Assembly: GCA_017556505.1 (NCBI GenBank)
Contig: JAFYNS010000164.1
Span: forward strand, 1-34,425
Direction of reading: 5' to 3'
Origin: Bacillota bacterium
Lineage (GTDB): Bacteria; Bacillota; Clostridia; Peptostreptococcales; Anaerovoracaceae
DNA length: 34,425 nt
Shown here: piece after piece, positions 1 to 34,425 of the stretch
Layout: the number at the start of each line of letters is the position of its first letter
Position numbering within the stretch: the first letter of the stretch is position 1
The notes under the pieces: generated by a model
Database searches by the model: none
What the model saw: only the letters and a program-made list of their open reading frames with translations
Told to the model about the DNA's origin: nothing
Program-made: the position numbers and the translations under genes

Positions 1-38
1 CTTAAGTCCATAATACTCCCTTCAATTCTATTTCACTT

Positions 39-2072
39 CTATAATGCCAGTAAAATCTGGATCCCCGCAAAAATCAGACCGCCCACAGCAATCATATTTC
101 CCAGACGGTTGGTACTGGTGTTATACAGCAGGTCCAGTTCAGATTCCAGCAGTTCCAGCAGATACTTTATTTTCTCAATCAGCGGATCAATCTGCTGTCC
201 AATCAGCAGCACCCGTTCCATTTCACCAATTTCAGAAATGGACAGATTTTCCACCTTGTTCAGTGTGGTGATGAGTTCACCTCTGTATTTTTTAATCCGT
301 CGGATTTCTTCCGATGGTTTTCCCTTTTCTTTTCCGGAATAGTGACTTGCCTGGCGGCGCAGAATCCGGTTGCAGATGGTCTTGATTACCATAACCAGTT
401 CCATGGAGAAAATGATTCCATGGTTCAGTCCTGCCGTATCACTGTCCAGGCTGAAATATGGATCCATATCGCCGTAATAGGAATGGTCAAAATTCAGCCG
501 GTTGGCCCGATAGTTCACCGCATCCGGTGACTTGCTCAGATTGAAAAACAGGGAATTGGATCCAAAGGAAATGAGCCGGATAAAGTCACGGCTTCCCCAC
601 CGGTTCTGCAGACGCTGATCCGCCAGTTCCAGCGGAACATGCTTCCATCCTTCATCTCCGGTCATCATACCATAAAGCAGTTTCTGCTCTGTCTGAAGGA
701 TTTCTTCCAGCTTTTCATAGTCTCCAAAGCGCTTGATTTCAAGGAAATAGTTTTCTGCAACATCGGATACGTTCCGATGGAGGCATCCGCTGATTTCATT
801 GAAGATATCCCGGATGGACAGCATTCTTCCGTCCCTGTTCCGCATCTTAGCTCCATTGCCCTGCACGTGGCGGAAGTATACATAGTCATTTTCCTCTGCG
901 TCCATCACACTGAGGCAGATGCAGACCTGCACCGTATCCGATTCCGGAAATACGGTCATGAAAACTCTGGTTTCTTTTATATCATACTCTGTTTTCCTGA
1001 CACCGGCTGAGGATCTGGTTTCAATGGCGAACTGCAGATCATAGTCCTTCAGCAGCACGCGGAAACAGTTAAATGGAAGTCCTCCTCCATGAAGGAATCC
1101 CTGACTGGTGGCAAGTTCCCGATAGAACTGCTCTTCCTTCGCATTTTCATCATCGATAAAAACAGCAGCAGGATACGCCTTGCGGATGGCATCCCGCAGT
1201 TCCTGCTCATCATCCAGACGCAAGCCCACTTCTTCGTCATAAATGCTGAAACTGAAGTGATAGCAGATGTTTCCGTCGATATCCACTTCCAGGCGTCTTC
1301 GGAAAATATACATTACATCCCGGGCTCCTTCCCCTTCACCGGACAGGTTGGCCTCCACATCTTCTGCAGCACTGTGGTGCTGCTGATAATGATAGCGTGA
1401 CATGCGAACCAGCTCCAGATTGGCTCCGTCAGCCAGATGAAGAATGCTTTGCTCCGCAAACATCCTCACCGGAAGAACGCCTTCCGCTCCGAAACTCTGA
1501 TTAAACCCTTCCCTGTCGATGATTTCATTAAAACGCTCTCCGTCCTTCCAGCTTTCCCGGAAAAACAAATCCTCGTCCCCATCGGTATAGGTGGTTGTCA
1601 TGATAAGCAGACCATTTGGTTCCAGACGTTTCGCCATGGCAGTCATCAGATCCGCTGCCATTCCACATGTAATATGCTGCATCACGTGGCTGGACACGAC
1701 CACGCTGTACTTTCTGTCTTCCGGCAAAACACGTACATCGCCATGTCTCACATCGATCGGTGTTCCGGTCTGCCGGCTTGTTTCTGAAGCGGTCTCCACT
1801 GCAGCCTGCCAGCGTTCTTCATCCGGTTCTGCTGCTGTAATTTCATCCACCTTCTGTGCATATACCGGGAACAGGCGTCCCATACCACATCCCAGATCCA
1901 GCAGTGTGAAAGGGAGTCCTTTCGCACGCCGTTTTCCGGCCAGATGGTCAACTTGTTCCATGGCCTGGTGAAGTACTTCTTCCTCACTCTCGCCCCAGTA
2001 TTTCGCATCAAATTCTGTATCTATCAGCTGACATGTCAGCAGGTCGTTCTTATCAGGATATGTGTATGACAT
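39..2072 (-). CDS. SAM-methyltransferase domain protein with C-terminal membrane segment
   Basis: This encodes 677 residues. The N-terminal part is a class I SAM-dependent methyltransferase: LLDLGCGMGRL (about residues 57-67) is the SAM-binding loop, AEPD (81-84) the acidic motif after strand 2, and VVSSHVMQHI (125-134) motif IV/post-IV. The remaining 450 or so residues match nothing I can name. They are charged and helical near the end, and the last 20 or so residues form a single hydrophobic segment (NMIAVGGLIFAGIQILLAL) preceded by a likely coiled coil, which recalls the CorA C-terminal layout without its GMN motif. The start is set at the ATG at 2072 because AAGGAGG lies 7 nt upstream. 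A longer in-frame start at 2108 would lie inside the promoter. The substrate is unknown. It follows the rplQ terminator but has its own promoter, so it is probably not part of the alpha operon. The first 38 bases of the window show no feature. Confidence 0.8.
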   Translation of the reverse strand: MSYTYPDKNDLLTCQLIDTEFDAKYWGESEEEVLHQAMEQVDHLAGKRRAKGLPFTLLDLGCGMGRLFPVYAQKVDEITAAEPDEERWQAAVETASETSRQTGTPIDVRHGDVRVLPEDRKYSVVVSSHVMQHITCGMAADLMTAMAKRLEPNGLLIMTTTYTDGDEDLFFRESWKDGERFNEIIDREGFNQSFGAEGVLPVRMFAEQSILHLADGANLELVRMSRYHYQQHHSAAEDVEANLSGEGEGARDVMYIFRRRLEVDIDGNICYHFSFSIYDEEVGLRLDDEQELRDAIRKAYPAAVFIDDENAKEEQFYRELATSQGFLHGGGLPFNCFRVLLKDYDLQFAIETRSSAGVRKTEYDIKETRVFMTVFPESDTVQVCICLSVMDAEENDYVYFRHVQGNGAKMRNRDGRMLSIRDIFNEISGCLHRNVSDVAENYFLEIKRFGDYEKLEEILQTEQKLLYGMMTGDEGWKHVPLELADQRLQNRWGSRDFIRLISFGSNSLFFNLSKSPDAVNYRANRLNFDHSYYGDMDPYFSLDSDTAGLNHGIIFSMELVMVIKTICNRILRRQASHYSGKEKGKPSEEIRRIKKYRGELITTLNKVENLSISEIGEMERVLLIGQQIDPLIEKIKYLLELLESELDLLYNTSTNRLGNMIAVGGLIFAGIQILLAL

Positions 2073-2098
2073 GGTGATACCTCCTTTTCGTGACTTCC

Positions 2099-2107
2099 AG
2101 TATACCA
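2099..2107 (-). promoter_or_regulatory. Extended -10 promoter of the methyltransferase-fusion gene
   Basis: On the minus strand TGG-TATACT forms an extended -10 element about 27 bases upstream of the ATG at 2072. No clear -35 hexamer is present at normal spacing. The position downstream of the rplQ terminator supports independent transcription. Confidence 0.55.
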
Positions 2108-2138
2108 TAAATTCTGTCCGATAAAAATCCCTTATTCA

Positions 2139-2190
2139 CAAAAAACAGGAAAACCCCGGATTCAGCTATACAGCCGAACCTCGGGGTTTT
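2139..2190 (-). terminator. Rho-independent terminator of the S10-spc-alpha operon
   Basis: On the minus strand a long stem begins AAAACCCCG and closes CGGGGTTTT. An inner stem pairs TTCGGCT with AGCTGAA across a short loop. A run of six T follows (CCTGTTTTTTG). It sits 25 bases after the rplQ stop and ends the ribosomal protein operon. Confidence 0.9.
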
Positions 2191-2214
2191 GATGTTTAAA
2201 TTATATTGACGAAA

Positions 2215-2556
2215 CTAAACCAGTTCCAGGAATACAACTTCTGCGTTGTCTCCCTGTCTAGGTCCCAGCTTCAGAATTCTGGTGTAACCACCGTTTCTGT
2301 CAGCATACTTAGGTGCGATTTCGTCGAACAGCTTGGTCACTACGTCTTCATCGAAAACGTAAGCCAGCACCTGTCTTCTTGCGTGCAGGTCGCCGCGCTT
2401 AGCTAAAGTGATCAGCTTTTCAGCTTCTCTTCTGGCTTCCTTTGCTCTCATGTCTGTTGTCTGAATTCTGCCTTCTCTGAACAGGTCAGTTACGAGGTTT
2501 CTCAGCATAGACTTTCTGTGAGCAGTAGGTCTGCCCAGTTTTCTATATCCTGGCAT
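2215..2556 (-). CDS. rplQ: 50S ribosomal protein L17
   Basis: This is ribosomal protein L17 of the large subunit, 113 residues, the usual bacterial length. It begins [20 protein letters not shown], the highly conserved L17 N-terminus, and ends with the expected EVVFLELV. It is the last gene of the alpha operon, 36 bases after rpoA, and a strong terminator follows it. In many Clostridia the ECF transporter genes come next. Here they lie about 27 kb away. Confidence 0.98.
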
Positions 2557-2592
2557 GTGTAATGCTCTCCTTTCTTAATTACTTACTATTTC

Positions 2593-3537
2593 TTAATCAT
2601 CGCTAGGTCTTAAGCCCAGACCCAGTTCTTCCAGTTTCGCTTTTACTTCGTCGAGAGACTTCTTACCGAGGTTACGAACCTTCATCATGTCGTCTTCAGA
2701 CTTCTGTGTCAGCTCTTCTACTGTATTGATGGCAGCTCTCTTCAGGCAATTGAAGGAACGAACGGACAGTTCCAGTTCTTCAATTGTCATTTCCAGAGCC
2801 TTTTCCTTCTGGTCTTCTTCCTTTTCAACCATGATATCCATGGAAGCGGTAGCGTCTGTCAGCTGGATAAACAGGTTCAGATGTTCCTGCATAATCTTTG
2901 CACCGATAGAAACGCCTTCATCCGGAGAAATAGAACCATCAGTCCAGATTTCCAGAACCAGTCTGTCGTAGTCAGTTACCTGACCTACTCTGGTGTTTTC
3001 TACAGTATAGTTTACCTTTCTAACAGGTGTGTAAATGGAGTCCACAGGGATTACAGAAATTGGTGTAGAGTCAGTCTTGTTCTGTTCAGCAGGAATATAA
3101 CCTCTGCCTCTTGCCAGATTCAGTTCCATCACCAGTGTTGCACCTTCTTCCAGAGTCGCAATGTGCAGATCAGGGTTGAAGATTTCCAGTTCGGAATCAC
3201 CCATGATGTCTGCAGCAGTTACTTCCTTTGGACCTACTGCATTGATGATAGCTCTCTTTGTGCTGTCTCCATTCAGTCTGATAGCGAGTTTCTTCAGGTT
3301 CAGAATGATTTCAGTTACGTCTTCTTTCACACCAGGGATGGTGGAAAACTCGTGAAGAATACCGTCGATTTTGATGGATGTTACGGCTGCACCAGGTAAG
3401 GAGCTGAGCAGAATTCTTCTCAGGCAGTTACCCAGAGTTGTACCGTATCCTCTTTCCAGAGGTTCAACTACGAATCTGCCGTAGTGTCCGTCTTCATCAA
3501 TAAACTTATTGATTGTTGGTTTTTCGATTTCGATCAC
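2593..3537 (-). CDS. rpoA: DNA-directed RNA polymerase subunit alpha
   Basis: This is the RNA polymerase alpha subunit (314 residues), the scaffold for core assembly. The N-terminal domain (about 1-230) includes [17 protein letters not shown] and the dimerisation core. The C-terminal domain (about 250-314) has the RSFNCLKRA and [10 protein letters not shown] helices used for UP-element and activator contact. I chose a GTG start at 3537: AAAGGAGGG lies 6 nt upstream and the protein then starts (M)[11 protein letters not shown], as in relatives. The upstream in-frame ATG at 3561 lies before the ribosome binding site and would add eight atypical residues. It lies 39 bases after rpsD. Confidence 0.97.
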
Positions 3538-3576
3538 GCAAAACCCTCCTTTGCATTCCAAAGTGTTAACTACTTA

Positions 3577-4197
3577 TTACTTGGAATATAATTCGACGAT
3601 TAAGTGTTCAGCAACTGGCGTATCAATGTCAGCTCTTGTAGGCAGAGTTACGATCTTACCTTCCAGCTTTTCTACGTCAACGCTCATCCAGGAAGGAACT
3701 GTGATAGACATTTCCTTTACTTCCTTGAACTTTGGAGAGCTCTGGCTCTTTTCCTTTACTCTGATAACATCGCCAGCCTTCAGTTCCATGGATGGAATGT
3801 CAGCCTTCTTGCCATTTACAGTAAAGTGACCGTGAGTTACCAGCTGTCTTGCTTCCTTTCTGGAAGAAGCGAAGCCCAGTCTGAATACCACGTTGTCCAT
3901 TCTTGTTTCCAGCAGGATTAACAGGTTTTCACCAGTCTTACCAGCCTTCTTAGCAGCCTTTTCATAGAGATTTCTGAACTGAGTTTCCTGCATTCCGTAG
4001 AATCTCTTTGCCTTCTGCTTTTCTCTAAACTGAATACCATAGTCAGACATCTTCTTTCTAGCCTGACCGTGCTGTCCAGGAGCGTAATTTCTTCTTTCCA
4101 GAGCACACTTGCTGCTGTAGCATCTTTCGCCCTTCAGGAACAGCTTCTGACCTTCTCTTCTGCATAATTTGCAGTTTGCATCTGTATATCTAGACAT
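3577..4197 (-). CDS. rpsD: 30S ribosomal protein S4, zinc-binding form
   Basis: This is S4 (206 residues), a primary 16S rRNA binder and early assembly protein. Cys9, Cys12, Cys26 and Cys31 form a complete zinc site in the N-terminal domain, so this is the C+ form. The S4 RNA-binding domain (about 95-155) has [19 protein letters not shown]. The gene lies between rpsK and rpoA, the clostridial arrangement; in Bacillus rpsD is elsewhere. S4 is a known translational regulator in several bacteria, which makes the structured gap before rpsM a possible target. Confidence 0.98.
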
Positions 4198-4217
4198 CTT
4201 AAATTACTCCTCCTTTC

Positions 4218-4616
4218 CTAGACTCTTCTTCTCTTTGGTGGTCTGCAACCGTTGTGTGGGATTGGTGTGATATCACGGATCATAGTGATTTCCAGACCAG
4301 CAGTCTGCAGTGCTCTGATAGCAGCTTCTCTGCCGGAACCAGGTCCCTTTACATAAACTTCAACAGTCTTTAAACCGTGTTCGATTGCACCCTTAGCAGC
4401 TTCTTCAGCAGCCATCTGTGCAGCGTATGGAGTGGACTTTCTGGAGCCCTTGAATCCCAGGGAACCAGCGGAAGACCAGCTCAGAGCGTTACCGCCCATG
4501 TCAGTCAGAGTAACTAAAGTATTGTTAAAGGTAGACTGGATATGTGCCTGGCCCTTTTCGATATTCTTACGTTCTCTCTTCTTCTTTCTTACTGTTTTCT
4601 TTACAGCTTTAGCCAT
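4218..4616 (-). CDS. rpsK: 30S ribosomal protein S11
   Basis: This is S11 of the small-subunit platform (132 residues). It has the family core [20 protein letters not shown], the middle motif GRKST-like [15 protein letters not shown], and the C-terminal [14 protein letters not shown] that contacts 16S rRNA. It lies 15 bases after rpsM and 20 bases before rpsD, in the alpha operon. The N-terminal extension is lysine-rich ([12 protein letters not shown]), as is usual in Firmicutes. Confidence 0.98.
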
Positions 4617-4631
4617 TACATTCTACCTCCT

Positions 4632-5003
4632 TTACTTCTTTTTCTTTCTGCTTACGGTCTTCTTAGGACCCTTACGAGTTCTGGCGTTTGTCTTAGTTTT
4701 CTGACCTCTAACAGGCAGGCCTCTTCTGTGTCTGATACCTCTGTAGGAACCGATTTCCATCAGTCTCTTGATGTTCATGGAAACTTCTCTTCTCAGGTCA
4801 CCTTCTACCAGGTATTCTTCATCGATGATCTTTCTGATTTTACCAGCTTCATCTTCAGTTAAATCCTTAACTCTAGTGTCAGGATTGATTCCGGCTTTCT
4901 CTAAGATTGCCAGGGAAGTTGGTCTGCCGATACCATAGATGTAAGTCAGACCGATTTCAACTCTTTTTTCTCTTGGTAAGTCTACACCGGCTATACGAGC
5001 CAT
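4632..5003 (-). CDS. rpsM: 30S ribosomal protein S13
   Basis: This is S13 (123 residues), a small-subunit head protein that contacts the P-site tRNA and L5. It starts [20 protein letters not shown], has the H2TH-like motif [14 protein letters not shown], and ends in the basic tail [16 protein letters not shown]. It opens the alpha operon portion and is preceded by a 159-base gap, unusually long for this operon. The gap holds a predicted RNA structure and AGAAGGAG before the ATG. Confidence 0.98.
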
Positions 5004-5100
5004 ATTTTTCTCCTTCTCCCATCTTCCGTCACCGTCCGGTCAAAATCTTCATGCCGGGCTTCCCAGGAGTGATATAGACGGGTTGTCATACATAAAAGAA

Positions 5101-5146
5101 TCAGTTCTTTCTGAACGGAAGCGGGCCTGGTCACCGCTCCAACTGA
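5101..5146 (-). promoter_or_regulatory. Predicted structured RNA in the rpmJ-rpsM gap
   Basis: Bases 5004-5162 hold no gene I can recognise. On the minus strand an outer stem TCAGTT/AACTGA encloses a strong inner stem GGAGCGG/CCGCTTCC with one bulged base. Downstream, a CTGGG-AAG-CCCGG hairpin (about 5047-5059) sits between CCGTC and GACGG, which could also pair. The position before rpsM is where enterobacteria carry an S4-binding pseudoknot. Any equivalence here is inference; I see no sequence homology. Confidence 0.4.
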
Positions 5147-5162
5147 ATAATTGATTAATTAA

Positions 5163-5306
<144 letters not shown>

Positions 5307-5525
5307 TTACTTATCTCTCCATATAATTCTTCCTCTGGTCAGATCGTAAGGAGAAAGTTCAACCTTCACCTTGTCACCAGGCAGAATTCTTATATAGTTC
5401 ATTCTAATTTTACCTGAAATGTGTGCAAGCACCTCGAAACCGTTGTCAAGCTGCACTTTAAACATTGCGTTCGGCTGGGCATCGACAACTGTTCCCATAA
5501 CTTCGATGACGTCTTTCTTCGCCAT
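5307..5525 (-). CDS. infA: Translation initiation factor IF-1
   Basis: This is IF-1 (72 residues), a single OB-fold protein that occupies the ribosomal A site during initiation. It starts [20 protein letters not shown] and ends RGRIIWRDK, the typical bacterial sequence and length. It lies 17 bases after map. A KOW-domain gene is often found between map and infA in Clostridia, and it is absent here. Confidence 0.98.
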
Positions 5526-5542
5526 ATTCAGTCTCCTTCTAT

Positions 5543-6289
5543 TTACAAAGTAAGCAGCTCAGGCTCACCATCAGTGATAACAACAGTATTTTCATAATGT
5601 GCAGATAAACCGCCGTCTACGGTTACCGCAGTCCAGTCGTCCAGCAGAACGTCCACTTCCCAGTCGCCTTCACAAATCATTGGTTCAACAGCCAGGGTCA
5701 TGCCTCTCTGCAGACGCGGTCCTTTTCCAGCTTTGCCGTGGTTCGGGATCTGCGGATCTTCGTGCATATCTCTGCCAATTCCGTGACCTACGAAATCGCG
5801 GATTACGCCGAAGCCCTCACCCTCTACGACAGACTGAATGGCATGGGAAATATCAGACAGTCTGTTGCCTTCTTTAGCATACTTCATGCCTTCGAAGAAG
5901 GCACGCTCTGCAGTCTCAATGAGACGCTTTGCTTTTTCGCTGATGTTCCCCACACCGTAGGTTCTGGCCGCATCGGCCATGTAACCTTTGTGTTCAACCA
6001 CCAGGTCTACGCTGACAATGTCACCGTCCTGGAGGATTCTGTCTTCGCTTGGAATACCATGGACTACTTCGTCGTTGACGGAAACACAGATACTTGCCGG
6101 ATATCCGCAGTATCCCTTTTCCGCAGCGATCATTCCGTGTTCCTTCACAGTTTTCTCTACAAACCGGTCGATTTCAATGGTAGCAACACCTGGCTTCATG
6201 AACTGTTCCAGTTCTCTGAGGATCAGGGCTGTTACCTTACCGGCCTCGCGCATCAATTCAAGTTCCTGTTTGGATTTGATGATGATCAT
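5543..6289 (-). CDS. map: Type I methionine aminopeptidase
   Basis: This encodes the cytosolic enzyme that removes the initiator methionine (248 residues, the compact type I form without an N-terminal zinc extension). The five metal ligands are visible: Asp95, Asp106, His169 (GHGIG), Glu202 (VEPM) and Glu233 (YENTVV). His77 matches the conserved substrate-side histidine. The ATG lies one base after the adk stop, and its AGGAG is inside the last adk codons, so translation is probably coupled. Confidence 0.97.
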
Positions 6290-6290
6290 G

Positions 6291-6938
6291 CTATTCTCCT
6301 AAAGCTTTTACGATGTCAGCAAACACGTTGTCAAGTCCAGTTGCACCATCAATGTGTGCAATATTTCCAGCTTTTTCATAGTAGTCAACTAAAGGCTTTG
6401 TCTGTTTTTCATAAACATCGATTCTGTTTGTAACAGTTTCGATGGTGTCGTCAGCTCTCTGAATCAGTTCGCCGCCGCATCTGTCGCAGATGCCTTCAGT
6501 CTTTGGAGGAATGTTTACCACATGGTAGCTGGCACCGCATGCTTTGCACACTCTTCTGCCAGTCAGTCTGGTAATCAGTTCTTCCTTTTCTACTGCGATG
6601 TCAAGTACTTTATCAATTTTGGAACCGTGAGCAGCCAGGAATTCATCCAGCTTTTCAGCCTGATAAACGGTTCTTGGGAAACCGTCTAAGAGGAATCCAT
6701 TCTTGCAGTCATCTTCCAGCAGTCTTGTAGTTGCAATTTCAATTACCAGATCATCCGGAACCAGCTCACCGCGGTTCATGTACTCCTGCGCTCTCTTGCC
6801 CAGTTCAGTACCGTTCTTGATGTTTGCTCTGAAGATATCACCGGTGGAAATGTGCGGTACACCGTACTTATCCACGATATTTACTGCCTGAGTACCTTTG
6901 CCGGCACCCGGAGGTCCTAATAAAATTGTTCTAAGCAT
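6291..6938 (-). CDS. adk: Adenylate kinase, zinc-lid form
   Basis: Adenylate kinase interconverts ATP + AMP and 2 ADP. The protein has 215 residues from the chosen start. The P-loop GPPGAGKGTQ is near the N-terminus, DGFPRT marks the AMP site, and the long lid carries a Cys4 zinc site (Cys131, Cys134, Cys151, Cys154) typical of Gram-positive enzymes. An ATG at 6947 would extend it by MRR but directly abuts GGGGAG. The ATG at 6938 has a 9-nt spacing and gives the usual N-terminus MLRTILLGPPG. It lies 16 bases after secY. Confidence 0.97.
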   Translation of the reverse strand: MLRTILLGPPGAGKGTQAVNIVDKYGVPHISTGDIFRANIKNGTELGKRAQEYMNRGELVPDDLVIEIATTRLLEDDCKNGFLLDGFPRTVYQAEKLDEFLAAHGSKIDKVLDIAVEKEELITRLTGRRVCKACGASYHVVNIPPKTEGICDRCGGELIQRADDTIETVTNRIDVYEKQTKPLVDYYEKAGNIAHIDGATGLDNVFADIVKALGE

Positions 6939-6954
6939 TCTTCTCATCTCCCCA

Positions 6955-8241
6955 CTATTTCAGGAATCCCTGATAGTTTCTCATGATCATCTGCTGTTCC
7001 AGCTGTCTAACGGTATCCAGTGCTACACCGATTGCAATCAGCAGGGATGTACCACCGAAGTGGATGCCGCTTAAAGATGGAACTAACGCGCCCAGAATTG
7101 TAGGTAAGGTAGCAACTGCTGCCAGGAAGATCGCACCTACAATAGAGAGTCTTGACATAACTTTTGCTAAATATTCTTCGGTTGCCTTACCAGGACGCAG
7201 ACCTGGGATAAAGCCGCCGTTTGCCTTCATGTTTTCAGCTACTTCGTTTGGATTGAAAGTCATCGCATTATAGAAGTAGGTGAAGAAAATAATCAGTGCA
7301 ATATTCAGAACCCCATATACCCAGATACCAGGGTTACCTGCTGGGGACAGCCACTTCTGAACGAACTGGGAGAATCCACTGTCGGAGTTCAGGAAGTAAG
7401 TAATTGTCAGAGGGAACTGTAATAAGGACATTGCGAAGATTACCGGAATTACGCCGGACTGGTTAACCTTCATAGGGATGTGGGTGGACTGGCCGCCGTA
7501 CATCTTTCTGCCTACAACTCTCTTCGCATACTGTACCGGAATTCTTCTCTGGCCTTCCTGAATCAGGATTACTACTACGATACCAACCAGAGCAAACAGT
7601 GCAAACAGAATCAGAGTCACGATGGACATCTGGCCTTCTGTTACGTTAACGAACAGAGTTCTCAGACCGCTTGGAATTCTGGATACGATACCTGCGAAGA
7701 TCAGCAGAGAAATACCATTACCAATGCCCTTTTCGTTAATCTGTTCACCCAGCCACATCAGGAATGCAGTACCGGCAGTCAGAACCAGTACTACTACTGC
7801 GATGGAGAACGCGCCTCTGTCAATAACAGCGCTTCTGAACAGACCAACAGTCAGTCCGATGGACTGAACCAGTGCCAGTACAACTGTCAGATAACGAGTG
7901 TACTGAGCCATCTTTTTCTTGCCTTCCACACCTTCTTTAACGAGTCTTTCGAAGAATGGGAAAACAGTTAACAGCTGAATAACGATGGATGCTGTGATGT
8001 AAGGGGTAATACTCAGAGCAAATATCGTGAAGTTACTGAAGGAGCCACCGGAGAACAGGTCGAATAAATCGAACAGTCCTGCATCTCCTGTGAACATCTG
8101 AGCCAGCGCTTCTCTATTGATATTTGGAACTGGAATGTTAGAACCGATTCTGAAAACCACCAGCATCAGCAGAGTAAAAATCATTTTACTTCTGATTTCA
8201 GCAATTTTCCACGCCTGAGCGACGGTCTTTAACATACCCAT
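6955..8241 (-). CDS. secY: Protein translocase subunit SecY
   Basis: This is the channel subunit of the Sec translocon (428 residues, ten transmembrane helices). It starts with the amphipathic MLKTVAQAWKIAEIRSKMIF region, has the plug-region glycines near FSGGSFSNF, and carries the conserved cytosolic loop GQRRIPVQYAKRVVG. The ATG immediately follows the rplO stop codon (TAAATG), with GAGGTG as the ribosome binding site inside the rplO end, so its translation is coupled. A second ATG two codons on is possible. Confidence 0.98.
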   Translation of the reverse strand: MGMLKTVAQAWKIAEIRSKMIFTLLMLVVFRIGSNIPVPNINREALAQMFTGDAGLFDLFDLFSGGSFSNFTIFALSITPYITASIVIQLLTVFPFFERLVKEGVEGKKKMAQYTRYLTVVLALVQSIGLTVGLFRSAVIDRGAFSIAVVVLVLTAGTAFLMWLGEQINEKGIGNGISLLIFAGIVSRIPSGLRTLFVNVTEGQMSIVTLILFALFALVGIVVVILIQEGQRRIPVQYAKRVVGRKMYGGQSTHIPMKVNQSGVIPVIFAMSLLQFPLTITYFLNSDSGFSQFVQKWLSPAGNPGIWVYGVLNIALIIFFTYFYNAMTFNPNEVAENMKANGGFIPGLRPGKATEEYLAKVMSRLSIVGAIFLAAVATLPTILGALVPSLSGIHFGGTSLLIAIGVALDTVRQLEQQMIMRNYQGFLK

Positions 8242-8682
8242 TTACTTCACCTCAGCCTTGCCGCCAGCAGCTTCGATCTTTTCTACAGCAGAGCCGCTGA
8301 ACTTGTCAGCAACTACAGTTAAAGCAACCTTCAGTTCGCCGTTACCCAGAACCTTGATGCCGTCCTTAACCTGCTTAACGATGCCTGCAGCTTCTAAAAC
8401 TTCCTGAGTAACTACAGTACCAGCTTCGAATCTGTTCAGATCTTCTACATTGATGGTAGTGTATACAGTTGCCCACTTGTTATTGAAGCCTCTCTTAGGC
8501 AGTCTTCTGTACAGAGGCATCTGGCCACCTTCAAAGCCCAGACGAACGCCGCCGCCGGATCTGGAGTTCTGACCATTCATACCTCTGCCGGCAGTTGTAC
8601 CGTTGCCGGAACCAGTACCGCGGCCTTTTCTCTTAGGAGCCTTAGTAGCGCCTTCAACCGCTCTTAATTCATGAATTCTCAT
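8242..8682 (-). CDS. rplO: 50S ribosomal protein L15
   Basis: This is L15 (146 residues), a late-assembly large-subunit protein. The glycine/arginine-rich N-terminus ([18 protein letters not shown]) and [17 protein letters not shown] are the family signature. It lies 13 bases after rpmD and directly touches secY. Confidence 0.98.
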
Positions 8683-8695
8683 TATTGAGCACCTC

Positions 8696-8878
8696 CTACA
8701 GTTCTTCTACAGTAACCAGGTGGGAAACCTTAGCAACTGCACCGCGAGTCTGCGGAGTGTCAGCCAGCTCTACAGAGTGGTGCATCTTTCTCAGTCCTAA
8801 CGCTTCTACAACCTTCTTCTGCTTAGGGGAAGCGCCGATAGTGCTCTTTGTTAAAGTGATCTTAATCATTTTTGCCAT
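8696..8878 (-). CDS. rpmD: 50S ribosomal protein L30
   Basis: This is L30 (60 residues, short bacterial form). It reads [20 protein letters not shown] with the conserved [17 protein letters not shown] in the middle. It lies between rpsE and rplO, the canonical spc order. Confidence 0.97.
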
Positions 8879-8891
8879 TTCGCGTTTCCTC

Positions 8892-9395
8892 CTATCCTAA
8901 AATTTCTTCCTTTGTCTTGCCTCTCAGCTGAGCAACCTTTTCTACAGTCATCATGTTCTTCAGACCTTCGATAGTTGCATAAGCCATGTTACCGGTGTTG
9001 TTGGAACCGATGGACTTAGCTCTTACGTCCTTGATACCTGCAGCTTCCAGTACTGTACGTACGGAGGAACCTGCGATAACGCCGGTACCCTGTGCAGCAG
9101 GCATGATCAGAACTCTGCCAGCACCGAATACACCCAGATTCTTATGAGGCACTGTGGTTCCTACTGTAGGAACATATATTAAATTCTTCTTTGCATCTTC
9201 TTCAGCTTTTCTTACAGCTTCAGGAATTTCCAGGGACTTACCCAGACCAACGCCTACATAGCCGTTGCCGTCACCAACTACTACAGTAACGGAGAAACGC
9301 ATGTTTCTACCGCCCTTAACAGTCTTGGAAACTCTTCTGATGCTTACGATTGTTGACTTTAAGTCCAGCTTAGATGCATCAACGATATTACGCAT
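8892..9395 (-). CDS. rpsE: 30S ribosomal protein S5
   Basis: This is S5 (167 residues), involved in decoding accuracy. The double-stranded-RNA-binding-like N-domain has [20 protein letters not shown], followed by [13 protein letters not shown] and the C-domain with VPHKN and [15 protein letters not shown]. The KGG segment is a classic site of spectinomycin-resistance mutations, and here it is wild-type-like. It lies 16 bases after rplR. Confidence 0.98.
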
Positions 9396-9411
9396 TCTTT
9401 ATTTCCTCCTG

Positions 9412-9777
9412 TTAGAATTTTAAACCGCCCTCACGAGCACCAGCTGCTAATTCAGCAACTCTTCCGTGGTATAAGAAACCGCCTCTGTCGAAGCATACTA
9501 CTTCAATACCCTTTTCCAGAGCTCTCTTAGCCAGTACTTCGCCGACCTTCTTTGCCGCTTCCTTGTTTCCGCCGTTTTCCAGTTTAGCCTTCAGTTCCTT
9601 ATCCAGGGAAGAAGCTGCAACCAGAGTGATGCCGTTTACGTCATCGATAATCTGTGCGGAGATGTTCTTGTTGGATCTGTATACGCAAAGTCTTGGTCTT
9701 TCAGGAGTTCCATTCAGGTTCTTTCTTACTCTGTCGTGTCTCTTAACACGTCTGTCATTTCTGCTTACGTTTGCCAT
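9412..9777 (-). CDS. rplR: 50S ribosomal protein L18
   Basis: This is L18 (121 residues from the chosen start), which binds 5S rRNA with L5. The [31 protein letters not shown] region and the C-terminal [12 protein letters not shown] are family hallmarks. A GTG two codons upstream (9783) is also open, but it is only 4 nt from AAGGAG. The ATG at 9777 is 10 nt from it and is preferred. Confidence 0.97.
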
Positions 9778-9797
9778 TTTCACTTCACTCCTTTCTA

Positions 9798-10334
9798 TTA
9801 CTTACCGGTCTTTCCTTCTTTTCTGCGGATTACTTCGTCAACGTACTTGATACCCTTGCCCTTATAAGGTTCAGGCTTTCTCCAAGCTCTGATGTTAGCA
9901 GCATAGTTACCAACTAAAGCCTTGTCAGCACCCTTAACGACGATTTCAGTTGCCTTAGGAACTTCAGTAGTGATTCCTTCAGGGTCAACCATTTCTACAG
10001 GATGGGAATAACCCAGGTTCATAACCAGAGTGTTGCCCTTCTTTTCAGCCTTGTAACCAACACCGATCAGTTCCATCTTCTTTTCGAAGCCCTGAGTAAC
10101 ACCTACGATCATGTTGTTGATTAATGTTCTAGCAAGACCATGCTGTGCTCTGTCTTCTCTGCTGTCGGTAGGTCTGGTAACTACTACTTCGCCTTCCTTA
10201 ACTTCAACAGTCAGGTTCTTGCTGATTTCCTGCTGCAGCTGGCCCTTAGGACCCTTTACTGCTACAACGTTACCGTTTACAGTAACTTCTACGCCAGCAG
10301 GAACAACTACAGGTTTTCTACCAATTCTAGACAT
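9798..10334 (-). CDS. rplF: 50S ribosomal protein L6
   Basis: This is L6 (178 residues), located near the factor-binding centre. It starts [17 protein letters not shown] and carries the C-terminal signature [12 protein letters not shown]. Two tandem L6 domains are expected at about residues 10-82 and 90-165. It lies 15 bases after rpsH. Confidence 0.98.
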
Positions 10335-10349
10335 TCTTAGTTCCTCCTA

Positions 10350-10748
10350 CTACCATACATAACAGATAACTTCGCCGCCAACGCCCAGCTTTCTAGCTTC
10401 CTTGTCGCTTACTACACCGTGAGAGGTGGAGATGATTGCGATACCCAGTCCGCCCAGAACTCTTGGAACTTCATCAGCCTTAGCATATACCTTCAGGCCT
10501 GGCTTGGAAATCTTCTTGATTCCGGAAATAACTCTTTCTTTATGTGCACCGTACTTCATAGTAACTTTGATAGTACCCTGCTTGTTATCTTCAATTACTT
10601 CGTAATCAGCAATGAAACCCTCAGCCTTTAAGATTTCTGCAATCGCCTTCTTCATCTTGGAAGCAGGAATCTCAACAGTTTCGTGGCCTACAGTGTTTGC
10701 ATTTCTGATTCTGGTCAGCATATCCGCTATAGGATCTGTCATTGTCAT
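10350..10748 (-). CDS. rpsH: 30S ribosomal protein S8
   Basis: This is S8 (132 residues), a primary 16S rRNA binder; in E. coli it represses the spc operon at the L5 gene. It has the N-terminal [14 protein letters not shown] and the C-terminal [26 protein letters not shown]. Two ATG codons lie two codons apart; the first is 10 nt from AAGGAG and is chosen. I saw no obvious S8-binding mimic near rplE, but did not model it. Confidence 0.98.
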
Positions 10749-10774
10749 TACAGTGTAACTCCTTTCACTCTATA

Positions 10775-10960
10775 TTACCAGCTTGCTTTTCTTACGCCAG
10801 GAATTTCTCCTTTGTAAGCAAGCTCTCTAAAACAGATACGGCAGATACCATACTTTCTTAATACAGAGTGAGGTCTTCCGCATACTCTGCATCTGGTATA
10901 TGCACGTGTTGAATACTTAGGTTTTCTAGCCTGTTTAACCTTGAGAGATGTCTTTGCCAT
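10775..10960 (-). CDS. rpsN: 30S ribosomal protein S14, type Z
   Basis: This is S14 in the short zinc-dependent form (61 residues). Two CxxC pairs, CRVC and CRIC, form the zinc site, and the end [11 protein letters not shown] is characteristic. The short form replaces the ~100-residue enterobacterial S14. Any zinc-independent paralogue would be elsewhere in the genome. It lies 12 bases after rplE. Confidence 0.98.
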
Positions 10961-10972
10961 AATTCCCTCCTA

Positions 10973-11515
10973 TTACTTTTCAAACGGCATACCCAGCAGT
11001 TCCAGCAGAGCTGCTGCTTCTTCGTCAGTCTTAGCCGTTGTAGTGAATACGATGTTCATGCCCTTGATTACATCAACCTGATCGTAGTTGATTTCAGGGA
11101 AGATTAACTGTTCCTTGATACCCATGGAGTAGTTACCTCTACCATCAAAGGAATTTCTGCTTACGCCCTTAAAGTCTCTTACTCTTGGAAGAGAGATGTT
11201 AAAGAACTTGTCAGCAAACACATACATGTTGTCGCCTCTCAGAGTAACCTTAGCACCTACAGGCATGCCCTGTCTAACCTTGAAGTTAGCGATGGACTTC
11301 TTTGCTCTGGTGATAACAGGCTTCTGACCGGAAATCAGTGCCAGTTCAGCAACTGCGGATTCCAGCAGCTTAGTGTTGTCCTTAGCTTCGCCCAGACCCA
11401 TGTTGATGGTGATCTTAGTCAGCTTAGGAACTTCCATTACGTTTTTATATCCAAACTTTTCTTTTAAAGCGTTGAAAACTTCATTATTATAAGTTTCTCT
11501 TAATCTAGCTGTCAA
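10973..11515 (-). CDS. rplE: 50S ribosomal protein L5
   Basis: This is L5 (180 residues), the 5S rRNA-binding protein that bridges to S13. It has [19 protein letters not shown] and [18 protein letters not shown]. The start codon appears to be TTG (11515), 8 nt after AAAGGAGG; no ATG or GTG is available in that position. A TTG start is unusual for such a highly expressed gene and may lower initiation. Confidence 0.97.
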
Positions 11516-11532
11516 AATCGTCTCCTCCTTTC

Positions 11533-11838
11533 CTAGTCGATTACAGCACCGGTCTTACGGTTAACTCTAACCTTCTTACCATCCTTAACCTGGTAACCAA
11601 CCTTAACTGCTGCCTTTGCCTTTGTATCGTACAGCATTACGTTGGACGCGTCGATAGGTCCTTCGATGTGCTTGATTTCTGCTCCAGCATTTCTGGTAGC
11701 CTTAGCGTGCTTAGTCTGAACGTTTACGCCCTGAACAACTACCTTGTTTTCAGCAGGCATAGCCTTCAGTACAACGCCGGTCTTACCCTTATCCTTACCA
11801 GTGATTACTACCACTGTGTCATCTTTCTTAATACGCAT
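11533..11838 (-). CDS. rplX: 50S ribosomal protein L24
   Basis: This is L24 (101 residues), an assembly initiator protein. The N-terminal KOW motif is [21 protein letters not shown], and [12 protein letters not shown] follows. It lies 13 bases after rplN. Confidence 0.97.
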
Positions 11839-11851
11839 CAGTGATTGCCTC

Positions 11852-12226
11852 CTATAATACTTCCGGTGCTAAGGACACGATCTTCATGAAGCCCTTGTCT
11901 CTCAGCTCTCTTGCAACCGGTCCGAAAATACGAGTTCCAACCGGGTTCTTGTCTTCTTTATCCTTAATGATAACTGCTGCGTTCTGGTCAAACTTTACAT
12001 AGGAGCCGTCAGCTCTTCTTGCACCATGCTTAGTTCTAACTACTACAGCCTTAACAACGTCGCCCTTCTTAACAACACCACCTGGGGTTGCTTCCTTTAC
12101 TGCGCAAACGATTACGTCTCCAATGTTCGCATACTGACGGGAAGTACCGCCCAGGATACGGATGCAGAGAAGTTCCTTTGCACCGGAGTTATCGGCAACT
12201 CTTAATCTAGTTTCAGTCTGAATCAT
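11852..12226 (-). CDS. rplN: 50S ribosomal protein L14
   Basis: This is L14 (124 residues), part of bridge B5/B8. It starts [19 protein letters not shown]. The family signature [20 protein letters not shown] and the C-terminal [23 protein letters not shown] are complete. It lies 15 bases after rpsQ. Confidence 0.98.
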
Positions 12227-12241
12227 GATCTGGTGCCTCCT

Positions 12242-12502
12242 TTATTTAACCTTTTCAACAATGTTCACAACTCTCCATCTCTTATCCTTGGACAGAGGTC
12301 TTGTTTCCATAATTCGTACCTTCTCGCCAATCTGGCATTCGTTAGCTTCGTCGTGAGCCTTAACCTTCTTAGTGCTCTTTACGGCCTTGCCATAAAGGGA
12401 ATGTCTTACGAAGTCTTCGATAGCTACAACAACGGTCTTATCCATCTTGTCGGATACTACAACGCCAACTTTAGTCTTTCTTCTGTTTCTTTCAACTGTC
12501 AT
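12242..12502 (-). CDS. rpsQ: 30S ribosomal protein S17
   Basis: This is S17 (86 residues), an OB-fold primary binder of 16S rRNA. It has [19 protein letters not shown] and the C-terminal [20 protein letters not shown]. It lies between rpmC and rplN in the expected order. Confidence 0.97.
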
Positions 12503-12520
12503 ATTACATCCTCCTTTCTA

Positions 12521-12715
12521 TTACTTAGCCAGTTCTTTTTCTCTGATGATGGTCTTAACTCGAGCGATATCTCTCTTTAATTCACGCATCTTAACTGGAT
12601 TTTCCAGCTGACCGGTTACATGCTGGAATCTTAAGTTGAATAATTCCTTCTTCATCTTGCCGAGTTCAGTGTTTAATTCAACTTCGGTCATTTCTCTCAT
12701 CTTCTTTAATTCCAT
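12521..12715 (-). CDS. rpmC: 50S ribosomal protein L29
   Basis: This is L29 (64 residues), a two-helix protein at the exit tunnel that helps to bind SRP and trigger factor. It has [20 protein letters not shown] and [11 protein letters not shown]. Its ATG overlaps the rplP stop as TAATG, so translation is probably coupled. Confidence 0.97.
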
Positions 12716-13146
12716 TATGCTTCACCACCCTTTACTTCCTGGGCCTTAACTGCAAACTTGCACTTTACAGGCAGCTTATGGGAGGCAAGTCTCATGGCTT
12801 CTCTTGCCTTATCTTCAGATACACCTTCGATTTCGAACATTACTCTGCCCGGCTTAACTACTGCTACCCAGTATTCAGGAGCACCCTTACCGGAACCCAT
12901 TCGTACTTCAGCAGGCTTCTTAGTTACTGACTTGTGTGGGAAAATCTTGATATATACTTTACCACCTCTCTTGATGGAACGGGTCATCGCAATACGAGCC
13001 GCTTCAATCTGGTTAGAGGTGATCCATCCACATTCCTGTGCTACTAAACCGTAGGAACCGTAAGTGATAGTGTTACCCTTGGTTGCTACGCCCTTCATTC
13101 TTCCTCTGTGAACTCTTCTACGTTTAACGCGCTTTGGCATTAACAT
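12715..13146 (-). CDS. rplP: 50S ribosomal protein L16
   Basis: This is L16 (143 residues), near the peptidyl-transferase centre and A-site tRNA. It starts [19 protein letters not shown]. The conserved [15 protein letters not shown] and [20 protein letters not shown] are present. The first ATG (13146) lies 9 nt from AAAGGAGG; a second ATG two codons on is less well placed. Confidence 0.98.
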
Positions 13147-13172
13147 GGCTTAGTTCCTCCTTTCTCCGATTC

Positions 13173-14039
13173 TTATTCTTCAACTGCTTCTACAGTTTCA
13201 ACTGCTTCAACCTGTGGTTCAACCTTTGGAGTCTTTCTAACTCTTGGGTTTACAGCCTTTGGTGCTTCGAAACGATCGTTTCTGTCACGTCTTTCGCGTC
13301 TTTCGCCATCGCGTCTGTCACGTCTGTCACGTCTTTCGCCGTCTCTTCTGCCCTTTCTTTCGCCTCTCTTTTCGCGCTTTTCTTCACGAACTGCACTCTG
13401 TAATCCCTTGTCTAAAACTTCACCGTGGTTGATCCAAACCTTAACACCGATCTTACCGTAAGTGGTGTCAGCTTCAGCAAAGCCGTAGTCAATGTCAGCT
13501 CTTAAAGTGTGCAGAGGCACGTTACCTTCGCTGTACTTTTCGCTTCTAGCGATTTCAGCACCGCCCAGTCTACCGGAGCAAACAACCTTGATACCCTTTG
13601 CGCCGGACTTCATGGTTCTGCCGATAGCCTGCTTCATAGCTCTTCTGAAAGATACACGTCTTTCCAGAGCCTGAGCTACGGATTCAGCAGTCAGCTGAGC
13701 ATCCATTTCAGAACGTCTAACTTCTTCGATGGAAATTTCTACTTCCTTGCCAGTCAGCTTCTTCAGGTCTGCCTTCAGAACATCGATACCGTCACCTGCT
13801 CTGCCGATAACCATACCAGGCTTTGCAGTCAGAACGATTACTCTCAGCTTGTTTTCAGCAGCTCTTTCAATCAGAACCTTGGAAACGCCAGCCACATATA
13901 ATTTCTTCTTTACATATTCTCTAACTTTGTTATCTTCAATCAGATAATCAGCAAAGTTTTTCTTGTCTGCATACCACTTGGAATCCCAGTCTTTGATAAC
14001 GCCGACTCTTAAACCATGTGGACTTACTTTCTGACCCAT
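13173..14039 (-). CDS. rpsC: 30S ribosomal protein S3 with charged C-terminal extension
   Basis: This is S3 (288 residues), part of the mRNA entry channel and helicase site. The N-terminal KH domain has [17 protein letters not shown] and the C-domain has [14 protein letters not shown]. The normal fold ends near residue 210 (VWINHGEVL), which leaves about 78 extra residues. Residues 218-256 are almost entirely Arg, Asp, Glu, Lys and Gly, with repeated [15 protein letters not shown]-like units, and the end is acidic ([12 protein letters not shown]). Extended S3 tails occur in various Firmicutes. The DNA here is correspondingly repetitive, and no frameshift is seen. It lies 12 bases after rplV. 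Confidence 0.97.
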
Positions 14040-14051
14040 GAATGAACCTCC

Positions 14052-14387
14052 TTACTTCTTCTCTCTCAGAGTTACGCCAACGTGGGAGCTTCTCTTTAAG
14101 ATGATAGATGCTCTGCCCTGAGAGCCTGCTCTCCATCTCTTCATTGTAGGGCCCTGATGAGCATAAACTTCTGCAACGTATAAATTGTCTGGATTCATAT
14201 CGAAATTGTTTTCTGCGTTTGCTGCAGCAGACTTAACAACCTTTTCTACGATTTCGGAACCCTTACCAGGTGTGAACTTTAAAATGTTCAGTGCCTCGTT
14301 TAAGTCCTTGCCTCTTACTAAATCAGTAACTGGCTTCAGCTTGATAGGAGACATCTTCACATATTTAGCAACTGCTTTTGCTTCCAT
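14052..14387 (-). CDS. rplV: 50S ribosomal protein L22
   Basis: This is L22 (111 residues), whose beta hairpin lines the exit tunnel. It has KYVKMSPIKLKPVTDLVRGK and the hairpin and end QGPTMKRWRAGSQGRASIILK. It lies 18 bases after rpsS. Confidence 0.98.
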   Translation of the reverse strand: MEAKAVAKYVKMSPIKLKPVTDLVRGKDLNEALNILKFTPGKGSEIVEKVVKSAAANAENNFDMNPDNLYVAEVYAHQGPTMKRWRAGSQGRASIILKRSSHVGVTLREKK

Positions 14388-14405
14388 TTTTATTTATCTC
14401 CTTTC

Positions 14406-14687
14406 TTATCTCTTTACCTTAGAGGACTTGTCAGCCGCATGACCTCTGTAGTTTCTTGTTGGAGCGAATTCGCCCAGTCTGTGACCAACCATGTCTTCAG
14501 TGATGTATACTGGAACATGCTTCTTACCATCGTGTACTGCGATAGTGTGTCCAACCATCTGTGGGAAAATTACGGATGGTCTGGACCATGTCTTGATTAC
14601 TTTCTTTTCGTTAGCTGCATTCATTTCTTCAATTGTTCTCAGCAGCTTAGCGTTTACGAAAGGACCCTTTTTAAGTGATCTACCCAT
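14406..14687 (-). CDS. rpsS: 30S ribosomal protein S19
   Basis: This is S19 (93 residues), located in the small-subunit head. It starts [16 protein letters not shown] and has [20 protein letters not shown] and [16 protein letters not shown]. It lies 19 bases after rplB. Confidence 0.98.
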
Positions 14688-14706
14688 TATATATGCTCCT
14701 TCCTAA

Positions 14707-15540
14707 TTACTTTTCGTTTCTTCTCTTTACGATATACTGATTAGAAGCCTTATTCTTCTTTCTGGTCTTGTAACCCAGTGCAGGCTTACCCCATGGAGTA
14801 ACCGGACTCTTACGACCGATTGGAGATCTACCTTCACCACCACCGTGTGGATGGTCGTTAGGGTTCATTACGGAACCTCTTACGGTAGGTCTGATACCCA
14901 TGTGTCTCTTTCTACCTGCCTTACCGATCTGGATGTTAGCGTGGTCAGCATTACCAACTTCGCCGATAGTAGCTCTGCACTTCATGCTTACCTTTCTAAC
15001 TTCGCCGGATGGCAGTCTTACCTGTGCGTAGTCACCTTCCTTAGCCATCAGCTGAGCGCCGTTACCAGCGGATCTAGCCAGCTGGCCGCCCTTACCAGGC
15101 TTCAGTTCCACGTTGTGGATGATGGTACCTACTGGAATGTTTGCGATTGGCAGTGCGTTACCAACCATGATATCTGCATCTGGACCAGATTCGATCTTGT
15201 AACCGATCTTCAGCTTGTTTGGAGCCAGGATATATCTCTTTTCGCCGTCTGCGTAAACCAGCAGAGCGATATTTGCAGTTCTGTTTGGATCGTATTCGAT
15301 AGTCTTAACAACTGCTGGAACACCATCCTTATCTCTCTTGAAGTCGATAATTCTGTACTTATGTCTGGTACCGCCACCGTGATGTCTTACGGTGATCTTA
15401 CCTCTGTTATTTCTACCCGCGTGCTTCTTCAGAGTTACGGTTAAAGACTTCTCAGGTGTGCTGGTAGTGATTTCCTCGAAAGTGGAAACTGTCATACCTC
15501 TCAGACCTGGAGTCGTTGGATTATATTTTCTAATTCCCAT
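14707..15540 (-). CDS. rplB: 50S ribosomal protein L2
   Basis: This is L2 (277 residues), needed for subunit association and peptidyl transfer. It has [19 protein letters not shown] and, near the C-terminus, [17 protein letters not shown] with the conserved histidine implicated in peptidyl transfer. It lies 17 bases after rplW. Confidence 0.98.
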
Positions 15541-15557
15541 TTTGTGTCAACCTCCGA

Positions 15558-15848
15558 TTACAGTCCCTGGAAGAATTCAATTTCCTTACTCTTTTCAGTC
15601 AGAGTAACGATTGCTTTCTTGTAAGCAGCAGTTCTGCCAACATATCTTCCCATTCTCTTTACTTTACCGTCATAGTTCATGATGTTTACCTTAGCTACTT
15701 CAACACCGAAGATTTCTTCAACTGCGTGCTTAACTTCAGTCTTGTTAGCGTCTACAGCAACCCTGAAAGTGTACTTCTTGTCTGCTGCAACGTCCATGCT
15801 CTGTTCGGAGATAACCGGTGTGATGATTACGTCGTATGCTGTTCTCAT
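15558..15848 (-). CDS. rplW: 50S ribosomal protein L23
   Basis: This is L23 (96 residues), at the tunnel exit and docking site for trigger factor and SRP. It has [14 protein letters not shown] and [21 protein letters not shown]. Its ATG overlaps the rplD stop (TAATG), so translation is probably coupled. Confidence 0.98.
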
Positions 15849-16471
15849 TATGCGTATACCTCCTCAATCTTCTTTACTGCTTCCTGAGTAACGATGAAGC
15901 TTTCGTGGTTGATGATTTCGTAAACATTCATAGTACCAACCAGTGCGGTTCTAACACCAGGAATGTTAGCTGCGGACTTGATTACGTTTTCGTCCTTTTC
16001 AGCCATAACGATCAGTGCCTTCTTACCAGCCTTCACGTTTTCCAGCACCTTTACCATTTCCTTAGTCTTAGGTGCATCAAATTTCAGTTCATCTAATACG
16101 ATGATTTCCTGTTCAGCTACCTTGGAAGATAAAACAGACTTTAATGCCAGTCTTCTTAACTTCTTAGGCAGAGAATATCTATAGTCTCTTGGCTTTGGAG
16201 CGAATACGATACCACCACCGATCTGGGATGGGTCAGTGGAGTGGCCCTGTCTGTGACGGCCGGTACCTTTCTGTCTGAAAGGCTTTCTACCGCCCCCTCT
16301 GACTTCGCCTCTAGTCTTTGCAGACTGTGTACCCTGTCTCTGGTTAGCCAGATAGTTCTTAATAACTGCGTGTACAGCGTTTTCGTTTGGTGTGATACCG
16401 AAGATTGCGTCGTTCAGTTCGATAACGCCGGCTTCAACACCCGCCATGTTCAGCATAGTAACTTTTGCCAT
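15848..16471 (-). CDS. rplD: 50S ribosomal protein L4
   Basis: This is L4 (207 residues), which lines the exit tunnel. The extended loop [20 protein letters not shown] followed by [20 protein letters not shown] is present and intact. In E. coli L4 is also the autogenous regulator of the S10 operon; whether it acts on the leader here is unknown. It lies 26 bases after rplC. Confidence 0.98.
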
Positions 16472-16497
16472 TTGTGCTTCCTCCTTTCTGAAGTCTC

Positions 16498-17130
16498 TTA
16501 TTTGTCGCCCTTAACTGCGTACTGAACACGTACCAGGCCACCCTTGTTTCCTGGAACAGCGCCCTTAACCAGCATAAGGTTTCTTTCTTCAATAACTTTT
16601 ACCAGCACCAGGTTCTGAACGGTAACTGTTTCTCTACCCATTCTACCAGGACCTGCATTACCCTTGAATACTCTGGAAGGATAAGTACCTGCAGCCAGAC
16701 CGCCAGGTAATCTCTTGTGCTTGGAACCGTGGGACATAGGACCTCTGTGGTGGCCGTGTCTCTTGATGTTACCCTGAGTACCCTTACCCTTGGAAGTAGC
16801 AGTTACGTCAATCTTCTTGCCTTCTTCAAAGTCAGCAACAGTGATAACCTGTCCTACTTCGTAAGCTTCGCCTTCTTCAGTTCTGAATTCAGCCAGGTAC
16901 TTCTTTGTTACAACGCCAGCCTTTGCGAAGTGGCCAGTCAGAGGCTTGTTTACTCTCTGAGCCTTCTGGTCTTCGAAACCAACCTGTACTGCGTTGTAGC
17001 CGTCAGTTTCAACAGTCTTAACCTGAGTTACTACTTCAGGGCCTGCTTCGATAACGGTTACAGGAATTACATTTCCCTGTTCGTCGAAGATCTGGGTCAT
17101 ACCCATCTTCTTACCTAAGATCATTTTCAT
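16498..17130 (-). CDS. rplC: 50S ribosomal protein L3
   Basis: This is L3 (210 residues), one of the first proteins to assemble on 23S rRNA. It has MILGKKMGMTQIFDEQGN and the peptidyl-transferase-centre loop KRHGHHRGPMSHGSKHKR. A 142-base gap separates it from rpsJ, while most other gaps in this operon are 12-40 bases. Confidence 0.98.
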   Translation of the reverse strand: MKMILGKKMGMTQIFDEQGNVIPVTVIEAGPEVVTQVKTVETDGYNAVQVGFEDQKAQRVNKPLTGHFAKAGVVTKKYLAEFRTEEGEAYEVGQVITVADFEEGKKIDVTATSKGKGTQGNIKRHGHHRGPMSHGSKHKRLPGGLAAGTYPSRVFKGNAGPGRMGRETVTVQNLVLVKVIEERNLMLVKGAVPGNKGGLVRVQYAVKGDK

Positions 17131-17272
17131 ATTTTTCCTCCTAAAATCTTACAGCGGATTGCTCTGGTTTGGCTTGCATCGATGTTCAGCACACAGGAGC
17201 TTCACATACGCCCTCTCATGCAATCTTACTAAGGGGAGTTCCCTTCGCTATTAAAGTGTTTGCTGTTTTTTC
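17131..17272 (-). promoter_or_regulatory. rpsJ-rplC gap with structured element resembling part of the S10 leader
   Basis: No gene is seen. On the minus strand the gap starts with a GCTGT/ACAGC hairpin that overlaps the rpsJ stop codon, then an AAGGG/CCCTT hairpin. A G-U-rich stem GCGTATG/TGTGTGC follows. The stem and its flanks (GTAAGAT before, GAAGC in the loop, TGAA and CAAGC after) resemble a segment of the rpsJ leader at about 17653-17715. The role is unknown. Confidence 0.4.
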
Positions 17273-17584
17273 TTACAGCTTGATTTCGATGTCTACACCA
17301 GCAGGCAGATCCAGCTTGGTCAGAGCATCAGTTGTCTTCAGAGTAGCATTTGTGATGTCGATCAGTCTCTTGTGAGTTCTCTGTTCGAACTGTTCTCTGG
17401 AGTCCTTGTACTTGTGTACGGCTCTCAGGATAGTTACTACTTCCTTTTCAGTAGGCAGTGGAATAGGACCGGAAACGTCAGCGCCAGTCTTCTTTGCAGT
17501 TTCTACGATCTTTGCAGCAGACTGATCCAGTAACGCGTGGTCATAAGCCTTCAGCTTAATTCTGATTTTCTGTAATTCGCTCAT
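17273..17584 (-). CDS. rpsJ: 30S ribosomal protein S10
   Basis: This is S10 (103 residues), first gene of the S10 operon and also the NusE subunit of antitermination complexes. It has [20 protein letters not shown] and [20 protein letters not shown]. The ATG at 17584 follows GGAGG by 6 nt. A longer in-frame opening upstream runs into the leader and is not used. It has its own promoter and a leader of roughly 240 nt. Confidence 0.98.
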
Positions 17585-17822
17585 TTTTTCCTCCATAAAA
17601 TTTTTTGTACTGTTTTCGCTATGCTTGTACAAGGGGTTCTTCTGCTTGGAATTTCAACGTGTACAGTGGAATTGCTTGCTTCGTACACGCTCTCGTGCGT
17701 TTCCATTTTATCTTACACAAGAAAAAACCAGGCGAATCCCTTCGCCCTCATCATGTGAGGACTTGCTCCGCGGAAATTCTCCTTTAGCACGGTAACTTCC
17801 CGCTTCTTCGCCTTTAACAAGC
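17585..17822 (-). promoter_or_regulatory. Leader region of the S10 operon
   Basis: This is the untranslated region of about 240 nt between the predicted transcription start and rpsJ. In transcript order it holds a GGCGAAG copy (17812-17806), AAAGGAG (about 17783), a CCTCA/TGAGG hairpin, a candidate attenuator hairpin, an ACGTGTAC-type stem (GCGTGTAC pairing GTACACGT) and a CTTGTACAAG palindrome, then GGAGG before rpsJ. A 13-codon ORF (17754-17713) spans the attenuator. No sequence match to a named leader family is recognised. Confidence 0.55.
17722..17746 (-). terminator. Candidate attenuator in the S10 leader
   Basis: On the minus strand GGCGAA-GGGA-TTCGCC forms a 6-bp GC-rich stem followed by TGG and six T. 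It sits about 75 nt into the leader and about 140 nt before rpsJ. A second GGCGAAG copy, 60 bases upstream, could pair with TTCGCC instead and disrupt the hairpin. The stem is short, so full termination is doubtful. Confidence 0.45.
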
Positions 17823-17828
17823 TTTTTT

Positions 17829-17857
17829 AGTATATAACAACTCAAGAAAAAATGCAA
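17829..17857 (-). promoter_or_regulatory. Sigma-A promoter of the S10 operon
   Basis: TTGCAT (-35, 17852-17857) and TATACT (-10, 17829-17834) are separated by exactly 17 bases on the minus strand. Transcription is expected to start near 17822. Confidence 0.8.
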
Positions 17858-17896
17858 GTGTTTTTTTCAAAAAAGTTGATAAAATTTCAAACTTTT

Positions 17897-17940
17897 TTGC
17901 ATGCCCGAAACCGCTTGATTTCAACGGTTTTCGGCATCAA
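17897..17940. repeat. Imperfect inverted repeat upstream of the S10 promoter
   Basis: Arms ATGCCCGAAACCGCTTGA (17901-17918) and TCAACGGTTTTCGGCAT (17921-17937) flank a two-base centre and pair with two or three single-base bulges. The flanking TTG and CAA can extend the stem. No T-run follows on either strand, so it does not look like a terminator. It lies 40 bases upstream of the S10 -35 element. Confidence 0.6.
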
Positions 17941-17988
17941 ACTCCGTACACCCATATCGGCGTTCCCATTTTTCTTTCAAAAAAGACT

Positions 17989-18019
17989 TAAAAAAAGGCC
18001 CCGCATATCATGCGGGGCC
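17989..18019 (-). terminator. Terminator of the perR-rbr unit
   Basis: On the minus strand GGCCCCGCAT and ATGCGGGGCC form a perfect 10-bp stem with a 3-base loop, followed by seven T. It begins 15 bases after the rubrerythrin stop. Confidence 0.95.
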
Positions 18020-18033
18020 GCAAAGCCTGTATT

Positions 18034-18570
18034 TTAGTAGTTTTCAGCCTTCTGCTGGAAGTATCCTCTGTCATGGAAGCATACAGGACACACTTCAGGA
18101 GCCTCTGCACCAACGAACTGATGGCCGCAGTTGCTGCACTGCCATACGATTTCTTCGTCCTTCGCAAACACTTTTCCATCCTTAATGTTCTGTGCCAGCT
18201 TTCTGTATCTTTCTTCGTGTTCCTTTTCGATTGCTGCTACACCTCTCATCTGTGCCGCAATTTCAGGGAAACCCTCTTCTTCTGCGGTTGCTGCCATCTT
18301 TGCATACATGTCAGTCCATTCATAGTTTTCACCTTCTGCAGCATCCAGCAAGTTTTCCATAGTAGTGCCGATGCCGTGAGCCAGCTTGAACCACAGTTCC
18401 GCATGTTCTTTTTCATTGGCAGCAGTTTCTTCAAACAGCTTGGAAATCTGCACGTAGCCTTCCTTCTTCGCCTTGGAAGCATAATAAGTATACTTATTTC
18501 TTGCTTCAGATTCGCCAGCAAAAGCAATCATCAGATTTTCCAGAGTCTTGGTTCCTTTTAAGTCCTTCAT
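18034..18570 (-). CDS. rbr: Rubrerythrin
   Basis: Rubrerythrin is a cytosolic non-haem diiron protein that reduces hydrogen peroxide in anaerobes (178 residues). The ferritin-like domain carries the iron ligands Glu20, the ExxH at Glu53/His56, an acidic cluster EEEG near 97-100, and ExxH at Glu115/His118. The C-terminal rubredoxin-like domain has Cys145-xx-Cys148 and Cys161-xx-Cys164. GGAGG precedes the ATG. It lies 58 bases after the PerR-like gene and may share its transcript. A TATAAT at 18610-18615 could give it a separate promoter, but I see no good -35. Confidence 0.96.
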
Positions 18571-18628
18571 TTTTCAACCTCCGTAAAGTAAAATATTAAT
18601 TCTCCTTCTATTATAAGCCACTTACGGC

Positions 18629-19033
18629 TCAGTTATCCTTTTCCACTCTGCAGTTTTCACAGATTCCTTTCAGCAGCACTGCAGACAGTTCCGCTTCTCC
18701 ATTCACACCAGCAAATGTGTCACAGATAACTTCCTTCAGCCGGAGGAGTTTTTCTTCCCCATCCGATTCCAGGTCAACCAGGCCGCCGCAGCAGCTGCAT
18801 TTCATATGAAAATGTTCATCCACCATTCCGTCAAAGCGATCCTGCCCATCGCCGGAAGACAGCCGACGTACCTCTCCCAGTTCCACCAATGTGTTCAGGT
18901 TCCGGTACACCGTCGCAATCCCAATCGACGGCAGTTCCTTCTTCGCTTCCTGGTAAACCCATTCTGCTGTAGGGTGTGAAGTGGTATTTTTAATAATATC
19001 AAGAATCAGGTTTCTCTGTCTGGAGTAATTCAT
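18629..19033 (-). CDS. perR: Fur-family peroxide-type regulator, PerR-like
   Basis: This is a Fur-superfamily metalloregulator (134 residues). It has an N-terminal winged helix (TVYRNLNTLVELGEV) and a metal-binding C-domain. His20, Asp68 (DRFD), His74, His76 (HFH) and Asp87 match the five ligands of the B. subtilis PerR regulatory site. Cys79/Cys82 and Cys125/Cys128 form the structural zinc site. The neighbouring rubrerythrin and superoxide reductase genes fit a peroxide regulon, so PerR is more likely than Fur or Zur, though assignment by motif alone is not certain. I chose the ATG at 19033, 6 nt from AAGGAGG; the GTG two codons upstream touches that site. Confidence 0.88.
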   Translation of the reverse strand: MNYSRQRNLILDIIKNTTSHPTAEWVYQEAKKELPSIGIATVYRNLNTLVELGEVRRLSSGDGQDRFDGMVDEHFHMKCSCCGGLVDLESDGEEKLLRLKEVICDTFAGVNGEAELSAVLLKGICENCRVEKDN

Positions 19034-19054
19034 AAACACCCTCCTTTCCGAATT

Positions 19055-19077
19055 TAATAATAGTTATCATTATAATA
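19055..19077. promoter_or_regulatory. Fur/PerR-like operator
   Basis: The AT-rich imperfect palindrome AATAATAGTTATCATTATAAT carries a TTATAATGATAACTA core on the minus strand that partly matches the PerR box TTATAATnATTATAA. The left half is exact and the right half is weaker. It overlaps the -10 of the regulator's promoter, which suggests autoregulation. It may also affect the divergent superoxide reductase gene. Confidence 0.5.
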
Positions 19078-19100
19078 AATCTTTATTTTACAGACGTCAA
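19072..19100 (-). promoter_or_regulatory. Promoter of the PerR-like gene
   Basis: TTGACG (-35, 19095-19100) and TATTAT (-10, 19072-19077) are 17 bases apart on the minus strand. An overlapping TATAAT (19069-19074) is an alternative -10 with 20-base spacing. Confidence 0.6.
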
Positions 19101-19222
19101 GCCAATTTAATTAAATTTTGCACAAAATTTACTGTTTATTTTCTCCAAAACAGTGTATATTAGAAGCATAAGACATATAACACTGAGATAAAAAATCTTA
19201 AGATAAAACATCGGGAGGTATT

Positions 19223-19603
19223 ATGATGAAGAAGTTATTTAAATGTATGCACTGTGGTAATATCGTTGAACTGTTGGAAGAATCCGGCGTTCCTGTTATC
19301 TGCTGTGGCGAAAAGATGACAGAACTGGTTCCAAACACCACAGATGCTGCTACCGAAAAGCACGTTCCAGTCGTTGAAGTATCCGGAAACGAAGTGGTTG
19401 TTAAAGTTGGATCCGTTGAACATCCAATGCTGGAAGAACACCACATCGCCTTCATCGTTCTGGAAACAAACCTGGGTACTCAGAGAAAGTTCCTGAATGT
19501 AGCAGGTAAACCAGAAGCAAGATTTGTTCTGGCTGAAGGTGAAGAAGTTGTGGCTGCATACGAATACTGCAATCTCCATGGTTTCTGGAAGGGCACTCTG
19601 TAA
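19223..19603 (+). CDS. dfx: Desulfoferrodoxin (two-iron superoxide reductase)
   Basis: This protein reduces superoxide to hydrogen peroxide without producing oxygen (126 residues). The N-terminal desulforedoxin domain binds Fe(SCys)4 through Cys8, Cys11, Cys27 and Cys28. The catalytic centre II has His47, His67, His73, Cys116 and His119, and Glu46-His47 matches the EKH motif next to the active site. The peroxide it makes would be removed by the adjacent rubrerythrin. GGGAGG lies 6 nt before the first of two adjacent ATG codons. I see no convincing -35/-10 pair in the AT-rich upstream DNA. Confidence 0.96.
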   Translation: MMKKLFKCMHCGNIVELLEESGVPVICCGEKMTELVPNTTDAATEKHVPVVEVSGNEVVVKVGSVEHPMLEEHHIAFIVLETNLGTQRKFLNVAGKPEARFVLAEGEEVVAAYEYCNLHGFWKGTL

Positions 19604-19635
19604 TCTTCCGGAACTGCAGGCAAATGATTTAAGAC

Positions 19636-19664
19636 GAAAAAAGCACCTCGCGGGGTGCTTTTTC
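19636..19664. terminator. Bidirectional terminator between dfx and the nucleotidase-like gene
   Basis: AAAAAAGCACC and GGGTGCTTTTT form a stem around a short TCGC loop, with A- and T-runs on both sides. It can serve both convergent genes. Confidence 0.9.
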
Positions 19665-19672
19665 AATTTACG

Positions 19673-21706
19673 TTAAGACGTTACTTTTCTGGATACCACA
19701 TTGGACCAGCTGCTGTAATAGGTCTTACCTCCGATAGACTTGTAGCCTCTCACCTTATAATAATAAGTCTTTCCCTTTGTCAGGCCGGACGTATTCTTAT
19801 AGGAAAGGCTGCTGGTGGACTTCATCTTACTGTAGCCGCTGCTCTTCTTCGTAGATTTGTACACCTGATACTTCAGGCCTTCCACTTCTTCGCTGGCTTC
19901 CCATTTCACCTGAATATACCGTTTGCCGGAACTCTTGCCGTACTTGGAAGAGGCTGTGATTTCCATATCCTTAATAGCCAGAATCTCAGTCTTCTGCTTC
20001 AGCTGTTTTTCCAGCTGTGCAATCCTGTTTTCATATTCCTTCAGGTCATCCTTAACCAGATCAGCAACTTCCTGTTCCAGTTCGCTCTGTCTCACCAGTC
20101 TGATGGAATCCACGCGTCCCTGAGACTTGGCATAGCGGCCGCCTGCAGTTCCCTTCAGATTATTGGTCAGGTAGGAAATAACCGCCAGATTGTCCGAAGT
20201 AACACCCGGCTGAACCACGGTTCCGTTTCTAAACATGGTGTAACCGGTCGCTCCGCTGAGCAGATCCTCGGTACCCGCCACTCTGTACGTGGCAAACAGA
20301 TCCAGTTCCGCTCCGTTGATCATCACATTGGTCACACGGTATTCTCCACTGATGCCGCGGAAGTTTCCGAATCCATCCAGAGAGACGGACGGAATCACAG
20401 TTTCCTGAATGTCATAGGTAAGCCCGGAAATCTGGAAAAATCCGCCATTGGAGTTTGGATAAAGACGCGCAGACATTTCCAGTGCATCCATAAGGTCTGC
20501 ACCGCTGATTTCTGCCACACCAATTGGCTTGCCCTCAGGCAGCACTTTGAGGATGTCCTTATAGCTGATATCGCCCAGTGCCAGGCTTGCCCGCAGTTCC
20601 CTGGACTCTACCAGTGCCAGATCCGCACCTGTGGCAGCTCTGTAGGCGTCTGCCGTCAGGTCTCCCAGATTGGTCTCTTTTTTATCGACAGTTCTCGTAC
20701 CAGAAGAAGATGTGGCCTCCAGACGGCTGGTTGTCACAGCAAAATCTTTGCTCAGATCTCCATTGTATCTCGCCTGCAGGGTCTTCACCTCGTCCTGCAC
20801 CTTTACATCCCGGAGGTTATAATTACTGATCAGTTTTCCCTCCAGCGTATTGTTTGTTTTAATTTTCAGAACACCGATGTTCTTCAGACCGTTTCCCGCA
20901 CTGGTAAGCAGCACTGTATTGCCTCCGGCATCCTTCACACTCTGTCCTGCAAAGGCAGCATGCGTTCCGCCCTGGATCACCGCTGTCAGTCCGGAAGTAT
21001 TTTTAATCACAGACTGTGCGCTGTAAGGACCAGCTGCATCATCACTCAGATGTGCCACTGCAATAACATATTCTGCACCGATGGCCCTCGCTGTATCGAT
21101 GGCATTCTGAACTCTGTAATAAAGCTCTACCCCCTGATTTCCATCACAGAAATCATAAGCTGTTCCGAAATCACCGGCAGACATCTCCATGGTCAGCGGA
21201 TCGCTGATTCCCACATAAGCAACCATTTTTCCACCGTAAGGCACCAGCTTGAACGGGCTGAATACCGCTTTATTGTCCGATGTACGCACGAAATTACAGC
21301 TGATATACTCAATACCCGTCAGCGGAGCCAGTGTACTGCAGAAATAATCTGCACCATAAGCAAAATCATGAATTCCCGGAACCGCTGCTGTATAGCCGGA
21401 AAGCTTCATCGCTTCTGCAGAATATTTCCCCCTGGAAACTGCAGAGAGCATGTTTCCGCTCATGGCATCCCCTGCATCAACCACGGAAACATATCGGGTT
21501 TCACGCCGCATTTCATTTTCGTAGGCTTTCAGCCCCGCATATCCCAGATTCTCATCGGCCTGTCCGTGAACATCACCGGTAAACAGGATGACGATATCTT
21601 CAGACTGGGCAGACTCCGCAGAAAAGGCCGCCGCCGGGATCATGGTCAGAATCAGAATGCATGCCATTATCAGGCAGCTGATTTTTCCAGCATTACGCTT
21701 CTTCAT
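19673..21706 (-). CDS. Exported 5'-nucleotidase-like protein with degenerate metal site and Fn3 domain
   Basis: This encodes 677 residues. Residues 1-30 look like a signal peptide (KKRNAGKISCLIMACILIL then AAAFSA). Residues 37-300 resemble the metallophosphoesterase domain of UshA-type nucleotidases, and residues 330-540 the C-terminal substrate domain (ETNLGDLTADAYR, NGGFFQISGLTYDI). Asp45, His47 (GDVH), Asp80 (GD), His113 and His219 align with conserved residues. The usual GNHEFD is GIHDF, with Ile112 in place of the metal-ligand Asn, and GHSH/GHSQ is replaced by GGTHA (246-250). Catalysis may therefore be weak or lost. After a short coiled coil (about 548-580) an Fn3-type domain ends the protein. 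It lies 30 bases after psuG behind a G-rich ribosome binding site, so it is probably in the same operon. Confidence 0.8.
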   Translation of the reverse strand: MKKRNAGKISCLIMACILILTMIPAAAFSAESAQSEDIVILFTGDVHGQADENLGYAGLKAYENEMRRETRYVSVVDAGDAMSGNMLSAVSRGKYSAEAMKLSGYTAAVPGIHDFAYGADYFCSTLAPLTGIEYISCNFVRTSDNKAVFSPFKLVPYGGKMVAYVGISDPLTMEMSAGDFGTAYDFCDGNQGVELYYRVQNAIDTARAIGAEYVIAVAHLSDDAAGPYSAQSVIKNTSGLTAVIQGGTHAAFAGQSVKDAGGNTVLLTSAGNGLKNIGVLKIKTNNTLEGKLISNYNLRDVKVQDEVKTLQARYNGDLSKDFAVTTSRLEATSSSGTRTVDKKETNLGDLTADAYRAATGADLALVESRELRASLALGDISYKDILKVLPEGKPIGVAEISGADLMDALEMSARLYPNSNGGFFQISGLTYDIQETVIPSVSLDGFGNFRGISGEYRVTNVMINGAELDLFATYRVAGTEDLLSGATGYTMFRNGTVVQPGVTSDNLAVISYLTNNLKGTAGGRYAKSQGRVDSIRLVRQSELEQEVADLVKDDLKEYENRIAQLEKQLKQKTEILAIKDMEITASSKYGKSSGKRYIQVKWEASEEVEGLKYQVYKSTKKSSGYSKMKSTSSLSYKNTSGLTKGKTYYYKVRGYKSIGGKTYYSSWSNVVSRKVTS

Positions 21707-21736
21707 ATTTTACCCCCCATATTTGAACGTTTTTTA

Positions 21737-22642
21737 TTACAGGTTTACTGCGATTGCTGCACCAACTGCTGCGTTGTTCAGAACCAGCTTGATGTTTGCT
21801 TCCAGGCTCTTGCCTTCAGTCAGGTCTTTTACTCTGGACAGCAGGAATGGTGTAATTCTCTTACCGGTAATATGCTGTTCTTCGCATTCCTTCAGAGCTT
21901 CCCTGATTACAACGTCCATCTGTTCGAACGGAATTTCATCTTCTTCAGGCAGAGGAACTGCTACCAGAACACCGCCCTTCAGGCCCATCTTTTCCTTGGT
22001 GTTAATCAGCGCTGCGATTGCTGCAGGATCATCCATTCTGCATTCTGCAGCATGACCGCTTCTTCTGCTGTAGAAAGCAGGGAATTCGTCAGCACCGTAA
22101 GTAATTACAGGAACACCTGCAGTTTCCAGATATTCCAGAGTGCCAGGGATATCCAGGATGGACTTTACGCCTGCGCAGATTACGGTTACATCCGTCATCT
22201 TCAGTTCTTCCAGGTCAGCGGAAATGTCATGGCTTTCACCTGCGCCTCTGTGTACACCGCCGATACCGCCGGTTACGAACAGTCTGATGCCAGCCATATT
22301 TGCTGCAATCATGGTACCTGCTACAGTTGTCGCACCGTCACCCTTCTGAGAAATTACCAGCGGAAAGTCTCTTCTGCTCACCTTCAGAACATTCTTAGCA
22401 GTTGCCATATATTCAACTTCTTCTTCGGTCAGACCGATTTTGATACGGCCGTCGATAATACCGATGGTAGCCGGCATTGCACCTGCTTTTCTGATTACAT
22501 CTTCTACTGCCAGTGCAGTCTCCACGTTCTTCGGATATGGCATACCGTGGGAGATAATTGTGGATTCCAGTGCAATTACCGGAATACCTTCTTCCATTGC
22601 CTTTGCTACTTCAGGTTTAATATCCAGAAAATCCTTATACAT
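21737..22642 (-). CDS. psuG: Pseudouridine-5'-phosphate glycosidase
   Basis: PsuG cleaves the C-C glycosidic bond of pseudouridine 5'-phosphate to uracil and ribose 5-phosphate (301 residues, cytosolic). Glu26 (ALESTIISHG), Lys87 (LKVSRRDFP) and Lys160 (CAGVKSILD) match the catalytic glutamate and the lysines that bind or form the covalent adduct in E. coli YeiN. TGGIGGVHRGA and ITYGADEFPAFYSRRSG are further family motifs. The ATG overlaps the psuK stop as TAATG, so the two enzymes of the pathway are translationally coupled. Confidence 0.95.
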   Translation of the reverse strand: MYKDFLDIKPEVAKAMEEGIPVIALESTIISHGMPYPKNVETALAVEDVIRKAGAMPATIGIIDGRIKIGLTEEEVEYMATAKNVLKVSRRDFPLVISQKGDGATTVAGTMIAANMAGIRLFVTGGIGGVHRGAGESHDISADLEELKMTDVTVICAGVKSILDIPGTLEYLETAGVPVITYGADEFPAFYSRRSGHAAECRMDDPAAIAALINTKEKMGLKGGVLVAVPLPEEDEIPFEQMDVVIREALKECEEQHITGKRITPFLLSRVKDLTEGKSLEANIKLVLNNAAVGAAIAVNL

Positions 22643-23559
22643 TATTTCATCCTCCTTAAAATTTCTTCTCTGTTTAATTTATCATTGACAGCCGCACGGC
22701 TTTCCATGGCAAGTGATGACGCTGCCATACCCATCCGAGCAGTCTCTTCAATATCGCGTTTTTCGGCCATTCCCAGCAAAATCATGGCTGAGAAGCTGTC
22801 TCCGGCGCCGGTGGCGCTGACCAGGTTTACTGCACCCGGGCGGATAATGCCTTCTTTTTCTTCGCTGCAGTAGTACACACCATCTTTGTTCAGTGTGATA
22901 AACACCTGCTTTACTCCCTGATTCATGAACCAGCGGGCAGCCCGGCTCAGATCATCCTCCGATTCAATGCGGATGCCGGAAAGTTCTTCTGCCTCAATAC
23001 GGTTCGGCTTCACCGTGTGGAATCTTCCGATGCAGTTCTTCGCTCTTCCTGCTTTATGCGCAGACACCGGATCAAAGAACAGCTTGATTCCACGGGATGC
23101 CAGTGTCTCAGCTGCTGCTTCCAGAAGTCCTGCTCTCAGATTTGCATCCAGACACACCACCTCTGCATCGCAGAGCACCTCTTCATGACCCAGAATCTTC
23201 TCCAGATTCAGTTCGTCCAGAATATCCATGTCGGAAATGGCCAGTTCCATATCATGTCCGTGGTTCAGAACGGACAGATACATGGAAGAGTTCTTTCCGG
23301 GTATGGTTTCAATGCCGCGCACATCCACACCCAGTTCTTCCAGGTGGCGCACCGCACCCTGCCCCATGTGGTCTTCACCGACCACGGAAATCATGGCAGC
23401 AGAACCACCTGCTCTCGCCACGTTTTCCACAATATTACGTCCTACACCGCCGAAAGACATCTCAATCCGGCCCGGATTGGAGTCTTCTTTCACCAGAGGC
23501 TTAAAGGGACTTCCTTCAATATCAATATTAATTCCGCCTATTACTGTAATATTTGCCAT
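22642..23559 (-). CDS. psuK: Pseudouridine kinase, PfkB family
   Basis: PsuK phosphorylates pseudouridine to the 5'-phosphate used by PsuG (305 residues). The PfkB/ribokinase fold is shown by SFGGVGRNIVENVARAG (35-51), DPVSAHKAG (163-171), KPN (184-186) and the anion-hole/catalytic motif TGAGDSF with Asp254. By motifs alone it is a PfkB sugar or nucleoside kinase; the tight coupling to psuG makes pseudouridine the likely substrate. It starts 11 bases after the upstream kinase stop, with AGGAG in the gap. Confidence 0.93.
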   Translation of the reverse strand: MANITVIGGINIDIEGSPFKPLVKEDSNPGRIEMSFGGVGRNIVENVARAGGSAAMISVVGEDHMGQGAVRHLEELGVDVRGIETIPGKNSSMYLSVLNHGHDMELAISDMDILDELNLEKILGHEEVLCDAEVVCLDANLRAGLLEAAAETLASRGIKLFFDPVSAHKAGRAKNCIGRFHTVKPNRIEAEELSGIRIESEDDLSRAARWFMNQGVKQVFITLNKDGVYYCSEEKEGIIRPGAVNLVSATGAGDSFSAMILLGMAEKRDIEETARMGMAASSLAMESRAAVNDKLNREEILRRMK

Positions 23560-23570
23560 ACTGTCTCCTG

Positions 23571-25241
23571 CTAATCTACAAACACGCTTCCGCCGATAAA
23601 CTCTCTCAGAATGGAGTTGTTTACAATTACCGAATCATCCTCTATGGTCCGGAAGAAACGAAGCATACAGAGGAGTCTCTGTGCATCAGAGTATTCCGGT
23701 TCATCTGGGCCGATATCCGCCAGCAGCGGTGCCGCATATTTTTTCAGTACACTGATTTCATACAGGTGTACCGAGTTGAACATGACATCCGCCTCGTTGC
23801 TGTAAGGGAAAATATTCTTGTCTTCTCCCGCACGCACCTTCGGCCAGCTGGCGATGGTGTGCTGTGCAGAATGGCCGCGGTACTTGTAGTCGCGGACCAT
23901 ACGCCGCAGCATACGGTGGTCGGTGGTCACGATGCGGTTGTGACTGTCGATATTCAGCGCCGTCAGCGGGCTGATATAAATCTTAAATTTTGCCTCCTTC
24001 GGAATTTCTGCCGTCAAGTCTTCGTTAAGGGCATGAATCCCTTCAATGACAATCGGCTGACTGGATCCGATGGAAGTAATGCGCTTACCGAATTCCTTAT
24101 GACCTGTGAGGAAGTTAAAGCTTGGAAGATCCACTTCCTTTCCTTCCAGAAGGTCATTCATATTCCGGTTGAAGAGTCCGATATCCACGGCTGCCAGATT
24201 TTCAAAATCTTTTTCACCGAATTCATCCAGCGGTGTCTCTTCCCGTTCCACGAAGTAGTCGTCCGTACCCATATACAGCGGATTCAGACCGTTTACCCGA
24301 AGCTGAATGCACAGACGCTGTGCAAAGGTTGTCTTTCCTGAAGACGACGGTCCGGCAATCAGAATGATTCTTTTTTTCTGTTTCGTAATCATGTCCGCAA
24401 TCTCTACGATTCGTTGATTATGAAGCGCCTCCGAGAGCTGAATCAGATCACGGGCCTGGCCGCTTTCGATTTTACGGTTCAGGTCGGATACATAATGCAC
24501 ACCCATGAGTTTGCCCCAGCGGTGCTGCTCCCCGAAGGTTTTATAAAGTGTGGTCTCATCAACAAACTCCGGAATCACATCCGGTGCGGAAGGATGAGGG
24601 AACCGAAGCAGTACGCCCCGCTTGTATTTCATCACCTGGAAATGCTGCAGATATCCGGCAGACGGTACCATGAGACCGTAGAAAAAGTCCCGGTACCCAT
24701 CCAGGGAATAAAACATGTTTCCACCGCAGGCACTGCCTTTTCCATCCTGAAGGAGCTGTATTCGCTCCGGCTGTCCGCTTTTATGGAACAGTTCTTTCGC
24801 CTCTTCCATACCAACCATTTCTCTTACAATCGGTACATCTGCATCCACAATCTGACGCATCCGTTTCTCAATCTGCTGAATCTGGTCATCACTTAAAGCA
24901 TCCCCTGTTTTAATCTCCGTATAAAGCCCACGGTTCAGGGAATTCTCTATATCAACCGATACATCTCCCAATACATCCTGCACCGCTTTCAGATAAAGCA
25001 AAATCAGGCTGTTCTGATAAATGATATTGGCGGACTGTGTTCTCATGTCGAGAAATTCCACCCGGCAGTCATGCTCCAGGTGAGTTTCCAGAGATTCCAC
25101 ATTGTTGTTCACCTTACCAGCCAGCACAATATAGGGCAGTTGTTCCTTATATGTATGATACAGTTCTTTCAATGTAATGCCCGCGGCTGTTTCCACTTCA
25201 AAAAAGTCTGCTCTGGGCTGAAGTTTCAGCTGAATTTTCAT
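23571..25241 (-). CDS. Uridine-kinase-like protein with threonyl-tRNA-synthetase-like N-terminus
   Basis: This encodes 556 residues. Residues 1-65 resemble a TGS domain, and 66-260 resemble the second additional domain of threonyl-tRNA synthetase (Tyr-Ser-Leu-Asp-Gly, then PSAGYLQHFQVMKY). Residues 285-500 form a uridine kinase/phosphoribulokinase-type P-loop domain with GPSSSGKTT (297-305) and TDDYF (326-330). This architecture is known in Firmicutes and Thermotogae as a nucleoside kinase, possibly for uridine or cytidine. Its place before psuK and psuG fits pyrimidine nucleoside salvage. The ATG at 25241 follows AAGGGGTG by 6 nt. The in-frame upstream opening to 25544 is not used, because it overlaps the promoter and the divergent gene. 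Confidence 0.9.
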   Translation of the reverse strand: MKIQLKLQPRADFFEVETAAGITLKELYHTYKEQLPYIVLAGKVNNNVESLETHLEHDCRVEFLDMRTQSANIIYQNSLILLYLKAVQDVLGDVSVDIENSLNRGLYTEIKTGDALSDDQIQQIEKRMRQIVDADVPIVREMVGMEEAKELFHKSGQPERIQLLQDGKGSACGGNMFYSLDGYRDFFYGLMVPSAGYLQHFQVMKYKRGVLLRFPHPSAPDVIPEFVDETTLYKTFGEQHRWGKLMGVHYVSDLNRKIESGQARDLIQLSEALHNQRIVEIADMITKQKKRIILIAGPSSSGKTTFAQRLCIQLRVNGLNPLYMGTDDYFVEREETPLDEFGEKDFENLAAVDIGLFNRNMNDLLEGKEVDLPSFNFLTGHKEFGKRITSIGSSQPIVIEGIHALNEDLTAEIPKEAKFKIYISPLTALNIDSHNRIVTTDHRMLRRMVRDYKYRGHSAQHTIASWPKVRAGEDKNIFPYSNEADVMFNSVHLYEISVLKKYAAPLLADIGPDEPEYSDAQRLLCMLRFFRTIEDDSVIVNNSILREFIGGSVFVD

Positions 25242-25293
25242 GTCATACACCCCTTGCGAAAGAATTTGCATGCTTTTGCGCATGGACATGAAT

Positions 25294-25324
25294 ATTATAT
25301 CATACTTCTCAGGTTTTGTGGCAA
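25294..25324 (-). promoter_or_regulatory. Promoter of the nucleoside-salvage operon
   Basis: The minus strand has TGATATAAT, an extended -10 (TATAAT at 25294-25299), with TTGCCA (25319-25324) 19 bases upstream. A short CATGC/GCATG hairpin follows in the leader (about 25268-25284). Confidence 0.65.
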
Positions 25325-25349
25325 AATATCTGTGAAAGGAGTGATTACT

Positions 25350-25550
25350 TTGAAAAAACTGATACTCATCCTGATGATTGTCGGCGGCCTGAACTGGGGT
25401 CTGGTGGGAATTCTGAACTTCAACCTGGTAACAACCATCTTTGGTCCGAATTTCGCACTTATCACCAGAATCATCTACGCACTGGTCGGCGTTGCCTCTC
25501 TCTACGGGATTACCTTCCTTTTCAGCGACGAACGACGTCAGCACGCATAG
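25350..25550 (+). CDS. DUF378 family small membrane protein
   Basis: This is a 66-residue integral membrane protein of the DUF378 (YuzA-like) family. It has two hydrophobic segments: KLILILMIVGGLNWGLVGI with the family's GGLNWGLVG motif, and IIYALVGVASLYGITFLF after FNLVTTIFGPN. The start is probably TTG at 25350, 8 nt after AAAGGAG; a GTG at 25341 overlaps that site. The function is unknown. It diverges from the nucleoside-salvage operon and a terminator follows directly. Confidence 0.88.
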   Translation: MKKLILILMIVGGLNWGLVGILNFNLVTTIFGPNFALITRIIYALVGVASLYGITFLFSDERRQHA

Positions 25551-25555
25551 AGAAG

Positions 25556-25582
25556 ACCTGCCCTCGGGCAGGTTTTTCTTTT
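25556..25582 (+). terminator. Terminator of the DUF378 gene
   Basis: ACCTGCC and GGCAGGT pair around CTCG, followed by TTTTCTTTTC. It starts six bases after the stop codon. The AT-rich stretch from 25583 to 25675 probably holds the promoter of the next gene (TATAGT at 25637-25642), but no clear -35 is seen. Confidence 0.85.
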
Positions 25583-25675
25583 CAGATAAAAACTGATAAT
25601 TTTTATTATTTTAATTTTATTTTAATTTTTCTAATGTATAGTATAGCCATAAACAGAATAAAGGGGGACAACATC

Positions 25676-26593
25676 ATGAAGAAGAACTTAAAGAAAATCT
25701 TAGCGCTGAGCCTCTCTCTGGCACTGGCGATTACATTTATTCCTGCAGCAGCAGATACCGCTTACGCAGATGACGAGATCCGAATCTCCAATGCATCTCA
25801 GCTGGCAAAGGTCACCAATCTGAAGGCAAAAGACCGCAGCAGTGATGAAATCGAACTGGCATGGACTCCGGTTGAAGGTGCCAGCGGCTACCAGGTATCA
25901 CGCTACTCCGTAAAGGACGGCAAATGGATTACTCTGGGAGTATCCGATGATAACGATTATGAAGTGGAATGTCTGCTTTCTGCAAGCGTATACAGCTTCC
26001 GTGTAAGAGCATTCGCAGTAAATGCAGAAGGCCAGAAAACTTACGGCAGCTGGTCCAAAACCTATAAGACCTGTACCCGTCCAAACGAAGTGAGACAGCT
26101 GCAGGTTTCCGCAAAGACTGAAAATACAATCACACTGAAATGGAACTCTGTAAAGCGTGCTGACGGTTATCAGGTTTATCTCTGGGACAGCGCTTCCGGT
26201 CAGTGGGAACGCCTGATTAATACCAGCAAGACTTCTTATAAAGTTTCCGGTCTGAAGAAGGGTACTTCCTACCAGTTCCAGATCCGACCATACCGCAATG
26301 CGGTTGACTCCAGATACTATGGAGAATTCGAAGATATTTCTGCAAAAACTTCTTCCGGGGCTGCAGCATCCTCTTCTGACATCCTCAGCAAGAGCAAGGC
26401 TCAGAGCATCGCGCTGGCAGACGCAGGCGTAAGCTCCTCTGCCGCAAAGTTCATCCGGGTAGAGCTGGACCGTGATGACGGAACCAGAGTATATGAAATC
26501 GAATTCACTGCCGGCGATCTGGAATACGAATACGAAATCAACGCCGCAACCGGCAAAATCAGAGACAGAGACGTAGATTCCATCTGGGATTAA
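25676..26593 (+). CDS. Secreted protein with two Fn3 domains and a PepSY-like domain
   Basis: This encodes 305 residues. Residues 1-32 are a Sec signal peptide (KKNLKKILALSLSLALAITF, then AAADTAYA). Two fibronectin type III domains follow: about 43-135 (VTNLKAKDRSSDEIELAW to GSWSKTYKT) and 139-225 (VRQLQVSAKTENTITLKW). The C-terminal 65 or so residues (KAQSIALADAGVS, then VYEIEFTAGDLEYEYEIN and ATGKIRDRDVD) match a PepSY domain, a module associated with inhibition of proteases or with cell-surface regulation. No sortase motif or anchor is seen, so it is probably released or loosely bound. The ATG follows AGGGGG by 8 nt. The longer upstream opening lacks a ribosome binding site. Confidence 0.88.
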   Translation: MKKNLKKILALSLSLALAITFIPAAADTAYADDEIRISNASQLAKVTNLKAKDRSSDEIELAWTPVEGASGYQVSRYSVKDGKWITLGVSDDNDYEVECLLSASVYSFRVRAFAVNAEGQKTYGSWSKTYKTCTRPNEVRQLQVSAKTENTITLKWNSVKRADGYQVYLWDSASGQWERLINTSKTSYKVSGLKKGTSYQFQIRPYRNAVDSRYYGEFEDISAKTSSGAAASSSDILSKSKAQSIALADAGVSSSAAKFIRVELDRDDGTRVYEIEFTAGDLEYEYEINAATGKIRDRDVDSIWD

Positions 26594-26626
26594 TATATCG
26601 AAAAAGTCATTCGCCTCCAGACAGAA

Positions 26627-26664
26627 AGGGGCTGCAGATACCTGCAGCCCCTCTTCTTTTTTTC
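26627..26664. terminator. Bidirectional terminator between the Fn3-PepSY gene and ydbC
   Basis: GGGGCTGCAG and CTGCAGCCCC form a perfect 10-bp stem around ATAC, followed on the plus strand by TCTTCTTTTTTTC. On the minus strand CCCCTTTCTGT follows, so it may also end ydbC. Confidence 0.9.
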
Positions 26665-27081
26665 TTATTCAGTTTCCGGCTGTGTTTCAGCCGCTGGTTC
26701 TTCTTCCGGCGGACAGCAGAACACTTCTTCTGCAGGCAGATCCTCAAATTCCACCACTTCTGCGGGCGTTTCCAGAATCTCGCCTGTTTCAGGTTCCACC
26801 AGAACAGAGTTTTCCGGTGCAGGTGCATCCTGCTGCTTGCCGTAACCGGTCAGCCAGCGGTACAGCGACCGCTGAAGCAGACGCGCCTCTTCATGGCGGA
26901 GCGTAATGCCCTTTGCCATCCTCTGATAATCCGGTGACCACTCACGGATATCCAGTTTCGCCGGTTTCCCGTTCCAGGAAACCAGATTCAGCTCTTTTTT
27001 CCAGCCGTTCTGGGATTCAGACAGAACCCCCAGATGTCTCTCAATGACGAACGAAATTTCTCTGTTACCTTCTGTAACCAT
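26665..27081 (-). CDS. YdbC/PC4-like nucleic-acid-binding protein
   Basis: This encodes 138 residues from the chosen ATG, which follows AAGGAG by 6 nt. Residues 6-75 match the YdbC family, a bacterial version of the PC4 single-stranded-DNA-binding fold: IERHLGVLSES, WKKELNLVSWNGKPAKLDIR and EWSPDYQRMAKGITL. YdbC of Lactococcus binds single-stranded DNA and RNA. The C-terminal 55 residues are acidic and proline-rich (EDLPAEEVFCCPPEEEP), so the protein has a basic binding core and a disordered tail. It has its own strong promoter. Confidence 0.85.
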   Translation of the reverse strand: MVTEGNREISFVIERHLGVLSESQNGWKKELNLVSWNGKPAKLDIREWSPDYQRMAKGITLRHEEARLLQRSLYRWLTGYGKQQDAPAPENSVLVEPETGEILETPAEVVEFEDLPAEEVFCCPPEEEPAAETQPETE

Positions 27082-27115
27082 GTCAATCTCCTTCCCCATT
27101 TCCCTTTGCAGTTTT

Positions 27116-27144
27116 ATATTACCATAGCTGGAATATCCTGTCAA
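27116..27144 (-). promoter_or_regulatory. Promoter of ydbC
   Basis: TTGACA (27139-27144) and TAATAT (27116-27121) are 17 bases apart, with TGG forming an extended -10. This is one of the best promoter matches in the window. Confidence 0.8.
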
Positions 27145-27153
27145 TCACAAGTT

Positions 27154-28398
27154 TTATTTGTTTACTTTTTCAATTGCTGCCAGAATGCGTGCAGGGAGTC
27201 TTCTGCAGTCTGCTTCTGTGATGGAAGCAATACTGATACGCACGCCCATAGTAAGAGGAATCGTAAAGATACCTTCCTTTTCCAGTTCCGCACCTACCGC
27301 ATCCGGATTTTCACACGGTACGGAAGCGAAGAAACCTGCATCAAACGGAACAATTTCCAGACCTGCCTCCTTTGCAGCCGCTTCGAAAGCCTTGCCGCGG
27401 CGCAGCAGCATATCACGGAAGCCTGCACGTTCTTCCTGGATACGAGCCAGAAGATCCGGATTTTCATAGATTTTGCTCAGCATAACCTGTGGTGCGCGGG
27501 TACAGTTAGACCATGCAGCACGTGCGGAGTATTCACATACTTTGCGGAATTCATCCGCAATTTCTTCGGTTTCAGCCATACAGATCATGGCGCCGCAGCG
27601 CATGCCGTACAGCGTGAAGGACTTGGAGAAGCTGTATGCGATGACAGGCAGGATGTTTTCACCCATGGAGTCCAGTACAGGCAGGAATGCTCTGTATTCT
27701 TCTGCTTCGCCTGCGAAGTCCAGATAAGCCACGTCAACCAGCAGTGTTACCTTCTTTTCTTCTGGAACACGGTCCAGAACAGAAGCGACTTCTTCCCATT
27801 CATCCACAGTGAGGGAGTATCCAGTCGGATTGTGAGCCGGAGTGTTCAGGATAATTACCAGGCGGTCCTGCACTTCCAGCAGTGCCATGACCTGCTTTTC
27901 AAAATCTTCTGTATTGAATCTTCCCTGTTCGTTTACCAGTTTGAAGGTATGCAGACTTCTGCCGATTTCGCCGGCAATGGTACCGTAAGGTCCCCAGTAC
28001 CAGTCAGTCAGCAGAACCTTATCGCCAGGTTCGGAATAGTTTGCGATGGTGCTGTGGATTGCACCAGTACCGCCTGGGGTCGCTACAGCCACAGTATGAC
28101 GCTTTGGTTCATAGCTTCCGAAGGTATCCTTCAGAACAGCCGCCTTATATCCCGGAATACCGCCGATTGGTGCATATTCTGCAAATTCGCCTGCTTCCAG
28201 AGTCTTAAAAACTTCATTTACAGAAGAAAGTACCACAAACTTGCCTTCTTCATCCAGCAGAACACCGATAGTTGCGTTTACTACCGCATCTTTGCCTTTT
28301 TCCGCAATCATGGCCTTTGCACGATTGTTTACCGCAAAGTTCTTATCTTCTTTCGGGATTTTTCTTCCCTGCTGTGCAGCAAAAATAAAATCAGACAT
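27154..28398 (-). CDS. Fold-type I PLP-dependent aminotransferase
   Basis: This encodes 414 residues of the aspartate/aromatic aminotransferase class. Lys259 in YSFSKSFTLYGMRCG is the PLP Schiff-base lysine. NTPAHNPTG (185-193) holds the pyridoxal-contact Asn, Asp222 (LVDVAYLDF) should pair with the pyridine nitrogen, and an arginine in GVRISIASI near the C-terminus should bind the substrate carboxylate. AHNPTG and SFSK are closer to class I-alpha (AspC/TyrB-like) than to I-gamma. Substrate preference, aspartate or aromatic, cannot be settled from sequence. It is divergently transcribed from the M23 gene and has its own promoter. Confidence 0.9.
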   Translation of the reverse strand: MSDFIFAAQQGRKIPKEDKNFAVNNRAKAMIAEKGKDAVVNATIGVLLDEEGKFVVLSSVNEVFKTLEAGEFAEYAPIGGIPGYKAAVLKDTFGSYEPKRHTVAVATPGGTGAIHSTIANYSEPGDKVLLTDWYWGPYGTIAGEIGRSLHTFKLVNEQGRFNTEDFEKQVMALLEVQDRLVIILNTPAHNPTGYSLTVDEWEEVASVLDRVPEEKKVTLLVDVAYLDFAGEAEEYRAFLPVLDSMGENILPVIAYSFSKSFTLYGMRCGAMICMAETEEIADEFRKVCEYSARAAWSNCTRAPQVMLSKIYENPDLLARIQEERAGFRDMLLRRGKAFEAAAKEAGLEIVPFDAGFFASVPCENPDAVGAELEKEGIFTIPLTMGVRISIASITEADCRRLPARILAAIEKVNK

Positions 28399-28454
28399 GA
28401 TTTTTCTCTCCTTCTTTCATTTCATGCAGTTTGCATAATCCAAATAACGCTTCG

Positions 28455-28483
28455 ATTATATCATCAACTTGCATTTTTTACAA
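28455..28483 (-). promoter_or_regulatory. Promoter of the aminotransferase gene
   Basis: TTGTAA (28478-28483) and TATAAT (28455-28460) are 17 bases apart; TGA before the -10 makes it extended. The interrupted palindrome AACTTG-N9-CAAGTT (28466-28486) spans the spacer and -35 and could be an operator. Confidence 0.75.
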
Positions 28484-28544
28484 GTTACCGACTGTATGAA
28501 ATGTATTCGTTCTGCAAATAATATCTTTAACTGGAGGTGAAAAT

Positions 28545-29228
28545 ATGCGTCAAGCAGAAAGAAAAAAAGGAAAAGATAAAATTGCCATTACGCTGATGCT
28601 TTGCTTCTGCGTCATTGCTCTCACTTCAATCTTTGCCATACGGTCTAATATTAACAAAATCAACGGCAGCAGCCCTAATTTACCCGTATCCGATAAAACA
28701 CCGGCTGCGGAGCTGGAAGATAAAGTCCCTGAGAAGGCGGAGGTGCCGTCCGATGATGTATCCGTACCGGTCCCTACCGTGGACAGTCAGCAGGAACCTG
28801 CTGGCGAATCCCGGTTTCAGAGCCCTGTCGATGAGGCAGGCGCCACCGTATCCAATGAGTTTTCCATGGATGCTCTGATCTATTCCGTCACCCTGGACCA
28901 GTACATGACTCACAGCGGTGTGGATATTGAAACAGCCGCCGATGCGCAGGTTCTGGCCATGGCGGATGGAATCGTAACCGCTGTCTACCATGATGACCGC
29001 TATGGAAACACGGTGGAAATCAACCACGGAGACCAGTATACGGCCGTTTACTCCAACCTGTCTGATGCCGGCATGGTGGAAACAGGGGATGAAGTCTCAG
29101 CCGGACAGATTATCGGCGGGGTTGGTACCACAGGCCTCTTCGAATCTCTGGAACCTGCCCATCTTCATCTGGAACTTCAGTATCAGGGCAGTCTGGTAGA
29201 TCCTATGGAATATATCGAATTCCGGTAA
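28545..29228 (+). CDS. Membrane-anchored M23 (LytM) domain protein, SpoIIQ-like
   Basis: This encodes 227 residues. A short basic N-terminus is followed by one transmembrane helix (about 13-32), a low-complexity linker rich in Pro, Glu and Ser (35-95), and an M23/LytM domain (about 105-225). The zinc motifs are intact: HSGVD and HLHLEL. The layout and length resemble SpoIIQ, the forespore protein that pairs with SpoIIIAH during engulfment. Clostridial SpoIIQ often keeps the active site, unlike the B. subtilis one. A general cell-wall endopeptidase or regulator is the alternative. GGAGGTGAAAAT precedes the ATG. I see no convincing sigma-F box in the 145 bases upstream. Confidence 0.85.
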   Translation: MRQAERKKGKDKIAITLMLCFCVIALTSIFAIRSNINKINGSSPNLPVSDKTPAAELEDKVPEKAEVPSDDVSVPVPTVDSQQEPAGESRFQSPVDEAGATVSNEFSMDALIYSVTLDQYMTHSGVDIETAADAQVLAMADGIVTAVYHDDRYGNTVEINHGDQYTAVYSNLSDAGMVETGDEVSAGQIIGGVGTTGLFESLEPAHLHLELQYQGSLVDPMEYIEFR

Positions 29229-29233
29229 CAAGA

Positions 29234-29270
29234 AAGCTCCCGCCGTCTGTAAGACAGCAGGAGCTTTTTA
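29234..29270. terminator. Bidirectional terminator between the M23 gene and trmB
   Basis: GCTCCCGCCGTCT (29237-29249) faces AGACAGCAGGAGC (29253-29265). On the plus strand two A-C mismatches occur and TTTTT follows. On the minus strand the same positions become G-U pairs, so the stem is fully paired, but its T-run is weak. It probably serves both convergent genes. Confidence 0.8.
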
Positions 29271-29285
29271 TCAGCGCATGTACGG

Positions 29286-29939
29286 TTATTTCGTTATTTT
29301 TACATAGTTGATGTTTTTGCCGGCAGCACTGAACTTGTCTTCGTATTCCGTAGTTACCAGGCGGCTTTCGTAGCTGCAGTCCTCACCGTGGAGATCACGG
29401 GTCATCTCAGCCATTTTCAGGCCTTTCTCCTCCAGCAGTGCGATTTCCTCCAGGGTAAACTCAAAGAGTCCTTCATTATCGGTTTTAAACTCCACGAAGC
29501 CCGCTTCGTCCATAACCTGGAAATAGTTTTCCAGACGCTTATGGTATGTCAGTCTGCGCTTGTCGTGGCGTGCCTTGGGCCACGGATCGCTGAAATTCAG
29601 GTACACACCGGCCAGTTCGCCTTTTTCAAAGTAATCATTCAGGTCATTGACAAAATCGTTAAAAAGACGCAGATTGGCAAGTCCTGCCGCTTCCGCCTTT
29701 TCCATGGCCCGGAGAATAACGTTTTCCTGGCCTTCTACCGCGATATAGTTGGCGTCCGGATTGCGCTGCGCTCTGGTCAGGATGAACTTGCCCTTTCCGC
29801 AGCCGATTTCCAGATACACCGGATTGGTATTTCCAAAAATTTCAGCCCAGTGTCCCTTCGCTTCTCTCGGGTCTTTTATCAGAAAGCTGGAGTTGTTTGC
29901 CATCTTTTCTTCCAGATTTTTTACTGTTCTCTGTCTCAT
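29286..29939 (-). CDS. trmB: tRNA (guanine-N7-)-methyltransferase
   Basis: TrmB methylates N7 of G46 in the variable loop of many tRNAs (217 residues). EIGCGKG (44-50) is the SAM-binding motif and SDPWPKARHDKRR (117-129) the family's catalytic and substrate motif. The ending KINYVKI-like NINYVKITK is also typical. It follows ecfT by 28 bases with AGGAGGAAATAA before the ATG, so it is likely the last gene of the ECF operon. No functional link to transport is obvious. Confidence 0.96.
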   Translation of the reverse strand: MRQRTVKNLEEKMANNSSFLIKDPREAKGHWAEIFGNTNPVYLEIGCGKGKFILTRAQRNPDANYIAVEGQENVILRAMEKAEAAGLANLRLFNDFVNDLNDYFEKGELAGVYLNFSDPWPKARHDKRRLTYHKRLENYFQVMDEAGFVEFKTDNEGLFEFTLEEIALLEEKGLKMAEMTRDLHGEDCSYESRLVTTEYEDKFSAAGKNINYVKITK

Positions 29940-29967
29940 TTATTTCCTCCTGCAGTTTCCTTCCGCC

Positions 29968-30768
29968 TTACAGCAGAATGGACTCAGCAATAATCAGGGC
30001 CAGGAATCCTGCCAGAAGCAGAATGGCCGCAAAATCTCTCTTTTTCAGCTTCAGTTCATGAAGACGGGTACGATGATCACCGCCCCGATAACATCTTGCT
30101 TCCATGGCCATGGCTAAATCCTGCGCGATACGGAAGGCGCTGACAAACAGCGGCACCAGAATCGGCACCAGACTCTTTGCTCTCTGAATCAGGTTTCCGG
30201 ATTCAAAGTCAGCCCCTCTGGCCTGCTGGGCCTTCATGATTTTGTCGGTTTCCTCCAGCAGAGTCGGGATGAAACGCAGCGCAATGGTCATCATCATGGC
30301 GATTTCATGAGCAGGAACACCGATTTTCTTCATCGGCGCCAGCAGACGTTCGATACCATCGGTCAGGCTCAGCGGCTGTGTGCACAGCGTCAGCATGGAA
30401 GATCCCAGGAGCAGCAGAATCAGGCGCACAGCCATGAAAACAGCCATGCGGAGGCCTTCCTTCGTAATCTTCAGGAATCCCAGGCGAACCAGCACGGTAC
30501 CGTCAATCATGAACATGTTCAGCGCAAAGGTGAAACACAGAATCAGGATAATGGGCTTCAGCCCCCGCACAATGTAGGAAAACGGTACCTTTGACAGGAG
30601 AATCACCGAACCCAGGGCACCTGCAGCCAGAACGAATCCTATAAAATTGTCTACAATAAACAGTTCCACGATGAACAGCAGGGTCGCGATGATTTTAACC
30701 CTGGCATCCAGACGGTGAATCACAGATTCACCGGGATAGAACTGTCCAAGTGTGATATCTCTAATCAT
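29968..30768 (-). CDS. ecfT: ECF transporter transmembrane subunit EcfT
   Basis: EcfT is the scaffold of energy-coupling-factor vitamin and metal transporters (266 residues, about five transmembrane helices). The two coupling-helix motifs that contact the ATPases are AQQARGAD and AMEARCYRGG. It starts MIRDITLGQFYPGESVIHRL, with the conserved DARVKII after it. It overlaps ecfA2 by 8 bases. No substrate-binding S component lies in the window, so this is a group II shared module. Confidence 0.95.
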   Translation of the reverse strand: MIRDITLGQFYPGESVIHRLDARVKIIATLLFIVELFIVDNFIGFVLAAGALGSVILLSKVPFSYIVRGLKPIILILCFTFALNMFMIDGTVLVRLGFLKITKEGLRMAVFMAVRLILLLLGSSMLTLCTQPLSLTDGIERLLAPMKKIGVPAHEIAMMMTIALRFIPTLLEETDKIMKAQQARGADFESGNLIQRAKSLVPILVPLFVSAFRIAQDLAMAMEARCYRGGDHRTRLHELKLKKRDFAAILLLAGFLALIIAESILL

Positions 30769-31627
30769 TTTCAGATGTTCCCTTCAGATATTGGAATATT
30801 TCTTCAGCTGCCTGCTCCGCAGACAGAATGGTTTCAGACAGGCTGAAACCGCGGTCACGCAGGGTTTCCGTAAACTGTGTTACCGGCGGAAGGGCCAGTC
30901 CCACTTCTTCCAGGCGCTGTCTCTGGCCAAAAACTTCCTTCGGAGTACCCACCGTTACCAGGCGTCCGCTGTCTATCACGATAATTTTATCGGACAGGCG
31001 CGCGATATCCGCCATATTATGTGATACCAGAATGGTGATGTTTCCGGTTCTGCGGTGGACTTCCTCCACCATGGCCAGCACGTCCTTGTGCGCTTTCGGA
31101 TCAAGGCCTGCAGTCGGCTCGTCCAGAATCAGAACTTCCGGACGCATGGCAATTACGCCTGCGATTGCCACACGGCGCTTCTGACCGCCTGACAGCTCAA
31201 ACGGAGACCGTTCTGCAATGGTCTCGTAATCAAGACCAACCAGCTCCAGGGATTCTTTCACCCGCTCCTCGATTTCCGCCTCAGACAGTCCCAGATTCTT
31301 CGGGCCGAAGGCTACGTCCTTTGCCACGGTTTCTTCAAACAGCTGGTACTCCGGATACTGGAAAACCAGTCCGATACGGCGCCGGATTTCCACCATGGAC
31401 ACGCCCGGTGCAGTGATATCCTTTCCACCCACCACAATCTGGCCTGAAGTCGGCTTCAGAAGACCGTTCAGGTGCTGCAGCAAAGTGGATTTGCCGGAGC
31501 CGGTGTGACCAATCACGCCCACCAGTTCCCCATCATTTATTTCAAAAGACACATCTTCCAGGGCCACTGATTCAGTAGGCATACCCGGTTCATAAATATG
31601 TGTCAGATTTCTTACCTGTATTGACAT
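30761..31627 (-). CDS. ecfA2: ECF transporter ATPase EcfA2
   Basis: This is the second ATPase of the ECF module (288 residues). Walker A is GHTGSGKST, the Q-loop is FQYPEYQLFEETV, the signature LSGGQKRRVAIAG, Walker B LILDEPTAGLDP, and the switch histidine is in LVSHNM. The LFEETV sequence after the Q-loop is typical of EcfA2 (A') rather than EcfA1. It overlaps ecfA1 by 16 bases and ecfT by 8. Confidence 0.95.
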   Translation of the reverse strand: MSIQVRNLTHIYEPGMPTESVALEDVSFEINDGELVGVIGHTGSGKSTLLQHLNGLLKPTSGQIVVGGKDITAPGVSMVEIRRRIGLVFQYPEYQLFEETVAKDVAFGPKNLGLSEAEIEERVKESLELVGLDYETIAERSPFELSGGQKRRVAIAGVIAMRPEVLILDEPTAGLDPKAHKDVLAMVEEVHRRTGNITILVSHNMADIARLSDKIIVIDSGRLVTVGTPKEVFGQRQRLEEVGLALPPVTQFTETLRDRGFSLSETILSAEQAAEEIFQYLKGTSEND

Positions 31628-32457
31628 AAGAATTCAACCATCTCTTCCGTACTGATTATGTTTTTCGGCACATCGATGCCTTTTTCCCGCAGATGCGCTG
31701 CCAGCTCTACTGCCAGCGGAATGTCCAGGTTTACAGACTGTATCAGTTCACGCTGGGAGAAGACTTCTGCAGGGGTTCCGTCCAGGAGAACCTTTCCTTC
31801 ATGCATGACTACCACACGCTCCGCTTCCGCAGCTTCTTCCATGAAGTGAGTTATCAGAAGGATGGTAATACCTTCTTCATGCAGCTCACGGATGATTTCC
31901 ATGATTTCCTGACGGCCTTTCGGATCCAGCATGGCTGTAGGCTCGTCAAAAATAATGCATTTCGGCTTCATTGCCACCACACCTGCAATGGCAATGCGCT
32001 GCTTCTGTCCGCCTGACAGCAGGTGAGGCGGTTTTTTGCGGAATTTCCCCATGTTTACCGCTTCCAGTGACTTGTCTACCCGGCGGCGGATTTCATCAGG
32101 GTCAATTCCCAGATTTTCCGGTCCAAAAGCCACGTCATCCTCTACGATGGCAGACACCAGCTGGTTATCCGGATTCTGAAATACCATTCCTGCAGTCTGG
32201 CGCACATCCCACACATGCTCTTCAGAGCGTGTGTCGTAACCTGCCACATAAACAGCTCCTTCCGTAGGAAGGAGCAGGCCATTCAGGTTTTTAGCCAGAG
32301 TGGACTTACCGGAGCCATTCTTTCCGAGAATGGCGGTGAAGCTGCCCTCCTCAATCTGCAGGCTTACGCCATCTACCGCATTGACCGGTTCCCTGTCTTC
32401 TTCTCTGACATAGCTGAAAATTAAATTATCTATGGTTATAATCGGTTCTTTTTCCAT
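31612..32457 (-). CDS. ecfA1: ECF transporter ATPase EcfA1
   Basis: This is the first ATPase of the ECF module (281 residues). Walker A is GKNGSGKST, the Q-loop FQNPDNQLVSAIVEDDVAFG is diagnostic for EcfA1, the signature is LSGGQKQRIAIAG, Walker B IIFDEPTAMLDP, and the switch histidine is in LITHFMEEA. It starts 15 bases after the AroD-like gene with a weak AGAGAAG ribosome binding site. It is therefore probably cotranscribed with that gene. Confidence 0.95.
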   Translation of the reverse strand: MEKEPIITIDNLIFSYVREEDREPVNAVDGVSLQIEEGSFTAILGKNGSGKSTLAKNLNGLLLPTEGAVYVAGYDTRSEEHVWDVRQTAGMVFQNPDNQLVSAIVEDDVAFGPENLGIDPDEIRRRVDKSLEAVNMGKFRKKPPHLLSGGQKQRIAIAGVVAMKPKCIIFDEPTAMLDPKGRQEIMEIIRELHEEGITILLITHFMEEAAEAERVVVMHEGKVLLDGTPAEVFSQRELIQSVNLDIPLAVELAAHLREKGIDVPKNIISTEEMVEFLCQYR

Positions 32458-32472
32458 TCTATCGACTTCTCT

Positions 32473-33168
32473 TTATCTATAGTATTTATCCATATATCTC
32501 TTCAAATCATGGGCGTTAAACTGGCCCGGCGCAGTCGCCTTACTGCCGCAGGCATAGGTCATCACAGAGCCGAAATCGCCTCCGCAGATTCTGCTGGCCT
32601 GACCTTCGTCCCCCATGGCAATAGCCAGGAACGGGGTATGTCCCTTCAGCTGGTTATAGGCGAAGGATCCCTCCAGAATCGCATAAGCATCCGCTTCCGT
32701 ATTTGCAAAGGAAATAATCGCCAGCATATCCGCACGGCAGCCCTCCATCTTTACAAACTCCATGGAGATTTCATCCTTTGTCATAATCCGCTCCAGTTCA
32801 TGATATGTCAGCAGAACTTTGGTACGGCGGCGGTGAGCTTCCTTAATAAGCTGTTTCGCCTGGCTGTTTTTCCAGTCGATAACCAGATAATCCGCAACAC
32901 CCATGGCAAGACGCAGATAACGGTTGGTTTCTTCCTCATCACCCTGAAAACCAAAGAAAAAGGTCTTATTGCGGCACATGATCTTCACCAGCTTCAGCAG
33001 CTGGATAAACTCATCTTTGCTGTACTGTTCCAGGCCGGCACCTGTTTCCGGATACCATTCCACAGCCTGACAAGCATCTCCGTACTGATCGATTTCTGCC
33101 TTAATTTCTTCCGGCGTTCTGCAGTTCAGAGTCAGACAAATCTGCGGTCTTTTTTTCACTTCTTTCAT
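32473..33168 (-). CDS. Type I 3-dehydroquinate dehydratase-like protein lacking the catalytic lysine
   Basis: This encodes 231 residues, slightly shorter than AroD, and aligns with it throughout. Glu37 (EWY), Glu79, His123 (TYHEL), Arg193 (ASRICGGDFGS) and Gln216 (TAPGQ) match E. coli Glu46, Glu86, His143, Arg213 and Gln236. Three key residues differ: the Schiff-base Lys170 position is Ala150 (ADMLAIISF), Arg82 is Gln75 (FGFQG), and Arg48 is Tyr39. Dehydration of dehydroquinate by the type I mechanism is therefore not expected. It may bind a shikimate-like ligand or do different chemistry. It lies between a TMEM164-like gene (37-base gap) and ecfA1 (15-base gap), on the same strand. I leave the gene symbol blank because activity is doubtful. 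Confidence 0.8.
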   Translation of the reverse strand: MKEVKKRPQICLTLNCRTPEEIKAEIDQYGDACQAVEWYPETGAGLEQYSKDEFIQLLKLVKIMCRNKTFFFGFQGDEEETNRYLRLAMGVADYLVIDWKNSQAKQLIKEAHRRRTKVLLTYHELERIMTKDEISMEFVKMEGCRADMLAIISFANTEADAYAILEGSFAYNQLKGHTPFLAIAMGDEGQASRICGGDFGSVMTYACGSKATAPGQFNAHDLKRYMDKYYR

Positions 33169-33205
33169 TTCACTTTACCCTCAAAATATTCAAATCACAC
33201 TATAA

Positions 33206-34042
33206 TTACTGTCTCGCACTGCGCCGTCCCAGAAAGCGGTACAGCAGGTACAGACAGTGAAATACCACAACAACCAGTGCCACACAGCCTGCCAGATATC
33301 CCGGATAGCCGAATCTGGTGCCCAGCAGGTTCCAGATTGGAACCAGAGGAGAACCCTCTGAAGCCTCATTGAGGAACAGGAAGTTGGTGCCGTTATTCAG
33401 GTTGAACCAGAACAGACCGGGTACAAACAGCAGAACAATTCCCACCGTCATCCACAGACCTCTGTAAGTCGGACGGTATTCTCCATTCCGATAACACATC
33501 ACCATGTAAAATACAATCCATGCGTGGAACACGAAGCTGTGAATGTTCATAAAGTTCAGGAACGGATACTCCGTCCAGTTGCAGAACAGAAGTGCAGATG
33601 CAGCCCCCGGCATGAACGCATAAGGAATCATCTGTCCCGTAATCTTCTGATTCTCCAGGAACGCATCTGCCAGCAAAGCAAAAATCGCCAGCCCGCACAG
33701 GTGGAACGGAAGATACTCAGCTGCCCAGAATCCGGTAAAATACAAAATCAGGTCTTTTACAATTTCAGATACGGCCAGTGCCACTGCAAAAAAACGGCGC
33801 ATATTCCGCTGCCTCTGCTGCCCGATTCCCCGGTTGCCAGGTGACGTTACCGCATTAGAGCGGATGTATATGCTTCCATGGCCATCCAGACCTTTATAGT
33901 ATGTACTGATCAGCGCTGCTGCTGCAATGATGACAGCCAGCCAGATCAGATGTCCTGCAGAATACAGGCCGAACCCGATATCCAGGTTCTGTTCCTGAAT
34001 TTCAATTTTATTTGTCCAAAAATATTCAAATGACATATCCAT
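33206..34042 (-). CDS. TMEM164/YwaF family integral membrane protein
   Basis: This encodes about 278 residues with roughly six to seven transmembrane helices. YLPFHLCGLAIF and FMNIHSFVFHAWIVFYM are the conserved family segments (TIGR02206/YwaF; TMEM164 in animals). Human TMEM164 is reported to be a cysteine-dependent acyltransferase; the Cys in PFHLC could be the matching residue, which is inference. A frame open from a GTG at 34159 exists, but that codon lies inside the promoter, so I place the start at the ATG at 34042; the ATG at 34036 is an alternative. Both have weak ribosome binding sites. It is the first gene of the operon that runs through the ECF module to trmB. Confidence 0.75.
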   Translation of the reverse strand: MDMSFEYFWTNKIEIQEQNLDIGFGLYSAGHLIWLAVIIAAAALISTYYKGLDGHGSIYIRSNAVTSPGNRGIGQQRQRNMRRFFAVALAVSEIVKDLILYFTGFWAAEYLPFHLCGLAIFALLADAFLENQKITGQMIPYAFMPGAASALLFCNWTEYPFLNFMNIHSFVFHAWIVFYMVMCYRNGEYRPTYRGLWMTVGIVLLFVPGLFWFNLNNGTNFLFLNEASEGSPLVPIWNLLGTRFGYPGYLAGCVALVVVVFHCLYLLYRFLGRRSARQ

Positions 34043-34149
34043 GCTGTTGGCAGGTTCCCATTCAGGATCACTCCGTATACAATACCACAAATGGGCGCCG
34101 CCAATCCCCCTATTTTCATGAAGTTTAGCAAAATCTTTACAATTAATAT

Positions 34150-34178
34150 ATTTTATCACTTAACATGCCGATTGTCCA
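34150..34178 (-). promoter_or_regulatory. Promoter of the TMEM164-AroD-like-ECF-trmB operon
   Basis: TGGACA (34173-34178) and TAAAAT (34150-34155) are 17 bases apart, and TGA before the -10 makes it extended. Transcription should begin near 34143, leaving an approximately 100-nt leader before the ATG at 34042. Confidence 0.7.
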
Positions 34179-34222
34179 TACTTTCCCCTGCCCTCAGGCA
34201 AAATTCCGAAAAATACAGCGCA

Positions 34223-34251
34223 ATAAAAAACCCGCAGCACAAAGCTGCGGG
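34223..34251 (-). terminator. Terminator of tuf
   Basis: CCCGCAGC and GCTGCGGG pair around a 5-base loop (34231-34251). On the minus strand TTTTTTATTG follows. It lies about 37 bases after the tuf stop. Confidence 0.95.
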
Positions 34252-34288
34252 TCAATTATTGATAATTGTCGCTTGAAATTATACGCTA

Positions 34289-34425
34289 TTATTCGATAAC
34301 TTCGGATACAACGCCGGAACCTACTGTTCTACCGCCTTCTCTGATCGCGAATCTCAGACCTTCTTCGATAGCGATTGGAGTGATCAGTTCGATAGTCATA
34401 GTGATGTTGTCGCCAGGCATGCACA
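34289..34425 (-). CDS. tuf: Elongation factor Tu, C-terminal part (cut by window edge)
   Basis: Only the last 45 codons are in the window. The translation reads [20 protein letters not shown], then [23 protein letters not shown] and stop, the C-terminal barrel of EF-Tu. EF-Tu delivers aminoacyl-tRNA to the ribosome. In many Clostridia tuf immediately precedes rpsJ. Here 16.7 kb of other genes lie between them. Confidence 0.95.

Follow-up and report, generated by a model that had tools for sequence, protein, structure and literature searches.

In type I dehydroquinase, an imine is formed by a lysine with the assistance of His143, the substrate carboxylate is bound by Arg213 and Gln236, and the C4 and C5 hydroxyls are held by Glu46, Arg48, Arg82, and Asp114 (PMC9902378). 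Substitutions in the active site have inactivated the type I domain of Candida albicans Aro1, where the step is performed by the type II enzyme Dqd1; across Candida species, loss of the type I enzyme goes with the presence of a type II enzyme (PMC9074039). The bacterial protein described herein resembles this Aro1 domain in that the type I fold is kept, the catalytic dyad is broken, and the loss is correlated with a type II enzyme. However, the fungal domain is part of a five-domain enzyme and carries a His to Gln change, whereas the bacterial protein stands alone, carries a Lys to Ala change, and is encoded in an ECF-trmB cluster. The present case thus follows the logic of Aro1 and Dqd1, but in a bacterium, where the gene stands alone and the lysine itself is lost. 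Our literature search found nothing relevant on a bacterial pseudo-dehydroquinase or on a dehydroquinase associated with ECF transporters.

The fungal quinate repressors (QutR of Aspergillus nidulans, Qa-1S of Neurospora crassa, and QutX of Aspergillus niger) are homologous to the C-terminal domains of AROM, including its DHQase-like domain. It has been proposed that they respond to pathway intermediates (PMC12610400). They offer a second precedent, in this case for a sensing role in a DHQase-related protein. Unlike the stand-alone bacterial protein, these eukaryotic regulators have several domains and bind an activator protein.

The gene of interest lies at 32473..33168 on the minus strand of a 34,425-nucleotide stretch of DNA (the window; contig JAFYNS010000164.1) from a member of the Anaerovoracaceae. 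It begins with an ATG at 33168, has a GAGGG ribosome-binding site and an intact frame whose stop ends at 32473, and encodes a protein of 231 amino acids; the open reading frame on the plus strand of the same interval is spurious. The protein scores 110.7 bits on Pfam DHquinase_I (PF01487; cut-off 22.2), in a match that spans residues 11 to 224 and nearly the full model. It is thus a member of this homologous family, with a profile match across the entire barrel, and its closest solved relatives are the AroD enzymes of Clostridioides difficile (3js3) and Salmonella enterica (3m7w), to which it is homologous over its whole length. It differs from these enzymes in scoring 93.1 bits against the NCBIfam aroD equivalog TIGR01093, which is below the curated cut-off of 139.3, and in being encoded outside an aro operon. 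AlphaFold models of the protein, built from input alignments with no more than two and three sequences, are poor (pLDDT 60 and 55).

The preliminary description of this gene had placed the Schiff-base lysine at Ala150 and two substrate-binding arginines at Gln75 and Tyr39, and these assignments hold. In alignments with solved AroD structures, codon 150 (GCG, 32719..32721; this and all following codons are on the minus strand) falls on the catalytic lysine, which is Lys170 in S. enterica numbering. Orthologues that bear the lysine align without gaps through these positions (ADMLAI versus GDILKI), so the assignment does not depend on a distant alignment. Likewise, by the PDB and clade alignments, Tyr39 (TAT, 33052..33054) occupies the site of Arg48 and Gln75 (CAG, 32944..32946) that of Arg82, both hydroxyl-side substrate contacts (PMC9902378). 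The earlier list of losses was incomplete, as it missed Val96 (32881..32883), which the clade alignment places at the site of Asp114, a further hydroxyl-side contact (PMC9902378) that is kept as Asp in 14 of the 16 clade members. Only Glu46 (Glu37) therefore persists on this side among the four contacts.

The fold and four of the five residues said to be retained are indeed present. In addition to Glu37, these are His123 (32800..32802, catalytic His143 by the PDB and clade alignments), Arg193 (32590..32592, carboxylate-binding Arg213, invariant in all 16 clade members), and Gln216 (Gln236). Gln216 ends the TAPGQ loop at codons 212 to 216 (32521..32535), which covers the substrate (roles from PMC9902378; loop and Arg193 placed by the clade alignment). 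The fifth, Glu79 as the counterpart of Glu86, is unreliable because it falls in a shortened loop where the alignment to PDB structures has a gap, and because the site varies across the clade (E, K, V, N, D, or I). Hence the earlier suggestion of a retained ligand pocket survives for the carboxylate side but not for the hydroxyl side. The former carboxylate site is lined by Arg193, Met185, Gly189, Gln190, and the TAPGQ loop, which show little or no variation, and residues 37, 39, 73, 75, 79, and 152 near the pocket vary among the four proteins that carry Ala150. As read from these residues, the pattern points either to a ligand that has a carboxylate but differs at its far side or to the absence of any ligand. 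Compared with the enzyme AroD, the window protein has the catalytic histidine and both carboxylate contacts but lacks the Schiff-base lysine and three of the four hydroxyl-side contacts.

Orthologues were sought in 351 genomes of the family. Sixteen proteins were set apart at 337 to 450 bits, and all other dehydroquinases scored 135 or less. A sample of 395 genomes spread evenly across the order yielded no further clade member outside the family, the viral contigs searched held no relative, and a search of genome contigs returned one orthologue that was not new. The 16 proteins form one clade (support 100/100) on a long stem branch and come from four genera, with the Ala-bearing members as a subclade of four from the genus of the window (support 100/98). 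All four are draft assemblies; a fifth genome of the genus (G002) ends inside ecfA1 and is excluded from the count because its copy is unreadable. The other 12 clade members, all from other genera, keep Lys170.

Orthologues that keep the lysine might have signaled a local sequencing error at codon 150. This explanation is rejected, as is chance: all four readable members of the genus have Ala, encoded by three synonymous codons (GCG, GCC, GCT, and GCT), and the lysine and the residues equivalent to Arg48, Arg82, His143, Arg213, and Gln236 are invariant in all 31 ordinary type I enzymes of relatives. Conservation among orthologues does not extend to the other two substitutions: Tyr39 is found only in the window protein, and position 75 varies among the Ala-bearing members. 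Arg48 itself is absent throughout the clade, with Cys in 14 members, Lys in one, and Tyr in the window protein. Because Arg48 is gone in all 16 members and the lysine in one genus only, the tree places the change on the arginine side first and the loss of the lysine later, once.

The lysine-bearing sisters (genera g40, g69, and g86) share 42-54% identity with the window protein, the same place before ecfA1, and the loss of Arg48; in contrast, they keep the lysine and mostly have Cys at the Arg48 site and Lys at the Arg82 site. Two of them have no catalytic histidine, with Tyr in L049 (G283:C6:26465-27157) and Glu in L046 (G398:C19:1060-1749), and in the G283 protein the TAPGQ lid loop is also replaced by GEAGE. 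From these changes, loss of catalysis may have occurred repeatedly within the clade.

The preliminary description also argued for selective loss rather than decay, and measures of constraint bear this out. Between the two closest Ala-bearing species, dN for the gene is 0.026-0.028 and dS is at least 1.77 (Nei-Gojobori and YN00; dS is saturated for most pairs). The distance of the AroD-like protein relative to EcfA1, EcfA2, and EcfT is 1.46 in the Ala genus versus 2.1 and 2.8 in two Lys genera, a comparison that involves few independent pairs and whose direction is opposite to that of decay. All 16 frames are intact. The protein has therefore stayed under constraint after the loss of its lysine and is not decaying. 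Measured against the ECF proteins, this constraint is stronger than that in the lysine-bearing genera. Loss of an essential residue across the orthologues of a genus and purifying selection, which together mark a pseudoenzyme, are both found here.

A search for a second dehydroquinase, which had been recommended as a check, revealed that the window genome carries a type II aroQ as part of an aroA-aroC-aroQ operon. Another enzyme, unrelated to the type I family, is thus at hand to supply the original reaction. The aroQ gene is present in 15 of the 16 clade genomes, including three congeners of the window genome, and in none of 13 sampled genomes with an ordinary type I enzyme. The clade genome in which aroQ was not found, G043 (L008/L039, G043:C17; L072, L095), has aroB, aroA, an aroC that carries a chorismate-mutase-like tail as a fusion, and an aroE-aroK fusion, and its assembly could simply miss aroQ. 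Its sole dehydroquinase candidate is a lysine-bearing clade member without Arg48. Lysine-bearing members of the clade may thus have retained activity, and the lysine-less genus is the most likely place for its loss. In another genome, a second chorismate synthase match (G072:C2:3832-5157) and a shikimate dehydrogenase match lie together in a single open frame of 812 codons, and an ordinary aroC is also present.

Immediately downstream of the AroD-like gene, after a spacing of 15 nt, is ecfA1 (31612..32457), followed by ecfA2 (30761..31627), which like ecfA1 encodes an ECF transporter ATPase, ecfT (29968..30768), for a transmembrane coupling protein of the CbiQ family, and a trmB-like tRNA methyltransferase gene (29286..29939) that ends the conserved cluster. 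Upstream is a gene for a TMEM164/TIGR02206-like membrane protein (33206..34042; PF14808, 128 bits). All are on the minus strand and were identified from open reading frames and domain matches, with conserved contexts for the two immediate neighbors. EcfA1A2T is the general energizing module of ECF transporters, and no substrate-specific S component is encoded in the operon. The AroD-like gene directly precedes ecfA1-ecfA2-ecfT-trmB in 16 of 16 clade genomes, and the TMEM164-like gene lies upstream of it in 13 of the 14 that are readable there. The position is conserved, but the suggestion that it connects the protein to a small molecule taken up or sensed is weak in view of the missing S component and of at least five relatives that have ecfA1A2T, mostly with trmB, preceded by other genes and without the AroD-like gene. 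For this last reason, we reject the protein as a required ECF component and do not use an ECF partnership as the main argument for function. A link to transport is possible on positional grounds.

We propose that the AroD-like protein is a pseudo-dehydroquinase, a type I paralogue that would no longer dehydrate 3-dehydroquinate and that has been kept for a non-catalytic role, possibly including ligand binding. That a pseudo-dehydroquinase has been maintained under selection is well supported; the full proposal, as judged from the residues and their history, is moderately probable. In this scenario, a type I aroD in the ancestor of four related genera would have come to stand upstream of an existing ecfA1A2T-trmB operon. 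With the type II AroQ covering the pathway step, the hydroxyl-side clamp would have changed first on the long stem branch, with Arg48 becoming Cys and Arg82 becoming Lys. The Schiff-base lysine would then have become Ala in the genus of the window, and the protein would have settled under strong constraint. Without a nucleophile that could form the imine, the window protein presumably has no dehydratase activity. Perhaps the carboxylate clamp that remains (Arg193, Gln216, the TAPGQ lid loop, and His123) binds an acidic metabolite without turnover, so that the protein might act as a ligand-responsive binding protein or adaptor. This binding is a reasonable supposition from residue conservation and is less certain than the loss of activity, and the conserved C-terminal stretch could equally be structural or form a protein interface.

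The most serious competitor is a barrel that is both non-catalytic and ligand-independent, serving purely as a protein-protein scaffold, for example one that associates with EcfA1/A2 or with the TMEM164-like membrane protein. The conserved adjacency of these genes and the variable hydroxyl half of the pocket within the Ala genus would fit this idea, as would the finding that the inactive DHQase domain mediates Aro1 dimerization in C. albicans (PMC9074039). We nevertheless regard it as unlikely, given that near-invariant residues at the old carboxylate site would be needless for a pure scaffold and that the ECF operon of relatives works without the gene. A new, lysine-independent enzyme, in which His123 would work with the carboxylate clamp on some other acidic substrate, is less likely still. 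His123 is kept in all four Ala-bearing members under strong constraint, and the hydroxyl side is already altered in the lysine-bearing sisters, so a change of substrate could have preceded loss of the lysine. However, no new catalytic residue is recognizable, and the differences among the Ala-bearing members at the six pocket positions are unlike those of an active site.

Two further readings carry far less weight. A decaying gene that survives for now might be suspected from the further losses in single members (the histidines of G398 and G283 and the lid loop of the latter), but the sixteen intact frames, the low dN relative to dS, and the tighter constraint in the Ala genus make this very improbable. 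That the protein is still a working dehydroquinate dehydratase by some unusual route, with the type II enzyme redundant, is hardly credible. The G043 case does indicate that the clade as such might not be dead, yet that member keeps its lysine; the window protein has lost the lysine along with Arg48, Arg82, and Asp114, and its genome has aroQ. Returning to the pseudo-dehydroquinase that we favor, one could speculate further that former dehydroquinases serve as ligand sensors that tie an acidic aromatic-pathway metabolite to vitamin uptake through the shared ECF energizing module, although we consider this extension improbable.

These genomes hold an evolutionary series within one bacterial family, from ordinary type I enzymes without a type II enzyme, through a relocated clade with an altered pocket and the lysine, to a lysine-less genus under tighter constraint. 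Such a series allows the loss of catalysis and the gain of a non-catalytic role to be tested one step at a time. It also urges caution with automatic 'AroD' annotation, by which genomes of this genus would be credited with a dehydroquinase that is probably unused.

Two other features of the region were observed. In seven assemblies, the sequence breaks off no more than about 1.3 kb upstream of the AroD-like gene (at the start of contigs L035-L040 and at the end of the window, 34425). These shared breaks suggest a repeat or an rRNA operon at this place, although the available pieces show neither rRNA nor tRNA. Finally, an S10-Clostridia ribosomal protein leader (Rfam RF03136, 36.1 bits) at 17742-17816 on the minus strand heads a ribosomal protein operon.
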